Below, piece after piece: positions 1-64,000 of a stretch of DNA of 64,000 nucleotides. The translations under genes and the position numbers were made by a program. Every line of letters starts with the position of its first letter. Position 1 is the stretch's first letter. Location of the stretch: NCBI GenBank assembly GCA_018336015.1, contig JAGXQZ010000049.1, forward strand, positions 1 to 64,000, in the 5' to 3' direction. The stretch comes from Algoriphagus sp. (GTDB lineage Bacteria > Bacteroidota > Bacteroidia > Cytophagales > Cyclobacteriaceae). A model generated the notes under the pieces. It had not been told where the DNA came from and made no database searches. It saw only the letters and a list, made by a program, of their open reading frames with translations.

Positions 1-28
1 TGCTTCTCTTCTCAAATCTCCTTTTTGA

Positions 29-58
29 TTGCATTTCCTTCCAATTAAAGTATTTTTG
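29..58 (+). promoter_or_regulatory. Predicted glnS promoter
   Basis: TATTTTTG at 51-58 matches the Bacteroidota -7 consensus TAnnTTTG exactly. A TTG at 29-31 lies 19 bases upstream, the usual place for the -33 element. Transcription would start near 65, giving a leader of about 10 bases before the ATG at 76. Confidence 0.5.
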
Positions 59-75
59 GGCCTCTTAATTGCCTT

Positions 76-2112
76 ATGAAAGAATCTGAAGAATCACTGA
101 ATTTTATTGAACATATCATCGAGGAAGACTTGGCCAACGGCTTTCCGCAAGAAAACCTACGCTTTCGTTTCCCGCCCGAACCAAACGGCTACCTGCACAT
201 CGGGCATGCAGCTTCGATTTGCATGAATTTCGGTTTGGGTGAGAAATACAACGCTCCTGTAAACCTGAGATTCGACGATACCAACCCTTCCAAAGAAGAG
301 CAAGAATATGTGGATGCGATCAAGCGAGACATTGCTTGGTTGGGTTTCCGCTGGGCAAACGAATGCTATGCTTCAGATTACTTTCAGCAGCTACACGATT
401 GGGCAGTTCAGCTGATCAAAGATGACAAGGCTTATGTCGATCAGCAGACATCTGAGCAGATCGCTGCGCAAAAAGGTACCCCCACTACGCCAGGAACTGA
501 CAGCCCTTTCAGAAATCGTCCCATAGCTGAAAGCCTTGACCTATTTGCCCGAATGAAAAACGGGGAGTTTCCTGCCGGAAGCTACGTGCTGAGAGCCAAA
601 ATCGACATGGCTTCACCCAACATGCACATGCGTGATCCGATCATGTATCGAATCATTAATGCGCATCACCACAGAACGGGCAATGACTGGTGCATTTACC
701 CCATGTATGACTGGGCGCATGGTGAATCCGATTACGTAGAACAGGTTTCTCATTCTCTATGTACGCTAGAGTTTAAGGCGCATCGTGAGCTTTATGATTG
801 GTATGTAGATCAGATTATTGATCCGAAAAAACTTAGACCTAAGCAGCGCGAGTTTGCGAGAAGAAATCTAAGCTATACCGTGATGAGTAAGCGAAAGCTG
901 CTCGAGTTGGTACAAAAGAATATTGTTTCCGGTTGGGACGATCCACGAATGCCTACGATTTCGGGCTTGAGAAGAAGAGGTTATACTCCTACTTCTATCC
1001 GAAAATTCAGCGATTTGGCGGGTATTGCCAAGCGTGACAATGTAACAGACGTCTCTTTGCTCGAATTTTGTATCCGTGAAGACTTGAACAAAACGGCTAC
1101 TCGAGTGATGGCCGTGCTAAATCCGGTAAAATTGGTGATCACCAATTATCCTGAAGGCCAAACCGAGATCTTTCAATTGGAAAACAATCCGGAACAGGAA
1201 AATTCCGGAACCCACGATGTGCCATTTTCCAGAGAATTGTATATCGAGCGCGAAGACTTCAAAGAAGACGGAGGCAAAAACTTCTTTCGACTTTCTTTGG
1301 GAAATGAAGTTCGTCTGAAAAGTGCTTACATCATCAAGGGTGAATCTGTGTTGAAGGATGATTCCGGAAACATTCTCGAAATCCATTGTACCTATGATCC
1401 GGAAACCCGCTCTGGCAGTGGAACAGAAGCTAGTGAACGTAAAGTAAAAGGTACCCTTCATTGGGTTTCGATAGCTCATGCGATCACAGCTGAGGTAAGA
1501 GAATATGACCGTTTGTTTTTGGATGAGGCACCCGATTCGCATGAAGACAAAGGGTTTTTGGAGTTTATTAACCCCAACTCTTTGAATGTCATCAAGGAAG
1601 CGTATTGCGAACCGTTCTTAGCAAATGCGACTTTGAGTGATAAATTCCAATTCCAGCGTTTAGGCTATTTTACCCTCGATCCTGATTCCAAAGATGGAAA
1701 GTTGGTCTTTAACAAAACGGTAGGTTTGAAAGACACTTGGGCCAAGCAAAACACCCAAGCTCCCGTTCAGAACCAGCCAAAACCTCAGGTTCAGGTACAG
1801 CCTCAAGCTAAGAAAAAAGCCTTGAACGAGATTCAGCAAATTGGGAAGAAATTGACCAATCTGTCTGGCGAAAAGCTGGAAACAGCCATGAATTCTATCA
1901 AGGAATTTGCGGAAGAAGTGACTTATGAGGAATTGGAACCTTTGTTTGCAACTGCAGCTAAGAAAACAGGAACACGAATAGCCACGATGCTGGCTTTGGG
2001 CGTGTTATTGAATAAAGGTCAGGCTAAAAATCAGGCTATTACAGAATTTATTGAGTCTGGAAAAGTAGATGAAAATGAGATTCTGAGAGCTGAGGCAGAG
2101 AAATTAGGCTAA
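76..2112 (+). CDS. glnS: Glutaminyl-tRNA synthetase with C-terminal extension
   Basis: Class I aminoacyl-tRNA synthetase that charges tRNA-Gln with glutamine in the cytoplasm. The HIGH motif is seen as PPEPNGYLHIGHA near residues 33-45, and the KMSKS-like motif as VMSKRK near residue 275. The catalytic and two beta-barrel anticodon-binding domains fill about residues 1-555. At 678 aa it is roughly 120 aa longer than the E. coli enzyme (about 554 aa). The extra part is a Gln/Pro/Val-rich linker (about 556-581) followed by a helical tail of about 97 aa that I do not recognise with certainty. Some GlnRS carry an appended YqeY-like domain, but this tail is shorter than a full YqeY. It is monocistronic, with its own promoter and terminator. 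Identity is certain; the role of the tail is not. Confidence 0.96.
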   Translation: MKESEESLNFIEHIIEEDLANGFPQENLRFRFPPEPNGYLHIGHAASICMNFGLGEKYNAPVNLRFDDTNPSKEEQEYVDAIKRDIAWLGFRWANECYASDYFQQLHDWAVQLIKDDKAYVDQQTSEQIAAQKGTPTTPGTDSPFRNRPIAESLDLFARMKNGEFPAGSYVLRAKIDMASPNMHMRDPIMYRIINAHHHRTGNDWCIYPMYDWAHGESDYVEQVSHSLCTLEFKAHRELYDWYVDQIIDPKKLRPKQREFARRNLSYTVMSKRKLLELVQKNIVSGWDDPRMPTISGLRRRGYTPTSIRKFSDLAGIAKRDNVTDVSLLEFCIREDLNKTATRVMAVLNPVKLVITNYPEGQTEIFQLENNPEQENSGTHDVPFSRELYIEREDFKEDGGKNFFRLSLGNEVRLKSAYIIKGESVLKDDSGNILEIHCTYDPETRSGSGTEASERKVKGTLHWVSIAHAITAEVREYDRLFLDEAPDSHEDKGFLEFINPNSLNVIKEAYCEPFLANATLSDKFQFQRLGYFTLDPDSKDGKLVFNKTVGLKDTWAKQNTQAPVQNQPKPQVQVQPQAKKKALNEIQQIGKKLTNLSGEKLETAMNSIKEFAEEVTYEELEPLFATAAKKTGTRIATMLALGVLLNKGQAKNQAITEFIESGKVDENEILRAEAEKLG

Positions 2113-2136
2113 TTTAGAAATTGTACTTAAAGTGAT

Positions 2137-2176
2137 AGACCTGCTAGGTGTTGAAATCCTGGCGGGTCTTTTTTAT
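2137..2176 (+). terminator. Rho-independent terminator of glnS
   Basis: AGACCTGC (2137-2144) pairs with GCGGGTCT (2162-2169) with one G-T pair, and a run of six T follows. It lies 25 bases after the glnS stop codon. Confidence 0.75.
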
Positions 2177-2631
2177 TTGCCATTGAGGACGTTGAGGGAA
2201 TTGAGGTTTTATTATTTGGAGTTTGTCCTGCTCCTCCAGAAACTTGACGCTATGAATTGGAAAATGTTGTTTTTGGAAAGCAGCATAACACGAATGTCAA
2301 CTATTTAAAATTTTCCACCACATAGCCACAATAGAAAACATAGAAGTTAAGCTAATCACCTCAAAAATTATGTGCCTCTATGTGTCTATGTGGTTAAATC
2401 AATTTAGTCCTGCATCGCCCCTTACACTTGACTAAAAAAAGTGAAATGCTGCTTTTGAGAGAAAAGTGAAATAAAAATTCCCACAGATTTTCGCAGAAAA
2501 AGACACAGATGATCACAGATTGGTAATACTTCTGTAAACGTTGATCATTTTTTTGCAGCATGCAAATTCTGTTTTTCAGAAAGCAGCATAACGCAACACC
2601 TAAATTCCCTTAATTTCTTCATGGTGAAATA
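2177..2631. repeat. Gene-free spacer made of short dispersed-type repeats
   Basis: I see no gene in this stretch. It holds several repetitive pieces. The motif GAAAGCAGCATAAC occurs twice, near 2275 and 2579. CCACATAG near 2319 and CTATGTGG near 2387 form a loose inverted repeat inside a string of ACATAG/CTATGTG units. A CACAGAT-type string (ccCACAGATttTCGCAGaaa, then ACACAGATgATCACAGATt) covers about 2480-2521. Such CACATAG and CACAGAT strings look like dispersed intergenic repeat families, but copies elsewhere in the genome cannot be checked from this window. Confidence 0.5.
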
Positions 2632-2662
2632 CAAAAAATGCTGCCTCCGAAGAAGCAGCATT
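2632..2662 (-). terminator. Terminator for the molybdenum hydroxylase operon
   Basis: Read on the minus strand, AATGCTGCTTC and GAGGCAGCATT form an 11-bp stem (one G-T pair) capped by a TTCG tetraloop and followed by TTTTTTG. It lies 70 bases beyond the stop of the large-subunit gene. Confidence 0.8.
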
Positions 2663-2729
2663 CCTATTTTTGTCCTGAGCGACTTGTACTGAGCTTGTCA
2701 AAGTAAGTCTAAGCATCAAATTTCAAATC

Positions 2730-4892
2730 CTAAGCTCTTTTTATTTCCAACTTGATATCTGAAAATTCCTTTTGCTCGATAAATGGCTGACTTCTAAGTC
2801 TCCTGCCGGTTGCGGCAAAGATCGCATTAGCGATCGCTCCGCCCGTAGGAGGCAAAGCAGGCTCTCCCAGTCCAGTCGGATCAAATCCAGAATCGACAAA
2901 ATGGGTATCGATTTCCGGTACTTCCTTCATTCGGATCAGTCGGTAAGTATCGTAGTTGCGCTGCTTTGGAACCCCATTCTCAAAGGTCAAGTTGGTGTAC
3001 ATCGCATGGCCCATGCCATCTACGATTCCACCTCTTACTTGATGGTTTGCGCCTGTTGGATTGACCACCATGCCACAATCGGTTACAGCTGTGATCTTTT
3101 TCAAGGTTGGGGTATTTCCCTGCATTTCGATATCAGCTACTTGAGCCACATACGAACGGTGTGAAAAATACACACTGAAGCCTTGTTTTACATTTGGATT
3201 CTTTCCCCAATTGGATTTTTCAGCGGCAGTTTTTACCACTCCGATCATTCGATCCACATCGTAACCCAACTCACCCACTGGATTGGTTTTGGCTCGATTA
3301 AGCAATTCCAATCGGAAATCCACCGGGTCTTTTCCTGCTGCCAAAGCGACTTCATCCAGGAAGCTTTGCTCTGCAAAGGCCAAGAAGTTGGTAATTGGAG
3401 CTCTCCAAGCGTTTGTCGTGATGCTTGACTTGTGTTCGATGCTTTCGATCAACACATGGTCAACCGCACCTGATGGGAAGTTATTTTCACGAGTGGTATT
3501 TCCTGCATTCATCCCTACCCCACGAAGTTTGTATCCGATTAGGGTATTATTGGCATCCAATGCAGCTTCGAATCGATATCGAACAGCAGGACGGTAAGCA
3601 CCTCCCGTCAGTTCATCCTCTCTACTCCATGTTACTTTCACAGGGGCATTGATCGCACGGGAAACTTCCACTGCTTCAATCACATAATCTGCTCTAAGTC
3701 TTCGACCAAATCCGCCTCCCAATCGAGTGATTTCCACAGTTACATTCTCTGGAGGAATTCCCAAAAGCGTTGCAGTTTCTTGTCTGGCCCGATCCGGAGT
3801 TTGCGTAGGTCCGACCAGTTCTACTTTGTCTCCTTGAACATGAGCAAAGAAGTTTTCGGGTTCCATAGGAGAATGGGCCACGAAAGGACACTGATATTCT
3901 GCAGTTACCACTTTGGCTGCAGACTTGAAGGCCACATCCACATTTCCATCTTTCCGCTTGGTTTCGGCTTTTCCTTTGACCAACAGCTCGGCAAATAGAC
4001 GATCATGATCGGCTGTACTTTCCACTGCGCCATCTGGTTCGTATTCAACCTTAAGGAGTTTTTTGGCTTTCAAAAGCGGCCAAGTGGTATTTCCAACCAC
4101 CGCAACACTGGTTCCGAATGTCACAACATCAGTTACACCTGACACGGCTCTAGCCGCCGAATCATCCACGGATTTGATTTTCATTCCGAAAGGAGCACGC
4201 TGAATCATCGCATGCTTCATCCCTTCTCTCTGAAAGTCTAACCCATAAAGTGGCTTACCGGTATACATATCCTTGGCATCCACGTTTTTCACAGGCGTGC
4301 CAATAATTTTGAAATCCTTTTTGTCTTTTAAGGTCACCTCTTCTGGCGCAGTCATGGCAGCTGCTTCTGTGACAAACTCACCGAAATGGCCCTTTTTGCC
4401 AGATCCCGGGTGAGAAATAATGCCCTTTTCAACAGTGATTTCCTCAGCAGGTACATTCCAAGTTTTAGCTGCTGCTGCCACTAGAACAAACTTGGCTGTA
4501 GCTCCAGCTTTTCTCAGTCTTTCCCAGCTGTGAGGCATTGCACCCGAACCACCCGTAAGTTGACGGTCATATTTTTCAGGATCAAGATTGGCCTGGACCA
4601 CTCTTACTTTTTCCCAATCCGCCTCCAACTCCTCGGCCACGACCATGGGAAATGATGTCTTGATGTTTTGTCCCAATTCCGGATTAGGTGAATAGATCAC
4701 CACATCTCCCGTTGGAGAAATGGATAAGTAACTGTTAAAGGATTTGGCTTGTGAAAGGATCTCTTCTGTGCTCAACACTTCCACTTTGGGAGAATCACAG
4801 CTGAACCAATTGAACCCGATAAACAAGCCTCCTGCTGTCGTACCGGCTATCTTCAGAAAATCTCTTCTGCTTGCTTTAGTGACTGTTTTCAT
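2730..4892 (-). CDS. Molybdopterin-binding aldehyde/isoquinoline oxidoreductase large subunit (IorB type)
   Basis: Large catalytic subunit of the xanthine dehydrogenase superfamily (isoquinoline 1-oxidoreductase beta-like). It hydroxylates aldehydes or N-heterocycles using molybdopterin cytosine dinucleotide. The N-terminus carries a twin-arginine signal (SRRDFLKIAG, residues 8-17), so the folded complex should be exported. The cofactor motif GGGFGRR lies near residue 392, and the GLGEP motif near the C-terminus carries the expected catalytic Glu (about residue 677). The length of 720 aa is normal for the family. The [2Fe-2S] subunit gene lies 3 bases upstream. No cytochrome c or XdhC-type maturation gene is adjacent, so the electron acceptor is unknown. 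The substrate cannot be read from the sequence. Confidence 0.9.
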   Translation of the reverse strand: MKTVTKASRRDFLKIAGTTAGGLFIGFNWFSCDSPKVEVLSTEEILSQAKSFNSYLSISPTGDVVIYSPNPELGQNIKTSFPMVVAEELEADWEKVRVVQANLDPEKYDRQLTGGSGAMPHSWERLRKAGATAKFVLVAAAAKTWNVPAEEITVEKGIISHPGSGKKGHFGEFVTEAAAMTAPEEVTLKDKKDFKIIGTPVKNVDAKDMYTGKPLYGLDFQREGMKHAMIQRAPFGMKIKSVDDSAARAVSGVTDVVTFGTSVAVVGNTTWPLLKAKKLLKVEYEPDGAVESTADHDRLFAELLVKGKAETKRKDGNVDVAFKSAAKVVTAEYQCPFVAHSPMEPENFFAHVQGDKVELVGPTQTPDRARQETATLLGIPPENVTVEITRLGGGFGRRLRADYVIEAVEVSRAINAPVKVTWSREDELTGGAYRPAVRYRFEAALDANNTLIGYKLRGVGMNAGNTTRENNFPSGAVDHVLIESIEHKSSITTNAWRAPITNFLAFAEQSFLDEVALAAGKDPVDFRLELLNRAKTNPVGELGYDVDRMIGVVKTAAEKSNWGKNPNVKQGFSVYFSHRSYVAQVADIEMQGNTPTLKKITAVTDCGMVVNPTGANHQVRGGIVDGMGHAMYTNLTFENGVPKQRNYDTYRLIRMKEVPEIDTHFVDSGFDPTGLGEPALPPTGGAIANAIFAATGRRLRSQPFIEQKEFSDIKLEIKRA

Positions 4893-4895
4893 GGC

Positions 4896-5354
4896 TTATT
4901 TGGTTTTGGCGGCTAAGGCTACTGCTTCACGAATCTTATGATAGGTACCGCAACGGCAGATATTTCTGTTCATCGCGTTATCAATTTCTTCCATGCTTGG
5001 ATTTGGATTTTGCTCCAAAAATGCCGCCGCAGTCATGATTTGACCTGCCTGACAATAACCGCATTGGGCTACATCCACTTCTTCCCAAGCTTTCTGAACC
5101 GGATGGTCACCTTCTTCCGAAAGGCCTTCGATGGTCGTCACTTCAGAATTGCCGACGCTGGAAATCGGAGTCACACAGGAGAAAGTTGCTTTTCCGTCTA
5201 AATGAACCGTACAGGCACCGCATTGTGCAATGCCGCAGGAAAATTTGGTTCCGACCATTCCTAGACTGTCACGAAGTACCCACAAAAGCGGGGTGTCATC
5301 TTCGACATCCACGGTATGGGACTTGCCGTTGATTTTTAGGTTAAAGTTTGCCAT
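4896..5354 (-). CDS. (2Fe-2S)-binding small subunit of the molybdenum hydroxylase
   Basis: Electron-transfer subunit that passes electrons from the Mo site of the following gene product. The plant-type ferredoxin cluster is bound by C40, C45, C48 and C60 (CGIAQCGACTV). The second cluster is bound by C98, C101, C133 and C135 (CGYCQ and CRC). The length of 152 aa is typical. It is first in a two-gene minus-strand operon; the stop codon is 3 bases before the ATG of the large subunit, which implies translational coupling. It has no export signal of its own, so it would travel with the Tat-tagged large subunit, as in related enzymes. Confidence 0.93.
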   Translation of the reverse strand: MANFNLKINGKSHTVDVEDDTPLLWVLRDSLGMVGTKFSCGIAQCGACTVHLDGKATFSCVTPISSVGNSEVTTIEGLSEEGDHPVQKAWEEVDVAQCGYCQAGQIMTAAAFLEQNPNPSMEEIDNAMNRNICRCGTYHKIREAVALAAKTK

Positions 5355-5603
5355 GGGTTATAAGTTGTTAAGACTTTCAAGTTAGGGATAATTTTTTTTG
5401 AAAATACCTGCTTTTGAATACTTGGTTTTAAGAAGGTTATGAATTGCTAATGGCTTACATGACTGTCATCTCAAGGGTTATTTTATCTCAGAAATTGAAT
5501 TGTAAGAATCACTGAGCAGCTTATTTACGTCCTAAATTGATTTTTCTAAGCTGATAAAATTTCTAACTTCGATCCGTCTGTTTTTTAACAAAACCCTAAA
5601 CCT

Positions 5604-6752
5604 ATGTCCCAAACCATCAAAGCGGCTATCGTAGGTACCGGATTTATCGGTCCGGCGCACCTTGAAGCCCTGAGAAGAATTCCCAATGTCGAAGTAGTTG
5701 CCTTGGTTGAAGTCAATCAAGAATTGGCTAATGAAAAAGCCAAAATGCTTGGAATCCCAAGAGCATACACTTTTGACGACATGCTCAAGCAGGCCGATAT
5801 CGATGTAGTGCACATCTGTACGCCAAACTTTCTCCACTACTCCCAAGCCAAGGCGGTCATGGAAGCGGAAAAGCATGTGATCTGTGAAAAACCTCTGGCA
5901 GTAAAAATTCATGAAGCTGAAGAACTTGTAAAAATTGCAAGTACCACCGGCTTGGTCAATGCTGTTCACTTCAACTTACGCTACTACCCGATGGTACGTC
6001 AGATGAAAGTGATGCGTGAAAAAGGTGAACTCGGGGAAGTGTACTCAATTATGGGTTCTTATCTTCAGGATTGGCTTTTCCTTCAGACTGACTATAACTG
6101 GAGATTGGAACCGGACAAATCCGGCGACTCCCGTGCCATCGCCGATATCGGATCTCACCTTTTGGACATTACCGAATACGTCACTGGCTTGAAAATCACC
6201 GAAGTGATGGCTGATTTCTCTACGGTTCACAAGACCCGATTGAAGCCATTGAAGCCGATCGAAACCTATTCGGGTAAAATGCTAACCATGGATGACTATC
6301 AAGAAGTGCCGATCAATACCGAAGATCATGCGACGGTTATGCTTCGTTTTGATAACGGTTCGAAAGGTTCTATCACCGTGTCACAAGTAAATGCAGGACG
6401 TAAAAACCGGTTAAATATCGAAATCGCAGGTTCCAAGTCTAATTTTGAATTCAATTCAGAGCGACCAAACGAACTGTGGATCGGTAAGCGTGAAAAAGCA
6501 AATGAGCAGTTGATGAAAGATCCTTCCTTGTTCCATAGAGAAGCATCTTCCCTGATCAGCTTCCCCGGTGGACACAATGAAGGCTTCCCTGACACCTCCA
6601 AGCAGATGTTTAAAGAAGTCTATGCGGCCATTGCGACAGGCAAGCAGCCCGAAAATCCAAGCTTCCCGACCTTTGCGGATGGTCTCAGAGAACTCATCAT
6701 CGGTGAGCGTATTGTAGAAAGCAACAAAAAACAAGCTTGGGTTAGAATCTAA
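5604..6752 (+). CDS. Gfo/Idh/MocA family oxidoreductase
   Basis: NAD(P)-dependent sugar or cyclitol dehydrogenase family protein. The N-terminal Rossmann fold shows AIVGTGFIG (residues 8-16) and the family motif CEKPLAV near residue 95 with the conserved Lys. The C-terminal GFO/IDH/MocA alpha/beta domain includes HFNLRYYP, DIGSHLLD with a candidate catalytic His, and GGHNEGFPD near residue 316. 382 aa. It is divergent from the molybdenum hydroxylase operon and monocistronic, with a strong terminator. A weak -7-like box, TAACTTCG (5564-5571), precedes it. The substrate is unknown; a role in sugar catabolism is plausible from the family only. Confidence 0.9.
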   Translation: MSQTIKAAIVGTGFIGPAHLEALRRIPNVEVVALVEVNQELANEKAKMLGIPRAYTFDDMLKQADIDVVHICTPNFLHYSQAKAVMEAEKHVICEKPLAVKIHEAEELVKIASTTGLVNAVHFNLRYYPMVRQMKVMREKGELGEVYSIMGSYLQDWLFLQTDYNWRLEPDKSGDSRAIADIGSHLLDITEYVTGLKITEVMADFSTVHKTRLKPLKPIETYSGKMLTMDDYQEVPINTEDHATVMLRFDNGSKGSITVSQVNAGRKNRLNIEIAGSKSNFEFNSERPNELWIGKREKANEQLMKDPSLFHREASSLISFPGGHNEGFPDTSKQMFKEVYAAIATGKQPENPSFPTFADGLRELIIGERIVESNKKQAWVRI

Positions 6753-6764
6753 GCTTTGATATCG

Positions 6765-6796
6765 AAGCCTTCCAATTTTTACGGAAGGCTTTTTTC
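6765..6796 (+). terminator. Terminator after the Gfo/Idh/MocA gene
   Basis: AAGCCTTCC (6765-6773) pairs perfectly with GGAAGGCTT (6783-6791), and the run of T continues to 6795. It lies 12 bases after the stop codon. Confidence 0.85.
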
Positions 6797-6880
6797 ATTT
6801 CGCTGCAACTTTGTTTTGCAATTAGGAGTTAGCAGAATGGAATTAATTTAAATCATTTCTATAACCAACCCTTTATTAAC

Positions 6881-7387
6881 ATGAACTTCAAAAAAATCTT
6901 CTTTTCACTTTCCCTAGCCTTATTGGCGTCTGTGGTTTCTTTTGCTCAGGAAAAAGCAAGTCCGGCAAGAACAGCTGAAGGAACAGCTGCAGGCAGCAAA
7001 ATCACCATCAAATATTCCTCTCCCGCTGTCAAAGGCAGAACAATTTGGGGTGACCTTGTGCCACTGGGTCAAGTATGGAGAGCTGGTGCCGATGATGCAA
7101 CCACCTTTACTACTACCAAAGACATTAGCATAGAGGGACAAAAACTACCTGCAGGTACTTACAGCTTCTTTATTATTCCCGGAGAAAGTCAGTCAACCTT
7201 CATTTTCAACAAGGTGGCCAAGCAATGGGGAGCATATACCTATGATGCAAAACAAGACGCATTAAGGGTAAACGTACCTTCTCAGCAAACTTCTACAATG
7301 GAAGAAAGACTCGTATATGAAGTGAAGCCTGACTCTTTCGAGATTCGTTGGGAATATGCAAAAGCTTCAGCTAAAATCGGTTCTTAA
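6881..7387 (+). CDS. DUF2911 domain-containing secreted protein
   Basis: Secreted or periplasmic protein with a Sec signal peptide (MNFKKIFFSLSLALLASVVSFAQ, cleaved about residue 22). The body matches DUF2911, as seen in SPAVKGRTIWGDLVPLG, VWRAGADDATTF and LPAGTYSFFIIPG. At 168 aa the protein is essentially one DUF2911 domain. The family is common in Bacteroidota and has no established biochemical function. It is monocistronic and bounded by terminators on both sides. Confidence 0.88.
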   Translation: MNFKKIFFSLSLALLASVVSFAQEKASPARTAEGTAAGSKITIKYSSPAVKGRTIWGDLVPLGQVWRAGADDATTFTTTKDISIEGQKLPAGTYSFFIIPGESQSTFIFNKVAKQWGAYTYDAKQDALRVNVPSQQTSTMEERLVYEVKPDSFEIRWEYAKASAKIGS

Positions 7388-7409
7388 GTGTTAGATCCAC
7401 TTTGAAAAA

Positions 7410-7440
7410 AACCATCGGAAATAATTCGATGGTTTTTTTA
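7410..7440 (+). terminator. Terminator after the DUF2911 gene
   Basis: AACCATCG (7410-7417) and CGATGGTT (7427-7434) form a perfect 8-bp stem followed by a T run. The A run on the other side could let it also work on the minus strand. Confidence 0.85.
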
Positions 7441-7482
7441 TGCCTTTTTTAAGCTGAATCTCGATTAGTAACTTCTCGTGGG

Positions 7483-7490
7483 TAATTTTG
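7483..7490 (+). promoter_or_regulatory. hrpB -7 promoter box directly upstream of the ATG
   Basis: TAATTTTG is an exact TAnnTTTG match and ends six bases before the ATG at 7497. Transcription should start at or just before the start codon, giving a leaderless or nearly leaderless mRNA. A TTG inside the box (7488-7490) is in frame with hrpB and could be mistaken for its start. Confidence 0.6.
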
Positions 7491-7496
7491 TGGACC

Positions 7497-9983
7497 ATGC
7501 CAAAATTTGATCCTTTTTCATTTGACCTACCCGTTTCAGAAATCATCCCCGAGGTCAAAAAACACCTTTCAGCATCCAACTCCTTAATCATTCAAGCCCC
7601 TCCAGGTGCCGGAAAAAGTACGCTCTTGCCATTGACACTTTTGGATGAACCATGGCTAAAAGGAAAGAAAATCATTATGTTGGAGCCTCGTCGCCTGGCC
7701 ACCAAAAGCATCGCCCAGCGAATGGCTGATATGCTTGGGGAAGACGTCGGAAAAACAGTAGGCTATCGAATCCGATTTGAGTCAGCCATCTCCAACCAAA
7801 CCCGACTGGAAGTGATTACCGAGGGGATTCTCACCCGAATGATGCATCAGGACAATGCCTTGGAAGAGGTAGGTTTGGTGATTTTTGACGAATTCCACGA
7901 ACGCAATCTTTTTTCTGAGGTGGCTTTGGCGCTAGCCAGAGAAGTACAGCAAGTGCTTCGACCGGATTTGAGAATTCTGCTGATGTCAGCCACCATAGAC
8001 GCAGAGCAGCTTTCTCAGCTGTTAGGTTCAAAAGTGATCCAAAGCCAAGGAAGACAATATCCTGTTGAAATAAATTATTTAAATGAAGTGGACGAATATG
8101 CCATCGGTGAGGATACCGCACGGCAAATCATCCCTTTGACCAAGAAGCACACCGGCGATTTTTTGGTCTTTTTGCCCGGTCAGGGCGAAATCAAAAAGAC
8201 CGAAGAAATCCTCAAAAGAGCTCTTCCTGAGGACGTCATTGTTCCACTTTTTGGGCATCTTTCTCCATCGGAGCAAAATCGCGCTATTCTCCCCCATCCT
8301 TCAGGAAAGCGGAAAATCGTTCTTTCCACAGACATTGCAGAGACATCCTTGACCATCGGAGGTGTCCGAGTGGTGGTAGATTCCGGCTTTGCCAAATCGA
8401 ATCGATTTGATGCCCGTTCAGGACTTTCCCGATTGGTTCTGCATCGCATCAGCAAGGATTCCGCTGATCAGCGAAGTGGCCGAGCTGGCCGATTGACTGC
8501 AGGTCATTCCTATCGGCTTTGGTCGAAAGCCACCCAAGCGCAGTTGTCAGAATACAGGACTCCTGAGCTTCTGGAGGCTGATTTGACTTCGTTGGTGCTC
8601 GATATGAAAGCTTGGGGTAAAGAAGATATCCGATCCATGACTTGGCTGACTCCGCCACCAGCAGGTACCTTGGTACTTTCTGAAAAAGTACTCGAAGCCA
8701 TCGATGCGGTGGAAGCTGGAAAATTGACCGACCATGGGAAGGAAATCCATCAGCTGCCCGTTCATCCACGAATCGCCCACATGCTGATCTATGCCAAGCG
8801 GATGAATCAATTGGCTTTGGCCACGGATATCGCTGCGGTATTGGAGGAAAGAGATCCGCTTCCGGCTGATGCGGGCGTGGATTTGAATTTGCGGATTGAT
8901 GCCTTGAGAAAGTTTCGTGATCGAGGTGTCAGCATGTCCCGGATCAAAAAAATCGAAAAAGTAGCCGCGCAGTATCGCCGTCTTTTCAACATTCAGCCCG
9001 AAAATAAACCCGCTGACCCATGGGCCACAGGGCTACTTTTGGCCTATGCCTATCCTGAACGAATCGCTGCTGCTCGTCCGGGAAACAATGCCCAATTTCA
9101 GCTTTCCAATGGGAAAATCGCCCAAATCGGTCATCGCGATGACTTGGCACATGAGTCCTGGCTGGCAGTTGCTCACGTAGATGCACGAGAAGGCTTGGGT
9201 AAAATCTGGATGGCAGCCCCGCTCAACCCAAAAGATTTGGCTCCGATGCTCAAGACCAAGGAAGTCTTGGAATGGGATCGAAAAAAAGGGGGACTGATCG
9301 CGCATTCAGAAATCCGGATTGGTGCCATCATTTTGGGTACACGACCGCTTCAAAAGTTTGATAAGTCCTTGGCCAAGCAAGCTATTCTTGAGGCAATTCA
9401 GGAAGAAGGACAATTCCTCCTGGATTGGAATGAGGAGGTGCTGCAGCTGATTTTCCGGGTGCAATCCTTGAAAAAATGGAATCCAGAACAAAATTGGCCA
9501 GATTGGTCGGTTGAAACGCTTTGTCAAAGCTCACCGGAATGGTTGGAACCTTATTTGGAAAATATCTCCAAAAACGAGGATTTCAAAAAACTGGACTTGA
9601 GTCAAATTCTCCTTCATTCCCTTTCTTTTGAGCAGCAACAACTTCTGGAATCTTTGGCCCCTTCAAAAATTACCGTTCCTTCGGGCAGTCAGACCAGGCT
9701 CGAATACAAAGAAGAGGGCGTTACTCCCCTGCTTTCCGTTCGACTGCAAGAATTATTCGGCTTACTCGACACGCCCAAAGTCAATCAGGGAAAAGTGGCG
9801 GTATTGATCGAAATGCTGTCTCCGGGTTACAAACCGGTGCAGCTTACTCAGGATTTAAAGAGCTTTTGGGCCAATGGCTATTTCGAAGTGAAAAAAGAAC
9901 TGAAAAGGCGCTACCCCAAACACGAATGGCCAGAAGATCCCATCAGTGCCGAAGCGGTACGAGGAGTCAAAAAACGGTTTTAA
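7497..9983 (+). CDS. hrpB: ATP-dependent helicase HrpB
   Basis: DEAH-box RNA/DNA helicase. Walker A is APPGAGKST (residues 34-42), Walker B/DEAH is DEFH (131-134), followed by LMSATID (motif III) and the RxGRAGR motif (QRSGRAGR). The HA2/winged-helix region and the C-terminal HrpB-specific domain follow (C-terminal part ends EWPEDP.AVRGVKKRF). 828 aa, the usual length for HrpB. The in-frame TTG at 7488 was not used as the start because it lies within the -7 promoter box; the ATG gives a normal N-terminus. The family function is poorly defined; a role in RNA metabolism is inferred. It ends 2 bases from a convergent gene. Confidence 0.93.
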   Translation: MPKFDPFSFDLPVSEIIPEVKKHLSASNSLIIQAPPGAGKSTLLPLTLLDEPWLKGKKIIMLEPRRLATKSIAQRMADMLGEDVGKTVGYRIRFESAISNQTRLEVITEGILTRMMHQDNALEEVGLVIFDEFHERNLFSEVALALAREVQQVLRPDLRILLMSATIDAEQLSQLLGSKVIQSQGRQYPVEINYLNEVDEYAIGEDTARQIIPLTKKHTGDFLVFLPGQGEIKKTEEILKRALPEDVIVPLFGHLSPSEQNRAILPHPSGKRKIVLSTDIAETSLTIGGVRVVVDSGFAKSNRFDARSGLSRLVLHRISKDSADQRSGRAGRLTAGHSYRLWSKATQAQLSEYRTPELLEADLTSLVLDMKAWGKEDIRSMTWLTPPPAGTLVLSEKVLEAIDAVEAGKLTDHGKEIHQLPVHPRIAHMLIYAKRMNQLALATDIAAVLEERDPLPADAGVDLNLRIDALRKFRDRGVSMSRIKKIEKVAAQYRRLFNIQPENKPADPWATGLLLAYAYPERIAAARPGNNAQFQLSNGKIAQIGHRDDLAHESWLAVAHVDAREGLGKIWMAAPLNPKDLAPMLKTKEVLEWDRKKGGLIAHSEIRIGAIILGTRPLQKFDKSLAKQAILEAIQEEGQFLLDWNEEVLQLIFRVQSLKKWNPEQNWPDWSVETLCQSSPEWLEPYLENISKNEDFKKLDLSQILLHSLSFEQQQLLESLAPSKITVPSGSQTRLEYKEEGVTPLLSVRLQELFGLLDTPKVNQGKVAVLIEMLSPGYKPVQLTQDLKSFWANGYFEVKKELKRRYPKHEWPEDPISAEAVRGVKKRF

Positions 9984-9985
9984 AC

Positions 9986-10603
9986 TCAGAGATGATCCAA
10001 AAAATCAAGCAATTGGAGAAATGAGGCGATGGTAAACGGTGTCAATTCCTTTTGTTTGATTTGGTGAAGATATAGTTGCCTTAACTCTTCATATCCTTCC
10101 CTGTGGTACAATCTGGCTAGAGTAACCCCTCTAAAAGCGTGATAAACAAAATTTTGATTGGGAAATGGTTGTGCTTGCTGTATTTCAAATGCCAATTCTA
10201 AAGATTTAGAATCAGACATCGTATCCAGCCAGTGAAATCCATGTTTGACAAAAAATTCCTCTCCTTTTTCGATGGCTTCAATTAGATTGAATTCATGATC
10301 CAACACAAATCTCTTCGGAATGCCCGCCTTAATCGCATCGGGAGCTTGAATTAGTGTGATAGATCGCTGTGCGTAATCGCTCAGCGTGGGAAGGAACTTG
10401 TGAATAATAGTCTCCACCAAATGATTCCTGATTCCCAATTTATACTCTAAATAAGAAACATCAGGATACTCGGTATAATGCACGAAGATTACCTGGTTAC
10501 CTTCGGTAAATGGCTTTTCAAACAAAAGATGTTGGGGATGAAAGGCAAATCCAAAATCTCTGAAAAACCCAAAATGCAGATCGATAACTTCCTCTTTCCT
10601 CAT
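9986..10603 (-). CDS. Hypothetical protein
   Basis: Uncharacterised soluble protein of 205 aa. No signal peptide, membrane segment or motif is recognised. Its composition is rich in aromatic residues and His (for example RDFGFAFHPQHLLFEKPF). The C-terminal half (from about residue 130) is helical and could be an alpha-solenoid or TPR-like fold, which is weak inference. It is tail-to-tail with hrpB and 39 bases downstream of the HEAT-like gene on the same strand, so the two may be cotranscribed. Confidence 0.6.
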   Translation of the reverse strand: MRKEEVIDLHFGFFRDFGFAFHPQHLLFEKPFTEGNQVIFVHYTEYPDVSYLEYKLGIRNHLVETIIHKFLPTLSDYAQRSITLIQAPDAIKAGIPKRFVLDHEFNLIEAIEKGEEFFVKHGFHWLDTMSDSKSLELAFEIQQAQPFPNQNFVYHAFRGVTLARLYHREGYEELRQLYLHQIKQKELTPFTIASFLQLLDFLDHL

Positions 10604-10642
10604 AGTTTAAAAACAGAGGAAAATGGCAAATGTTGTATTCGA

Positions 10643-11164
10643 TCAGGAGAATAATTCTTTCAGCTCCTGAAGCATAGGCTCCACTTCTGACTTTTTCAAG
10701 ATCAGACTTCCTTCATCTTCAGGGTTGTGCAAGTAATGATTCCAGTGTTTTTCCGCTTTTCGGATGGTACGCGGGGTAATGTCAAATTCCACACTGTCCA
10801 AGTAATCTTTGGCTAAGGTAGATGCCTTAAAATTGCCAAACAGGTACACTCTAAAAATGTCCACAAAGCGCTCAGCCAAGTCAAATTCCTCTAAAATCTG
10901 AGCGAATGCACCTTGAACTGACCTATTCTTTTTATCAAATATTGCCTCAAAAATCGCATCCAAAGACTCTTCATTCCATGAGGTCTTGGATAGTGCACGA
11001 CATGCGAGGTAAGCAATCTCCCAATTATCTCCTTTCACGAGCGTAATCAGATGATTTTTGGTTTCTTCATCCGCCATTGCTCCCAATTTATCCGCAAAGT
11101 GATAGGCTTCGTCTTCTTTTGGGTCGCACATCCGGTTGAGGATTTTTTGGATTTCTTCCTGCAT
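10643..11164 (-). CDS. HEAT-repeat-like protein
   Basis: A 173-aa all-helical cytoplasmic protein. The segments AMADEETKNHLITLVKGDNWEIAYLACRAL and SWNEESLDAIFEAIFDKK have the spacing of HEAT/armadillo repeats; the rest is similar. The ATG at 11164 is chosen over an in-frame start 21 bases upstream. It is divergent from the VLRF1 gene, whose ATG lies 48 bases away, so the two share a short promoter region. Function unknown; a protein-protein scaffold role is inferred only from the fold. Confidence 0.65.
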   Translation of the reverse strand: MQEEIQKILNRMCDPKEDEAYHFADKLGAMADEETKNHLITLVKGDNWEIAYLACRALSKTSWNEESLDAIFEAIFDKKNRSVQGAFAQILEEFDLAERFVDIFRVYLFGNFKASTLAKDYLDSVEFDITPRTIRKAEKHWNHYLHNPEDEGSLILKKSEVEPMLQELKELFS

Positions 11165-11212
11165 GATTTTTCGGTTTCTTTGCACAAAGATAGCCTAAAT
11201 GGCTTCCCAAAC

Positions 11213-11917
11213 ATGACCATTCCCCAATCCATTTCTTTAAGCTTATCTGATGCGGAGCAAATCCTTACTACAGCTAAGGAGTCCCATTGGATCGTGAATT
11301 ACGAGGAGGAAAAGCATCAGTTGGTTTTGGAAAGGGAAAATGAGTGGCTGGCAAAAATGTACTTGCCTTGGACTTACGAGTGGGATGAAAAGAAGGGATT
11401 GGCCGTTCGGCATGAAACCCATTTTTCCTTGGCCTTGATCCGGGCAGGACAGGCTGCGGTTGGGTATTTTCATCAGGGTCAACTGATCGATCATCGGGTT
11501 TTCCGGGCCTATATGGTCCGACAAAAGCAAGGAAAATCCCAAATCAAACACCTGAAAACCAAAGGAAAATCCAGAGCAGGTTCACGTATCAGATTAGCTG
11601 AGACAGCGCGTTTTTTTGAAGAAATCAACGAACGGCTTCAATCCTACTCCGCGCAGTATCCCATGGATTTTTGGGGGATCAGTTGTGCCAAAACGATGTG
11701 GCCCTACTTTTTTGATTCGGAGGTCTCCCCTCCTTTTTCTTCCAAGGATAACAACCTGATCGAACTGCCTTTTCATATCGCACAGGCCTCTTTTGAAGAA
11801 CTAGAAAAAGCCGGACAGCTATTATCCCAATTTCACCTGATCCTATCGGACAAGGGGAAAGAAGCGATAAATCTTACCTCAGAAAAAATAGAACATACCG
11901 ACTCGGGAGACTGGTAA
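11213..11917 (+). CDS. Vms1-like release factor (VLRF1 domain) ribosome-rescue protein
   Basis: Predicted peptidyl-tRNA-cleaving release factor of the Vms1/ANKZF1 (VLRF1) group. The diagnostic segment lies at residues 98-130: RQKQGKSQ (103-110), KTKGKSRAGS (115-124), then RIRLAET. It follows the eukaryotic Vms1 pattern RxKQGGSQ...K...SAG..LRR.NE, with Q110 at the place of the catalytic Gln. ANKZF1 and Vms1 release nascent chains from stalled 60S subunits; bacterial VLRF1 proteins are known from comparative genomics of release factors. 234 aa from the ATG at 11213. An upstream in-frame extension to 11051 runs antisense through the HEAT-like gene and was rejected. Family assignment is by motif reading and should be confirmed by profile search. 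Confidence 0.7.
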   Translation: MTIPQSISLSLSDAEQILTTAKESHWIVNYEEEKHQLVLERENEWLAKMYLPWTYEWDEKKGLAVRHETHFSLALIRAGQAAVGYFHQGQLIDHRVFRAYMVRQKQGKSQIKHLKTKGKSRAGSRIRLAETARFFEEINERLQSYSAQYPMDFWGISCAKTMWPYFFDSEVSPPFSSKDNNLIELPFHIAQASFEELEKAGQLLSQFHLILSDKGKEAINLTSEKIEHTDSGDW

Positions 11918-12219
11918 GATTTGGAAGGTTGTTAATCCTAGAGATTCAACATTTCTCTAAATCTTAGAAATCAAACTACTATCGGTACAGATCTCCTTCT
12001 TTTTCAGGAATATGCAGCGGAAACCATAAAAATCTATGACTTCCATTTGCCAGGCCAAGTGCGCATACTTGTAAACTAAGATTTGGAGGAGAAAGGTAAT
12101 CGGGCTATTTTGATAAAGATTTCGGAGGAAGAAGGGCAAAAAAATAATTGTAACCTCAAGGTGCACAAATCTGCCGAAAATTGGGTGCATTAGTGTACCA
12201 AAGGTGCATAAATAAATGA
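11918..12219. other. Gene-free left flank of the cassette-like array
   Basis: No convincing gene. A 77-codon minus-strand ORF (11957-12190) has no recognisable family. The right end carries three imperfect direct repeats with core GGTGCA at 12160, 12184 and 12203, just before the first recombination-type core GTTACCAG at 12220. GTAAC at 12150-12154 could be the left partner of that core. This is where an attI or an older attC would be expected. Confidence 0.4.
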
Positions 12220-12234
12220 GTTACCAGTAATTTT

Positions 12235-12891
12235 ATGAGCCGACAAGAAAGACGAAAAAATAAACGGGACAGACAAAAAGCTTTTGAAAAAAAGACACCT
12301 TATGAACCTGCGACAAAAGGAGCAAGAATTTTTGTTATTGCTACTTCGTTGACAATTGTTTTCTTGTTTCTTTATTTAGCTCTTCGTGACAATTCATTAC
12401 CTGACAATGAACTAAGCACAATTTATGTTACGCTCAAAGACACTCCAAAATATGACGAATACAAAATCAAATCGACCACTTACAGAGACATTATACTGAC
12501 AACCAAAGAATATCAACGTGAATTTAAAATCACAGCAATGACATACAAGGCGACTGACCATAACGCCTTTAAAGCAAATGTTCTTGCTGGCGACAAAGTA
12601 GAACTCAAAGTGAAAAAATCCGAACTTGACGACTTGAACGAAAATACCTTTTGGAATAACTATAATGATGTTTATGGTCTTAGTAAAAATGGCAATAGCT
12701 ACGTTGACATTGAATTAAGAACTGAATTAACAGACAAAGACAGCAAATGGTCTTATTTTTTTGTAATCATTGGTTTGGTAATGTTGCCTTATGGTTTTAT
12801 AAAAAGTAAACCATTAATTAGTATGGACAAAGCAATAACAGCGACAGCGGTAATTGGACTAATAATAATGCTAATTGTCAGCAGACTATGA
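12235..12891 (+). CDS. Cassette A membrane protein, unknown function
   Basis: A 218-aa protein of no recognised family. It has a very basic N-terminus (SRQERRKNKRDRQKAFEKK), a membrane segment at about 32-48, a soluble domain of about 120 aa, and two C-terminal membrane segments (about 168-188 and 196-215). The ATG lies 15 bases after the cassette core GTTACCAG, typical of tightly packed cassette genes. Codon use is AT-rich compared with flanking genes (many AAT, AAA, GAC-rich stretches), which suggests transfer. A near -7 box (TAATTTTA) overlaps the ATG and is badly placed, so its promoter is not identified. Confidence 0.7.
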   Translation: MSRQERRKNKRDRQKAFEKKTPYEPATKGARIFVIATSLTIVFLFLYLALRDNSLPDNELSTIYVTLKDTPKYDEYKIKSTTYRDIILTTKEYQREFKITAMTYKATDHNAFKANVLAGDKVELKVKKSELDDLNENTFWNNYNDVYGLSKNGNSYVDIELRTELTDKDSKWSYFFVIIGLVMLPYGFIKSKPLISMDKAITATAVIGLIIMLIVSRL

Positions 12892-12900
12892 GAAAAACTA

Positions 12901-13036
12901 CTGGTAACACGGGTTTGGCAAAAGTGGCGGTTCAGTGCTCCGCAGACACATTTTTGGTTAATCAAAGTTTGATTCTCCGCATCAACATTTGTGGTGAAAA
13001 TCGCCACCTTCGCCAAGCCCGAAACCGTTATGGCAA
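12901..13036 (+). repeat. attC-like site 1 (cassette A)
   Basis: Imperfect palindrome. Left arm CTGGTAAC (12901-12908), GGGTTTGGC (12911-12919) and GTGGCG (12924-12929) pairs with CGCCAC (13002-13007), GCCAAGCCC (13012-13020) and GTTATGG (13027-13033). The inner part holds a perfect 7-bp hairpin AATCAAA-G-TTTGATT (12960-12974) and two near-identical direct copies starting CTCCGCA. A length of about 135 bp is within the range of long attC sites. Confidence 0.65.
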
Positions 13037-13316
13037 ATTCTAAAAAAACCAAAACTTCAAAAACCTACAAATTTTCATAGACTTTAAAGGGGTTTAGTTC
13101 GATAGCTTAAACAAAACATTTGAAATAGCATTCAAGAAAAAAATCCTGATAAAATTTAAATTATTGGATTATTTGAGCTTGTTTTTACCAAAAGGAAAGA
13201 ATTCAATTAAGAGAAAAGAGACAGACTTAAAAATGTAATTCCTAGGAAAAATGGAGATTAAAAGAGGTAGTAAAAGTGGGATAAAAATATAATAGCGGAC
13301 ACCTTTTGGTTGTAAA

Positions 13317-13667
13317 ATGGAAAATCCTATCATTGGTTCTTTATTAATTATTATTGGTGCGATTAGCTATTGGCTGATGTCCATAATGGATTTCAAAGAT
13401 GAATTTTCAGATAGTACTAAATTTAGAGGATATTCTGCCTCAGTGATTTTTATAATTTTGGGTATATATATACTTTCAAAACTTCTTCTTTTTGGTCTAG
13501 CAGGATTTATACTTTTGATATGTTCTTCAGGTTTATTGATTTACGGTATAAAAACAAATCGAATAGGTACTTCTTTCAATTCACTTAAGCCATCGTTAGT
13601 AATTTTTATAATTCTTACATTTATTATCTCACTTGTGTTATTCCTAGGAAAATCAGTAACCCTTTAA
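13317..13667 (+). CDS. Cassette B small integral membrane protein
   Basis: A 116-aa protein that is almost entirely hydrophobic, with four predicted membrane segments (about 4-22, 41-57, 59-77 and 93-111). Short loops carry the charged residues (KDEFSDSTKFRGY and KTNRIGTS). No family recognised. It lies in the distal half of cassette B, after about 280 bases of AT-rich sequence (13037-13316) in which I see no gene. Its AT-rich composition differs from the backbone. Confidence 0.6.
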   Translation: MENPIIGSLLIIIGAISYWLMSIMDFKDEFSDSTKFRGYSASVIFIILGIYILSKLLLFGLAGFILLICSSGLLIYGIKTNRIGTSFNSLKPSLVIFIILTFIISLVLFLGKSVTL

Positions 13668-13701
13668 TTTTATGAAAATCAAAAAAAGTGAAAAAAGAAA
13701 C

Positions 13702-13836
13702 TTGCCATAACATCACCTTGGATACAGCGGGCGGTTCAGAGTAAATAAAAAGTTTAGTATCTTTAAGAAGTTAGGAGTAAGCTGGAAGAGAACGGCTCCG
13801 AATGCCCGCCGTCTCCAAGCTGAATCACGTTGTGTG
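13702..13836 (+). repeat. attC-like site 2 (cassette B)
   Basis: The left arm TTGCCATAAC (13702-13711), CTTGGATAC (13717-13725) and GCGGGC (13727-13732) pairs with GCCCGC (13804-13809), GTCTCCAAG (13811-13819) and the core GTTGTGTG (13829-13836). The ten left-most bases are the exact complement of the first ten bases of cassette B (13027-13036). Confidence 0.65.
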
Positions 13837-13876
13837 TCAGCTTAGAAAACCGACAACAGACCAAACACGATAAATA

Positions 13877-13910
13877 TTGTTTCTATTTTTGGAAACTTTC
13901 ATTATCTTTG
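13877..13910 (+). promoter_or_regulatory. Predicted higBA promoter inside cassette C
   Basis: TATCTTTG at 13903-13910 is an exact TAnnTTTG -7 box. A TTG at 13877-13879 lies 23 bases upstream. The box ends 24 bases before the higB ATG, so the toxin-antitoxin pair carries its own promoter, as is usual for cassette-borne modules. Confidence 0.55.
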
Positions 13911-13934
13911 TGACGTTTAACAAGACAGTATTGA

Positions 13935-14270
13935 ATGAGATTTTTTGAAACAAAATTTTTAGAAGAAGCAAACGAGTTCATTTCACAACTCGACCCAAAG
14001 ACAATAAAGAAAGTCTTTTACAATATTGACCTTGCTGAACAAACAAATGACCCAAAACTTTTTAAGAAGCTTCAAAATGACATTTGGGAGTTTCGGACAA
14101 AGTTCGCAGGGCTTCAAATTAGACTTCTTGCATTTTGGGACAAGACAGATAACAAAGAAACTTTGGTAATAGCGACCCACGGTTTCATAAAGAAAGTTGA
14201 CAAAGTGCCGGCTAACGAAATTGACCGGGCCGTAAGACTGAAAGACAAATATTTTAGTAATAAACATTAA
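13935..14270 (+). CDS. higB: Type II toxin, RelE/HigB (phage Gp49-like) family
   Basis: Toxin of the RelE/ParE superfamily, expected to be a ribosome-dependent mRNA interferase in the cytoplasm. The 111-aa protein shows the Gp49/HigB pattern: KKVFYNIDLAE, then DIWEFRTKFAGLQIRLLAFWDK with the conserved W-E-(F/L)-R segment (about residues 56-60), then the C-terminal HGFIKKVDKVPANEIDRA. It lies 10 bases upstream of the antitoxin gene, in toxin-first order as in higBA. It is the first gene of cassette C and has its own promoter. Toxin-antitoxin modules are frequent stabilising cargo of integron cassette arrays. Confidence 0.85.
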   Translation: MRFFETKFLEEANEFISQLDPKTIKKVFYNIDLAEQTNDPKLFKKLQNDIWEFRTKFAGLQIRLLAFWDKTDNKETLVIATHGFIKKVDKVPANEIDRAVRLKDKYFSNKH

Positions 14271-14280
14271 AAGTAATCAT

Positions 14281-14607
14281 ATGGCAACCAAAGAATTAAA
14301 GACATACTCACTTGCCGAGATGAAAGACAAGTATATCGGCAAAGTTGGAACGACTGAACGAGACGAATACGAATATGAGCTTCGTATGGACGTTTTGGGC
14401 AAAATGATTAAAACAGCCAGACAAGAAAGAAACTTAACACAAGAAGAACTTGGACGACTTGTAGGTGTTCAAAAAGCTCAAATTTCTAAACTTGAAAGCA
14501 GTGCTAACAGTGCGACAATTGACACTATTTTGAAAGTGTTTAAGGCATTGAAAGCTGAAATAAACTTTAACGTGAAACTTGAAGACAACTTTGTCAAACT
14601 CGCCTAA
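14281..14607 (+). CDS. higA: HigA-type antitoxin, XRE-family HTH
   Basis: Antitoxin and autoregulator paired with the HigB toxin. The 108-aa protein has an N-terminal toxin-binding part (about 1-35) and a helix-turn-helix domain at about 38-92 (IKTARQERNLTQEELGRLVG then QKAQISKLES). The stop codon TAA lies within GCCTAAC at the edge of the downstream palindromic region. It is expected to repress the higBA promoter at 13903 by binding near it; no clear operator palindrome was identified. Confidence 0.87.
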   Translation: MATKELKTYSLAEMKDKYIGKVGTTERDEYEYELRMDVLGKMIKTARQERNLTQEELGRLVGVQKAQISKLESSANSATIDTILKVFKALKAEINFNVKLEDNFVKLA

Positions 14608-14624
14608 CAGAAATGAAAACCGAA

Positions 14625-14972
14625 CGCACAACAGCCGTAACCGTTGCACAACTACTCGTCAAACTTCAGGATTTTTCATTGTTGGGTTTTAGGTTGTCAC
14701 AGGATATGCCTAATGGGCCGGGATTTGATAGTTTATGCCAAAAATCCAAACCTAGTAACCAAACTATCTAAAGGTATCTTTGTCCTTAAAATCAGGGCTA
14801 AAAGCGCCATCTACGGGTTTTTTGGGCTACTTTAGGATCACGAACAGAACAGAAAATCCAAATTCATTTTTGAATCCAATTCAGTTTCCAAACCGCCAAA
14901 ACCACCTAAACGGCTCTGAAATAGGCTTTTATTTAAAAATGAATGGTTTTTTTACGGTCTGACGTTATGGGT
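14625..14972 (+). repeat. attC-like site 3 (cassette C), with a long internal insert
   Basis: The left arm CGCACAAC (14625-14632) with AGCCGTAA (14633-14640) pairs with TTACGG-TCT (14952-14960) and the core GTTATGGGT (14964-14972). The arms are about 310 bases apart, far more than in sites 1, 2 and 4. The interior has no gene but holds secondary hairpins, including GATAGTTT/AAACTATC near 14728-14767. The small ORFs inside it look spurious. Confidence 0.5.
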
Positions 14973-15006
14973 TATGCTAAAAGACAACAAAACAAATTTG
15001 ATACTT

Positions 15007-15561
15007 ATGGAGAATATTTTGAATAACGATATAAAATCTAAAATTAAGGGGCTTGCAATATATCAAATTGCAGGTGGTATAATTGGCATTGGACTGACAA
15101 TTTGGTTAATCGCACAAACAGTGACAATCACTGGACTTGTAATTTTGTTTTTTATTCTTGCCGCTGGACTTTATTCATTCTCTATTTATTGCGGACAGCA
15201 ATTATTAAAAGGGCAAATAAAAAGCGGACTTAAACTTTCGATAATTAATCAGGCTCTACAAGTTATAAATTTTGCAGTTTTGGGATATGCCTTCAAATTT
15301 GTAGCTGGACTAATACTTTCTATTGGTATTAACTACACTAACGATTTTAAAATCACCTTTAATTTTTCACTTTCTGAATTTCAATTCAATATAAATAGTG
15401 AAAAAGAATTGGTAACGGTTGGATTTAATGTTGTTGCAATTTATTTGGTTTATTTCATTGACAAATTGCAACAAGATATAGAAAATAGAGAAACTTTGTT
15501 CAAGGCATCTCAAAATATCGACACTAATACAGAAAGCTTGACAACAGAAGAAAAGCTATAA
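15007..15561 (+). CDS. Cassette D membrane protein, unknown function
   Basis: A 184-aa integral membrane protein of no recognised family. It has about four membrane segments (roughly 15-35, 40-60, 80-105 and 145-165), with a loop before the last segment that is rich in Asn, Phe and Ser (KITFNFSLSEFQFNINSE), and an acidic, Thr-rich C-terminal tail. The ATG at 15007 is chosen over the in-frame ATG at 14974. A near -7 box CAAATTTG (14993-15000) ends six bases before the 15007 ATG, the same geometry as at hrpB. Confidence 0.65.
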   Translation: MENILNNDIKSKIKGLAIYQIAGGIIGIGLTIWLIAQTVTITGLVILFFILAAGLYSFSIYCGQQLLKGQIKSGLKLSIINQALQVINFAVLGYAFKFVAGLILSIGINYTNDFKITFNFSLSEFQFNINSEKELVTVGFNVVAIYLVYFIDKLQQDIENRETLFKASQNIDTNTESLTTEEKL

Positions 15562-15586
15562 ACTTTTTGAAATAAGACGAAGAACT

Positions 15587-15646
15587 ACCCATAACAACTA
15601 AGCTTTCGTTGCGTGCGGAGCACGTACAATGAAAGCGCTGTTGCAC
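15587..15646 (+). repeat. attC-like site 4 (cassette D), 60 bp
   Basis: This is the compact and clearest site. ACCCATAAC (15587-15595) and AGCTTTCGTTGCGTGC (15601-15616) pair, around the loop GGAG, with GCACGTACAATGAAAGC and the core GTTGCAC (15640-15646). Its length of 60 bases equals the classical 59-base element. The first nine bases are the exact complement of the start of cassette D (14964-14972). Confidence 0.7.
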
Positions 15647-15772
15647 AAAAACGGTGAGGTTCCTATGGGGATTGAATCGGAATTTCAGTTGAACTTGTAA
15701 GGTCTGGAAGCTAAAAAAGTCTCCCCAGAATTATTGATCACATTCAAAAAGCCATCTAATTAAAGAGTTTTC
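15647..15772. other. Right flank of the cassette array, no gene seen
   Basis: This stretch lies between the last attC-like core and the terminator at 15773. It has only very short ORFs. It may be the remnant of a gene or flank interrupted when the array formed. No further cassette is present. Confidence 0.35.
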
Positions 15773-15805
15773 AGCCCTTCCAGACCCGTTTTGGAAGGGC
15801 TTTTT
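15773..15805 (+). terminator. Terminator closing the cassette region
   Basis: AGCCCTTCCA (15773-15782) pairs with TTGGAAGGGCT (15791-15801) around a short loop, followed by TTTTTG. It would stop transcription leaving the cassette array. Confidence 0.8.
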
Positions 15806-15833
15806 GTTGGCCCCTATCACCAGTAATCTACAA

Positions 15834-15873
15834 ACAAAAAAACCTTTGGCCTCGACGAGCGAAACCAAAGGTT
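15834..15873 (-). terminator. Terminator for the TM2/DUF2752 pair
   Basis: On the minus strand, AACCTTTGG and CCAAAGGTT form a perfect 9-bp stem followed by a run of T (the A run at 15834-15842 on the plus strand). It lies 30 bases past the TM2 gene. Confidence 0.85.
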
Positions 15874-15903
15874 GGTTAGTGGTGTAAGTAATTAGGCTAG
15901 TTC

Positions 15904-16281
15904 TTAGAAGCTTGAGCTTCCGGAACTTGGGAAATTGTTGGAAATCATCGCCATGGTCTCATGGGCTACTTTGATGTTAAACTCATAAGCCAAGCTCTTG
16001 TAATTGACCAAGTCCACGATGGTACCGATGAAACACAAACCAAGGGTTAGGATGTAGAGAATACCCAAACCCACCTGACCAAGGATAAATCGGTGTAGTC
16101 CGGCAAATCCAAAGAAACCAAGCAAGGTCAAGATCAAAATCATCTGAGAATCCTTTCTTCTAGCCCGGTAAACCTGCGCAAAGAGCGAAGCTTGATCCTC
16201 GTCCATATTTTTCATCAATCCCTGAATGTAGCCCAGTTCCATACCTTCCAGTTCAGGGAGATGCCTCAATACATTAGCCAT
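15904..16281 (-). CDS. TM2 domain-containing membrane protein
   Basis: A 125-aa inner-membrane protein. The TM2 domain at about residues 45-95 shows the typical ILTLLGFFGFAGLHRFILGQ, then GLCFIGTIVDLVNY, with two membrane helices joined by the G-x-HRF turn. A helical N-terminal cytoplasmic region of about 42 aa and a Ser-rich C-terminus (SSGSSSF) flank it. The function of prokaryotic TM2 proteins is unknown. The start overlaps the DUF2752 stop by 8 bases, so the two are translationally coupled; similar TM2-DUF2752 pairs are familiar in Bacteroidota. Confidence 0.88.
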   Translation of the reverse strand: MANVLRHLPELEGMELGYIQGLMKNMDEDQASLFAQVYRARRKDSQMILILTLLGFFGFAGLHRFILGQVGLGILYILTLGLCFIGTIVDLVNYKSLAYEFNIKVAHETMAMISNNFPSSGSSSF

Positions 16282-16579
16282 AATTGTGTGTTGTTTTTAG
16301 GTTTTTGATTAAAGTCCAAATTCGGTGAAGGATCACACCAAAGGCCAGCATTGCCAGCGGGTGCATGGACCAGGAAGCCTGAATCTCTCCCCGCGCGAGG
16401 AGGCTCATCGACCGTCCCAATCCACATCCCGGACACCAGCTGAAGCCCATGCTATCCAGCGGGCAAAGGCTGAAATGATGTCCTGCATCTGGATTGATCG
16501 TGAAGATGGCAATTAAGCTACCGATCCAAAAGATCAATTCCAAAGGGGTGCGTCTAAGCCATGAGGTGATTTCCTTCAT
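16274..16579 (-). CDS. DUF2752 domain-containing membrane protein
   Basis: A 101-aa membrane protein with the DUF2752 signature: cysteines in CPLDSMGFSWCPGCGLGRS, with membrane helices before (about 12-30) and after (about 70-92). The CPGC motif hints at metal or redox binding, but the family is uncharacterised. The ATG at 16579 is chosen over a TTG nine bases upstream, which lies in a TACTTTG stretch that resembles a -7 box. First gene of the pair with TM2. Confidence 0.85.
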   Translation of the reverse strand: MKEITSWLRRTPLELIFWIGSLIAIFTINPDAGHHFSLCPLDSMGFSWCPGCGLGRSMSLLARGEIQASWSMHPLAMLAFGVILHRIWTLIKNLKTTHNYG

Positions 16580-16687
16580 GCAGGACAAAGTACGAAAAAG
16601 GTGCCATCTGGCAAATGTGGCCTATATGCCCTGATTTCCGCGATGGTGTAAAAATCTTGGATGATTTGCGTACAAGAAAGTGTCCGA

Positions 16688-17770
16688 TTATGTACGCTTT
16701 AATTCGGGTAGTCTAATTTCAAGTACTTTTCCAAACTGAGCTTGCTGCTGGGTATGGAGGTTTTTCCTCAGCGCTTTGTATCCTTTCTTTCCTCCAAAAT
16801 TCTTCCTTCCCGCAAAATTAAACACCAAACCCAAGATCTCTCCCGGGACCTTAATTTCTGGTTTTAGATTTAATGCTTCTGATGCCTCTTGACCTAAAAA
16901 AAAGGAAAGAATTCCCTCAGCCTGAGCGTTGAGCACCGGATCGAGTATTGTTTTTTGATAAAAATGAAGCAGACCTTTTACCAAACGCTGCCCTGCTTCT
17001 GAGGATTTCAAATGCCTTTTTCGGATCAGCTTATCCAATTCGAAGGCCTCTTTGGTCGTAGTTGGCCAAAATTGAGTCTCAATTCCCATCAGCTCCCCGA
17101 TCCATTTCCAATAACTCAAGACCGATTCGTATATTTTTTCCGAAGGTGCTGCGCCCATTTTGGCCAAACCTCTCAATACGATATGGCTAAAGGCTAGATT
17201 GGTGCCGAGCATATCTTCTTGATTCACAGGTTGACCGAAAGCCAACTCCCAGTCTTTAGCATAAGTCAGGATGAAATACCTACTCAATGCATGGATCAAT
17301 CGGACTTTAGCACAAACCAAATATGCTTGATCCTGTACGGAAAACGCCCCCGGGCGAAAGATCTCCAAGACAAAGGAGGCCGTCTCCCCTAGCCTCTCCC
17401 CGATCTGATCCAAAATCCGATTGGACCGAACCAATACCTGTGCACCATCAGCAAAGGCATAGCAGTAAGGCAGAGAATAAAAGCCAAGCATGGCGAGGTA
17501 GAGGTCTCCATTTTCCTCAAAAAAATCCTGAGCTGATCGGAGATCGGATTCATCATACTCCTGTGCCTTATCAAGGTAAAAAGTAAAAAATGCCTTCAGT
17601 TCGGCGGGGAAATCCTTTGGAAGGTCTTCAGGAATCACATTCCATGAATTGATCTCAGTGATCAAACTTGGGTTTTGGACCAAAGAAAAAACCGCCTGAT
17701 CAGCTAAGTTATCCTGCCTCTTTCTGAGTTGATCAAATACCGAATTGGTGTAAAACTGTAATTTCTCCAC
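16688..17770 (-). CDS. MpaB-family (DUF2236, rubber-oxygenase-like) oxygenase
   Basis: Haem-dependent oxygenase family related to fungal MpaB and latex-clearing protein. The 360-aa protein shows the family signatures: an R-x-x-H pair in KVRLIHALSR (about residue 152-161), and the downstream DMLGTNLAFSHIVLRGL segment (D...G..FS pattern). It is largely helical, with no signal peptide. The start is GTG (17768-17770 on the plus strand); no in-frame ATG is close. The substrate is unknown. It is divergent from the following gene pair with only 49 bases between starts. Confidence 0.82.
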   Translation of the reverse strand: MEKLQFYTNSVFDQLRKRQDNLADQAVFSLVQNPSLITEINSWNVIPEDLPKDFPAELKAFFTFYLDKAQEYDESDLRSAQDFFEENGDLYLAMLGFYSLPYCYAFADGAQVLVRSNRILDQIGERLGETASFVLEIFRPGAFSVQDQAYLVCAKVRLIHALSRYFILTYAKDWELAFGQPVNQEDMLGTNLAFSHIVLRGLAKMGAAPSEKIYESVLSYWKWIGELMGIETQFWPTTTKEAFELDKLIRKRHLKSSEAGQRLVKGLLHFYQKTILDPVLNAQAEGILSFFLGQEASEALNLKPEIKVPGEILGLVFNFAGRKNFGGKKGYKALRKNLHTQQQAQFGKVLEIRLPELKRT

Positions 17771-17819
17771 CTCATTCTAACCTGCATTTTGTAATTTGGT
17801 TGGCCTAGAATCTTATTTC

Positions 17820-18713
17820 ATGTTAAAAAATATAGCTCTTCTTGTTTTTCTTTCTTTGGCGATCTGTCAAACCCTTCTGGCTCAGGCTGCTTCTGATCTT
17901 TGGGTAGTCGATACCGAAGGAAAGGGTGGAAAGATCAAACTCCTTACTTCCACTGCAAAACCCCTCACCAACCGACCGGAATACGACAATCAGCCCAATT
18001 TCATCAACGATTCGGAATTGGTCTTTTCGGCAGCGGATCAAAAAGGCAACCATGACATTATCCTGTATAGTTTCCGCACAGGCAATTTTACCAACCTGTC
18101 CAAAACGCCCGACCGAAGCGAATATTCCCCCAATCTCACCGACTGCAAGCAGTACATTTCGGCTGTGGTTGTAGAGCCGGATGGAAAGCAGCGGCTTTGG
18201 CTGTATCCGATTATCGGTGAAGCGCCTGAGCTTTTGTATGATGACATTGCTCCTGTGGGCTATTACGACTGGTATGACAACAAAGCGGCCATGTTTGTAT
18301 TAGGCGAACCCAACAAACTGGTCTATGCCCGAGGAAAAGGAAATGTGCAGGAGATTTCTAAAAATATTGGCAGGTCTGTCAAAAAACGCCCAAATACATC
18401 CGAAATCGCCTACCTAGACCGAAATGACTTAAAGTCAAGCTCAGAAGGAGATCAAGTAAGCATCAAGTCAATTAACCTGAAGACCAATACCACCGAATCC
18501 TTTGGATACACCCTTTCGGGTTCGCAGGATTTGATTTGGATCGACAAAAACCATTTGCTGATGGCAAAAGGAAATGAGGTCTTTATCAAAAATGTGAGAG
18601 ATTCAGATTGGCTTTCTCTCGGAAAAATCGAATCTTCGACCCATCAGAACATTACCCGAATGGCATACAGTCCTGAGTTGAACAAGCTCGTGTTTGTCAT
18701 GAATAGAAAATAA
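17820..18713 (+). CDS. Secreted TolB-like beta-propeller (PD40) protein
   Basis: A 297-aa periplasmic or secreted protein with a signal peptide (MLKNIALLVFLSLAICQTLLAQ). WD40-like PD40 repeats are visible as DNQPNFINDSELVFSAADQKGNHDIILYSF and RSEYSPNLTDCKQYISAVVV, giving a partial beta-propeller as in TolB. The ATG at 17820 is chosen because the in-frame TTG at 17796 sits in a -7-like box (TAATTTGG, 17792-17799) and the ATG begins the signal peptide. It lies 13 bases before the SMP-30 gene, so they form an operon. Role unknown; possibly substrate sensing or binding. Confidence 0.8.
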   Translation: MLKNIALLVFLSLAICQTLLAQAASDLWVVDTEGKGGKIKLLTSTAKPLTNRPEYDNQPNFINDSELVFSAADQKGNHDIILYSFRTGNFTNLSKTPDRSEYSPNLTDCKQYISAVVVEPDGKQRLWLYPIIGEAPELLYDDIAPVGYYDWYDNKAAMFVLGEPNKLVYARGKGNVQEISKNIGRSVKKRPNTSEIAYLDRNDLKSSSEGDQVSIKSINLKTNTTESFGYTLSGSQDLIWIDKNHLLMAKGNEVFIKNVRDSDWLSLGKIESSTHQNITRMAYSPELNKLVFVMNRK

Positions 18714-18726
18714 CACCCAATAACCT

Positions 18727-19650
18727 ATGAAAAACTTATTCAAATCAGCGGTGGTTTTGTCCGCACTTCTTTTGGCAGGAAATATGCTGCAAGCTCAAAT
18801 CGATGACAAACGCGGTATTGTAGCCAAAGGAGCCCAATTGGAAAAAGTAAAGGATGGCTTCAGTTTCACGGAAGGTCCTGCAGTCAACCGACAGGGAGAC
18901 ATATTTTTCACGGATCAGCCAAATGATAAAATCTACCGCTGGAACCCCAATTCAAATCAAGTAACCTTATTTAAAGAAGGTGCAGGTAGATCCAATGGCT
19001 TGTATTTTCAGTTGGATGGCAAGCTCATCGCTGCGGCTGACTTGAACAATGAATTGTGGGAAATCGATCAGCAAACTGGGAAAGAGACAGTGTTGGTCTC
19101 CTCTTTTAGAGGAAAAAAGCTCAACGGTCCAAATGACGTTTGGGTAAGACCAAAAGGTGGTTTGTACTTCACGGATCCACTCTATCCTAGACCTTATTGG
19201 GAGGGTATTCGAACAAAAGATATGCAGCAAGACGGGCAGCACGTGTATTACTTATCTGCGGATCGAACCGAACTTTTCCGAGTGGCCGAAGACCTCAAGC
19301 AGCCCAATGGCATAGTGGGTACTCCTGATGGCAAATACCTGTATGTAGCAGATATCGGAGACAAAAAAACCTGGAAATATGAGATTCAGGAAGACGGGTA
19401 TTTGACCAACAAAACACTTTTCTGCGAAATGGGATCGGATGGAATGACCATTGACGAGCGTGGCAATGTGTACCTGACCGGAAAAGGAGTCACCGTATTT
19501 GACCGAAACGGAGAGCAAATCGCACATATTCCGGTTCCTGAAAACTGGACCGCTAATGTGGCTTTTGGTTCCTTAACCAGAAACACCCTGTTTATCACCG
19601 CGATGGGATCTGTCTATACCCTAAAAATGAAACACAGAGGAGTTTGGTGA
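18727..19650 (+). CDS. Secreted SMP-30/gluconolactonase family protein
   Basis: A 307-aa six-bladed beta-propeller hydrolase of the SMP-30/gluconolactonase/LRE family, exported by a signal peptide (MKNLFKSAVVLSALLLAGNMLQAQ). Family landmarks are FTEGPAVNRQGDIFFTD (metal-binding Glu), LNGPNDVWVRPKGGLYFTDP (Asn and Asp ligands), QPNGIVGTPDGKYLYVAD and GSDGMTIDERGNVYLT. It probably hydrolyses a sugar lactone or related ester in the periplasm, with a divalent metal. Second gene of an operon with the TolB-like protein. Confidence 0.88.
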   Translation: MKNLFKSAVVLSALLLAGNMLQAQIDDKRGIVAKGAQLEKVKDGFSFTEGPAVNRQGDIFFTDQPNDKIYRWNPNSNQVTLFKEGAGRSNGLYFQLDGKLIAAADLNNELWEIDQQTGKETVLVSSFRGKKLNGPNDVWVRPKGGLYFTDPLYPRPYWEGIRTKDMQQDGQHVYYLSADRTELFRVAEDLKQPNGIVGTPDGKYLYVADIGDKKTWKYEIQEDGYLTNKTLFCEMGSDGMTIDERGNVYLTGKGVTVFDRNGEQIAHIPVPENWTANVAFGSLTRNTLFITAMGSVYTLKMKHRGVW

Positions 19651-19664
19651 AAAAGCTGGAAGTG

Positions 19665-19706
19665 GGAAGACCGAAGACCGAAGTTTTCTTCCGTCTTCGG
19701 TCTTCC
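19665..19706. terminator. Perfect 13-bp inverted repeat between convergent genes
   Basis: GGAAGACCGAAGA (19665-19677) is the exact complement of TCTTCGGTCTTCC (19694-19706). The stem lacks a proper T run, yet sits between two convergent stops, so it may act as a bidirectional terminator. Its units (GACCGAA) are internally repeated; similar palindromes occur at 25245-25300 and 62700-62745. Confidence 0.5.
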
Positions 19707-19718
19707 GTCTTCGCGCTA

Positions 19719-20429
19719 CTACCAACAATTCCCATCCACATCGCAGCTTTCGCCTTCGTTTCCGGAAGCAATGTCTAGCACAGGGTTATTTTTAGCGTAT
19801 TCCGCCCAAGCCTTTTCCAGAGTCTGATCAAATACCTCATCCGGTTGAGCTCCTGAGATGCCGAATTTTCGATCCAACACAAAGAAAGGCACTCCCCTCA
19901 CTCCGATTTGTCTGGATTCATAAATATCCTGATAAACAGCTTCTTCATACTGATTGGATTCAAGCATGGGTTTAATTTTTTCCTCAGGCACCCCAACTTC
20001 TTTTCCAAGCTGTATCAAGGTATCAGTATCATCCACATTGAGACCATCGGTAAAGTAAGCCTTCAGCAATCGCTCTTTCATGGCGTCTTGAATTCCAAAT
20101 TCTTTAGCAAGGTGAATCAGGCGATGGGCATTTTTGGTATTTGCTACGACTGCCTTATCAAAGTCAAAGGTCAAGCCTTCTGCCTTGGCCATTCCCACCA
20201 CTTGGGAAGTGATTTGTTTGGTTTGCGCCATGGACCAGCCTTTTGATTGGGAGAGATCCTCCAAGGTGTTGACGCCTGGCTTGGTTTGCTGATCAGGATT
20301 TAATTGAAAGCTCTTCCACTCGATTTCGACTTTTTCTTTAAATGGAAATTTCTGTAGCGCCTTTTCCATCTTTCTTTTTCCGATGTAGCAAAAAGGACAC
20401 ACGACGTCAGACCAAATCTCGATTTTCAT
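19719..20429 (-). CDS. DsbA-family oxidoreductase (FrnE-like)
   Basis: A 236-aa thioredoxin-fold protein of the DsbA/FrnE group. The active-site CPFC is at residues 11-14 (SDVVCPFCYIGKRKM), and the cis-Pro region is GVRGVPFFVLDRKFGISGAQ near residue 178. No signal peptide is present, so it acts in the cytoplasm as a thiol-disulphide oxidoreductase or 2-hydroxychromene isomerase-like enzyme. An extra C-terminal Cys pair (SCDVDGNCW) is notable and could bind metal or shuttle disulphides. Monocistronic and convergent with the SMP-30 gene. Confidence 0.9.
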   Translation of the reverse strand: MKIEIWSDVVCPFCYIGKRKMEKALQKFPFKEKVEIEWKSFQLNPDQQTKPGVNTLEDLSQSKGWSMAQTKQITSQVVGMAKAEGLTFDFDKAVVANTKNAHRLIHLAKEFGIQDAMKERLLKAYFTDGLNVDDTDTLIQLGKEVGVPEEKIKPMLESNQYEEAVYQDIYESRQIGVRGVPFFVLDRKFGISGAQPDEVFDQTLEKAWAEYAKNNPVLDIASGNEGESCDVDGNCW

Positions 20430-20491
20430 AAGTTTCTATTTTTCAATTCACCAGAAAAAGAAGGCACTGCACCTACGGCACCTTTTTTCTC

Positions 20492-20719
20492 ATGGCATTT
20501 GATTGGATTTTTACTTTACTTAAAGCACAAATCGGAAATCACCCTAAAGAGTTCACCAAAACTGTGAAAACCAAAGAATGCCCTTCTTGTGCGATGGAAG
20601 TAGACGACAAGGCAAAAGTTTGCCCCATCTGTCAGTTTGAGTTCCCCAAGCGCTCGCCTTGGATTACATGGATGGCGATCTTTTTGGTGATCCTTTGGCT
20701 ACTTTCCTACATCCTTTGA
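20492..20719 (+). CDS. Small zinc-ribbon membrane protein
   Basis: A 75-aa protein with a rubredoxin-type zinc ribbon, C30-x2-C33 and C44-x2-C47 (ECPSCAMEV...VCPICQFEF), followed by one membrane helix (about 57-74). It is probably anchored in the inner membrane with the ribbon in the cytoplasm. The gene ends 14 bases before the aminotransferase start, so the two are likely cotranscribed. Function unknown. Confidence 0.75.
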   Translation: MAFDWIFTLLKAQIGNHPKEFTKTVKTKECPSCAMEVDDKAKVCPICQFEFPKRSPWITWMAIFLVILWLLSYIL

Positions 20720-20733
20720 AACCACCCACACCT

Positions 20734-21978
20734 ATGAATAAACGATCTTTCCTGAAGTATTTGGCCGCTTTTGGCATTGGAGGAAGTGTCTTTCCTGCGG
20801 CTGCAAAACCTTTTTCACTAGACCAACTCGACTGGAATTCCGATGACATTTGGGATCAAATCCGTGCCGGCTACCGAATCAAGCGAGACTACATCAACTT
20901 CGAAAATGGATACTATTGCTTTCTCCCCGAAGAATTGTTGGAAAAGCAAATCGCTCACATCCGAGAAGTGAATTTTCAGGCTTCCCACTACATGCGAGGG
21001 GTTCAATTTGAAAATAAAGCCAAGTCCGCAGCAGCCCTTGCCGCTTTGGTTGGTGCAGATGCCGAGGAGGTGGTATTAACCAGAAACACGACCGAATCGT
21101 TGGATTTGATTATTTCCGGTTATCCTTGGAAGCCCGGTGATGAAGCAGTTTTTTCCAATCAGGATTATGGAAGCATGCAGACGATGTTTGAGATGGCTTC
21201 CAAACGCTGGGGGATTAAGACGGTAAAAATCGACATCCCGATGGACCCCAAAAATGATGAGGAGGTGGTCGAGGCCTACCGAAAAGCCATCACCCCGAAG
21301 ACCAAACTGATGATGGTGCCGCATATCGTCAACATTACCGGGCATATTTTACCTGTGAGAAAAATTGCAGACATGGCTCATTCGTATGGCGTGGAAGTGA
21401 TGGTGGATGGTGCACATGCAGTAGGTCATTTCACTTTTAACATGCATGAACTCGACTGTGACTACTATGGATCGAGCCTACATAAGTGGTTGAGTGTACC
21501 ACTTGGCGCAGGAATGCTGTATGTAAAAAAAGAGAAAATCAGCAAAATTCAGCCGCTTTTGGCACCATTTGACCTCAATTTAAAAACCATCGCGTACCTC
21601 AACCATATCGGAACACACCCTGCTGCAACGGATTTGACCGTGATTGACTCCATTGAATTTCAAAACCGCATTGGAGCTAAGAGAAAGGAAGATCGCTTGA
21701 GATTTATCCAAAAATATTGGTCGGATCAGGTCCGAAACCATCCTGGAATCAAAGTAAACACTCCGGAAGATCCTGCCCGATGCTGCGGCATTGGAAATGT
21801 TTGGGTGGAAAAATACACACCTGCGGAAATGGGTAAAATCCTGTTGGAGAAATACAAAATCTTCACTGCACCGATCGATGGCTCCGGGGTGAAAGGTGTG
21901 AGAGTAAGTCCCAACATCTACACTAGTATTGCCGAATGTGACCAATTGGTCAAGGCACTCAAGGAAATGGCTTCCTAG
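20734..21978 (+). CDS. Class V aminotransferase-fold PLP enzyme (isopenicillin N epimerase-like)
   Basis: A 414-aa PLP-dependent enzyme of the cysteine desulfurase/isopenicillin N epimerase class. The PLP Lys is in YGSSLHKWLSVPLGAGM (about residue 256), the Asp that holds the ring nitrogen is in MVDGAHAVGH, and RNTTESLDLI lies at the phosphate-binding site. The N-terminus is Tat-like in layout (NKRSFLKYLAAFGIGGS, KR instead of RR), suggesting export or a derived signal. The ATG at 20734 was chosen because upstream in-frame codons overlap the zinc-ribbon gene. The substrate is unknown. Confidence 0.88.
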   Translation: MNKRSFLKYLAAFGIGGSVFPAAAKPFSLDQLDWNSDDIWDQIRAGYRIKRDYINFENGYYCFLPEELLEKQIAHIREVNFQASHYMRGVQFENKAKSAAALAALVGADAEEVVLTRNTTESLDLIISGYPWKPGDEAVFSNQDYGSMQTMFEMASKRWGIKTVKIDIPMDPKNDEEVVEAYRKAITPKTKLMMVPHIVNITGHILPVRKIADMAHSYGVEVMVDGAHAVGHFTFNMHELDCDYYGSSLHKWLSVPLGAGMLYVKKEKISKIQPLLAPFDLNLKTIAYLNHIGTHPAATDLTVIDSIEFQNRIGAKRKEDRLRFIQKYWSDQVRNHPGIKVNTPEDPARCCGIGNVWVEKYTPAEMGKILLEKYKIFTAPIDGSGVKGVRVSPNIYTSIAECDQLVKALKEMAS

Positions 21979-22002
21979 AATTAGAATTTCCCAAATAAAT
22001 GC

Positions 22003-22035
22003 AAGGCCTTTGTACCAATTACAAAGGCCTTTTTT
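22003..22035 (+). terminator. Terminator after the class V aminotransferase
   Basis: AAGGCCTTTGT (22003-22013) pairs perfectly with ACAAAGGCCTT (22021-22031) and is followed by TTTT. This strong 11-bp stem isolates the arginine operon from upstream transcription. Confidence 0.9.
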
Positions 22036-22087
22036 GCTTTTATTTCAAAATTTTCAAGAAATAGGCCTGAATTTTAAAAAATAATCC

Positions 22088-22118
22088 TTGCAATTGTTTT
22101 TTTGAGGTATAACATTTG
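22088..22118 (+). promoter_or_regulatory. Candidate arginine-operon promoter
   Basis: TAACATTTG (22110-22118) resembles the -7 box with one extra base (TAnnnTTTG). A TTG at 22088-22090 lies 19 bases upstream. It would give a leader of roughly 240 bases before the first operon gene. Confidence 0.4.
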
Positions 22119-22131
22119 CAGCCTCAAAAGC

Positions 22132-22251
22132 ATGATCAAGTTCAACACCATAGCGAACCCTTCTTTTTTTCAAGTCAACTTCTCGTTGGCAGCTGAAGCT
22201 ATGGTTAATTTTTCTCCTTTGTTGAGGTCTAGGCAGACGTTTAGGGTTTGA
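22132..22251 (+). CDS. Candidate leader peptide of the arginine operon (39 aa)
   Basis: An ATG-to-TGA ORF of 39 codons shortly after the predicted promoter. It ends PLLRSRQTFRV, with three Arg residues in the last eight, all coded AGG. The stop codon lies in the loop of a small hairpin AGGGT-TTG-ACCCT (22243-22255). A second hairpin, GTTTTCC-TACGT-GGAAAAC, follows at 22268-22286. The layout is that of a regulatory uORF, but there is no T-rich terminator, so transcription attenuation of the classical kind is not shown. It may simply be chance. Confidence 0.35.
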   Translation: MIKFNTIANPSFFQVNFSLAAEAMVNFSPLLRSRQTFRV

Positions 22252-22366
22252 CCCTGCGTACTTTATTGTTTTCCTACGTGGAAAACTCCTCCCGACCAAC
22301 CCATTTACTAAATCTTAATTCACAAGCCCTGCTCTCTCCGGAGACAGTACAATTCATGCAATTTCA
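22252..22366 (+). promoter_or_regulatory. Structured untranslated leader of the arginine operon
   Basis: It contains the perfect 7-bp hairpin GTTTTCC/GGAAAAC (22268-22286), which can compete with an alternative CGTA/TACG pairing, and the palindrome TCTCCGGAGA near 22336-22345. No gene is seen after the leader ORF until the GNAT start at 22367. Confidence 0.35.
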
Positions 22367-23050
22367 ATGGAAGAAATCTCTTTCAAAATCATTGTAGCCG
22401 ATTCCACTCATAAGAAGTATTCCGAGCAGATTACAGCTGAAATGGAAAATTCTGCAAAAGCTAGAGGAACAGGTATTGCCAAGCGGAGCCCGGCCTATAT
22501 CGAAACCAAAATGGATGAAGGAAAGGCTGTCATAGCCTTGACTTCGGATGGGATTTGGGCAGGATTCTGCTATATTGAAGCTTGGGGTCATGGCAAGTTT
22601 GTGGCCAACTCCGGTTTGATTGTGTCGCCGCAATTCAGAAAGTATGGATTGGCAAGAAAAATCAAGCAGGAAGTTTTCAAACTGAGCCGTAAAAAATATC
22701 CGGAATCCAAAATCTTCGGATTGACTACGGGTGCAGCCGTGATGAAGATCAACTCCGAATTGGGCTACATTCCTGTTTCCTATTCTGATTTGACCGATGA
22801 CCAAGAATTCTGGAAAGGCTGCCAAAGCTGCGTGAATTATGAGATTCTCATGTCGAAAAACCGACAGAATTGTCTCTGTACAGCCATGCTGTATGATCCA
22901 CAAGCCAAAAAGAACCACACCGAGGATCTTGCACTGAGAGATGATTTTGAGAAGGAACTGAAGCTATTTGATCGTTGGGTCAGATTGAAAAAGTTTGTCA
23001 TGCTCAAACTCACCAAGTCGAAAGACACCTTGAAAAGTATATTCTTATAA
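22367..23050 (+). CDS. GNAT N-acyltransferase of the arginine operon (candidate N-acylglutamate synthase)
   Basis: A 227-aa GNAT-fold acyltransferase. The acyl-CoA-binding region is VSPQFRKYGLARKIKQEVF (R/Q-x-x-G-x-G/A type), at about residues 87-105. It is the first gene of the arginine operon. No classical ArgA or ArgJ is present in the operon, so it most probably catalyses the first step, acylation of glutamate with acetyl- or succinyl-CoA, matching the N-acylornithine carbamoyltransferase downstream. A Cys-rich stretch (WKGCQSCVNYE, NRQNCLCTAML) near residues 148-173 is unusual for GNATs. The function is inferred from context. Confidence 0.7.
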   Translation: MEEISFKIIVADSTHKKYSEQITAEMENSAKARGTGIAKRSPAYIETKMDEGKAVIALTSDGIWAGFCYIEAWGHGKFVANSGLIVSPQFRKYGLARKIKQEVFKLSRKKYPESKIFGLTTGAAVMKINSELGYIPVSYSDLTDDQEFWKGCQSCVNYEILMSKNRQNCLCTAMLYDPQAKKNHTEDLALRDDFEKELKLFDRWVRLKKFVMLKLTKSKDTLKSIFL

Positions 23051-23088
23051 CCTACTCATCCCGTGATGGGACAAACCTACTAGACAAT

Positions 23089-24282
23089 ATGAAAAAAGTC
23101 GTTTTAGCGTACAGCGGAGGTCTTGACACGACATTTTGCGCCTTGCATTTGACCAAAGATCTGGGCTACGAAGTCCATGCAGCCATAGTAAATACAGGAG
23201 GATTTTCTTCCCAAGAATTGAAAACCATCGAAGAGCGCGCAAAAACGCTCGGCGTATCTTCTTTCACGATTTTGGATGTGGTAGATTATTACTACGAGTC
23301 CGTGATTAAATATTTGGTTTTCGGCAATGTGCTGAAAAATTCCACTTATCCCCTTTCTGTTTCTGCCGAGCGAATCGTTCAGGCTAAATCTTTAGCGGAA
23401 TACGCGAAATCCATTGGTGCCAAAGCAGTAGCCCACGGATCTACCGGTGCAGGAAATGATCAGGTGCGTTTTGATATGATTTTTCAAACCATCGTGCCGG
23501 ATATTGAAATCATCACACCTATCCGGGATTTGAAACTTTCCCGTCAGGAAGAAATCGAGTACCTCAAAAAGCATGGTGTTTCCATGAATTTTGAGAAGGC
23601 CGCTTATTCGATCAACAAAGGAATCTGGGGTACTTCCGTAGGAGGAAAAGAAACCCTGACCTCTTCCGAATACCTTCCTGAGGAAGCTTGGCCTACTCAA
23701 GTATCTGAACACGAGCCAAAAGAAATCAAATTGACCTTTGCTCAAGGCGAATTGAAAGGTGTAAACGGAGTAAGCTATGAAAATCCGGTGGATGCTATCC
23801 TGAAAGTTCAGGAATTGGCGGCTCCTTTTGGAATCGGTCGGGATATTCACGTGGGTGATACGATCATCGGCATCAAAGGCCGCGTAGGATTTGAAGCGGC
23901 TGCACCGATTATCATCATCAAAGCCCATCAGTTGTTGGAAAAACACACCTTGACCAAGTGGCAGATGTTCTGGAAAAATCAGCAGGCTGAATTCTACGGA
24001 AATCACCTCCATGAAGGTCATTACCTCGATCCGGTGATGAGAAATCTGGAGGCTTTCTTGGCAAGTACCCAAGAGTTTGTTTCCGGTGATGTTCGTGTAT
24101 TGCTTCAGCCTTACCGTTTCACCTTACTTGGAATTCATTCCGAGCATGATTTGATGTCTTCCAAGTTTGGAAGCTATGGAGAAATGAACAAAGGCTACAC
24201 AGGAGAAGATGTGAAAGGATTTACCCGAATCTTGGGTAACCAAACTGCCATCTTCCACAAAGTCAACAGCGGAAATGACTAA
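23089..24282 (+). CDS. argG: Argininosuccinate synthase
   Basis: Joins citrulline and aspartate with ATP to form argininosuccinate, the penultimate step of arginine synthesis. The PP-loop ATP motif AYSGGLDTT lies at residues 7-15. Further landmarks are GSTGAGNDQVRF and the GIWGTSVGGKE segment. 397 aa from the ATG at 23089; an in-frame extension back to 22975 overlaps the GNAT gene and was rejected. It starts 38 bases after the GNAT stop, and its stop overlaps argC by 8 bases. Confidence 0.96.
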   Translation: MKKVVLAYSGGLDTTFCALHLTKDLGYEVHAAIVNTGGFSSQELKTIEERAKTLGVSSFTILDVVDYYYESVIKYLVFGNVLKNSTYPLSVSAERIVQAKSLAEYAKSIGAKAVAHGSTGAGNDQVRFDMIFQTIVPDIEIITPIRDLKLSRQEEIEYLKKHGVSMNFEKAAYSINKGIWGTSVGGKETLTSSEYLPEEAWPTQVSEHEPKEIKLTFAQGELKGVNGVSYENPVDAILKVQELAAPFGIGRDIHVGDTIIGIKGRVGFEAAAPIIIIKAHQLLEKHTLTKWQMFWKNQQAEFYGNHLHEGHYLDPVMRNLEAFLASTQEFVSGDVRVLLQPYRFTLLGIHSEHDLMSSKFGSYGEMNKGYTGEDVKGFTRILGNQTAIFHKVNSGND

Positions 24283-25240
24283 GATCAAAACAGCGGTCAT
24301 TGGAGCGGCAGGCTACACCGGAGGCGAACTCCTCCGGATATTGGTTCATCATCCGGCGGTCGAACTGGTATGTGTCCACTCCAATAGTCAAAAAGGAAAA
24401 AAAGTCATCGAATCACATCCGGATTTGATTGGAGATTGTGACTTGGTATTTACCGACGAAGTGCCTTCTGAAGTGGATGCAGTGTTTTTGGGCCTTCCCC
24501 ATGGAGAGACCAAAGGCTTTTTGGAAGCAAATCCCTTCTCTCCTGAAACGGTTATCATTGACCTTTCCACAGATTTCAGAGATGAATCGCACGGGTTCAT
24601 TTATGGCCTTCCTGAAGTAAACTCGGCAAAAATCAAAACCGCCAAGCGAATCGCCAACCCGGGTTGCTTTGCCACCGGAATTCAATTGGCATTGGCTCCG
24701 GCTATAGCTAAAGGTTGGATAAAAGACCAGGTACACATTAGTGGAATAACAGGTTCTACAGGTGCAGGAAAAAAGCTAGCTGAGACTTCCCATTTCAGCT
24801 ACCGAACAGGCAACATGTCGGTTTACAAGCTTTTCACCCATCAGCATCTCAAGGAAATCAAGCAGACATTCAGGCAATTGAATTCTGACTTTGGGTCAGA
24901 ACTCTTGTTTGTGCCTTATCGGGGTAATTTCTCTCGTGGGATTTGGGTCACGGCTTATTTTCCTTTTGAAGGATCCGAAGCCGAGGCAGTGGCAGCTTAT
25001 CAGGAATTCTATCAGGATGCGGCTTTTACGTTCGTGTCCACTCAGGATATCGACTTGAAGCAAGCAGTCAATACCAATAAGTGCATTCTATTTGTCCAAA
25101 AAGAAGCCGGACAATTGGTCATTTATTCAGCGATTGACAACCTGCTCAAAGGTGCTTCCGGTCAGGCCGTGCAAAACTTCAATTTGGCCTTTGGACTGGA
25201 AGAGAAGTTGGGACTCAATCTTAAATCAATAGCTTTCTGA
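24275..25240 (+). CDS. argC: N-acyl-gamma-glutamyl-phosphate reductase
   Basis: NADPH-dependent reduction of N-acylglutamyl phosphate to the semialdehyde. The Rossmann motif IGAAGYTGGELLR is at residues 9-21, and the catalytic Cys is in NPGCFATG (C131). The 321-aa length is normal. It overlaps argG by 8 bases, implying coupling. Whether the acyl group is acetyl or succinyl cannot be told from this enzyme alone. Confidence 0.95.
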   Translation: MTKIKTAVIGAAGYTGGELLRILVHHPAVELVCVHSNSQKGKKVIESHPDLIGDCDLVFTDEVPSEVDAVFLGLPHGETKGFLEANPFSPETVIIDLSTDFRDESHGFIYGLPEVNSAKIKTAKRIANPGCFATGIQLALAPAIAKGWIKDQVHISGITGSTGAGKKLAETSHFSYRTGNMSVYKLFTHQHLKEIKQTFRQLNSDFGSELLFVPYRGNFSRGIWVTAYFPFEGSEAEAVAAYQEFYQDAAFTFVSTQDIDLKQAVNTNKCILFVQKEAGQLVIYSAIDNLLKGASGQAVQNFNLAFGLEEKLGLNLKSIAF

Positions 25241-25244
25241 TTTC

Positions 25245-25300
25245 GGAAATGGGATTTCGGATTTCGGACCAACCGAAATCATACATCCGAAATTCGAAAT
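25245..25300. repeat. Intergenic ATTTCGG-type palindromic repeat inside the arginine operon
   Basis: The 87-base gap between argC and argD holds ATTTCGG units (gATTTCGGaaatggg, ATTTCGG-ATTTCGG) followed by their complements (CCGAAATcata, atCCGAAATTCGAAAT). The pieces form a long imperfect hairpin. Related sequence is found at 62700-62745. Confidence 0.55.
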
Positions 25301-25327
25301 AAATCAAGCAGTAAATCGTAATTCCCC

Positions 25328-26461
25328 ATGAATCTTTTCGACGTATATCCCCTCATTCCCGTCACCATTGAACGCGCAGAAGGCTGTCGGCTTTGGGACG
25401 ATCAGGGGCAAGAATATTTGGATCTCTATGGAGGTCACGCAGTAATTTCCATCGGTCATACGCATCCGCATTACGTGAAGCGAATCAAAGATCAACTGGA
25501 CAAAATCGCTTTTTACTCCAACTCAGTTGAGATTCCAATTCAGCAAGAGTTGGCCCAAAAACTAGGACACCTCTCCTGCCTACATGACTACCAGCTTTTC
25601 TTGGTCAACTCAGGGGCAGAAGCCAATGAAAATGCCATTAAAATGGCCTCGTTTGCTTCTGGCAAGTCTGGTTTCATCGCATTTTCAGGCGCTTTCCATG
25701 GCCGAACTTCCGGCGCCGTGGCTTTGACAGACAATCCGAAAATCGTAGCTCCATGCAATGCTCGAGAAGATTTTCACATCCTTCCTTGGGGTGATATCGA
25801 TGCGGTAGAAGAAGCGCTGAAGTCCAATACCATCGCAGGCATCATCATTGAGGGAATTCAAGGGGTGGGTGGAATTCAGGTTCCCGAACCAGATTTTCTC
25901 CGTGGTATTTCCTCTTTGGCTAAGAAATACGAAGCCAAATTAATCCTCGATGAGGTGCAATCCGGCTATGGCCGTACGGGTCGTTTCTTTGCCCATCAGT
26001 GGGTCGATGGCATCATGCCTGACCTGATTACGATGGCCAAAGGCATGGGCAATGGATTCCCCATCGGTGGTCTGTTGATTGCTCCGGAGTTCAAAGCGAG
26101 CTATGGCTTGTTGGGCACCACCTTTGGAGGGAATCATTTGGCTTGCGCGGCGGGATTGGCAGTGTTGGAGGTTTTGGAGCAAGAAAATCTGCAAGCCAAA
26201 GCATTGGAGCTAGGAGATCGTTTGATCGAGGAATTGAAAACCATTCCGGGAATCATTGAGGTTCGAGGAAAAGGGTTGATGATCGGGATTGACCTAGATC
26301 GGGATGCGGGTCCTGTCCGCAATGAATTGGTCAAAAAATACCACATGTTCACCGGTTCGGCTGCCGGAAAACAGACAATACGTCTGCTCCCACCTTTGTC
26401 TGTCGAATGGAATCAGTTAAATTCGTTCTTGACCGCTTTGAAGGAAATTCTAGCCAATTGA
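25328..26461 (+). CDS. argD: N-acylornithine aminotransferase
   Basis: PLP-dependent transaminase converting the N-acylglutamate semialdehyde to N-acylornithine. The PLP Lys is K238 in TMAKGMGNGFPIGG, the Asp in LILDEVQSG is D208, and the phosphate cup is NSGAEANE (94-101). 377 aa, slightly shorter than E. coli ArgD (about 406). Fourth gene of the arginine operon, separated from argC by the palindromic repeat, so an mRNA processing point here is possible. Confidence 0.94.
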   Translation: MNLFDVYPLIPVTIERAEGCRLWDDQGQEYLDLYGGHAVISIGHTHPHYVKRIKDQLDKIAFYSNSVEIPIQQELAQKLGHLSCLHDYQLFLVNSGAEANENAIKMASFASGKSGFIAFSGAFHGRTSGAVALTDNPKIVAPCNAREDFHILPWGDIDAVEEALKSNTIAGIIIEGIQGVGGIQVPEPDFLRGISSLAKKYEAKLILDEVQSGYGRTGRFFAHQWVDGIMPDLITMAKGMGNGFPIGGLLIAPEFKASYGLLGTTFGGNHLACAAGLAVLEVLEQENLQAKALELGDRLIEELKTIPGIIEVRGKGLMIGIDLDRDAGPVRNELVKKYHMFTGSAAGKQTIRLLPPLSVEWNQLNSFLTALKEILAN

Positions 26462-26489
26462 GTTTCTCGGAGCCAATTCAACCCACTAC

Positions 26490-27434
26490 ATGAAGTACTT
26501 CACCCAATTTGAATCCAAAGAGCTAGGTCAGGAATTGATCGATTTGGCTCTCGCCTATAAAGCCAATCCACGTCTTGACCAAGCCAAAGGCCAAGGCAAG
26601 CGTGTCGGTTGTATTTTCCTCAATCCTTCTCTCAGAACACGAGTTTCTACTCAAATCGCTGCCCAAAATCTGGGCATGGAAGCCATGGTGCTCAACATGG
26701 ACAAGGAAGGTTGGGCCCTAGAGATGCAGGAAGGTGCCATCATGAACAAAGGCACAGTGGAGCATATCAAAGATGCTGCAGGAGTCTTGGGTTCCTATTT
26801 TGACATTTTAGCGATCCGTGCATTTCCTTCTCTGACCAACAAAGAAGAAGATATGACGGACTTCATCTTTGGTCAATTCATCAAATACAGCGGAATTCCC
26901 GTGGTAAGTTTGGAATCGGCTACCCGACATCCTTTGCAAAGTTTAGCCGATCAGATCACCATTCAGGAGCATTTGATAGGGAAAAAGAAACCAAAAGTAG
27001 TTCTTACCTGGGGGCCTCATATCAAATCTATTCCACATGCCGTGGCCAACAGCTTTGCCGAATGGTCACTTGGAATGGGACATGACCTCACGATCACCCA
27101 TCCCGAAGGCTACGAACTCCATGAGTCTTTCACCGCGGGTGCTACCATCGAATACGATCAAAGCAAAGCCCTTCAGGATGCTGATTTTGTGTATGTTAAA
27201 AACTGGTCGGCTTTTAATGAGTATGGGAAAATCTTATGCACAGATTCCCGCTGGATGCTGACAGAGGATCACTTTAAAAATGCATCTAACGGTAAGGTAA
27301 TGCATTGCTTACCGGTGAGAAGAAACCTCGAGCTTTCTGATGAAATCTTAGACGGCTCCCGCTCTTTGGTACAAAAGCAAGCTGAAAACAGAATCTACGC
27401 TGCACAGGCAGTACTCAGCAAAATACTCGGTTAA
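26490..27434 (+). CDS. argF': N-succinyl/N-acetylornithine carbamoyltransferase (ArgF')
   Basis: Carbamoylates an N-acylated ornithine instead of ornithine, as in Bacteroides fragilis SOTCase and Xanthomonas AOTCase. The carbamoyl-phosphate motif is NPSLRTRVST (45-54; ordinary OTCases have S-x-R-T-R). HPLQSLADQ (147-155) and HCLPVRRN are also present. 314 aa. The specificity position, Glu in acetyl enzymes and Pro90 in the B. fragilis succinyl enzyme, appears to be V90 in KGTVEHI. Published swaps of that Glu to small or hydrophobic residues gave succinylornithine activity, so the succinyl form is more likely. This is an inference from alignment by eye. Confidence 0.9.
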   Translation: MKYFTQFESKELGQELIDLALAYKANPRLDQAKGQGKRVGCIFLNPSLRTRVSTQIAAQNLGMEAMVLNMDKEGWALEMQEGAIMNKGTVEHIKDAAGVLGSYFDILAIRAFPSLTNKEEDMTDFIFGQFIKYSGIPVVSLESATRHPLQSLADQITIQEHLIGKKKPKVVLTWGPHIKSIPHAVANSFAEWSLGMGHDLTITHPEGYELHESFTAGATIEYDQSKALQDADFVYVKNWSAFNEYGKILCTDSRWMLTEDHFKNASNGKVMHCLPVRRNLELSDEILDGSRSLVQKQAENRIYAAQAVLSKILG

Positions 27435-27455
27435 CCTTTTTTAGCTCCCAAACCT

Positions 27456-28256
27456 ATGAAGATTTCAATTATCAAAATCGGAGGAAACGTCATCGACTTC
27501 CCGGAGAAGCTGGATGAGTTTTTGGCCCTTTTCGCCAAGTTTCCCGGGCATAAAATTCTCATTCATGGAGGAGGTGTGTTGGCTTCCCGATTTGGAGAAA
27601 GTATGGGGGTGATGCCGGAAATGGTCGATGGTCGACGAATTACGGACAAGGATACCCTGGACATCGTAACGATGGTCTATGCGGGTCTGATCAATAAGAA
27701 CATTGTGGCCAAACTTCAGGCTTTGAAAGTGAATGCCATCGGTATGACCGGTGCGGACGGAAACCTCATTCGATCAATTAAGCGGCCGGTTAAGGGGATT
27801 GATTATGGGTTTGTAGGAGATATTCAGGAGATCAACACCGAATTGGTGGATACCCTTCTCAGTGCGGGACTTCAACCGGTGGTCAATGCCATTACCCATG
27901 ACAAAAAAGGCCAATTACTCAATACTAACGCAGATTCCATTGCCTCGGCTTTGGCGACCAGTCTGGCAAAAGATCACCATGTCAACCTTTACTTTTGCTT
28001 CAATAAAGCTGGGGTATTGATTGATGAGAAAAATGAAAATTCAATCATCCCACTGATCAATGAGGATATTTATGCCGAATTGAGAAAGGAAGATGTGATT
28101 CATTCCGGAATGATTCCCAAGCTGGACAATGCCTTTGAGGCCTTGAAAAAAGGGGTACATCATGTGTGGATAGGAAAAGCTGAAAATCTCCTTTTGGCTG
28201 CCAAAGGAAAAAAATCCGGAACCATCATCGAGCGTCAACGATACGATTTGTACTGA
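27456..28256 (+). CDS. argB: N-acylglutamate kinase
   Basis: Amino acid kinase fold enzyme that phosphorylates N-acylglutamate. The N-terminal KIGGNVID (7-14) and HGGG motif (LIHGGGVLA, about 36-44) position ATP and substrate; the NTNADSIASALA segment is typical. 266 aa, normal length. No N-terminal helix of the arginine-inhibited hexameric form is present, so strong arginine feedback is not expected. The stop overlaps the next start by one base (TGATG). Confidence 0.94.
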   Translation: MKISIIKIGGNVIDFPEKLDEFLALFAKFPGHKILIHGGGVLASRFGESMGVMPEMVDGRRITDKDTLDIVTMVYAGLINKNIVAKLQALKVNAIGMTGADGNLIRSIKRPVKGIDYGFVGDIQEINTELVDTLLSAGLQPVVNAITHDKKGQLLNTNADSIASALATSLAKDHHVNLYFCFNKAGVLIDEKNENSIIPLINEDIYAELRKEDVIHSGMIPKLDNAFEALKKGVHHVWIGKAENLLLAAKGKKSGTIIERQRYDLY

Positions 28257-29326
28257 TGGAAGATTTGAAAAGATTGTTTGATGATGCGGTAGATCTTCTG
28301 GAAAAGTTGATTTCCACTTCTTCCTTTTCCAAAGAAGAAAAAGAAACCGGTGATCTCATCGAGCAGTTTTTAAAGGAAAAAGGAGTAGAAACCCATCGCA
28401 GCGGAAACAACGTTTGGGCTTTTGCATCTGAATACAATCCTGTTTTACCAACAGTTTGGCTTAACTCCCACCACGACACCGTCAAGCCGAATTCTGGCTA
28501 TACCAAAGATCCCTTTATCCCGATCGTAGAAGACGGGAAGCTTTTTGGCCTCGGGTCAAATGACGCCGGCGGCCCCTTGGTGTCGCTCTTGGCCACCTTT
28601 TGCCATTTTATAGGAAAAGACCTACCCTTCAACTTGTTGATTATAGCTTCTGCGGAAGAAGAAATCTCCGGTCAAAACGGTATTGCTTCCCTCATTTCTC
28701 AGCTTCCCGAAGCTGAATTGGCCATTGTTGGAGAACCTACGCAGATGCGATTGGCAGTTGCAGAAAAAGGTTTACTTGTCGTCGATGCCAAAATTCACGG
28801 CAAAGCAGGTCACGCCGCAAGAGAAGAAGGAATCAATGCCATCTATCTGGCTTTGGAGGATTTGGAAGAAATCCGAAACTTCCAATTCAGCAAAACCTCC
28901 CCATTTCTCGGTCGCACCAAAGTCACTTGTACGGTGATTAAAGCCGGGCAGCAGCACAACGTAGTTCCTGACCTTTGCGAATATGTACTGGACGTCAGAG
29001 TAACCGATGCTTATACGTTGGAAGAAGCATTGGAAGAACTGCGGGATATTCTCAAAGCTGAATTAACTCCCCGCTCGCTTCGTCTTCAATCTTCGCATTT
29101 ACCCAATGATCACTTAATGTATCGCGTGGCGGATGCTTTGGACTTGGAGACCTTTGGCAGCCCTACCCTCTCGGACCAAGCCTTGATTCCCTACCCTTCG
29201 GTCAAAATCGGCCCAGGAGACTCGGCCCGTTCGCATACCGCAGACGAATACATTTACCTGGAAGAAATTAAATCCGGTATCCAAGGTTATATCTCCATTA
29301 TCAATCACTACGCAGCACTCAGCTAA
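28256..29326 (+). CDS. argE: N-acylornithine/N-acylcitrulline deacylase, M20 family
   Basis: Zinc metallopeptidase-fold amidohydrolase that removes the acyl group, probably from N-acylcitrulline here because carbamoylation precedes deacylation in this pathway variant. Metal ligands and catalytic residues are H72 and D74 (SHHDTV), D103 (GSNDAGG), and E134-E135 (SAEEE). The dimerisation insert follows (HGKAGHAAREEG). 356 aa. Fused to argB by a one-base stop/start overlap. The presence of a deacylase and absence of ArgJ means the linear rather than cyclic pathway. Confidence 0.9.
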   Translation: MEDLKRLFDDAVDLLEKLISTSSFSKEEKETGDLIEQFLKEKGVETHRSGNNVWAFASEYNPVLPTVWLNSHHDTVKPNSGYTKDPFIPIVEDGKLFGLGSNDAGGPLVSLLATFCHFIGKDLPFNLLIIASAEEEISGQNGIASLISQLPEAELAIVGEPTQMRLAVAEKGLLVVDAKIHGKAGHAAREEGINAIYLALEDLEEIRNFQFSKTSPFLGRTKVTCTVIKAGQQHNVVPDLCEYVLDVRVTDAYTLEEALEELRDILKAELTPRSLRLQSSHLPNDHLMYRVADALDLETFGSPTLSDQALIPYPSVKIGPGDSARSHTADEYIYLEEIKSGIQGYISIINHYAALS

Positions 29327-29336
29327 CCTTTGAATC

Positions 29337-30671
29337 ATGAAAATCTGGCAAAAAGCTACCGATAGCAAAAAAGAAGTCGAACAATTTACCATCGGTCGTG
29401 ATCCGGAATTTGATATTCTTCTCGCACCGTATGATGTTCTAGGATCGATGGCCCATGCGCATATGCTTGCCAAAATTGGTCTGTTGACTCAAGAGGACAA
29501 TTTGATCCTCCAGAAAGGATTGAAAGAAATCTATTTCGAAATCGAAAAGGGTCAGTTTCAAATCGCTGCGGGTGTGGAAGATGTTCATTCACAAGTAGAA
29601 TTTTTATTGACCGAGCGATATGGAGAGGTAGGGAAAAAGTTACACAGCGGAAGAAGCAGAAATGATCAGGTTTTGGTGGATCTGAAGCTGTATTACCGGG
29701 CTGCCATTCGGGAGATTCTTGAAGAAACTCAGACCCTTTTTGACTTGCTGATTTCCTTGGCAGAAAAGCACAAAAACGATTTGATGCCAGGCTATACCCA
29801 TACCCAATTAGCCATGCCATCTTCTTTTGGATTGTGGTTTGGGTCATTTGCGGAAGGTCTCACGGAAGATCTAGGAATGCTGAAGGCAGCATTTGACCTG
29901 AGCAATAAAAACCCGTTGGGTTCTGCTGCGGGTTATGGGTCGAGTTTCCCCCTTGATCGAACTTTAACCACCGAGCTTTTGGGATTTGCTGATCTGCACC
30001 ACAATGTAATCAATGCCCAAAACAGCCGTGGAAAAACAGAAAGAACCCTAGCTTTTGCTTTGGCAGGTATCGCCGGAACGCTCAACAAACTGGCTACGGA
30101 TGTCTGCCTGTTTATGAATCAGCATTTTGCGTTCATTACCTTTCCTGACAATCTGACTACAGGAAGCAGCATTATGCCCCACAAGAAAAACCCGGATGTA
30201 TTTGAACTGATCCGGGCAAAAACCAATCAGATTCAGGCGGTGCCGACTGCTGTGTGCTTTCTTTTGACAAACATGAGTACAGGTTACCATCGGGATATGC
30301 AGCTGCTGAAGGAGGAGATTTTTCCTGCTTTTGATACGTTGAAGTCCTGTCTGAGCATGAGCACCTTTATGCTTAAAGAAATCAAAGTGAAGCAAAACAT
30401 CCTTCAAGATTCATTTTACAAGCATCTCTTTTCAGTCGAAGTAGTGAATGACCTCGTACTACAGGGTGTGCCTTTCCGAGATGCTTACAAAAAAGTGGGC
30501 CTGGATATCGAGGCGGGTCAATTTGCACCCGATCAGAGTCAAGTCAATCATTCCCATGAAGGAAGTATTGGAAACCTTTGTTTATCAGCAATAAAATCAA
30601 AAATGGCGACCCAGCTTTCTGACTTTGATTTCAAGAAAATAGATCGGGCATTTCAAGAATTACTCAAATAA
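29337..30671 (+). CDS. argH: Argininosuccinate lyase
   Basis: Splits argininosuccinate into arginine and fumarate; last enzyme of the pathway and last gene of the operon. The fumarase-superfamily signature GSSIMPHKKNPD is present near residue 278, with HSGRSRNDQV (about 102-111) and TGYHRDMQLLKE at other active-site points. 444 aa, normal. No clear terminator follows in the 106 bases before the SulP gene. Confidence 0.95.
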   Translation: MKIWQKATDSKKEVEQFTIGRDPEFDILLAPYDVLGSMAHAHMLAKIGLLTQEDNLILQKGLKEIYFEIEKGQFQIAAGVEDVHSQVEFLLTERYGEVGKKLHSGRSRNDQVLVDLKLYYRAAIREILEETQTLFDLLISLAEKHKNDLMPGYTHTQLAMPSSFGLWFGSFAEGLTEDLGMLKAAFDLSNKNPLGSAAGYGSSFPLDRTLTTELLGFADLHHNVINAQNSRGKTERTLAFALAGIAGTLNKLATDVCLFMNQHFAFITFPDNLTTGSSIMPHKKNPDVFELIRAKTNQIQAVPTAVCFLLTNMSTGYHRDMQLLKEEIFPAFDTLKSCLSMSTFMLKEIKVKQNILQDSFYKHLFSVEVVNDLVLQGVPFRDAYKKVGLDIEAGQFAPDQSQVNHSHEGSIGNLCLSAIKSKMATQLSDFDFKKIDRAFQELLK

Positions 30672-30777
30672 CTCGAGCAATTTAGCTAAAGGCAGAAATC
30701 TTAATTTTCATTTGTGAATTTTACCTTTATCTTAAAATGTTTTTATGATAAAAACTTCAGAGCAAGAGTAAACTTCT

Positions 30778-32319
30778 ATGAAAAGCCTTTTAGGTTCCAA
30801 TTTACGCTATGATCTTAAGGCCAGTTTGGTGGTCTTTTTGGTAGCACTTCCCCTTTGTTTAGGTATAGCCATCGCAAGTGGCGCTCCTCCTATGTCAGGT
30901 TTAATCGCAGGTATAGTTGGTGGAGTAATAGTGGGAGCCTTTTCCAAATCTCATGTGTCAGTCAGTGGTCCTGCTGCAGGCTTGACTGTCATTGTTTTGG
31001 ATTCCATTTCCAGTCTGGGAACATTTGAGCTTTTTCTGGGAGCGTTGGTGGCGGCAGGCTTGATCCAATTGATTTTAGGTTTTGCCAAGGCTGGAGTTTT
31101 GGGATACTATTTTCCTCATTCAGTCATCAAGGGAATGCTTACCGCCATTGGATTGATCTTGATTTTGAAGCAGATTCCACATGCGCTAGGCTATGACAAG
31201 GACTTCATAGGTGACTTTGCCTTTCAGCAGATGGATAAGCATAATTCCTTCACAGAGATTTATTATGCATTTCAGTATTACAGTCCAGGAGCTATCCCAA
31301 TTGTATTGATCGCTTTAGCCATTTTGATATTTTTTGAAAGACCTCAAGTCAAAAATCACAAACTGCTCGGAGCAGTACCGGGAGCATTATGGGCTGTTTT
31401 ATCTGGAATTTTATTGAATAGTTTATACGCTAAGGTTCAGCCTGATTGGCTATTGAAGGATGAACATTTGGTCTCAATTCCTTCTTTAACCAGTTTGAGT
31501 CAACTTCCTTCACTTCTCACTTTTCCCGACTTTGGGTTGATTGCCGATTCAGCTTTTTGGATTGTGGCCGTGACATTGGCTGTGATTGGAAGCATTGAAA
31601 CTTTACTATCCATAGAAGCAGGCGACAAAATGGATCCATACAAGCGGATCACACCTTCCAGCAAAGAATTGGTCGCTCAAGGAATTGGCAATACAATTTC
31701 GGGATTGATCGGTGGACTACCGGTGACAGCCGTGATCGTGAGAACATCCGCCAATATTGCCTCAGGAGCGCGGACGAAGCTTTCCGCGATTTTTCATGGT
31801 GTACTTTTAATGGTTTTAGTGTTGAGTATTCCAGGATTTTTGAACCAAATCCCTTTGAGTTGCCTTGCGGCTGTGCTTTTTATGGTAGGCTATAAACTTG
31901 CCAAACCTTCGATTTTTATTCATGAATTTGAAAAAGGATGGAACCAGTTTTTACCATTTATTTTCACAGTAATTGCCATTCTATTGACAGACCTGTTGGT
32001 GGGAATTGGTATTGGAATGGTGGTTGGGTTGTTTTTTGTAATGAAAACCAATTTTCAGCGATCCGTCACCGTTACAGAACTGAACGGCAACTACTTAGTC
32101 AAGCTTCAAAAAGATGTTTCTTTTCTCAATAAAGCGCCTTTGATGAAGGAATTGACTCAAATACCTGCAGGAAGCAATGTGATTCTGAATGCTTCAAAAG
32201 CGGTTTTTATCGATCATGATATTCAAGAAGTTTTGAATGATTTCATCGATTCAGCGCATACCAAAAATATCTCCATCACCATAGAAGGATACACCTATCA
32301 TTTAAGAAAAGTCCAATGA
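30778..32319 (+). CDS. SulP-family anion (probable bicarbonate) transporter
   Basis: A 513-aa inner-membrane permease of the SulP/SLC26 group with about 10-12 membrane helices. Family landmarks are LPLCLGIAIASGAPPMSGLIAGIVGG near the N-terminus, and VIGSIETLLSIEAGDKMDP, GNTISGLIGGLPVTAVIVRTSANI in the middle. The C-terminal region after about residue 430 is short and STAS-like (VNHIDHDIQEVL type: AVFIDHDIQEVLNDFIDSAH). It overlaps the carbonic anhydrase gene by 4 bases, so bicarbonate (or a proton-coupled anion) is the likely substrate. Confidence 0.88.
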   Translation: MKSLLGSNLRYDLKASLVVFLVALPLCLGIAIASGAPPMSGLIAGIVGGVIVGAFSKSHVSVSGPAAGLTVIVLDSISSLGTFELFLGALVAAGLIQLILGFAKAGVLGYYFPHSVIKGMLTAIGLILILKQIPHALGYDKDFIGDFAFQQMDKHNSFTEIYYAFQYYSPGAIPIVLIALAILIFFERPQVKNHKLLGAVPGALWAVLSGILLNSLYAKVQPDWLLKDEHLVSIPSLTSLSQLPSLLTFPDFGLIADSAFWIVAVTLAVIGSIETLLSIEAGDKMDPYKRITPSSKELVAQGIGNTISGLIGGLPVTAVIVRTSANIASGARTKLSAIFHGVLLMVLVLSIPGFLNQIPLSCLAAVLFMVGYKLAKPSIFIHEFEKGWNQFLPFIFTVIAILLTDLLVGIGIGMVVGLFFVMKTNFQRSVTVTELNGNYLVKLQKDVSFLNKAPLMKELTQIPAGSNVILNASKAVFIDHDIQEVLNDFIDSAHTKNISITIEGYTYHLRKVQ

Positions 32320-32957
32320 ACCCATACGAGAAACTACTATTACAAAACAAAGCTTGGTCTGAAGAGAAGCTTCAGGTGGATAAGGACTTTTTCAATCGCC
32401 TTGCCCATCAGCAGCGACCAAAGTTTCTTTGGATTGGATGCTCTGACAGCCGTGTGCCTGCCAATGAAATCACGGGCACCGATCCCGGTGAAGTTTTCGT
32501 CCACCGAAATATCGCAAATATGGTAGTGCACACCGATTTGAATTTGCTCTCAGTATTACAGTATGCTGTGGAAGTGCTCAAGGTAGAGCATATCATCGTA
32601 TGCGGCCATTATGGCTGTGGTGGTGTGGAAGCAGCTTTAGGACATCAGAGCTTTGGGTTGATCAACAAGTGGCTTAGGAATATCAAAGAAGTATACAAAA
32701 CCTATGAATCCGAGATCGATGCTATACCTGATCACCATGCCCGAGTCAATCGACTTGTAGAGCTAAATATTTTGGAACAATGTCAAGATTTGCTGAAAAC
32801 CTCGATCATCCAAAAAGCTTGGAAAGACCGGCAGTCACCTGAAATTCATGGTTGGGTTTATGGCTTGGATAATGGATTGGTGAAGGAATTAATCACTATT
32901 TTACCTGATTTTGAGAATATTCACCCTGTATTCAGGTATTCAGACGATCAATTTTAG
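32316..32957 (+). CDS. Beta-carbonic anhydrase
   Basis: Zinc enzyme interconverting CO2 and bicarbonate in the cytoplasm. Zinc ligands are C42 (GCSDSRVP), H98 and C101 (GHYGCGG); the D44-R46 dyad is present. 213 aa, typical of the E. coli Can-like type. Its ATG overlaps the SulP stop (ATGA), so the two are translated together. The neighbouring transporter suggests that the pair supplies bicarbonate to carboxylases. Confidence 0.95.
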   Translation: MNPYEKLLLQNKAWSEEKLQVDKDFFNRLAHQQRPKFLWIGCSDSRVPANEITGTDPGEVFVHRNIANMVVHTDLNLLSVLQYAVEVLKVEHIIVCGHYGCGGVEAALGHQSFGLINKWLRNIKEVYKTYESEIDAIPDHHARVNRLVELNILEQCQDLLKTSIIQKAWKDRQSPEIHGWVYGLDNGLVKELITILPDFENIHPVFRYSDDQF

Positions 32958-32977
32958 AAAAATTCAAAAAAGATTTT

Positions 32978-33015
32978 AAGCCTCTATTATTTGATTTTCA
33001 AAAATAGGGGCTTTT
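32978..33015 (+). terminator. Terminator after the carbonic anhydrase gene
   Basis: AAGCCTCTATT (32978-32988) pairs along 11 bp, including one G-T, with AATAGGGGCTT (33003-33013), followed by TT. The 3' part overlaps the predicted promoter of the SAM riboswitch transcript. Confidence 0.75.
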
Positions 33016-33020
33016 CTTTG
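32990..33020 (+). promoter_or_regulatory. Candidate promoter of the metYX transcript
   Basis: TTTG at 32990-32993 and TTTCTTTG at 33013-33020 (one mismatch to TAnnTTTG) are separated by 19 bases. A start near 33027 lies just before the riboswitch. It is nested in the preceding terminator. Confidence 0.4.
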
Positions 33021-33047
33021 CAGCATCCTTTCACTTTTTTCCAGTGT

Positions 33048-33163
33048 GAGGATTTATAAAGAAGAGGCGAGAGACAGGCTCTAAGACCCTCTGGCAACCT
33101 GGAAAATCCAAGGTGCCAATTCCTGCCAAATGAGATGGTCTCATTTGGAACTATAAATTCCTC
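33048..33163 (+). promoter_or_regulatory. SAM-I (S-box) riboswitch
   Basis: S-adenosylmethionine-sensing leader of the metYX operon. P1 is closed by GAGGATTTATA (33048-33058) pairing with TATAAATTCCTC (33152-33163), with one bulged T. The conserved core reads AAGAAGAGGCGAGAGA, then CTGGCAACCTG and CAAGGTGCCAATTCCTGCC in the S-box order. A P4 hairpin CCAAATGAGA/TCTCATTTGG lies just before the P1 3' strand. The expression platform between 33164 and the metY ATG (33343) lacks an obvious T-tailed terminator, so regulation may be at translation or by another structure. Confidence 0.9.
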
Positions 33164-34647
<1,484 letters not shown>

Positions 34648-34665
34648 TTACTCCTAATTACCCCA

Positions 34666-35715
34666 ATGAACCTTATCAGCGAATTCGCAGACTTGACTAT
34701 GACGCAGGAAATTTTCCATTCCCAAGAGCCTCTAACCTTAGAATCAGGTGAAATTCTTTCTCAATTTCATCTCGCCTACACTACCTATGGTCAGCTCAAT
34801 CCGGAAAAATCCAATGTCATCTGGGTGGTCCATGCTCTGACAGGAGATTCAAAAGCTGCAGAATGGTGGAGTGGACTGATCGGAGAAGATAAATTCTTTG
34901 ATCCGGGCAATCATTTCATCATCTGCGCCAATCTTCTGGGAAGCAATTATGGCTCATCAAATCCATTCAGCATCAATCCCGAAACAGGAGAAGCTTATTT
35001 CTATGACTTTCCCCAAGTAACGCCAAGGGACTTAGCTGCAAGTCTGGAAGCCCTGCGAATTCATCTGGAGTTAGAGAAAATCCATACGCTGATCGGAGGT
35101 TCACTAGGTGGGCAAGTTGCACTGGAGTGGGCAGTGACTTTAGGTCAAAAACTGAAAAATGCCGTGATTTTGGCATCTACAGCCAAAACCTCTCCTTGGG
35201 TAATCGGATTCAACGAAACCCAGCGGATGGCCATTGAGTCTGATTGTACCTGGGGAAATCGGAAGGAAGATGCTGGTAAAAAAGGCTTGGAAACAGCACG
35301 TGCCATTGCCATGCTCAGCTACAGATCTCCAGCTGATTTGAGAATCAAGCAAAGTGATCAAGAAGAAAAACTAGATGGATTTAGATCATCATCCTATCTC
35401 AGATACCAAGGTCAAAAACTGGCCAACCGCTTCAATGCACTCTCCTATTGGACCTTGACCAAAGCCATGGATAGCCATGATTTGGGTAGAAACAGAGGAG
35501 GCGTAGAAGCTGCTTTAGCACAGATTGAAGCCCGTGTATTGGCTATAGGGGTAAATTCTGATATACTTTTTCTTCCACAGGAATCACAGTTTATCAGCCA
35601 AAAAGTGAAAAGAGGAACGTATAAGGAAATCGATTCTACAGCAGGACACGACGCCTTTCTGATCGAATTTGAGCAGCTGGCCTACATACTCAAATCATTT
35701 TATTTGGAGAATTAA
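34666..35715 (+). CDS. metX: Homoserine O-acetyltransferase
   Basis: Alpha/beta-hydrolase-fold enzyme that acetylates homoserine with acetyl-CoA, supplying MetY. The nucleophile S146 is in the elbow GGSLGGQ (144-150). The oxyanion region is VHALTGDS, and the Asp/His charge relay lies at the C-terminal end (GVNSDILF and the TAGHDAFLIE motif). 349 aa. The start could also be the in-frame ATG at 34699 (MTQEIF), since the first 11 residues are not typical. Second gene after the riboswitch. Confidence 0.94.
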   Translation: MNLISEFADLTMTQEIFHSQEPLTLESGEILSQFHLAYTTYGQLNPEKSNVIWVVHALTGDSKAAEWWSGLIGEDKFFDPGNHFIICANLLGSNYGSSNPFSINPETGEAYFYDFPQVTPRDLAASLEALRIHLELEKIHTLIGGSLGGQVALEWAVTLGQKLKNAVILASTAKTSPWVIGFNETQRMAIESDCTWGNRKEDAGKKGLETARAIAMLSYRSPADLRIKQSDQEEKLDGFRSSSYLRYQGQKLANRFNALSYWTLTKAMDSHDLGRNRGGVEAALAQIEARVLAIGVNSDILFLPQESQFISQKVKRGTYKEIDSTAGHDAFLIEFEQLAYILKSFYLEN

Positions 35716-35737
35716 ATTCAGATCTATCAGAATAAAG

Positions 35738-35768
35738 GCCTGTGGGATTAACCCACAGGCTTTTTTTT
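35738..35768 (+). terminator. Terminator of metYX
   Basis: GCCTGTGGG (35738-35746) and CCCACAGGC (35752-35760) form a perfect 9-bp stem with a 5-base loop and are followed by eight T. It lies at the end of the convergent DUF2147 gene. Confidence 0.9.
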
Positions 35769-36210
35769 ACTTTTTCACTTTGGTCCATTCGACAGTCCGA
35801 CCTACAAATGAGAAACCGAGGTATCCTTTTACTTCCAAGATTTCCGGTGATTTGAGCTTGAGTTCGCAAGAATAGGTCTTGCCGGATTGAGGATCATAGA
35901 TTTGCCCTCCTTTCCAAATCCCTGAAGAATACTTAAGCCCTGTGAGGAGTGGCAATCCTAACAAGGGTCTTGTTTTCAGTTTGGGGTCCGAGTTTTCTTT
36001 ATCGGTGGCAGGCTTGCCCTGTGGATTGGGATCTTTCAGCCACACTATTTTTCCAATAAATTCTGAGCCCTTTTTTTGAATTTCGACTTGAGCCGTTTTT
36101 TCGGTGTTGTACCAAACACCCAAAATCGCGCTTTCAGTTTGTGCTAAGGATAGAGCTGGAATAGCAAAGATGAGGGTGATAAGCAGTGAAGTAAATTGTC
36201 GCATTTTCAT
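35767..36210 (-). CDS. DUF2147 domain-containing secreted protein
   Basis: A 147-aa exported protein with a signal peptide (MKMRQFTSLLITLIFAIPALSLAQ). The mature part matches DUF2147: ILGVWYNTEKTAQVEIQKKG, WLKDPNPQGKPATDKENSD and GLKYSSGIWKGGQIYDPQSGKTYSCEL. This lipocalin-like family is widespread in Bacteroidota and Proteobacteria with no set function. The start may be the second Met (36204). Divergent from pdeM with 80 bases between. Confidence 0.88.
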   Translation of the reverse strand: MKMRQFTSLLITLIFAIPALSLAQTESAILGVWYNTEKTAQVEIQKKGSEFIGKIVWLKDPNPQGKPATDKENSDPKLKTRPLLGLPLLTGLKYSSGIWKGGQIYDPQSGKTYSCELKLKSPEILEVKGYLGFSFVGRTVEWTKVKK

Positions 36211-36290
36211 GAAAACATCGGTTTGATATGCTTAAATACGAATAGCTTTGAAATTGTTTTTGACTTAGAAATAAGAAGTAGTTTGTAATA

Positions 36291-36956
36291 ATGAGCGTCA
36301 CCGTACCTTTCAAGGGCTTTTCACTGGAGTTATTGGCTAAAAAAGTGTTATGGATCAAGGAATTAGAAATCCTTTTGATAGCAGACTTGCATTTTGGAAA
36401 AGCGGCACATTTTCGAAAGTCAGGGATTCCCATTCCTGAACCTGTTCATGACGCCGACTTCAAAACCCTAAAAACACTTCACCAAGAGATTCAACCTAGA
36501 CATACCTACTTTCTGGGCGATCTCTTCCATAGTGTCTGGAATGAACAATGGGAGGTTCTGAATTCCTTCTTGGAAACTTTCCCTCAAACTCAATTTCACT
36601 TGGTTAAAGGCAATCATGACATTCTTCATCCATCTGTTTACCGGCAGTCTGTATTGAAAATCCATCAGGAACCTTTGGTCATTGAATCGTTCGCACTTTC
36701 CCATGAACCCTTTGAAAAGGCTTTGGATGGCAAGTTGAATATTTGTGGGCACCTGCATCCTGGAGTATTGTTGAGGGGAAAAGCTAGGCAATCCGTCAGA
36801 ATACCTTGTTTTTACAGAACCGGTTCCACCTTGATTTTGCCAAGTTTCGGAAACTTCACCGGCTTAGCTCTAGTAGAACCCAAAGACGGTGATCAGATTT
36901 GGGGAATTTCAGGGGAAAAAGTCATTCCTATCCTTTCTGGCACATCGATTGGGTAA
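36291..36956 (+). CDS. pdeM: Ligase-associated DNA damage response endonuclease PdeM-like phosphoesterase
   Basis: Calcineurin-like metallophosphoesterase. The metal ligands are ADLHFGKAAHF (D32, H34), FLGDLFHS (D77), KGNHD (N108, H109), SHEPF (H138) and CGHLHPG (H154, H156). 221 aa. This group is named for its usual association with an ATP-dependent DNA ligase and exonuclease-like partner in DNA repair. Here the gene stands alone, with no lig gene in the window, so the functional name rests on sequence only. Confidence 0.83.
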   Translation: MSVTVPFKGFSLELLAKKVLWIKELEILLIADLHFGKAAHFRKSGIPIPEPVHDADFKTLKTLHQEIQPRHTYFLGDLFHSVWNEQWEVLNSFLETFPQTQFHLVKGNHDILHPSVYRQSVLKIHQEPLVIESFALSHEPFEKALDGKLNICGHLHPGVLLRGKARQSVRIPCFYRTGSTLILPSFGNFTGLALVEPKDGDQIWGISGEKVIPILSGTSIG

Positions 36957-36980
36957 ATCCCATCTGCTTTCCTAATTTTG
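36949..36980 (+). promoter_or_regulatory. Predicted ftsX promoter
   Basis: TAATTTTG (36973-36980) matches TAnnTTTG exactly, with TTG at 36949-36951, 21 bases upstream. It overlaps the end of pdeM. The leader before the ATG at 36999 is about 12 bases. Confidence 0.6.
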
Positions 36981-36998
36981 AATTGAATTTTGTAATCC

Positions 36999-37889
36999 AT
37001 GGCAAGTCCTGCACGAAAGAAAAAAACACTAGGCTATTTCAAATTTGGAAGTGTGCTATTCAGCACCACTCTTTCACTTTTTATCGTGGGTTTATTTGGA
37101 ATCATTTTGATTCAAGCTCAGTCTTTGACCAAGATGATCCGGGAAAATATTGAAATCCAGGTTTTTTTGGATAAAAATCTCCCTCAAGATCAATTGGCTT
37201 CGCTCCAAAAAGACCTTGCATCTAGGCCATTTGTCCTGATCAAATCCGATAGTTCTTCTCTTAGATTTATCTCAGAAGAAGAGGCTGCTGCCACTTTCGT
37301 GCAAAATACAGGAGAAGACTTTACCAAGTTTTTGGAAGACAATCCGTTGAGAGACAGCTTTGTATTTTCCGTATCCGATGAATACCAAAGCTCAGAGCAA
37401 ATCGATGTAATCGCCAAAGAACTTCAGGACATTCCAGGAGTGTTTGAAGTCTCTTACATGACAGATTTGGTCGATTCTATTAACAAAAATCTGCTGAAAG
37501 TCAGTCTGGTCATGGGAGGTTTCATTCTCATTTTGATCATCACAGTGATCATGTTGATCAACAATACCATTCGAATCGCACTTTTCTCTCAACGCTTTTT
37601 GATCCGATCCATGCAATTGGTGGGTGCTACCAGAGGTTTTATCCGAAAGCCATTCTTGGTAAGAGCGTTCTTTTTTGGAATGCTAGCAGGATTGATTGCA
37701 TCAGGAATCCTTTACGCATTGATCCAGTACACCCAAGCCAATATTGAAGGATTTGCTATGCTTCAAAACCTTGAATTAATGTTAATTCTCTTTGGAGCCT
37801 TAATTCTGATCGGTGGAATTCTGTCTGTATTGAGTACTTTGCGCGCTGTGAACAAATATTTAAACATGTCTTTGGACGAACTTTATTAA
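36999..37889 (+). CDS. ftsX: Cell division protein FtsX
   Basis: Permease-like subunit of the FtsEX complex that controls cell-wall hydrolases at the septum. The 296-aa protein has an N-terminal cytoplasmic tail, a first membrane helix (about 21-43), a periplasmic domain (about 44-170) that begins IQVFLDKNLPQDQL, and three further membrane helices at about 175-197, 222-245 and 260-282. No ftsE gene is adjacent, which is common in Bacteroidota. It is followed after 3 bases by the DUF3098 gene. Confidence 0.92.
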   Translation: MASPARKKKTLGYFKFGSVLFSTTLSLFIVGLFGIILIQAQSLTKMIRENIEIQVFLDKNLPQDQLASLQKDLASRPFVLIKSDSSSLRFISEEEAAATFVQNTGEDFTKFLEDNPLRDSFVFSVSDEYQSSEQIDVIAKELQDIPGVFEVSYMTDLVDSINKNLLKVSLVMGGFILILIITVIMLINNTIRIALFSQRFLIRSMQLVGATRGFIRKPFLVRAFFFGMLAGLIASGILYALIQYTQANIEGFAMLQNLELMLILFGALILIGGILSVLSTLRAVNKYLNMSLDELY

Positions 37890-37892
37890 CCC

Positions 37893-38102
37893 ATGAGCAA
37901 TACATCTTTTCCCTTTTCCAAGAAAAACTACCGACTAATGCTGATCGGAATGGCGCTTATCGTACTTGGATTTATCTTGATCGGAATGGACGGTGAGCCC
38001 CATGGCAATGGAGTTTTGGGATTGACCATAGGTCCCATTGTGACATTGGTAGGCTTTATTTTTGAGTTTTACGCCATTTTTGCAAAATCAGAGAAGAACT
38101 GA
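37893..38102 (+). CDS. DUF3098 domain-containing small membrane protein
   Basis: A 69-aa membrane protein with two helices (about 15-33 and 42-63). DUF3098 sequence is seen in KKNYRLMLIGMALIVLGFILIGMD and GPIVTLVGFIFEFYAIF. It lies between ftsX and truB, where its homologues are habitually found in Bacteroidota, often with uppP, which is missing here. Function unknown; a link to cell envelope growth is inferred from context. Confidence 0.88.
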   Translation: MSNTSFPFSKKNYRLMLIGMALIVLGFILIGMDGEPHGNGVLGLTIGPIVTLVGFIFEFYAIFAKSEKN

Positions 38103-38140
38103 TTCCAATCGCTTTTCTTGGAAAAGCAACCTCACAAAAC

Positions 38141-38824
38141 ATGCAGCAAGAAGCTTACGGAGAAGTTTTCCTTATCGATAAACCTCTGGAATGGACCTCA
38201 TTTGATGTGGTCAAAAAAGTGCGAAACGCCCTTAAAATAAAGAAAGTAGGTCATGCGGGCACTTTAGATCCATTGGCTACTGGTCTTCTGATCGTATGTG
38301 CAGGCAAAATGACCAAGCAGATCGAGACCTTCATGGGTCAGGAGAAAGAATACACTGGAACTTTTGTTATCGGTGCTACCACTGAATCATTCGACCTGGA
38401 AAAGCCGGTGATACCGGTTTCAGATCCTTCTTCGATCTCCCTCAGCCAAGTCCAAGAAGCAGCAGCAAAACTTACGGGGAATATTCTGCAGATACCCCCA
38501 ATGCACTCAGCCATCAAAGTAGATGGAAAACGGGTTTACGAATCTGCCAGAGCAGGGAAAGAAGTGAAAATGGAACCTAGGCCAGTGGAAGTTCGTGAGT
38601 TTGAAATCACCCGATTTGAAAGGAATGAAATTGATTTTAGAATTTCCTGCTCCAAAGGCACTTACATTCGGAGTTTAGCTCGAGACATGGGTGAAATCTT
38701 GGGTGTTGGAGCTTATCTCAAAAAACTCTGCCGAACCCGTATCGGTTCATATAAACTGGAAGACGCTAGTGAATTGCAATCCTTGGTTGAAGAACTAAAA
38801 AATCGACCTCATGAGAATCTATGA
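38141..38824 (+). CDS. truB: tRNA pseudouridine(55) synthase
   Basis: Makes pseudouridine 55 in the T loop of tRNA. The catalytic Asp is D43 in KVGHAGTLDPLATGLL (36-51). IPPMHSAIKVDGKRVYE and SKGTYIRSLARDMG are the other conserved segments. 227 aa, without the C-terminal PUA domain found in E. coli TruB, as is usual in Bacteroidota. It overlaps ribF by 14 bases. Confidence 0.95.
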   Translation: MQQEAYGEVFLIDKPLEWTSFDVVKKVRNALKIKKVGHAGTLDPLATGLLIVCAGKMTKQIETFMGQEKEYTGTFVIGATTESFDLEKPVIPVSDPSSISLSQVQEAAAKLTGNILQIPPMHSAIKVDGKRVYESARAGKEVKMEPRPVEVREFEITRFERNEIDFRISCSKGTYIRSLARDMGEILGVGAYLKKLCRTRIGSYKLEDASELQSLVEELKNRPHENL

Positions 38825-39734
38825 AGGATTGGAGGATTTTCTCCCCGTACCCAATGCGGTGGTAACCTCAGGGACGTTTGATGGTGTACATCTTGGTCAT
38901 CAAAAGATTATTCAGCGGATTCGAGAACTGGCCCGTTCGATTCAGGGTGAGACAGTTCTGATTACTTTTTGGCCACATCCCAGATTGGTACTTTACCCTA
39001 CCGAACATCACCTGAGACTACTTTCTACTTTTGAAGAGAAAGCCAACCTTTTGAGGCAATTTGGAATTGATCATTTGGTTACCATCCCCTTTACCCAGGA
39101 ATTTTCTCAAATGACCTCTGAAGAGTTTATTCGAAAGATTTTGGTAGAAAAAATCCATACCAAAAAGCTGGTCATTGGATACGATCACAGATTTGGGAAA
39201 AACCGGGAAGGAAGTTTTGAATACTTAAAATCCCATGGGCAGGAATTTGGCTTTGAACTCGAAGAAATCTCCCGCCAGGATGTAGATGAAATTGGGGTGT
39301 CAAGCACCAAAATCCGAAAGGCACTGGAGAGTGGCGATATCAAAACTGCCACCAATTACCTTGGTCGGCTTTATGAGCTTAACGGTTTGGTCGTTAAAGG
39401 TCAGCAAATCGGTCGATCCATTGGATTCCCCACCGCCAACATTCATATTCCAAACGATTACAAACTTATCCCTCATGATGGCGTTTATGCCGTAGAGGTA
39501 AAAGTGGAAGGTGTCCTATACAAAGCCATGTTGAATATCGGAAATCGGCCAACTGTAGACGGTACAAGAAAAACCGTGGAAGCCCACCTATTTGATTTTC
39601 AAGGTGACTTGTATAACAAACTAGTAACTGTCTCCTTCAAAGAATTTATTCGAGAGGAGCGGAAATTCGAAAATCTGGAAGCCTTGAAAAACCAACTGGT
39701 TCAAGACCAAAAATTGGCCAAATCGATACTATAA
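38811..39734 (+). CDS. ribF: Bifunctional riboflavin kinase/FAD synthetase
   Basis: Converts riboflavin to FMN and then FAD. The N-terminal nucleotidyltransferase domain shows [16 protein letters not shown] (about 20-35) and [13 protein letters not shown]. The C-terminal flavokinase domain begins about residue 185 with [18 protein letters not shown] and has the [21 protein letters not shown] motif. 307 aa, normal. The coupled truB-ribF order is a common bacterial arrangement. Confidence 0.96.
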
Positions 39735-39744
39735 ACCCAAATCA

Positions 39745-40440
39745 ATGATTACGAAAACTGTCAAAGACGCTCGGGAAGCTGTGGCTGATATTCCAAGTGG
39801 GGCCTTTCTGATGATGGGAGGCTTTGGATTGAGCGGAATTCCTGAAAACTGTATTTCTGCTCTTTTGGAGAGGGAAATCAAGGAGTTAACCATCGTGTCC
39901 AATAACGCGGGAGTGGACGATTTTGGCATCGGTCTCCTTTTGAAAAAGCGAATGGTGAAAAAGATGATTTCAAGTTATGTGGGTGAAAATGCGGAATTTG
40001 AGCGACAACTGCTTAGTGGAGAATTAGAAGTCGAACTTATTCCTCAAGGCACATTGGCAGAAAGGGTAAGAGCCGGAGGTGCTGGGATACCTGCTTTTTT
40101 CACTCCCGCAGGTGTAGGAACAGAAGTGGCCGATGGAAAGGAAATCAGGGAGTTTGAAGGTAAATTTTACTTGATGGAAAGATGGCTTCAGGCTGATTTT
40201 TCTTTGGTAAAAGCATGGAAAGGCGATACTGCTGGCAACTTGATATTTCGTGGCACAGCGAGGAATTTCAATCCTATGATGGCTGCAGCCGGCAAAATCA
40301 CCATTGCAGAAGTGGAAGAACTGGTACCTGCGGGGGAGCTGGATCCCAATCAGATTCACACACCGGGAATTTACGTACAGCGAATCTTCCAAGGTAAAGA
40401 TTACGAAAAGCGAATCGAACAGCGGACCATTTCCAAATAA
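39745..40440 (+). CDS. CoA transferase subunit A (3-oxoacid CoA-transferase type)
   Basis: Alpha subunit of a family I CoA transferase (ScoA/AtoD-like) that moves CoA between succinyl-CoA or acetyl-CoA and a 3-oxoacid such as acetoacetate. The CoA-binding motif [13 protein letters not shown] is at about residues 27-39; TPAGVGTEV and the C-terminal GIYVQRIF are typical. 231 aa. The B subunit gene follows after 61 bases. It begins 10 bases after ribF. Confidence 0.92.
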
Positions 40441-40501
40441 CTGGAGTTCTCATTTTTTCTTATGTATTAAGTCTTTTGTCTTAAAACTTAGAACAACCCA
40501 A

Positions 40502-41161
40502 ATGCTAACCAAAGAACAAATCGCTCAAAGAATCGCCAAAGAGGTGAAAAATGGGCAATACATAAATCTGGGGATAGGCATCCCTACCCTAGTTGCCAAT
40601 TACATTCCCTCCGACTTAGACGTAGTTCTTCAGTCTGAAAATGGACTTTTGGGAATTGGCCCCTTCCCTAGTGAAGACCAAGTCGATCCCGATTTGATCA
40701 ATGCAGGCAAGCAAACTATTACGATGGTGCCTGGTTCGGCATTGTTTAACTCCGCTGAATCTTTTGCCATGATCAGAGGTGGACATGTCCATTTGACAAT
40801 TTTGGGAGCCATGGAAGTTTCAGAAAACGGCGACATTGCCAATTGGAAAATCCCGGGAAAAATGGTCAAAGGAATGGGTGGAGCGATGGATTTGGTAGCC
40901 TCAGCCAAAAATATTATTGTGGCCATGCAGCATTGTTCAAAGGATGGCCAATCAAAACTTCTACCTACCTGCGGCTTACCGATTACCGGAATCCGATGTG
41001 TAAAAAAAATAGTATCAGACCTTGCGGTTTTAGAAATTGCCCCCGAGGGCGGATTCATTCTTAAGGAAAGAGCGCCGGGAATCAGCGTTGAAGAAATCCA
41101 AGCTAAAACTGCGGGTAAACTGATGATTGATGGAGAAATACCAGAAATGAAATTCGATTAA
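40502..41161 (+). CDS. CoA transferase subunit B (3-oxoacid CoA-transferase type)
   Basis: Beta subunit with the catalytic Glu (E46) in SENGLLG (45-51), which forms the enzyme-CoA thioester. NLGIGIPTLVANYI at 22-35 and MVKGMGGAMDLV are family landmarks. 219 aa from the ATG at 40502; the longer in-frame extension back to 40304 overlaps subunit A and was rejected. With subunit A it forms a heterotetramer. Ketone body or short-chain fatty acid use is likely, but the acceptor is not set by sequence. Confidence 0.93.
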   Translation: MLTKEQIAQRIAKEVKNGQYINLGIGIPTLVANYIPSDLDVVLQSENGLLGIGPFPSEDQVDPDLINAGKQTITMVPGSALFNSAESFAMIRGGHVHLTILGAMEVSENGDIANWKIPGKMVKGMGGAMDLVASAKNIIVAMQHCSKDGQSKLLPTCGLPITGIRCVKKIVSDLAVLEIAPEGGFILKERAPGISVEEIQAKTAGKLMIDGEIPEMKFD

Positions 41162-41218
41162 TTACCTATGAGGGAACCTCAAAAGATGAAAACCAGTTTC
41201 CCGATAAAATTCTAACCC

Positions 41219-41560
41219 ATGAAAAAGTCAGAAATCAAATTCCAGGTAGAGCTGGATGCGAATAACCTTCCTAAGTCAATTCTTTGGGATGCTTCAGATA
41301 AAGAGGCAGAGGGCCTCGAGTCTTCAAAAAGTATAAGTTTGAATGTTTGGGACAACCTGAATCATTCTACATTGAGGATTGATCTTTGGACAGAAGACAT
41401 GTCAGTAGCCGAGATGAAAAGGTTTTACATAGATATTATCGGAGGCATGGCGCAGACTATTTTGAATAGTACAGGTGACGAATATATGGCTGAAGAAATG
41501 AAAGATCTTTGCGATCGAATGGTCAAACATGTAAATGAGGAGAACAAGAAAAATTCTTGA
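41219..41560 (+). CDS. gldC: Gliding motility protein GldC
   Basis: Small cytoplasmic protein first found in Flavobacterium gliding genetics. 113 aa; conserved KSEIKFQVELDANNLPKSILWDASD, then VWDNLNHSTLRIDLWT and DEMKDLC-like ends. It is not a core part of the GldKLMN/type IX secretion machine and occurs in many non-gliding Bacteroidota, so gliding cannot be concluded. It follows the CoA transferase by 57 bases and ends at a strong terminator. Confidence 0.9.
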   Translation: MKKSEIKFQVELDANNLPKSILWDASDKEAEGLESSKSISLNVWDNLNHSTLRIDLWTEDMSVAEMKRFYIDIIGGMAQTILNSTGDEYMAEEMKDLCDRMVKHVNEENKKNS

Positions 41561-41578
41561 TTCAATGAAATTAGACTT

Positions 41579-41617
41579 AAAAAAGGCCCAGATTGATTAG
41601 GGCCTTTTTGTTTTTTT
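41579..41617 (+). terminator. Terminator after gldC
   Basis: AAAAAGGCCC (41580-41589) pairs with GGGCCTTTTT (41600-41609) around a 10-base loop, and further T runs follow. The symmetric A and T runs may make it bidirectional. Confidence 0.85.
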
Positions 41618-41879
41618 AAAATTATTGATCAAAACAAATTTTGTTGAATTATTAAGGAAAAGTGAGCTTAACTAAGCTTTCGCTAATAGATTTTGATTTT
41701 TTTTAATTTATCTCAAAAAACCTTCTCAGTTTCCAAATTGAGCCGCTTATTGAAATTTTGCAAGACATACATTTTTTCTAAACAAGCCATAGAAAATTAT
41801 CTTTTTAACATAAATTTCGAATAATTGAGTCGAAATATATCCGATTCATTAATCATCCAAACATCTTACAAAATAGCCT
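41618..41879. promoter_or_regulatory. AT-rich upstream region of the TonB receptor
   Basis: No gene. Very AT-rich. A TATCTTTT near 41797 is one mismatch from the -7 box, but it is not well separated from other T-rich runs, so the promoter is not assigned with confidence. Confidence 0.3.
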
Positions 41880-44800
41880 ATGAAAAATTTTACCAGAAAA
41901 ATCTGGGGCTCAGTGTTGTCATTTGCGCTGCTAGTTTCCTTGGGAACTACCATGGCAATAGCCCAGACCACCATCTCCGGTACGGTTACTGATGCAGGAA
42001 CCAAGGAAACACTGGTTGGGGTAAATATCATCGTAAAAGGAAAAGTGATCGGAACCATCACTGACCTTTCGGGAAAATTCACTCTCAATGTCAATCAAGC
42101 TCCACCTTTTACCTTGGTATTTTCCATGGTTGGTTTTAACTCCAAGGAAGTGGAAGTAACTGGTGGAATGTCAAATCTCTCCGTAGAATTGGCAGAATCT
42201 TCAATTATGGGTCAGGAAGTAGTGATTTCAGCTTCTCGAGTAGAAGAAAGCATCATGAAATCACCTGTCTCTGTAGAAAAGATGGACATTATCGCTATCA
42301 GAGAAGTACCTCAAGCAAGTTTCTATGATGCTCTAAACAACATGAAAGGTGTAGAAATGAGCACACAATCACTCACTTTCAAATCGTTTAACACCCGCGG
42401 TTTTAATGCCAACGGTAACGTGCGAACTGTGCAGATGATTGATGGTATGGACAACCAAGCTCCAGGTCTAAACTTCTCTGTGGGTAACATTGTGGGTATT
42501 TCTGAGCTTGATCTAGAAAGCGTTGAATTGCTTCCTGGTGCATCTTCTGCCCTATATGGTCCAAACGCGATCAATGGTATTCTCTTAATGACTTCTAAGA
42601 ATCCATTCCAATATCAGGGTCTTTCTGCGAATGTCAGAACTGGTATTATGAACGAAAGCAGCAGAACCAATCCAAGTACCGGTTTCTATGATTTCAGCGC
42701 TAGATATGCTAAAGCATTTAGCGATAAAGTTGCCTTCAAAGTAAACATGTCCTATTTGAGAGCAGATGACTGGCAGGCAAATGATTTCAGAGATCAGTCT
42801 TTGTTGAATGGTTCTACAATTGCAACAGGATCTCTGGCAACTAACCCTGCATACAATGGTGTGAATATTTACGGGGATGAGACCAATGTCAACATGTTTA
42901 GCATCGCTCAGCAAATGGTGGCAGCAGGAGCTCTTCCAAATGCAGCTTTGGGTGTAATCCCTCAGACTTTCGTTTCTCGTACTGGTTACAGAGAATCTGA
43001 TCTGGCTGATTATGGCACCAAATCATTGAAACTGAATGCTGCATTGCATTGGAGAATCACTGACAGAGTAGAAGCTATTCTTCAAGGAAATTATGGTTTT
43101 GGTACTACGGTTTATACCGGAGCTGACCGTTATTCCATTGCCAACTTTAACATGGGCCAGTACAAAGCAGAATTGAAAGGTACCAACTGGTTTTTGAGAG
43201 CTTACACCACGCAAGAGCGTTCTGGTGATGCATTTGCAGTGGGTATTGCTGCTCAGGGTATCAACGAGGCTTGGAAGCCAAGTACCACCTGGTTCCCTCA
43301 GTATGTCGGAGCCTTTGCTCAAGCTAAGTTACAGGGTGCTAATGATGCTACTGCACACGGAGCAGCAAGGGCATTTGCAGATCAGGGTCGTTTGGTTCCT
43401 GGGACTCCTGCTTTTGAAGCTGCCAAAAATGCAGTTACCTCTAGACCAATCCCTGGAAATGCAAGTGGTGTAGGTGCGCAATTCGTAGATAAAACTAACC
43501 TATATCATTTCGAAGGTTCTTATCAGTTTGCTGATATCAAATGGGCTGATTTCGTAATTGGAGCCAACTACAGAATCTACCAATTGAATTCAGAAAAGAC
43601 CTTATTCGCTACTGATGAGAATGGTGATGAATTCTCCATCAAAGAATATGGTGGATATGCACAAGGCTCCAAGCGCTTGTTTAATGACAAATTTAAATTG
43701 ACAGCCTCTGTTCGTTATGACAAAAATGAAAACTTTGAAGGACAGTGGTCTCCGAGAGTTTCAGGTGTATATTCTGCTGGAAATCACAACTTCAGAGCTT
43801 CTTACCAAACAGGTTTCCGAATCCCAACTACCCAAGACCAATACATTGACTTGGTAACGCCTCAGGCAAGATTAATTGGTGGTTTGCCTTTGTTCAGAGA
43901 CCGATATAACTTCTCTGGAAATCCAGTGTATACCCTGGCGACTGTGACTCAGTTTGGTGGTGCTGTTTTGGCAGCTACACAGCCAAATTCTCCTGTTTAT
44001 CAAGCAAGTATCCAACAAGCCACCCAGTTGGCAATTCAGCAAGCTACTGCAATCGTAACAGCGCAAGTACAGGCGGGACAAATTTTACCTCAAAATGCAC
44101 CTGCTGCAATCGCTGCATTGGTTCCTTCATTGGTTCCTCCAATTGCTGCTCAATTGGTTCCTGCTAATGCTGCAGCTGCCAATAAAGACAAATTGGTCAC
44201 CTATCAACCAACTACCTTCCGTCCTGAAGTGGTTAAATCTTACGAAATCGGTTACAAAGGATTGTTCTCCAACAGATTGTTGATCGACTCTTATGTTTAC
44301 TTCAACCAATTCCAAAACTTTATTGGTGGACAAGTATTGATTCAAGATAGAAACTTCAATCCTCAGAATCCTGCTTCTGCTCTTGGTTTGAATCTATTGT
44401 CTGCAAATACACGAAATGTGTACTCCATGCCGGTCAATAGAACTGAAGTGATCCGCTCTTGGGGTTGGGCTTTGGGTGCTGATTACAAGCTTCCAAAGAA
44501 TTACTCCATTCGTGGTAACGTATCTTACAATACACTTAGCAACTTGGATGAATTGGCTGAAACAGGTTTCCAGCCTTCTTTCAACACTCCTGAATACCGA
44601 TATGTAATCAACTTTGCAAACAGAGAAATTGCCAAAAACCTAGGTTTTGCAGTCTCTTACAGATGGCAGGGTGAATTTGCTTGGCAGTCCTCTTTCGTAG
44701 CTCCAGCAGTTTCTTCACAGCAGCTTTCTGTGATGCCAGCATTCGGTACGTTTGATGCTCAAATGAGCTACAAACTGAAGTCGCTCAAATCCATCGTAAA

Positions 44801-44912
44801 AGTAGGCGGAACAAACCTATTCAACAGCACTGGTTACAGACAAGCTTGGGGTAACCCAACAGTCGGTACCATGTACTTCGTGAGCTTGACCTTTGATGAG
44901 TTCTTGAACTAA
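41880..44912 (+). CDS. TonB-dependent outer-membrane receptor with CarboxypepD-like N-domain
   Basis: A 1010-aa TonB-dependent receptor. A signal peptide (about 1-29) is followed by a carboxypeptidase-regulatory-like domain (TISGTVTDAGTKETLVGVNIIVKG, about 31-115). The plug domain (SPVSVEKMDI, NVRTVQMIDGMDNQAPG, then SVELLPGASSALYGPNAINGIL) and the beta-barrel follow, ending in the aromatic strand MYFVSLTFDEFLN. It imports an unknown ligand across the outer membrane with TonB energy. No SusD partner is adjacent. An Ala/Gln/Pro-rich stretch at about residues 690-772 interrupts the barrel part. Strong terminator downstream. Confidence 0.93.
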   Translation: MKNFTRKIWGSVLSFALLVSLGTTMAIAQTTISGTVTDAGTKETLVGVNIIVKGKVIGTITDLSGKFTLNVNQAPPFTLVFSMVGFNSKEVEVTGGMSNLSVELAESSIMGQEVVISASRVEESIMKSPVSVEKMDIIAIREVPQASFYDALNNMKGVEMSTQSLTFKSFNTRGFNANGNVRTVQMIDGMDNQAPGLNFSVGNIVGISELDLESVELLPGASSALYGPNAINGILLMTSKNPFQYQGLSANVRTGIMNESSRTNPSTGFYDFSARYAKAFSDKVAFKVNMSYLRADDWQANDFRDQSLLNGSTIATGSLATNPAYNGVNIYGDETNVNMFSIAQQMVAAGALPNAALGVIPQTFVSRTGYRESDLADYGTKSLKLNAALHWRITDRVEAILQGNYGFGTTVYTGADRYSIANFNMGQYKAELKGTNWFLRAYTTQERSGDAFAVGIAAQGINEAWKPSTTWFPQYVGAFAQAKLQGANDATAHGAARAFADQGRLVPGTPAFEAAKNAVTSRPIPGNASGVGAQFVDKTNLYHFEGSYQFADIKWADFVIGANYRIYQLNSEKTLFATDENGDEFSIKEYGGYAQGSKRLFNDKFKLTASVRYDKNENFEGQWSPRVSGVYSAGNHNFRASYQTGFRIPTTQDQYIDLVTPQARLIGGLPLFRDRYNFSGNPVYTLATVTQFGGAVLAATQPNSPVYQASIQQATQLAIQQATAIVTAQVQAGQILPQNAPAAIAALVPSLVPPIAAQLVPANAAAANKDKLVTYQPTTFRPEVVKSYEIGYKGLFSNRLLIDSYVYFNQFQNFIGGQVLIQDRNFNPQNPASALGLNLLSANTRNVYSMPVNRTEVIRSWGWALGADYKLPKNYSIRGNVSYNTLSNLDELAETGFQPSFNTPEYRYVINFANREIAKNLGFAVSYRWQGEFAWQSSFVAPAVSSQQLSVMPAFGTFDAQMSYKLKSLKSIVKVGGTNLFNSTGYRQAWGNPTVGTMYFVSLTFDEFLN

Positions 44913-44935
44913 GATCGAGTTCTTCCCATTAACCA

Positions 44936-44969
44936 AAAGAGGCTGTTCAAATGAACAGCCTCTTTTTTA
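44936..44969 (+). terminator. Terminator after the TonB receptor
   Basis: AAGAGGCTGTTC (44937-44948) pairs perfectly with GAACAGCCTCTT (44953-44964) and is followed by TTTT. The 12-bp stem makes it one of the strongest in the window. Confidence 0.92.
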
Positions 44970-45307
44970 TTGGATTTGATTTCATGAATAATATCTAATT
45001 TTTGAACGGCACTTGAATTCCAGACCTAGATCTAGGAAATGGTTATCCAGCATCTCGATTTACATTAATACCCTAGCTTTTTTCAAATCAGCCATCTACC
45101 AAAGCTCTACCTGAATCAGAAAATAGTTTCATTATTGACTACATTTTAAACTAGGTGACTTGACTTCTTTAGTGGGAAGAAATAATTCCTTTACCATAAG
45201 AAATGTATCCTAAAATGAGAAAAGTGAGCAATTCTCAAACAAAGCACCTGATTGTTTTTGATCCATTAAAAATGAATGAAAACTAATTTTTCCTGATGGG
45301 AAGAGCA
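44970..45307. other. Gene-free spacer between convergent genes
   Basis: No ORF of note. It has a 12-base palindrome CCTAGATCTAGG near 45026. Nothing else identified. Confidence 0.5.
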
Positions 45308-45343
45308 AAAAAAACACCTGCTTGACTGACCAAACAGGTGTTT
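45308..45343 (-). terminator. Terminator of the POT transporter gene
   Basis: On the minus strand, AACACCTG and CAGGTGTT form a perfect 8-bp stem around a 14-base loop and are followed by a run of T (A run at 45308-45315). Confidence 0.85.
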
Positions 45344-45363
45344 TGAATATTCTATTAGTTGGA

Positions 45364-46926
45364 TTAATGTACCTCTCCCATCATTTTTCTAAGAATGGGT
45401 TTCAGCAAGAATAAAACTGCTGCTGATCCAATTACGGTATAGACAATCAGCATAAACTGATCAGGCATGGCCGCAAGTCCTTCCTCCGAACCCCCGCTCG
45501 CTTCTCCCGCAATCAATCCAGCAAATAGGTTGCCTAGCGCTACAGAAAGGAACCAGATGCCCATCATCTGACCTCCGTAGCCATTTGGCGCCAATTTGGT
45601 TACCAAGGAAAGCCCAACAGGAGACAAGCTCAACTCTCCAAAGGTGTGGAGCAAATAGGTGATGATCAACCAGCTTGGTGCAGCTAGCTCACCAGAAGCC
45701 GCAATTTTAGTAGCGAAATACATGACAAAAAAACCTAGACCCAACAGCAATAATCCAAAAGTGAATTTGAGCGGTGAGCTTGGTTCGAGGTTTTTCCTTC
45801 CAAGCCACACCCAAAGGGCTGCAAAAAACGGAGCGAAAATGATAATGAACAAGGAATTGATCGACTGAAAATACCCGGTAGGAATATCCCAACCTAAGAT
45901 GGTGCGATCAGTGAATCTTTCTGCAAATAGATTTAGCGTAGAACCGGCCTGTTCAAAACCAGACCAAAACATGGCTGAAAAAATGAACAACACCGCAATA
46001 ACACCCACTTTATTCTTATCAGCTTTCTTAAGTCCTCCAAAAGCAATGACATACCCCAGATAACCAAAGGCTACTACTGCAATGACTGAACCCGATGCTC
46101 CGGCAATAGCTGATGCATTAATTGGAATTACCCCAGTAAACAAAACGGCTATGACAGCAGCCCCAATCAATCCAATCAAGGAAGTAATGGACCGAAGCTT
46201 CTTCTGAGCGGATTTTTCAATTTCTGTCACCACCACTGGTGCCTCACCATAACCATCCAAGGCACCGCCTGTGAGTTTGTACTGAATGAGTCCAAATACC
46301 ATCCCCAGACCTGCCAAACCAAAACCAAGGTGCATATCGTACTCTGCTACCGTCGAACAGGCAATCGGAGCAATAAATCCACCGATATTGATACCCATGT
46401 AGAATATAGAAAAGCCAGCATCTCGCTTGGAACTACCTGCAGGATAGAGCTGACCAACAATGGAACTGATATTAGGCTTAAGTAACCCTGTCCCTAAAAC
46501 AATCAAAATAAGTCCTAGGAAAAAGGAAGTGGTATCTAACGTGCTGAGTGATTCCTTTACTTCTGAGACACCGGTAATCCAAGTTTGAATGCCTGGCAAG
46601 GCCATCATAAAATGTCCTAATGCGATGATGATTCCTCCATACCATACAGACTTTTTCAAACCAAACAGACGGTCAGCTAACCATCCCCCAGGCAAGGCTA
46701 ACAAGTAAACCCCCATGGTATAAAGTCCATACACAGCGCCGGCCGTCTTATCATCAAATCCCAAACCACCGTCCACGATAGCTTTGGTCATAAATAGAAT
46801 CAAAAGGGCACGCATTCCATAATAGCTGAATCGTTCCCACATTTCGGTGAAGAAAAGGGTCATCAAGCCCTTTGGGTGTCCAAAAGCGGTAGGACCGCTG
46901 AATTCTGAGGTTGCTTTATTTTCCAA
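45364..46926 (-). CDS. Proton-dependent oligopeptide (POT/PTR2) transporter
   Basis: A 520-aa major facilitator that imports di- and tripeptides with protons. The ExxERFxYYG signature (EMWERFSYYGMRALLI, residues 29-44) is the peptide-transporter motif. GVYLLALPGGWLADRLFG is the second PTR2 landmark. About 14 membrane helices, with extra helices in the middle as in bacterial POTs. Monocistronic on the minus strand, divergent from pckA. A -7-like TATCATTG (one mismatch) lies about 25 bases upstream of its start. Confidence 0.93.
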   Translation of the reverse strand: MENKATSEFSGPTAFGHPKGLMTLFFTEMWERFSYYGMRALLILFMTKAIVDGGLGFDDKTAGAVYGLYTMGVYLLALPGGWLADRLFGLKKSVWYGGIIIALGHFMMALPGIQTWITGVSEVKESLSTLDTTSFFLGLILIVLGTGLLKPNISSIVGQLYPAGSSKRDAGFSIFYMGINIGGFIAPIACSTVAEYDMHLGFGLAGLGMVFGLIQYKLTGGALDGYGEAPVVVTEIEKSAQKKLRSITSLIGLIGAAVIAVLFTGVIPINASAIAGASGSVIAVVAFGYLGYVIAFGGLKKADKNKVGVIAVLFIFSAMFWSGFEQAGSTLNLFAERFTDRTILGWDIPTGYFQSINSLFIIIFAPFFAALWVWLGRKNLEPSSPLKFTFGLLLLGLGFFVMYFATKIAASGELAAPSWLIITYLLHTFGELSLSPVGLSLVTKLAPNGYGGQMMGIWFLSVALGNLFAGLIAGEASGGSEEGLAAMPDQFMLIVYTVIGSAAVLFLLKPILRKMMGEVH

Positions 46927-47132
46927 TTGAGTGAAAATTTGGGTTTAATTTATTTTACAATGATAAACTTTTTTGTCACTCGATTGCAAAAATGAAACAG
47001 TTGAAAGCCCTCCTTTTACTTCTTAGGCAGCTTCCTTTTTTCTAATTTTTGATACAAAATACTTTCAAAATAGCTTACCAAATAATTTTCTGTATTCTTT
47101 ACGAAATCGATTGAAAAGCTAAAAAACCAACC

Positions 47133-47170
47133 TTTTTTGATTTCTAATTTTGAAAACTTGCTTAATTTTG
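47133..47170 (+). promoter_or_regulatory. Predicted pckA promoter with a second -7-like box
   Basis: TAATTTTG at 47163-47170 matches TAnnTTTG exactly. TTTTTTG at 47133-47139 is 23 bases upstream. A second exact TAATTTTG lies at 47145-47152. The leader before the ATG at 47206 would be about 29 bases from the downstream box. Confidence 0.6.
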
Positions 47171-47205
47171 AGCAGACAATTTTCAGAATATAAACCCAAC
47201 ACTGT

Positions 47206-48810
47206 ATGCAGAACACCGTTCTGGAACCCAAAAATTCTATTCTTTCTTTTCTTGAATCCCGATCAGAACGAAAGATCTTTTTCAACCTTCCCCCTGCTGA
47301 GCTCATTGAGCAGGCATTGGCTCGAAAGGAAGGATGCCTTACTTCCACGGGAGCCTTTATGGCAGATACGGGCAAGTTTACCGGCAGATCTCCAAAAGAT
47401 CGGTACATCGTCAAAGATGAACTTACCTCAACAGCTGTTTGGTGGGGAGAAATCAATATTCCCATTTCCGAAGAGCAGTTTGAAAACCTTTACTTAAAAA
47501 TGAGCCGTCATTTGGAAACAAAGGACCTTTATGTCAGAGATGTTTTTGCAGGTGCTGATGAAGATTACCGGCTAAATATTAAAGTCATTAATACTCTGGC
47601 TTGGCATAATCTATTTTGCTCCAACATGTTCCTAAGGCCTACTGAAAAGGAATTGTCTGATTTCAAACAAGATTTTACGATCATCTGTGCTCCTGATTTT
47701 GAGGCAGATCCGGTTGTTGATGGGGTGAAAAGCCCTAATTTTTCCATTATCAACCTAAGTAGACGAATCATTTTAATAGGTGGTACGGGCTACACCGGAG
47801 AGATGAAAAAGGGTATTTTCTCTGTATTGAATTTTATTTTACCTCATCAAAAAGGTGTTCTTTCCATGCACTGCTCCGCCAATGTGGGTAAAGAAGGTGA
47901 CACAGCTATTTTCTTCGGGCTTTCCGGGACAGGAAAAACCACCCTTTCCGCAGATCCAAACCGTTATTTAATCGGTGATGATGAACACGGCTGGTCGGAG
48001 GATGCTGTTTTTAATTTTGAGGGCGGTTGCTATGCCAAAGTGGTAGATCTTTCCCGAGAAAAGGAGCCTGAGATCTTTGACGCGATCAAGTTTGGGGCCG
48101 TTGTAGAAAATACCAGATTCATACCCGGAACTAGAGAGGTTGACTATGCCAATACTGAAGTAACAGAAAATACAAGGACGGCCTACCCTATTCATCACAT
48201 TGCTAATTCCCTCGAACCCTCAATTGGAAGTGCTCCCAAGAACATTTTCTTTTTAACGGCTGATGCGTTTGGTGTGATTCCCCCCATCTCCAGACTGAAT
48301 AAAAGTCAAGCCATGTATCATTTCATTTCTGGCTATACTGCAAAGGTGGCAGGAACAGAAATGGGAATTACTGAACCCAAATTGACCTTCTCAGCATGTT
48401 TTGGGGCGGCTTTTCTACCGCTACACCCTACCGTATACGCTAGCCTTTTCGGTGAAAAAATGGAGAAAAACGAAGTAAATGTATGGCTGATCAATACCGG
48501 ATGGACTGGTGGTCCCTATGGAGTAGGTTCTAGAATGAAACTTGCCTATACCCGAGCGATGATTTCGGCTGCATTAGAAGGGAAACTGGATTTTGCGCCC
48601 ATGCATACTGATCCTATTTTTGGTTTTCAAGTTCCAAAGATTTGCCCAAATGTGCCAGCAGACATTCTTAGTCCAAGGAACACTTGGTCGGATCCTGAGG
48701 CCTATGACATTCATGCAAAGAAATTAGCGCAGGCGTTTGTCTCAAATTTTAGTAAGTATGAGAATTTTGCATCCAAGGAAATTTTAGAAGGGGCGCCTAT
48801 AGTGGCCTAG
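47206..48810 (+). CDS. pckA: Phosphoenolpyruvate carboxykinase (ATP)
   Basis: Converts oxaloacetate and ATP to phosphoenolpyruvate and CO2, the gluconeogenic entry from the TCA cycle. The kinase-1a P-loop FFGLSGTGKTTLSAD lies at residues 236-250 (GLSGTGKT 238-245), with FTGRSPKDR (58-66) binding oxaloacetate and NFEGGCYAK. 534 aa, normal for ATP-dependent PckA. Monocistronic with its own promoter; no obvious terminator follows. Confidence 0.96.
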   Translation: MQNTVLEPKNSILSFLESRSERKIFFNLPPAELIEQALARKEGCLTSTGAFMADTGKFTGRSPKDRYIVKDELTSTAVWWGEINIPISEEQFENLYLKMSRHLETKDLYVRDVFAGADEDYRLNIKVINTLAWHNLFCSNMFLRPTEKELSDFKQDFTIICAPDFEADPVVDGVKSPNFSIINLSRRIILIGGTGYTGEMKKGIFSVLNFILPHQKGVLSMHCSANVGKEGDTAIFFGLSGTGKTTLSADPNRYLIGDDEHGWSEDAVFNFEGGCYAKVVDLSREKEPEIFDAIKFGAVVENTRFIPGTREVDYANTEVTENTRTAYPIHHIANSLEPSIGSAPKNIFFLTADAFGVIPPISRLNKSQAMYHFISGYTAKVAGTEMGITEPKLTFSACFGAAFLPLHPTVYASLFGEKMEKNEVNVWLINTGWTGGPYGVGSRMKLAYTRAMISAALEGKLDFAPMHTDPIFGFQVPKICPNVPADILSPRNTWSDPEAYDIHAKKLAQAFVSNFSKYENFASKEILEGAPIVA

Positions 48811-48867
48811 GATTAGAGATTTCTTTTCCTTTTCTACTAAATGTCTCAGAAAAACCGGATCAACTTC

Positions 48868-48875
48868 TATTTTTG
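48868..48875 (+). promoter_or_regulatory. Predicted -7 box for the cyclophilin gene
   Basis: TATTTTTG is an exact TAnnTTTG match, 45 bases before the ATG at 48921. No good -33 TTTG is seen, so confidence is limited. Confidence 0.4.
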
Positions 48876-48920
48876 CGCAGCATTAGAATGAAAATTAACA
48901 AAGCCTGAATTTTATTGAAT

Positions 48921-49358
48921 ATGAAAACAGCGGAAATTATTACCGAAAAAGGTACCATGAAGGTGGAGTTTTACGAGAAAGATGCCCCAGGCACCGTTCA
49001 AAACTTCGTAGATCTTGCCAACAAAGGATTTTATGATGGATTAACTTTTCACAGGGTAATTCCAAATTTTGTCATCCAGGGAGGTTGTCCTATTGGAAAC
49101 GGCACCGGAGGACCTGGTTACAAAATCAAATGCGAACTCGATGGAGGTAATCAATACCATGACAGAGGTGTGCTTTCCATGGCCCATGCGGGAAGAAATA
49201 CTGGAGGTTCACAATTCTTCATCTGTCATAGTAGAACAAATACGGCTCACCTTGACAGAAACCATACCTGTTTTGGAAAGGTAGTGGAAGGTTTGGAGGT
49301 CATCGATGCCATTCGAGCAGGTGATAAAATTGAAAAGATTGTCATTCACGAAGCATAA
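48921..49358 (+). CDS. Cyclophilin-type peptidyl-prolyl isomerase
   Basis: A 145-aa single-domain cyclophilin that catalyses proline isomerisation. Landmarks are [18 protein letters not shown] (about 37-54; F and R of the active site), [18 protein letters not shown] and [12 protein letters not shown]. No signal peptide, so it is cytoplasmic. The ATG at 48921 is chosen over an in-frame TTG six bases upstream. It ends at a strong terminator shared with the convergent ceramidase gene. Confidence 0.94.
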
Positions 49359-49359
49359 A

Positions 49360-49388
49360 AAAATCCCCTCGAAATGAGGGGATTTTTG
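49360..49388. terminator. Bidirectional terminator between cyclophilin and ceramidase-like genes
   Basis: AAATCCCCTC (49361-49370) pairs with GAGGGGATTT (49376-49385) around GAAAT. An A run on the left and T run on the right make it work on both strands. Confidence 0.88.
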
Positions 49389-49406
49389 CTTTTAGACTAA
49401 CTGCTT

Positions 49407-50978
49407 TTACTTCTTTTTTCCACTTTCAAGCTCGCTCAAAATCTGCAAAACCTCTGAGTGAACTTTTGGTGCTGTTTCCGGCCCTAGAGAATTGATCTCG
49501 CCATAAGGTCGATCTTTGTAATCATAGGTAAAAGGAGGCTTTACATCCCATTGGCTTTTGGGCACGATGTAACCGATCATGTCATTGGACATCCCCGCAA
49601 AAAACTTAAACTGCCCCGGAATCTTTGTCTGCAAGGCAGGTACCTCTATTGCATCTATTCCAAAATCTGCTCCATCAGGTGATTCCACTCCGCCATGAAG
49701 AATTTCTGGATAGAGTTCACCGGGTACATGGACAAACGAGGCAGGCCCAAGGGTCCATGCAGCTACCTCAGATCTGATTTTTTTCCAACCAATAAATCCT
49801 CTATCAAAAATTCCTAAAAAAGCCGCCAACTGAAACAATCCATTATCCATTTGCAAGGCTATCGATTTAGCCCTGAGACCAAGGTTAAGACTGGAGTAAG
49901 TAATCAAGCTGGTGTCCTGAAGAGTTTCCAGGGTTGCTTTTGCCAAAGCTTTTCCCTGAGCCTGGATTTTTTCAGGAGATTGCTTCTGGATTTTTTCCAA
50001 AGTAAAAGGATCTTCCACGACCATATCCGGAAAGGTGGTCATCAATCCGCCTACAGCTCCATTCAAAAAAATAGCCACTCCTCCTACTCCATCAATTTTT
50101 ACAGAGTCATTTACTTGTATACCCTCTTCAACCATGTTCCTCCAAGGGTCCGGAAAATCAGAACTCAATTGGATATTTTGGGACCAAAGCGTCTCGGGAT
50201 GATTTCCCCAGTTCATAAGGGTCCCAAGTGTCTGACCGCTTTCGGCATCCAAAACCTGCATGAGTTTCAGAGACGCATCAAAAACCAGAGGAGGTCGAGT
50301 ATCCCCTACCAATGGCTTGAGTTTTTCCTTTTCTTCGGCAAATCGGAATTTGGCAGGCCTTCTGGAAGCATCTGCTTCACTCACTGCCTGCTGGATACCC
50401 TTCAATACTTGATTGAGATAATCGGGATTCACTCCTCTGGAATAGTCAGATGGTCCCCACATGCCCATCAAATCAGGAGAGGAGTGCACGTGTGTACTAG
50501 CAATAATCACATAATCCAAGTCAGGATTACTTTCCTGAATCAATTTTCTACTTGCAATGACTTCATCATTCCCAAAGCCGATCATATCAATCACACACAA
50601 GGCAATCTTGAGTTCGCCTGATTCCAATACCATGGCTCTGGCCCAAAGTGGATCCAATACCGATTGTGCTGGCCTGGAATTATGAAATCCGGCTAGCCAA
50701 ATGGCATCAAACTGACCATTACCATTGCTGTCTTCATAGGTATCTCCTTTTTCGGGATTATACCTTGAATCTCCGTCCACATCGGTCCATGTTTCGAACT
50801 GCTTTGGAGTTATATCTACTTTGGCAAAGCCTGCATTCACGATGCCTGCTTCAGCGCTCAAATTTAAGTTGACATCGTACCCGCTATGGCGATCGCGAAA
50901 TTGATAAGCTCCAAAGCCAATCAATCCTATCAAAAGGGCAGTCAGTGTGACAAAGGTGATTTTGAGTATTTTTTTCAT
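49407..50978 (-). CDS. Neutral/alkaline ceramidase-like hydrolase (N-terminal domain protein)
   Basis: A 523-aa membrane-anchored or exported protein (N-terminal helix at about 5-25). It has the neutral/alkaline non-lysosomal ceramidase N-domain: AGFAKVDITPKQ, then the zinc-binding THVHSSPDLMG (His-x-His) and MNWGNHPETLW (His). It probably hydrolyses an amide or ester outside the cytoplasm; Bacteroidota make sphingolipids, but ceramide as substrate is not shown. It has an unusual Asp/Asn/Gly-rich insert (DVDGDSRYNPEKGD, EDSNGNGQFD) near residues 67-92, which looks like two EF-hand-type calcium loops. Confidence 0.85.
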   Translation of the reverse strand: MKKILKITFVTLTALLIGLIGFGAYQFRDRHSGYDVNLNLSAEAGIVNAGFAKVDITPKQFETWTDVDGDSRYNPEKGDTYEDSNGNGQFDAIWLAGFHNSRPAQSVLDPLWARAMVLESGELKIALCVIDMIGFGNDEVIASRKLIQESNPDLDYVIIASTHVHSSPDLMGMWGPSDYSRGVNPDYLNQVLKGIQQAVSEADASRRPAKFRFAEEKEKLKPLVGDTRPPLVFDASLKLMQVLDAESGQTLGTLMNWGNHPETLWSQNIQLSSDFPDPWRNMVEEGIQVNDSVKIDGVGGVAIFLNGAVGGLMTTFPDMVVEDPFTLEKIQKQSPEKIQAQGKALAKATLETLQDTSLITYSSLNLGLRAKSIALQMDNGLFQLAAFLGIFDRGFIGWKKIRSEVAAWTLGPASFVHVPGELYPEILHGGVESPDGADFGIDAIEVPALQTKIPGQFKFFAGMSNDMIGYIVPKSQWDVKPPFTYDYKDRPYGEINSLGPETAPKVHSEVLQILSELESGKKK

Positions 50979-51090
50979 GGGTGAAAGGTTCTGAAAGTCA
51001 TTCTAAACTACTAAAAGTTTGACTTCCTCGGCAGCCAGATTCTAATTCTGGAATGATAATTGAAAATCAGCTTTTCCAACTAACATCACG

Positions 51091-51687
51091 ATGCAAAAAA
51101 GTCTGGTTATTTTCTTTATTTGTTTTCTTTTAAATGGTATTCAAGTAAACGCCCAACGCTATGGTACTGCACTAGGTCTTAGGTTGGGAAATTCGGATAT
51201 CAACCGAACCGTAGGTTTAAGTCTACAGCAACGAGTGATGGAAAGGGTAACCATAGAAGGAATCCTGCAGACCGACTTTAGCCGCAATACCACGCTATCT
51301 GTTTTGGCACAAAAGCATCACCCAATCATTTCTAAGCGATTCAATTACTACTATGGAGGAGGATTGTCCTTTGGAAATGAGGAAAGCTTTGTTAAGAACC
51401 CAGCTACCAAGGAAATCATCCATACCTATGGAAACGCAACCACGGGAGTTGACTTGATCGCAGGGGTGGAAATGACGCTTGCCAATGCCGTGATTTCGCT
51501 TGATTATAAGCCCAACATCAATTTAGTCGGAAGAGAGGAATTTTACCGGGGACAAGTTGGACTTTCGGTTCGCACAGTCTTGGTGAAAAGCAAAGAACAA
51601 AAGAAAAAGCAACGACAGCGACAGAAAGCGAAGAGAGAAAAAGCTCAAGCTCCCAAAAGGTCATTTTCAGAACTGTTCAACAAGTAA
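51091..51687 (+). CDS. Hypothetical exported protein with basic C-terminus
   Basis: A 198-aa protein with a signal peptide (MQKSLVIFFICFLLNGIQVNAQ). The middle is built of alternating beta-type stretches (RYGTALGLRLGNSDI, RFNYYYGGGLSFGNE, TYGNATTGVDLIAGVEMTLANAVISLDYKPN) that look like a small outer-membrane beta-barrel. The last 36 residues are strongly basic (KKKQRQRQKAKREKAQ), which is odd for an outer-membrane barrel. No family recognised. Convergent with the methyltransferase gene, 7 bases apart. Confidence 0.7.
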   Translation: MQKSLVIFFICFLLNGIQVNAQRYGTALGLRLGNSDINRTVGLSLQQRVMERVTIEGILQTDFSRNTTLSVLAQKHHPIISKRFNYYYGGGLSFGNEESFVKNPATKEIIHTYGNATTGVDLIAGVEMTLANAVISLDYKPNINLVGREEFYRGQVGLSVRTVLVKSKEQKKKQRQRQKAKREKAQAPKRSFSELFNK

Positions 51688-51694
51688 TTTGGGG

Positions 51695-52402
51695 TTAGAT
51701 AGCCTTTTGCTTCCAATATACTTTTTCATGGATATCGGAATGCTTCACAATTTCTCGGTACCATTTCATACGAAGCTGGTTTTTTTCATCCTCGGATAAG
51801 TAAAAATCAGCATGTGCAAAAGCTCCAGCTTTTTGGATCAGGTCATGTAGAAAAATCGAAGCAGAAACAGAAATGTTAAAGCTGTCTGTAAATCCAAACA
51901 TCGGGATGTGAACCAAACCATCTGCCTTTTGCTTCACTTCCTCGCTGATGCCTTCGTGTTCATTTCCGAAAACAAGCGCCAGCTTTTCTGAAGGTTGCAA
52001 GTCATAGATTGAAATTGATGTTGGAGACGGACTTGTGCCAAGGATTTTATAACCTTTTGACCTCAATTCAGCAAAACAAGCATCCACTGAGGATGAACCA
52101 TCCTCTTGAAAATGCTTGTATAAATCCACCCATTGTGATGCGCCTCGAGTCACGTAGGGATTGATTTTGTACTGATTGGTCTTTTCGATCACATGGATGT
52201 CCTGCAGACCAAAGCAATCGCAGGTTCGGATCACTGCACTGGCATTGTGAGGCTTAAATATATCCTCCAATACCACGGTAAGGAATCGTGTTCGCGTACT
52301 CAGTACCCGCTCCATCACTGATTTTTTGTGCTCCGTGATGTATTGGCCCAAATACTCCAAAAGGCCCTGGTCAAAATGGATGGAAGTATTTTCCTCTCTC
52401 AT
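51695..52402 (-). CDS. TrmH-family (SPOUT) RNA 2'-O-methyltransferase
   Basis: A 235-aa SpoU/TrmH-type methyltransferase using SAM, with the trefoil knot at the C-terminus. Motif 1 is HNASAVIRTCDCFG (N and R of the active site), motif 2 LALVFGNEHEGIS, motif 3 IPMFGFTDSFNISVSASI. The nearest model is tRNA Gm18 methyltransferase TrmH, but other 2'-O targets are possible. The ATG at 52402 is preferred to a TTG six bases upstream. It follows parC by 18 bases on the same strand and may share its transcript. Confidence 0.9.
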   Translation of the reverse strand: MREENTSIHFDQGLLEYLGQYITEHKKSVMERVLSTRTRFLTVVLEDIFKPHNASAVIRTCDCFGLQDIHVIEKTNQYKINPYVTRGASQWVDLYKHFQEDGSSSVDACFAELRSKGYKILGTSPSPTSISIYDLQPSEKLALVFGNEHEGISEEVKQKADGLVHIPMFGFTDSFNISVSASIFLHDLIQKAGAFAHADFYLSEDEKNQLRMKWYREIVKHSDIHEKVYWKQKAI

Positions 52403-52420
52403 ATTCAAAAAGAAGGGCTA

Positions 52421-55039
52421 TTAAAATAGCCCTAATTGTTCTTCATCATCTTTCTTTGGCGTGAGGTCGATCGTAGTTCCAATCTCCAATTGATCATCGG
52501 ATTCAGTTGAAGCCTCATCTGCATCATCAGATTCTTCCGCTTTCGTAGGTTCGGATTCTATCAGTTGGATTTCTTTGACCGGATAGGCACTGACCTTGTT
52601 TCCGATAGCTTTCCAACCTTTGACATCGATGAGCATTTCCAAATCATACTCCACTTGCTCTTCTTCTTTTCCTTTGGTCACGGTCACCACCACTTGAGCT
52701 TGACTGTCAGTAGTAACCAACTTGAGGTAAGACTGCTTGTGGTCTGAGATAAAGTTGAATCTCTTATTGATAGTGGTCGTCTCGATTAGGAATCGCTTCA
52801 CAAAGAACGTCTTGGTAGCTCCGTCAAAGTAGATTGCTGAAAGCACTTTCTGCGGGTCAAATTTTTGGATTAACCGTACATCGCTGGATTCGTAGCGATT
52901 GGTGAGTTCAAAGCTGGTCAACTCATAATCGCCATTTTTGTAGCAAACCAAAATCTTGTCATCACCCAAGAAATTCCCAATCAGTCTTCCTCGCTGATCA
53001 GTATTCAGTCGTCCTACGGAAGGGTCATAGTACACATTCAATCCTCCAAGGGTAGACTTTCCTTCCATCTTAAACTGGATTTTACGGACAGGATATTTGG
53101 TCAGGATATTTCCTCCGGCACCTCTTCCTTTGATCTCAATTTCAGCAAAGTCAAAGTCAAAGACTTTAACTCTCGCTTTTGCGCCCTGAGTCAAGTACAC
53201 AGTTATTGTTTCAGCTTCACCATTGGGATTTGCGGTCAGATAAAGAACCTTTGACCCCTTGGTACCTTTGGTCAAATCATATTCCTTATCCCGGGTGATC
53301 CCTCCTACCTGGAATCGCTTCACCATGCATCGGCCAGAAGTGCCATCCAAGTAGATCAGGTTGTAGGTCATTCGCTCATCATTCTTTCGGAATACGCCTA
53401 CGAACAAAATATCCTTCCCCATGAAGAGCTTTTCCTGGATTTTGGACACCACCATTTTGCCATCCCTACGAATGGCAATGATGTCGTCCAGATCCGAACA
53501 GTCGCATACAAACTCGTCTTTCTTCAATCCAAAACCAACAAATCCATCTACTCGATTGACATAGAGTTTGGCATTGTTTGCAGCAACTACCGCGGCTTGG
53601 ATGGTGTCAAATGCTCGAATTTCAGTTTTTCGCTCTCTGCCTTTGCCATACTTATCCAACAGATTCTGGTAATAAGCAATTGCGTAATCGGTCAAATGCT
53701 TGAGGTTGTAATTTACCTCTTTGAGCTCTTCCTGAAGACGCTTCATCAGTTCATCAGCCTTAAATGCATCAAACTTGGAGATTCGCTTGATTTTAATTTC
53801 TGTCAGGCGAATTAAATCCTCCTGGGTAATTTCTCTGTAAAAGTCCGGTTTGTAAGGATCAAGGCCTTTGTCTATAGCTTCTAATACGGCTTCCCAAGTG
53901 GTGCATTCCTCGATATCTCGGTAGATTCGGTTTTCGATGAAAATCTTCTCCAAAGAGGAAAAGAGCAATTTTTCCAAAAGCTCCCCTTTTCTGATCTCCA
54001 ATTCCCTTCGAAGGAGTTCTTTGGTTTGCTTGGTGTTGTACTCCAGGATTTGGTTGACGGTAAGGAAAACCGGCTTGTCCTCGATGATTACGCAGGCATT
54101 TGGTGAAATGGAAACCTCACAATCCGTAAAGGCATATAAGGCATCAATGGTCACATCCGGGGAAACTCCAGGTGCCAATTGGATCTGGATTTCTACATCT
54201 TTGGCCGTATTATCCACCACCTTTTTGATCTTGATTTTACCTTTATCATTGGCTTTCAGGATCGAATCAATCAAGGAGTCTGTCGTGGTGCCGTAAGGTA
54301 TCTCCTTGATCAAAAGAGTTTTGCTATCTTCTTCCTCAATTCTGGCTCTTACCTTGATTTTTCCACCTCTCAGCCCTTCTTGGTAATCAGAAAAATCAGC
54401 CAGACCACCTGTGAGAAAATCAGGCAAAATATTGGTCTTATTTCCTTTCAGGATTTCGATAGAGCCTTCTATGAGTTCGCGGAAGTTGTGAGGAAGAATT
54501 TTGGTAGAAAGACCTACCGCAATCCCTTCCACACCCTGTGCAAGCAAAAGCGGAAACTTAACAGGCAATGTAACGGGTTCGCGTTTTCTTCCATCATAGG
54601 AAAGCTGCCACTCCGTCGTTTGAGGATTGAAGACTACTTCCAGCGCAAACTTGGAAAGCCGGGCTTCAATGTATCGAGCCGCTGCTGCACCGTCACCGGT
54701 ACGCACATCACCCCAATTGCCCTGGGTCTCGATGAGAAGGTCTTTTTGACCTAAGTTCACAATTGCATCACCAATCGAAGCGTCACCGTGAGGGTGATAT
54801 TGCATGGACTGACCGATGATGTTAGCGACTTTATTAAATCGTCCATCATCCATCTCCTTCATCGCGTGAAGGATTCTGCGCTGAACAGGCTTTAAGCCAT
54901 CTTCGATGGCCGGAACCGCCCGCTCCAAGATTACATAGGAAGCATAATCCAAAAACCAGTCTTTATACATACCCGTCACCGGGATGGAATCATGCAAGCT
55001 TTCTTCTTTGCCTTCAGTCAGGTTAGTATCGTCGCTCAT
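52421..55039 (-). CDS. parC: DNA topoisomerase IV subunit A
   Basis: Breakage-reunion subunit of a type IIA topoisomerase. The active-site Tyr is Y123 in GAAAARYIEARLS. The QRRILHAMKEMDDG segment (53-66) and GVEGIAVGLSTKILPHNF lie in the catalytic domain. The coiled tower region and C-terminal beta-pinwheel repeats follow, ending in a Glu/Asp-rich tail. 872 aa. The adjacent parE argues for topoisomerase IV rather than GyrA. Quinolone-determining positions lie near residues 80-90 (MQYHPHGDAS); nothing about resistance is claimed. 41 bases downstream of parE. Confidence 0.93.
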   Translation of the reverse strand: MSDDTNLTEGKEESLHDSIPVTGMYKDWFLDYASYVILERAVPAIEDGLKPVQRRILHAMKEMDDGRFNKVANIIGQSMQYHPHGDASIGDAIVNLGQKDLLIETQGNWGDVRTGDGAAAARYIEARLSKFALEVVFNPQTTEWQLSYDGRKREPVTLPVKFPLLLAQGVEGIAVGLSTKILPHNFRELIEGSIEILKGNKTNILPDFLTGGLADFSDYQEGLRGGKIKVRARIEEEDSKTLLIKEIPYGTTTDSLIDSILKANDKGKIKIKKVVDNTAKDVEIQIQLAPGVSPDVTIDALYAFTDCEVSISPNACVIIEDKPVFLTVNQILEYNTKQTKELLRRELEIRKGELLEKLLFSSLEKIFIENRIYRDIEECTTWEAVLEAIDKGLDPYKPDFYREITQEDLIRLTEIKIKRISKFDAFKADELMKRLQEELKEVNYNLKHLTDYAIAYYQNLLDKYGKGRERKTEIRAFDTIQAAVVAANNAKLYVNRVDGFVGFGLKKDEFVCDCSDLDDIIAIRRDGKMVVSKIQEKLFMGKDILFVGVFRKNDERMTYNLIYLDGTSGRCMVKRFQVGGITRDKEYDLTKGTKGSKVLYLTANPNGEAETITVYLTQGAKARVKVFDFDFAEIEIKGRGAGGNILTKYPVRKIQFKMEGKSTLGGLNVYYDPSVGRLNTDQRGRLIGNFLGDDKILVCYKNGDYELTSFELTNRYESSDVRLIQKFDPQKVLSAIYFDGATKTFFVKRFLIETTTINKRFNFISDHKQSYLKLVTTDSQAQVVVTVTKGKEEEQVEYDLEMLIDVKGWKAIGNKVSAYPVKEIQLIESEPTKAEESDDADEASTESDDQLEIGTTIDLTPKKDDEEQLGLF

Positions 55040-55080
55040 TTACTTAGTCAAACCAATATTTTTAAATCAAACTGTAAAAA

Positions 55081-56979
55081 TCAAGCCGCCTCAATCTCTT
55101 CTTCCTCTTCTGTTTTTTTAGGATCATCGAGTGCCAAGTCTTTTTCAATCCTCAAGTTGTCGATGATGAAGTTTTGTCGGTCAGGGGTATTTTTCCCCAT
55201 GTAGAAAGTCAGCAAATCGGAGATTTTAGTGTCTTTGTTTAGAATAATAGGATCCAATCGAATGTCCTCCCCGATAAACTTGCCAAACTCCTCAGGGGAA
55301 ATCTCGCCCAATCCTTTGAACCGGGTGATCTCAGGCTTGCTGCCCAGCTTGTGGATAGCTCGCTGACGCTCTTCATCAGAGTAGCAGTAGATCGTTTCCT
55401 TTTTGTTTCTCACCCGGAAAAGAGGGGTATCCAGGATGAATAGGTGCCCGTTTTTTACCAAATCCGGGAAAAACTGAAGGAAGTAGGTCATAATGAGCAA
55501 TCGGATGTGCATGCCGTCCACGTCAGCATCGGTGGCAATGACGATTTTTCGAAAACGGAGATTTTCTATGCCGTCTTCGATGTTCAAGGCGTGCTGAAGC
55601 AGGTTGAATTCCTCATTTTCATACACCACTTTTTTAGTCATGCCAAAACAGTTGAGTGGCTTTCCTCTCAGAGAAAATACGGCCTGCGTTTGCACATCTC
55701 GGCTTTTGGTAATCGAACCCGAAGCTGAATCCCCTTCCGTGATAAAGAGCATCGTTTTGTTCTTGATGTCTTCATCGGCTTTAGGATCATCGTAATGCAC
55801 CCGGCAGTCTCTCAGTTTCTTATTGTGAAGGTTAGCCTTCTTTGCCCGCTCATTTGCCAACTTTTTAATGCCAGAGATTTCCTTTCGTTCTCTTTCTGAC
55901 TGAAGGATGCGTTTTAAAAGAGCATCAGCAGCAGCAGGATTTTTGTGTAAGTAATTGTCAAGTTCGGTTTTGATGAAGTCGTTGACAAAAGTCCTGAGCG
56001 TAGGTCCATCAGGCCCGATGTTTTGGGAACCTAGTTTGGTCTTGGTTTGTGATTCGAAAACAGGTTCCTGAACCCTCACCGCAATGGCTGCTACTACTGA
56101 CTGGCGGATATCCGAAGCATCGTAATCCTTCTTATAAAACTCTCGAATGGTCTTAACAATAGCCTCTCGGAAAGCCGCCAAGTGGGTTCCCCCTTGGGTA
56201 GTATACTGTCCATTGACAAAGGAATAATATTCTTCTCCATAGCTACCCGAGTGGGTCAAGGCCACTTCTATGTCATTTCCTTTGAGGTGGATGATCGGAT
56301 AGCGGATGCTTTCCTCATCTACTTTGTTGGAAAGAAGATCATAAAGCCCTTTGTCAGAGAAATACTTCTTCCCGTTGTAATTGATTGTCAGGCCTGCATT
56401 GAGGTAGGCATAGTTCCAGATTTGATTTTCGAGGTATTCAGGGATGAAGTGGTAGTTTTTGAAGATAGAAGCATCTGGAGAAAAAGTTACTCGCGTTCCA
56501 TTTCGTTCGGATGTTTTTTCTACTGCCGGGTCATTGACCAAAACACCTTTTTCAAATTCAGCCATTTTGGTTTCTCCGTCTCGGAAAGACTGGACTTTGA
56601 AAAAGTCGGATAGTGCATTCACCGCTTTGGTACCGACACCGTTTAGCCCTACAGACTTTTGGAATGCTCCTGAATCATATTTTCCACCGGTATTGATCTT
56701 GGATACACAGTCGATGACCTTTCCTAAGGGAATGCCCCGACCGTAGTCTCTTACCTCTACTTTATGCTCCGAAATCTTCACATCGATGTTTCGTCCATGT
56801 CCCATCATGTGTTCATCGATGGAATTGTCCAGGATTTCTTTTACCAAAACATAAATTCCGTCATCCTGTGCACTACCATCGCCTAATTTTCCGATGTACA
56901 TCCCAGGTCTAAGACGGATGTGCTCGCGCCAATCCAGGGATTTAATACTGTCTTCGGTATATTTTACTGGTTCTGCCAT
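55081..56979 (-). CDS. parE: DNA topoisomerase IV subunit B
   Basis: ATPase subunit. The GHKL ATP-binding residues are [24 protein letters not shown] and [14 protein letters not shown]. The Toprim domain shows [11 protein letters not shown] and [15 protein letters not shown]. 632 aa, the usual ParE length (GyrB is longer). The C-terminus is acidic ([12 protein letters not shown]). First of the parE-parC pair; a small membrane protein gene lies 9 bases upstream on the same strand. Confidence 0.95.
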
Positions 56980-56988
56980 AATTCTGAT

Positions 56989-57480
56989 TTAAGAGCGCTG
57001 AACAGCTTTAAATTTTCCAACAAGTAAAACAAATAGAGCCACCACCCAAACTACAAGTAGGATAGGCATAAGGAAAAACCACAGGTTGTAAGAAGTGGCA
57101 CCTATTTCCTCTTGATTGTTGATGGCATGCACATACAAAGCAAGAATACCCAAACTCAAATTGACGATGCCACCAAAAGAATAAAACCAGGCTAGAATAT
57201 AATCTCGGTAAGGATCACCTATCGGAAAAATCCGATGCATCTTTTTGTTGGCCTTGGTCTCCAAAGATTTGGGAGTATATAAGGTGATTGCATTGAGTAT
57301 CACAAAAAAGGTAATCATACCATAAAAGAAGTTGCCTTTTTCCCAATCGCGGTTGATGGCGCCACTTTCATCCATACTGATACCGACCTGGTCCGGCATA
57401 GCTGAATAGAAGTACAGAAGAAAGAAAATGAAAACAAGAATACTGACGAAATAGAAGGCTTTGCCGAATCTGTAGTACAT
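56989..57480 (-). CDS. Conserved-type membrane protein upstream of parE
   Basis: A 163-aa membrane protein with four predicted helices (about 7-27, 49-65, 100-122 and 134-156). Its short loops include MPDQVGISMDESGAINRDWEKG, which resembles the DUF1648 type of loop, but the family is not certain. The ATG at 57480 is chosen because 78 bases further upstream the in-frame extension has no membrane-protein character. It is the first gene of a minus-strand run leading into parE. Confidence 0.6.
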   Translation of the reverse strand: MYYRFGKAFYFVSILVFIFFLLYFYSAMPDQVGISMDESGAINRDWEKGNFFYGMITFFVILNAITLYTPKSLETKANKKMHRIFPIGDPYRDYILAWFYSFGGIVNLSLGILALYVHAINNQEEIGATSYNLWFFLMPILLVVWVVALFVLLVGKFKAVQRS

Positions 57481-57703
57481 GAATAGAGTGATTGAACGTG
57501 CTAATATAACCGATTTGGTTAAACCTTTGCGGCAGGCAGTGGGTTCAGAAAAAGTCATTTGGTGACTGAGAAAAATACTCTTTCACCCAAATGCATGAAG
57601 ATCAACCTTCTAATATATCAGACCTCAAATGAACAGAATTGGGGACGCTTAAATTTAATTTCACGAAAAAATCGCTCCATCTTTGTTTCAGAATTCTATC
57701 CCT

Positions 57704-58090
57704 ATGCTACGTAAATCAACTTACATTTTCATATTCACCTTGTTGACGCTTTACTCATGCAGTGGTCCGATCGATGCCGGAAAAATCAATCTGGAAAATT
57801 GGAAAGCTGACCGATATGGATGCAAAGGACTTAGAATGCAGGATTTGGAAGAGCTACGGCAAATCAAGAACAACTTTCTGGGTGCTGACAATCAATCCTT
57901 GATCAAGACCTTTGGACGTCCTGACCGAGTAGAATTGGTAGACAAAAGTCAAAGCTTTTTCTTCTATTTTTTGGAACCTAGCTCGGATTGCGAAGGGGTA
58001 AAAAGCGAAAAAGAACCCCTGAGAGTCCTTTTTCGAATGAATGCATTAAGCAAAGTATCTGAGGTCACGATTACAACCCTGAATCCATAA
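57704..58090 (+). CDS. Small lipoprotein
   Basis: A 128-aa lipoprotein. The signal sequence ends in a lipobox L16-Y17-S18-C19. The mature part (ENWKADRYGCKGLRMQDLEELRQIKNNFLG, then IKTFGRPDRVELVDKSQSFFFYFL) has the DNQSLIKTFGRPDRVE pattern of SmpA/BamE-like small domains, but the assignment is weak. Two further cysteines (C37 and the one in SSDCEG) may pair. The ATG at 57704 is preferred over a TTG at 57683, which lies in a -7-like box CATCTTTG. The last 20 bases overlap the convergent ROK gene. Confidence 0.75.
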   Translation: MLRKSTYIFIFTLLTLYSCSGPIDAGKINLENWKADRYGCKGLRMQDLEELRQIKNNFLGADNQSLIKTFGRPDRVELVDKSQSFFFYFLEPSSDCEGVKSEKEPLRVLFRMNALSKVSEVTITTLNP

Positions 58091-59003
58091 AGCAAAGTGC
58101 AGCGGCACCTAAGGTACCTGCATTGTTTTCAAGGGTGGCTTTTTTGAGTTTCAGGTCTTTCACGTAGTATGGTGTGAGGTATTTCCTTGTGTTGTATTCG
58201 ATGGTAGGCATCATAAATTCCAAACCTGCTGAAATTCCACCACCAAAATAGACGTCCGTCACATCGAGAATTCGAATAGTGGACACGATAGCTTCGCTGA
58301 TGATTTCAGCTACTTCCTTAAAGACCATCAGGGAAACTTCATTTCCAGCCTTGGCAGTATCCACCAGCAAGTGAGTGCCGAGCTCTTTTCCTACCAGTTC
58401 CCCTGCCTTTTCTGGATATGCGGCCACCAAATTGGCCATAATTCTTAAAATGCCATTTCTCCCTATCAAGGTTTCCAAACCGGCATTTCCTCGGGAAAGC
58501 ATGTGCCCCATTTCCAAGGCATTGCCTCTGGAGCCTTTAAACACCTGTCCGTCCAGCACCAAAGCGCTTCCAATTCCTGTACCCATCGTGATGAAAAGGA
58601 AATTGTCCGAAACATCTCCTTTTCCATAATGAAACTCACCGATAGCTGCTGCAGCTGCGTCATTTTCCAGATAAAAATCGTGGTGAGGATATCGCTCCTT
58701 TAGGCTTGCTTTAAGAGGAAAATTATTCAAATCAGGAATGGCCGGGATCTCCAATGGAGTCATGCGGTCTTTGGAAATCATGCCTGGAAGTCCGATTCCA
58801 ACTTTGGACACCAAGGGATATTTTTCTAGATACTTTCCGATCACTTTGACGAAATTCGGTCCAAAGCCATCTGCATGCTCTCTGTATTGGGTTGTATCTT
58901 CTTTCTGGAAGTCAAGCATTTTGCCTTCCTTATCGACTAATCCGATCTTTAAGTGAGTTCCCCCCACATCTACTCCGAGAAACTGAGTCTCCGATGAATT
59001 CAT
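58071..59003 (-). CDS. ROK-family sugar kinase (polyphosphate/ATP glucokinase-like)
   Basis: A 310-aa sugar kinase of the ROK family. The phosphate-1 motif is LGVDVGGTHLKIGLVD (9-24), the catalytic DNDA segment is LENDAAAAAIGE, and the phosphate-2/adenosine region is FITMGTGIGSALVLDG. The CxCGxxGC zinc motif of classical ROK glucokinases is absent; GHMLSRGNAGLE takes its place. Glucose phosphorylation is the likely activity. The ATG at 59003 is preferred over an in-frame start 27 bases upstream. Its stop overlaps the convergent lipoprotein gene by 20 bases. Confidence 0.88.
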   Translation of the reverse strand: MNSSETQFLGVDVGGTHLKIGLVDKEGKMLDFQKEDTTQYREHADGFGPNFVKVIGKYLEKYPLVSKVGIGLPGMISKDRMTPLEIPAIPDLNNFPLKASLKERYPHHDFYLENDAAAAAIGEFHYGKGDVSDNFLFITMGTGIGSALVLDGQVFKGSRGNALEMGHMLSRGNAGLETLIGRNGILRIMANLVAAYPEKAGELVGKELGTHLLVDTAKAGNEVSLMVFKEVAEIISEAIVSTIRILDVTDVYFGGGISAGLEFMMPTIEYNTRKYLTPYYVKDLKLKKATLENNAGTLGAAALCFMDSGL

Positions 59004-59048
59004 AGTTATTTTTCTAGGTTTGATTGCCAAAAAAGCAAAACTATTGCT

Positions 59049-59549
59049 TCACTTCCTATAATCTTTGCCGATCTCGTAAAAAATTTTGAGAACTGCCGGA
59101 CAGACCAACGTGTTTTTGAGACTTAGATCCAAAATACCTAACATGTTTTTTCGGTCTGTGTGAGGATATTCGCGGCATGCTTTTGGACGATCCTCATATA
59201 CCAGACATTTATTGTCAGCCCCTAAAAATGGACAGGGAGCTGAGTTAAGGACATAGTCCCCATCCTCATCCCGATGTAAATATTCATCGATAAACTGACT
59301 GCTTTTCATGCGAAAATTTTTGGCCAATCGATCTATGTCGGTCTGTATAAAAATCGGACTCGTAGTCTTACAGCAGTTGGCGCAATCAAGACAGTCTATC
59401 TCAGAAAAAACCTCCTCGTGAACCTTATGAAAGGTTTCATCCAAATTTTTAGGCTTGGTCTTTTTGAGTTTCTCCTTAAGTTTTTTGTTTGAGGGAAAAT
59501 CCGATTTGCTCTCTTTGGAAAATTTTTCCAGATCAACAGAAATATTCAC
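59049..59549 (-). CDS. YkgJ-family cysteine cluster protein
   Basis: A 166-aa protein of the YkgJ family (Fe/Zn-binding CxxCxxCC). The Cys ligands are C53, C56, C59 and C60 (IDCLDCANCCKTT), C106 and C115 (CPFLGADNKC) and C125 (RPKACREYPH). The N-terminal 40 residues are Lys-rich. Function unknown; a metal-binding role is inferred from the family. 46 bases upstream of the ROK gene on the same strand, so they may be cotranscribed. Confidence 0.9.
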   Translation of the reverse strand: MNISVDLEKFSKESKSDFPSNKKLKEKLKKTKPKNLDETFHKVHEEVFSEIDCLDCANCCKTTSPIFIQTDIDRLAKNFRMKSSQFIDEYLHRDEDGDYVLNSAPCPFLGADNKCLVYEDRPKACREYPHTDRKNMLGILDLSLKNTLVCPAVLKIFYEIGKDYRK

Positions 59550-59615
59550 AACTTATTGAATTTCAATTTTTTGTAAAATTCATTAACTTACTGAAACACT
59601 AAACCCAATCCCGCT

Positions 59616-59975
59616 ATGAAAATTCATCCATCAGAGCTTTATTTCTACTACAGCTCCAATCAACTTGGTGAAAAACTGACCAAAGCGTATGCAAAATCTA
59701 TGACTCGTTTTGTCAATGAAATTGACCTCAATCATGAAAAGCTTACCGCTACCCAATGGGATCAATTATTGCTCAAATTGAATCTCAGGGCCAAAGACCT
59801 CCTTAATCGAGCTCATCCAGATTACCAGAGATTGATTGCTGGAAAAGATTGGGATCAGGAAGGCTGGCTGAATATTCTCGTCAACTACCCTTATCTAATA
59901 AAAGCTCCAATTGCGCTTTATAGAGATAAGGCAATCCTTTGCGTTACTCCTACAGATATCCTCAAGCTTGACTAA
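59616..59975 (+). CDS. ArsC/Spx-like thioredoxin-fold protein lacking the catalytic Cys
   Basis: A 119-aa protein whose C-terminal half fits the ArsC/Spx fold: WLNILVNYPYLIKAPIALYRDKAILCVTPTDILKL, as in arsenate reductases (NP-x-L-I-K-R-P-I, then the GRP-type end). The N-terminal strand-helix (LYFYYSSNQLGEKLTKAYAKS) sits where the CX5R active site would be, but has no Cys. It cannot be a normal arsenate reductase and may be a regulator or degenerate enzyme. It is convergent with cvfB, overlapping it by 4 bases. Confidence 0.7.
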   Translation: MKIHPSELYFYYSSNQLGEKLTKAYAKSMTRFVNEIDLNHEKLTATQWDQLLLKLNLRAKDLLNRAHPDYQRLIAGKDWDQEGWLNILVNYPYLIKAPIALYRDKAILCVTPTDILKLD

Positions 59976-60805
59976 TCCCGACAGAGACTGATTCCATCTT
60001 CCAGGATTTGTATTTCTCTTGCTTTATACAATTGACCAATGCACTGCTTGAAGTGTTTTTTGCTCATCCCAAGAACACGTTTGATTTCTTCGGGATCAGA
60101 CTTGTCATGAAGTGGCAAAAAGCTCTTTTCTTCCAGTAATTGGAGGATTTTTTCAGAACCTTCATCGTATTTCACTTTACCTATTGGTAGGACTTGAAGA
60201 TCAATTTTTCCATCATCTCTGCGTTTTTTTACCCAAAGTTTTCTCCTTTCTCCTATCTCCAAAGGTTGGAAAACTTCATTGGCATAGATCAGGCCCTCAT
60301 AGCGATCCTCGAGAAGTACCTTATATCCAAGGTCTGTTTTTTCAAAAATCAATCCTTCACAGGAATTCCCGGGTTCGTAATCTTTAGGAGCTGGATACAT
60401 AAACTCCCGATATTTACTCACACCAATCAATCGTTCTGTTTTGTAATCTTTACAGACTCTGATGAAGTATTTCTGACCTGGAGTCATAGGCTTAGCCATC
60501 TCGGAATTGGGCACAAAAAGATCCTTAAGTAATCCCCAATCCATAAAAGCTCCAAATTTGGTCACCTCTTTACATTCCAACACAGCAAATTCATCCAAAA
60601 GTGCTTTGGGCCGATCCGTAACTGCAACAGGTCGATCTTCACTATCGGTATAAACAAATACCTCCAATTCATCACCTTCTTTTTCGTCACCTTTGAGGTA
60701 ACCTTTTGGTAAAAGCACTTCTCCACCGTCAGATAAAGCCAAATAAGCTCCAAAGTCAGTAAATCGATTGATATAGAGTTTGCTGATCAGTCCTAGTTCT
60801 TTCAT
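59972..60805 (-). CDS. cvfB: CvfB-like S1 RNA-binding protein
   Basis: A 277-aa RNA-binding protein of the CvfB/YitL family. It has S1-type beta-barrels at about 5-60, 65-130 (VTKFGAFMDWGLLKDLFVPNSEM) and 145-205 (CEGLIFEKTDLGYKVLLEDRYEGLIYANEV), then a winged-helix domain (GMSKKHFKQCIGQLYKAREIQILEDGI, about 235-275). The family affects virulence and RNA in Staphylococcus; the target here is unknown. Monocistronic on the minus strand. Confidence 0.88.
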   Translation of the reverse strand: MKELGLISKLYINRFTDFGAYLALSDGGEVLLPKGYLKGDEKEGDELEVFVYTDSEDRPVAVTDRPKALLDEFAVLECKEVTKFGAFMDWGLLKDLFVPNSEMAKPMTPGQKYFIRVCKDYKTERLIGVSKYREFMYPAPKDYEPGNSCEGLIFEKTDLGYKVLLEDRYEGLIYANEVFQPLEIGERRKLWVKKRRDDGKIDLQVLPIGKVKYDEGSEKILQLLEEKSFLPLHDKSDPEEIKRVLGMSKKHFKQCIGQLYKAREIQILEDGISLCRD

Positions 60806-61093
60806 CAGTATCTAAGTTGCGGATTGGGATTAGTTCTCTCCAAATAGTTGAAATTTAAAAATCATGCATGACCATCAGTAATTTCTTAAGATCAACTCTA
60901 GATGATTTTTTCGACTCAAAGGTAAAGATTAATCCCAGCCAACGAGAAGAAAAATCCGACAAACAAAGTCAGGAATCATCGGTTCGAAATTGGAATTCGC
61001 TTGGCTTAAGAGTAGCTTTGAATTCCTCAACAAAGGCTGATAAAGCCAAAATAAACCCAAATATTCACGTTTTTATCTCGAAATTAACCAGTT
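60806..61093. other. Gene-free region between divergent cvfB and the 3-hydroxyacyl-CoA dehydrogenase
   Basis: No convincing gene. An ORF at 60868-61170 runs into the dehydrogenase in another frame and has no recognisable features. The promoters of both genes should lie here but no exact -7 box is found. Confidence 0.4.
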
Positions 61094-61984
61094 ATGAAAG
61101 CTATCTCTGTTATTGGTTCGGGCACCATGGGAAATGGTATCGCTCATGTCTTTGCCCAACATGGGTATAAAGTTTCACTTGTCGATATTTCGGTTGGACA
61201 GTTGGAAAAAGCACTTTCCACCATTTCCAAAAATATGGATAGACAAGTGATTAAAGGTGCCATTTCGGAGGAGGATAAAAATCAAGCACTTAACAGAATT
61301 AGCACATTCACAACCTTGAAGGAAGGAGTAGAAAGTGCGGATTTGGTGGTGGAAGCAGCTACAGAAAATATGGCGCTTAAGTTGGACATCTTCCGTCAAT
61401 TGGATCAATTTGCCCCTGCCCCTGCCATTTTAGCTTCCAATACCTCTTCTATTTCGATCACAAAAATCGCCGCTGTGACCAAACGACCAACTCAGGTAAT
61501 CGGAATGCACTTCATGAATCCTGTGCCGGTAATGAAGCTAGTCGAGGTGATTCGAGGCTATGCTACTTCTGATGAGGTCACAGAGATCATCATGGATCTT
61601 TCCAGAAACCTTTCCAAGGATCCGGTGGAAGTAAATGACTATCCGGGATTTGTGGCAAATCGAATCCTGATGCCTATGATCAATGAAGCCATTTACACGC
61701 TTTATGAGGGAGTGGCTGGAGTTTCAGAAATTGATACCGTGATGAAACTTGGTATGGCCCATCCCATGGGACCTCTCCAATTGGCAGATTTCATTGGGCT
61801 GGATGTATGCCTTTCCATTTTGCGGGTGCTTCATGATGGATTTGGCAATCCAAAATATGCCCCCTGTCCTTTGCTTGTCAACATGGTAGAGGCTGGATAT
61901 AAGGGTGTGAAAACAGGCGAAGGATTCTATCGATATACCCCCGGAAGCAAAGATCTAGTAGTTGCTTCCAGGTTTTCCAAGTAA
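61094..61984 (+). CDS. 3-hydroxyacyl-CoA (3-hydroxybutyryl-CoA) dehydrogenase
   Basis: A 296-aa NAD-dependent dehydrogenase that interconverts 3-hydroxyacyl-CoA and 3-oxoacyl-CoA. The Rossmann motif is IGSGTMGNGIAHVFA (6-20), followed by SLVDIS with the NAD-binding Asp. The catalytic Ser/His region is ASNTSSISI and GMHFMNPVPVMKLVEVI, and the C-terminal dimer domain is NDYPGFVANRILMPMINEA. The length is that of the single-domain HBD type. A deoxynucleoside kinase gene follows after 14 bases. Confidence 0.94.
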   Translation: MKAISVIGSGTMGNGIAHVFAQHGYKVSLVDISVGQLEKALSTISKNMDRQVIKGAISEEDKNQALNRISTFTTLKEGVESADLVVEAATENMALKLDIFRQLDQFAPAPAILASNTSSISITKIAAVTKRPTQVIGMHFMNPVPVMKLVEVIRGYATSDEVTEIIMDLSRNLSKDPVEVNDYPGFVANRILMPMINEAIYTLYEGVAGVSEIDTVMKLGMAHPMGPLQLADFIGLDVCLSILRVLHDGFGNPKYAPCPLLVNMVEAGYKGVKTGEGFYRYTPGSKDLVVASRFSK

Positions 61985-61998
61985 TTTAAATTCTACAC

Positions 61999-62616
61999 AT
62001 GCATTTAGCAGTATCCGGAAATATCGGGAGTGGGAAAACCACTCTCACTGAGAAATTGGCCAAACACTATGGGTGGAAGGCAGAATTTGAAGCAGTGGAT
62101 GATAATCCCTATTTGCCTGATTTCTATGAAGACATGAAGCGGTGGTCATTTCACCTTCAGGTCTACTTTCTCAATTCCCGTTTCAATCAAATCAAGAAAA
62201 TTCAGGAAAGCACCATTCCAACCATCCAAGATCGGACGATCTATGAGGATGCATATATTTTTGCTGCTAACCTTTACAAAAGCAAATTGCTGACAGAGCG
62301 AGATTATTGGAACTATAGAAGTCTATTTGATTCCATGATTTCTCATGTTAAGGCTCCGGATCTATTGATTTACCTCAAAGCCGATATTCCCAAACTGGTT
62401 GGACAAATCGAAAAGCGTGGAAGGACCTATGAAACTGCCATGCGGATCGACTACCTAAAAAATCTCAACTCACACTACGAGGATTGGATCTCCAATTACA
62501 AGGAAGGGAAGCTGCTGATCGTGGATGTCAATGAATTAGATTTTGTGGAGAGGCAAGCAGATTTTTCATTCATTGTGGAAAAAATAGAACGCGAAATGTT
62601 TGGGCTTTTTGCCTGA
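61999..62616 (+). CDS. Deoxynucleoside kinase
   Basis: A 205-aa kinase of the dNK/dGK family, phosphorylating a deoxynucleoside with ATP. The P-loop is GNIGSGKTTL (7-16). The DRTIYED segment (ERS/DR motif) holds the catalytic and base-binding residues, and the lid is RGRTYE (about 134-139). Substrate (dA, dG or dC) not set by sequence. Strong terminator downstream. Cotranscribed with the dehydrogenase by spacing; the functional link is not obvious. Confidence 0.92.
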   Translation: MHLAVSGNIGSGKTTLTEKLAKHYGWKAEFEAVDDNPYLPDFYEDMKRWSFHLQVYFLNSRFNQIKKIQESTIPTIQDRTIYEDAYIFAANLYKSKLLTERDYWNYRSLFDSMISHVKAPDLLIYLKADIPKLVGQIEKRGRTYETAMRIDYLKNLNSHYEDWISNYKEGKLLIVDVNELDFVERQADFSFIVEKIEREMFGLFA

Positions 62617-62624
62617 TAACCAAT

Positions 62625-62657
62625 AAAAAAGGGATTTCGAAGGAAGTCCCTTTTTTT
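62625..62657 (+). terminator. Terminator after the deoxynucleoside kinase gene
   Basis: GGGATTTC (62631-62638) pairs with GAAGTCCC (62643-62650), with one G-T, flanked by an A run and a seven-T run. Confidence 0.88.
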
Positions 62658-62699
62658 ATATCATTAAAAACTTAGAGGCATTAAGGTTCAATATTGACT

Positions 62700-62745
62700 G
62701 CCGAAAAGTCCGAATTCCAAACTCCGAAATCTGAAATCCGAAATT
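62700..62745. repeat. Intergenic CCGAAAT-type repeat
   Basis: Imperfect CCGAAAT/CCGAAATC units (gCCGAAAagt, CCGAATTCC, CCGAAATCtga, CCGAAATTTT) between convergent genes. They are the complement of the ATTTCGG units at 25245-25300. Confidence 0.5.
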
Positions 62746-62749
62746 TTCC

Positions 62750-63394
62750 TCACCCCAACTTCCTCATCAACCAATTGTATATCATAGTCCGCTGTTCCTC
62801 CTTGGGGTTTATCAAAAGCTGATCGAGACGCTTGAGCGAACCCCCGGTCATGATGGTTTCGTAAGGATTCAGCCGAATGAGCTTATATCCATGGATACGG
62901 GTTTGAAGATCGATTTGAGCAGCATTGTAGGCCATCAATTTCCAGCCACTCGGACCATTCCCTGAAAAATCTCCGGGATCTGAAGCTTTTCCGAATAAGG
63001 TGGAAGCCACCGGCGGACCCGACCAAATGCGTTGAGGCATTCCGGCTTTCAAGGCTTCTTTTTCGTAAGTACGACAAAGTCTCTTGTAACTTTCCGCAAA
63101 GGGGAAATTCAATTCTTCATAAAGTCCTGATTTTAAAGAACTCAAGCGATATCGGTGAAAATGAAGTTCATCGTCCCAAAGAATAAGATGCCGACCAAGT
63201 TTAAAGTCAAATTTTAGCTTTTCCAGTAAAGGAAGCGAACCATTTCCTCCCAATTCGTTGAGGATTTCCTTTAGCCATCCTTTGCCTTTTTCGTCTAGGT
63301 ATTTTGGCACCACTTCCAATTCGTTTTGCCAGTCGTAGTCAGCCCCACCCTCTTTGAGAATCAGGTCGAGCTGTCGGGTCATCAGGTGTTCCAT
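62750..63394 (-). CDS. Hypothetical protein
   Basis: A 214-aa soluble protein of no recognised family and without signal peptide or membrane segment. It is rich in Trp, Arg and Leu; the central segment (SGPPVASTLFGKASDPGDFSGNGPSGWKLM) is Gly/Pro/Ser-rich and likely a flexible loop. The stop of the DUF2452 gene lies only 4 bases upstream of its ATG, so the two are an operon. Function unknown. Confidence 0.65.
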   Translation of the reverse strand: MEHLMTRQLDLILKEGGADYDWQNELEVVPKYLDEKGKGWLKEILNELGGNGSLPLLEKLKFDFKLGRHLILWDDELHFHRYRLSSLKSGLYEELNFPFAESYKRLCRTYEKEALKAGMPQRIWSGPPVASTLFGKASDPGDFSGNGPSGWKLMAYNAAQIDLQTRIHGYKLIRLNPYETIMTGGSLKRLDQLLINPKEEQRTMIYNWLMRKLG

Positions 63395-63398
63395 TTAC

Positions 63399-63857
63399 TC
63401 AGGTGTTTTCTCTCAGGATTTCCCAAGTGTGGTCTGCAAGTAATTTTACCTCAGCCACAAAATTTGCCCAATCCTTTTTGCGTCCCCATTCCTCCGGAGC
63501 AATCATACTCATGAAGTCGGTTCCGTCTGCCTTCTGGTACAAAAAATAACGGTGATTGATCAGCGGCTCGAAAGCAATTGATGCACCATAGATCCGCTCA
63601 GATACTTCTACTCTAGCTTGAATCTTCTTAGCCTGATCTGCCAAAAGCCTCATTTGCTCGTAGATTTGAGCCATCTGCATATCAGTCTGACTATGCATGG
63701 CTGCCACGGCCCTACCGGTAATTTTCCCTTGGTCCTCAGGCTTGATGATGGCGCTTCCCGAATGATGGGCATAAGGCAAAGTACCGGGATTTTCGGTAGT
63801 CTTTTCCTTCATTAATTCTAGGTCGAGCTTATCGACATCTATTTTCTTACCGATCAT
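63399..63857 (-). CDS. DUF2452 domain-containing protein
   Basis: A 152-aa protein matching DUF2452: PGTLPYAHHSGSAIIKPEDQGKI, then AAMHSQTDMQMAQIYEQMRLLADQAKKIQARVEVSE and FLYQKADGTDFMSMIAPEEWG. The middle is a probable coiled coil (about residues 55-90). The family is common in Bacteroidota, function unknown. Its ATG overlaps the stop of the preceding partial gene (ATGA). Confidence 0.87.
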   Translation of the reverse strand: MIGKKIDVDKLDLELMKEKTTENPGTLPYAHHSGSAIIKPEDQGKITGRAVAAMHSQTDMQMAQIYEQMRLLADQAKKIQARVEVSERIYGASIAFEPLINHRYFLYQKADGTDFMSMIAPEEWGRKKDWANFVAEVKLLADHTWEILRENT

Positions 63858-64000
63858 TTTTTGGGAGATTCTACTTCGTTGGATATTCTTTCCTTCAGAT
63901 TGCCTTTTGAACCGGGAAATGTGGTTCTCCTTGAAATATCATAACTCACATAAAGGATGATCAGCATAAAGAGGACAAACAAGGCCAGAAAGATCTTTTT
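63854..64000 (-). CDS. Partial small membrane protein (cut by the window end)
   Basis: An open frame reads from the window edge to a TGA at 63854-63856, giving 48 residues. A membrane helix (ALFVLFMLIILYV) is followed by a polar tail rich in Lys, Arg and Glu (SRRTTFPGSKGNLKERIS). The start, if any, is beyond the window. The stop codon overlaps the DUF2452 ATG by 4 bases (ATGA), which supports that it is a real gene of the same operon. Confidence 0.55.
   Translation of the reverse strand, partial: KKIFLALFVLFMLIILYVSYDISRRTTFPGSKGNLKERISNEVESPKK

Follow-up and report, generated by a model that had tools for sequence, protein, structure and literature searches.

A cassette array between two genes

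The window analysed here, a 64,000-nucleotide stretch of an Algoriphagus sp. assembly (GCA_018336015.1, contig JAGXQZ010000049.1, positions 1 to 64,000), carries an inserted block between a bVLRF1 release-factor gene and a TM2 gene. The features are as follows, with R1 denoting the covariance model described below and R'' the part of each attC-like site that pairs with the start of its own cassette.

11051–11917: bVLRF1 release-factor gene, flanking the inserted block
11918–15835, + strand: inserted block (attI-like site, four cassettes, end module)
12157–12222, + strand: attI-like site that carries GGTGCA motifs and runs to the GTT core of unit A
12221–13027, + strand: cassette A (14 of 15 bases of its start match its own R'')
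12235–12891, + strand: open reading frame of cassette A, 218 aa, no Pfam family
12899–13036, + strand: attC-like site A (R1 106.1 bits, E = 4.5e-20)
13028–13829, + strand: cassette B (10 of 10 bases match)
13317–13667, + strand: open reading frame of cassette B, 116 aa, weak Yip1 match under the cut-off
13702–13838, + strand: attC-like site B (R1 90.7 bits, E = 6.7e-17)
13830–14964, + strand: cassette C, toxin–antitoxin, with homologous cassettes in G079 and G123
13935–14270, + strand: Gp49/HigB-like toxin, 111 aa (PF05973, E = 2.7e-15)
14281–14607, + strand: helix-turn-helix antitoxin, 108 aa (PF01381, E = 9.9e-12)
14623–14971, + strand: attC of cassette C, degenerate or interrupted (R'' at 14625–14632, right core at 14964)
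14965–15640, + strand: cassette D (9 of 9 bases match)
14974–15561, + strand: open reading frame of cassette D, 195 aa, no Pfam family
15586–15688, + strand: short attC-like site D and conserved array-end module
15904–16281, − strand: TM2 gene, the other flank of the inserted block

The GTT junction cores lie at 12220, 13027, 13829, 14964 and 15640, where a sequence-only reading of this DNA had placed them, and its base matches for A, B and D were reproduced. So was its 7 of 8 for cassette C (GTTGTGTG against CGCACAAC, with AAC at 14630); the unit anatomy that it described holds for A, B and D, and C is degenerate, the arms of its site lying about 330 bp apart. DNA similarity of cassette C to its homologues starts at 13827 (G079) or 13818 (G123) and stops at 14638 or 14635, respectively, and positions 14633–14963, inside its attC, matched nothing among the fetched loci. 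PADLOC matches were confined to the toxin–antitoxin pair (toxin, NsnC, C-terminal part, with a best E of 5e-11; antitoxin, helix-turn-helix families), and an Rfam search of positions 8000–20000 gave no match. Stretches 92–95% identical to attC A were found in four fetched loci (L264, L120, L130 and L138), and attC B has 89% identity with the leading attC of a second array in the same genome, on contig C52. Site D is short (47 bp core to core); it and the end module have 80–93% identical stretches in L103/L133, L138, L139, L245, L254 and L263.

The attI-like site, left of unit A, had been overlooked in that reading. Positions 12158–12238 share 76–78% identity with the DNA that follows recombinase genes of G229 and G233 at a distance of about 14 bp, and shorter matches (27–39 bp) lie beside recombinase genes in G215, G178 and G244; these recombinase-side matches come from other Algoriphagus genomes.

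A TM2 match was present in 69 sister genomes, of which we compared the 29 with the best scores. The spacing between bVLRF1 and TM2 is merely 46–161 bp in 20 of these loci and 780–922 bp in 6, and the bVLRF1 match is absent in 3. The expectation that sister strains would differ exactly at the GTT cores was not borne out in that form at the window itself, where the block is missing from sister loci in its entirety (11918 to about 15835). It was borne out at homologous recombinase loci: L261 and L262 share 96% identity over the 3,131 bp that end at the GTT core of attI, beyond which they diverge. L090 and L125 share both flanks and carry different cassettes.

Covarying hairpins and the circle relation

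The sites are imperfect palindromes with AAC/GTT cores, the form that defines attC. Several arrays escaped a strict chain search, and relaxed settings yielded chains in L085 and L086 that lacked attC character; we therefore adopted R1, a covariance model built from 43 sites, all outside the window, together with a single-core chain search. The consensus structure has 15 pairs, of which 14 show changes on both sides (compensatory changes), and the bottom strand folds more stably in 40 of 53 sites. Scanning the 64 kb with R1 returned attC A and B only, C and D giving no match, and the whole source genome has 7 hits, 3 of them the C52 training sites. R1 had no match in the control stretches L091–L094.

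The start of a cassette is complementary to the R'' of its own attC, as a circular form implies. Across 72 consecutive pairs the mean agreement is 5.71 of 7 bases, and it is 5.26 in the 39 pairs whose downstream site lay outside the training and chained sets. Random pairing gives a mean of 2.56 of 7, with none of 5,000 permutations as good, and R' against R'' within one palindrome gives 2.83. Ten dinucleotide shuffles of the window had best chain scores of 22.5–37, one of which exceeded the 36.5 of A and B, so that the evidence from the window by itself is moderate. The main weight against chance comes, on these comparisons, from outside the window, in the R1 hits and the permutation result. 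Overall, the proposal made from the letters alone, of a cassette array with attC-like sites and the circle relation, was supported.

Arrays follow a recombinase and an attI-like site

Elsewhere in the genus, a recombinase gene lies just before the attI-like site and is oriented towards the array. A short site ending in GTT lies 29–106 bp behind the recombinase in all 20 fetched loci, as judged by eye; an attI-like site beside the recombinase gene is thus found for the system, and the window has the attI-like site without the gene. Chained cassettes follow in 15 of these 20 loci, with at least two units in 13 and 39 units in total. As a control, the same 190-bp entry span applied to 2,000 random starts gave 47 with at least one unit; a 250-bp span gave 66 of 2,000 and a narrower 120-bp span 17 of 1,500, and no start at any span gave two. 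Among the five loci that have no chained unit, L128 and L141 are at contig ends, the recombinase of L137 has an internal stop, and L142 and L143 are short or partial relatives; R1 sites are present in L137, L142 and L143 despite this. Of 11 loci with a second group of recombinases, 7 have chained units following.

Across 80 named loci the stop could be read in 79, of which 27 have at least one unit and 16 at least two; many relatives therefore show no array. Where at least 1 kb was available behind the gene (n = 47), the counts are 25 and 16. Some relatives have another gene directly behind them, and in 8 of 39 chosen pairs from the class the array is upstream on the opposite strand. The attI-like motifs vary with the recombinase group alongside.

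The array-linked recombinase lacks the IntI additional domain

The sequence-only reading had reported no integrase in the window and had proposed to search the genome for an IntI-type recombinase that has the additional domain. The former holds, contig C49 having neither a TIGR02249 match nor a recombinase match. In the search for the latter, no protein of the source genome exceeded the family cut-off. On C52 the array comes immediately after a tyrosine recombinase. With the IntI model this enzyme reaches 214 bits (cut-off 265); it passes the NCBI XerA model NF040815 (233 bits, cut-off 220), a model that carries the name ‘site-specific tyrosine recombinase/integron integrase’. At E = 1e-40 the source genome yielded only this enzyme and a frame on C27, which was set aside; it has an internal stop (TGA), the HARP part is missing and the 20-kb stretch around it (L091) has no R1 hit.

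Motif spacing is 63–68 residues in the array recombinases and 105–106 in IntI, the former being about 40 residues shorter where the IntI additional domain sits, and a quick tree places them outside the IntI branch. Judged by sequence, the array-linked recombinase is another Xer-like tyrosine recombinase lineage, without the IntI additional domain. Two other spacings, 111 in an own Xer-like protein and 146 in a type-1 protein, both come from doubtful motif hits. With archaeal Xer (XerA; 5hxy, NF040815) the family shares SAM-like and catalytic domains that align unbroken; it differs in its HARP-like N-terminal part and in its link to attI-like sites and cassette arrays. HARP (PF07443) matches the C52 protein at 15.9 bits, below the curated cut-off of 25, and 15 of 16 family members at E values up to 5 (best 7e-4); a model of the N-terminal part has a weak fold match to 5tnu and 4o66 (E = 0.02–0.03). 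The closest known counterparts are the HARP domain of SMARCAL1 and that of XPB, which are DNA-recognition parts; here the HARP-like part is fused to a recombinase and there is no helicase.

A probable integron-like system and its alternatives

We consider it very probable that the window holds a four-cassette array behind an attI-like site, without its recombinase: a copy of an integron-like platform with an end module. It is similarly probable that such platforms represent a little-noticed gene-capture system in Bacteroidota with a recombinase other than IntI. The evidence consists of the anatomy, the circle relation, the covarying hairpins, the recombinase–attI–array linkage and the varied cassettes behind one attI core. 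With integrons (IntI/attI/attC) the system shares a tyrosine recombinase gene with an attI-like site next to it, short genes arrayed as cassettes, attC-like hairpins that have AAC/GTT cores, and the relation of cassette start to R''. It differs in a recombinase that lacks the IntI additional domain, falls outside the IntI branch and has a HARP-like N-terminal part, so that a definition of integrons by an integrase with that domain does not cover it. The recombinase also usually reads towards the array, which sets it apart from integrons; a passage of PMC8352920 refers to a sub-clade of inverted IntI.

The platforms would be served by these Xer-like recombinases, which have a HARP-like N-terminal part and lack the IntI additional domain. 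Cassettes would be excised as circles and inserted into attI at its GTT core, the folded substrate would be one attC strand, and the HARP-like part may stand in for the extra helix of IntI in hairpin recognition.

The alternative that survives best, although we consider it unlikely, is that the window is an ordinary CALIN, its cassettes derived from a classical IntI integron that was lost or acts elsewhere, with the neighbouring Xer-like recombinases as bystanders. CALINs are common in bacteria (passages in PMC8618304 and PMC9668308), and A and B, called with R1, give the window at least two attC sites and no neighbouring integrase, as a CALIN has; the window differs in keeping an attI-like site and in a presumed enzyme family that is not IntI. 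IntI exceeds the cut-off in 2 of 196 genomes of the family, G025 (303 bits) and G080 (partial), and G025 has a 12-site array that includes a homologue of cassette C. The G025 IntI was considered as a source of arrays, but no array was found in the 20 kb around it (L084). In the genus, IntI was found in none of 72 genomes at E = 1e-45, a search in which the controls also had no match, whereas attC was found in 62 of 72, including all 50 good ones; the IntI model used did find the G025 IntI in the family-level search. Against bystanders also stands the order of non-IntI recombinase, attI-like site and chained cassettes in the fetched loci.

Attribution of cassette movement to the host XerC/XerD, not to the neighbouring recombinase, is very unlikely. 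PMC7790495, where it deals with Xer and CTXphi, names the relatives closest to IntI that lack the I2 domain, which makes Xer-type action on folded DNA conceivable; yet the attI-like motifs change with the adjacent recombinase group, and, as a weak point, no R1 site occurs in the 20-kb stretches (L093 and L094) around two Xer-like genes of the source genome on C51. That the palindromes are ordinary terminators or repeats lying between co-oriented genes and match by chance is scarcely credible, the one shuffle above the A and B score being set against the permutations, the few hits genome-wide, the compensatory changes and homology that breaks at cores.

The integron-like reading extends beyond the genus. 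Of 198 genomes sampled from the class, 152 carry attC-like sites; 98 have both recombinase and attC, 4 recombinase only, 54 attC only and 42 neither (Fisher P = 5e-12, uncorrected for kinship), so that 54 of the 96 genomes that have no recombinase match at E = 1e-60 have attC hits. We lean slightly towards a second, class-wide kind of integron in Bacteroidota, in which recombinases without the I2 helix may have arrived independently at recombination of folded attC, a HARP-like domain that recognises forks or distortions taking over from the helix. To our knowledge, the I2 helix is regarded as a feature of IntI alone and as one that IntI requires; if this reading is true, a natural I2-less enzyme makes the I2 requirement for single-strand attC recombination testable. 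Integron surveys search by the IntI extra domain, and in the open-access PMC literature, a scope outside which preprints fall, we recognised no description of non-IntI integrons in Bacteroidota. If the system works as proposed, cassette gene capture would be common in a major phylum.

That the window copy has no recombinase is most likely due to loss of the gene or to transfer of the copy without it. The C52 enzyme may possibly act on the window array in trans; the attI motif of C52 differs from that of the window.

An array of cassettes that carry their own R'' box

In the window sequence, five GTT cores delimit four co-oriented units.

12220, 13027, 13829, 14964 and 15640: GTT cores
12221–13027: unit A, closed by an imperfect palindrome
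13028–13829: unit B, closed by an imperfect palindrome
13830–14964: unit C, with palindrome arms ~330 bp apart
14965–15640: unit D, closed by an imperfect palindrome

The sequence-only reading held that each unit start is complementary to the unit's own downstream palindrome, and this is borne out against the unit's own R'' box (matches of 14 of 15 for A, 10 of 10 for B, 7 of 8 for C and 9 of 9 for D). The cargo comprises two proteins that match no Pfam family, a Yip1-like protein (a weak match under the cut-off) and a toxin–antitoxin pair (Gp49/HigB-type and HTH, respectively). The ~330 bp within the attC of cassette C (14633–14963) had no match among the fetched loci, and are perhaps an insertion or the product of failed recombination. 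The short last site, D, and ~45 bp 3' of it (15580–15688) also occur at array ends in other loci (L103/L133, L138, L139, L245, L254 and L263), and in several drafts the contig ends just past a module like it; arrays appear to have this module as a conserved 3' end.

The window-only chain score was moderately unusual (exceeded in 1 of 10 shuffles), and sites were therefore gathered from other loci. An alignment of 43 of them (A2), with a consensus fold of 15 pairs of which 14 have changes on both sides, was the basis of a covariance model of attC-like sites (R1). Its training included three sites from contig C52 of the same genome and none from the window, where it matches 12899–13036 and 13702–13838 only. 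The whole genome holds at least seven matches, from 150 of 803 first-look candidates scored: two on C49 (the window contig), the three training sites on C52, and one each on C70 and C107 (L264 and L270), which are lone sites apart from both arrays.

To measure the relation between cassette start and R'' box, 150 R1 hits were entered; both cores were found in 129, giving 72 consecutive pairs. The seven bases past a core matched the R'' box of the next site at a mean of 5.71 positions, with six or seven matches in 54 of the 72 pairs; for the 39 pairs with a downstream site outside the training and chained sets, the mean was 5.26, with six or seven matches in 24. Random pairing gave 2.56 and comparison of a palindrome's own two boxes 2.83; 0 of 5,000 permutations were as good. 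The R'' box therefore belongs to the cassette rather than to the linear site, as the circular form requires.

Loci change at the GTT cores

Two related loci, L261 and L262, share 96% identity over 3,131 bp ending at the attI core, and an array-end stretch is common to both farther on. On the side of the recombinase, L090 and L125 are alike as far as the core; they have no likeness beyond it, and become alike again ~94 bp past the last attC of L090. Likeness also stops within 6 bases of the core between L090 and both L126 and L127, and between L258 and L259. Homologues of cassette C in three other genera have the start and R'' box in common, and the attC bodies behind them differ. By eye, the homologues of the toxin–antitoxin pair at L056 and L087 have no such cassette ends.

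A recombinase adjoins related arrays

Contig C52 encodes a 419-amino-acid tyrosine recombinase. Behind its gene come two direct repeats and a GTT core, then three cassettes bearing attC-like sites, and lastly purH. Matches with at least 55% identity occur in sixteen other genomes of the genus. Among the 20 recombinase loci fetched, that of C52 included, L142 holds a shorter relative (51%) and L143 a partial one. A short GTT-ending site, judged by eye, lies 29–106 bp 3' of the recombinase in all 20. Chained cassettes follow in 15 (39 units in total; two or more in 13 loci); with the same entry span, 47 of 2,000 random starts were followed by at least one unit and 0 by two. The chainless loci L137, L142 and L143 do hold R1 sites. 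A contig end lies within 6 kb behind the recombinase in 7 of 19 sister stretches, which may reflect repeated attC sites.

Chained units were also present in 7 of 11 fetched loci of a second recombinase group. From other Bacteroidota and a few other phyla we sampled 80 named loci, 79 with a readable stop; at least one unit was found in 27 of these and two or more in 16, and in 28 the available sequence extends less than 600 bp past the gene. At L156, L157, L161, L165, L171 and L202, the attI-like site is replaced by a gene directly behind the recombinase relative that, by eye, we take to resemble one for a single-strand DNA-binding protein.

The window region 12158–12238 has 76–78% identity to DNA ~14 bp behind the recombinases of two other genomes (G229 and G233), and shorter matches adjoin those of G215, G178 and G244. 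The window locus is thus an attI-like site with its array, minus its enzyme. Such a recombinase-less site is not peculiar to the window: nine more loci in other Algoriphagus genomes (L249–L257) have the attI motif (26–42 bp) with no recombinase within the fetched stretch, and three of them have a chained unit. The whole block is an insertion, as the matching place holds just 46–161 bp in 20 of 29 sister loci inspected.

The recombinase is distinct from IntI

The closest solved relatives of the recombinase are IntI4 and XerA, and its alignment to IntI4 splits into two pieces around the additional domain of IntI4. The motifs are spaced by 68 in 15 of 16 type-1 proteins and by 63–64 in the nine measured second-group proteins, compared with 105–106 for two IntIs; of the 95 proteins, nine gave no measurement. 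In a 95-row quick tree, which carries long-branch warnings, four IntIs form one branch (support 98) separate from both recombinase groups, and the second group splits into two branches. Against the IntI model, which has a cut-off of 265 bits, the C52 protein scores 214; it passes the XerA model of NCBI, the name of which contains 'integron integrase'. The N-terminal part resembles HARP in 15 of 16 members, under the cut-off, and a model of an 84-residue piece shows weak likeness to chains of XPB and the SMARCAL1 HARP domain (E 0.02–0.03).

By analogy with integrons, one folded strand of attC would recombine with attI at G|TT. According to PMC7790495, the I2 helix of IntI docks bases protruding from the attC hairpin, its deletion abolishes IntI activity, and it is found in no other protein. 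The recombinase lacks I2 and has an N-terminal part that resembles HARP; this part may read the attC hairpin. Passages of the open-access papers PMC9024848, PMC8618304, PMC2426708, PMC9668308, PMC7790495, PMC8352920, PMC7923331 and PMC7370490 describe no such system.

Distribution in the genus and class

At E 1e-45, IntI was found in none of 72 genomes of the genus; the control genomes gave no match either, though the model found the IntI of genome G025 in another search. R1 sites occur in 62 of the 72, including all 50 good ones, and in 152 of 198 class genomes; the number of sites per genome is a minimum, since scoring covered only part of the candidates. The recombinase profile (E 1e-60) matched 102 of the 198: both are present in 98, the recombinase only in 4, attC only in 54 and neither in 42. 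Relative to a recombinase, 39 attC rows selected among the matches listed are placed as follows: downstream on its strand in 29, upstream on the other strand in 8, upstream on its strand in 1 and far away in 1.

In G025, a family member with its IntI on another contig, locus L083 (G025:C6:178000-194522) is an array of 12 sites whose own-start matches are regular, and it includes a cassette C homologue; cassettes may pass between IntI and non-IntI systems. In the window's own genome, a recombinase frame at L002 (G000:C27:83967-84203) is broken by an internal TGA; it has matches of equal length and near-equal score in seven other genomes, which suggests a shared mobile element.
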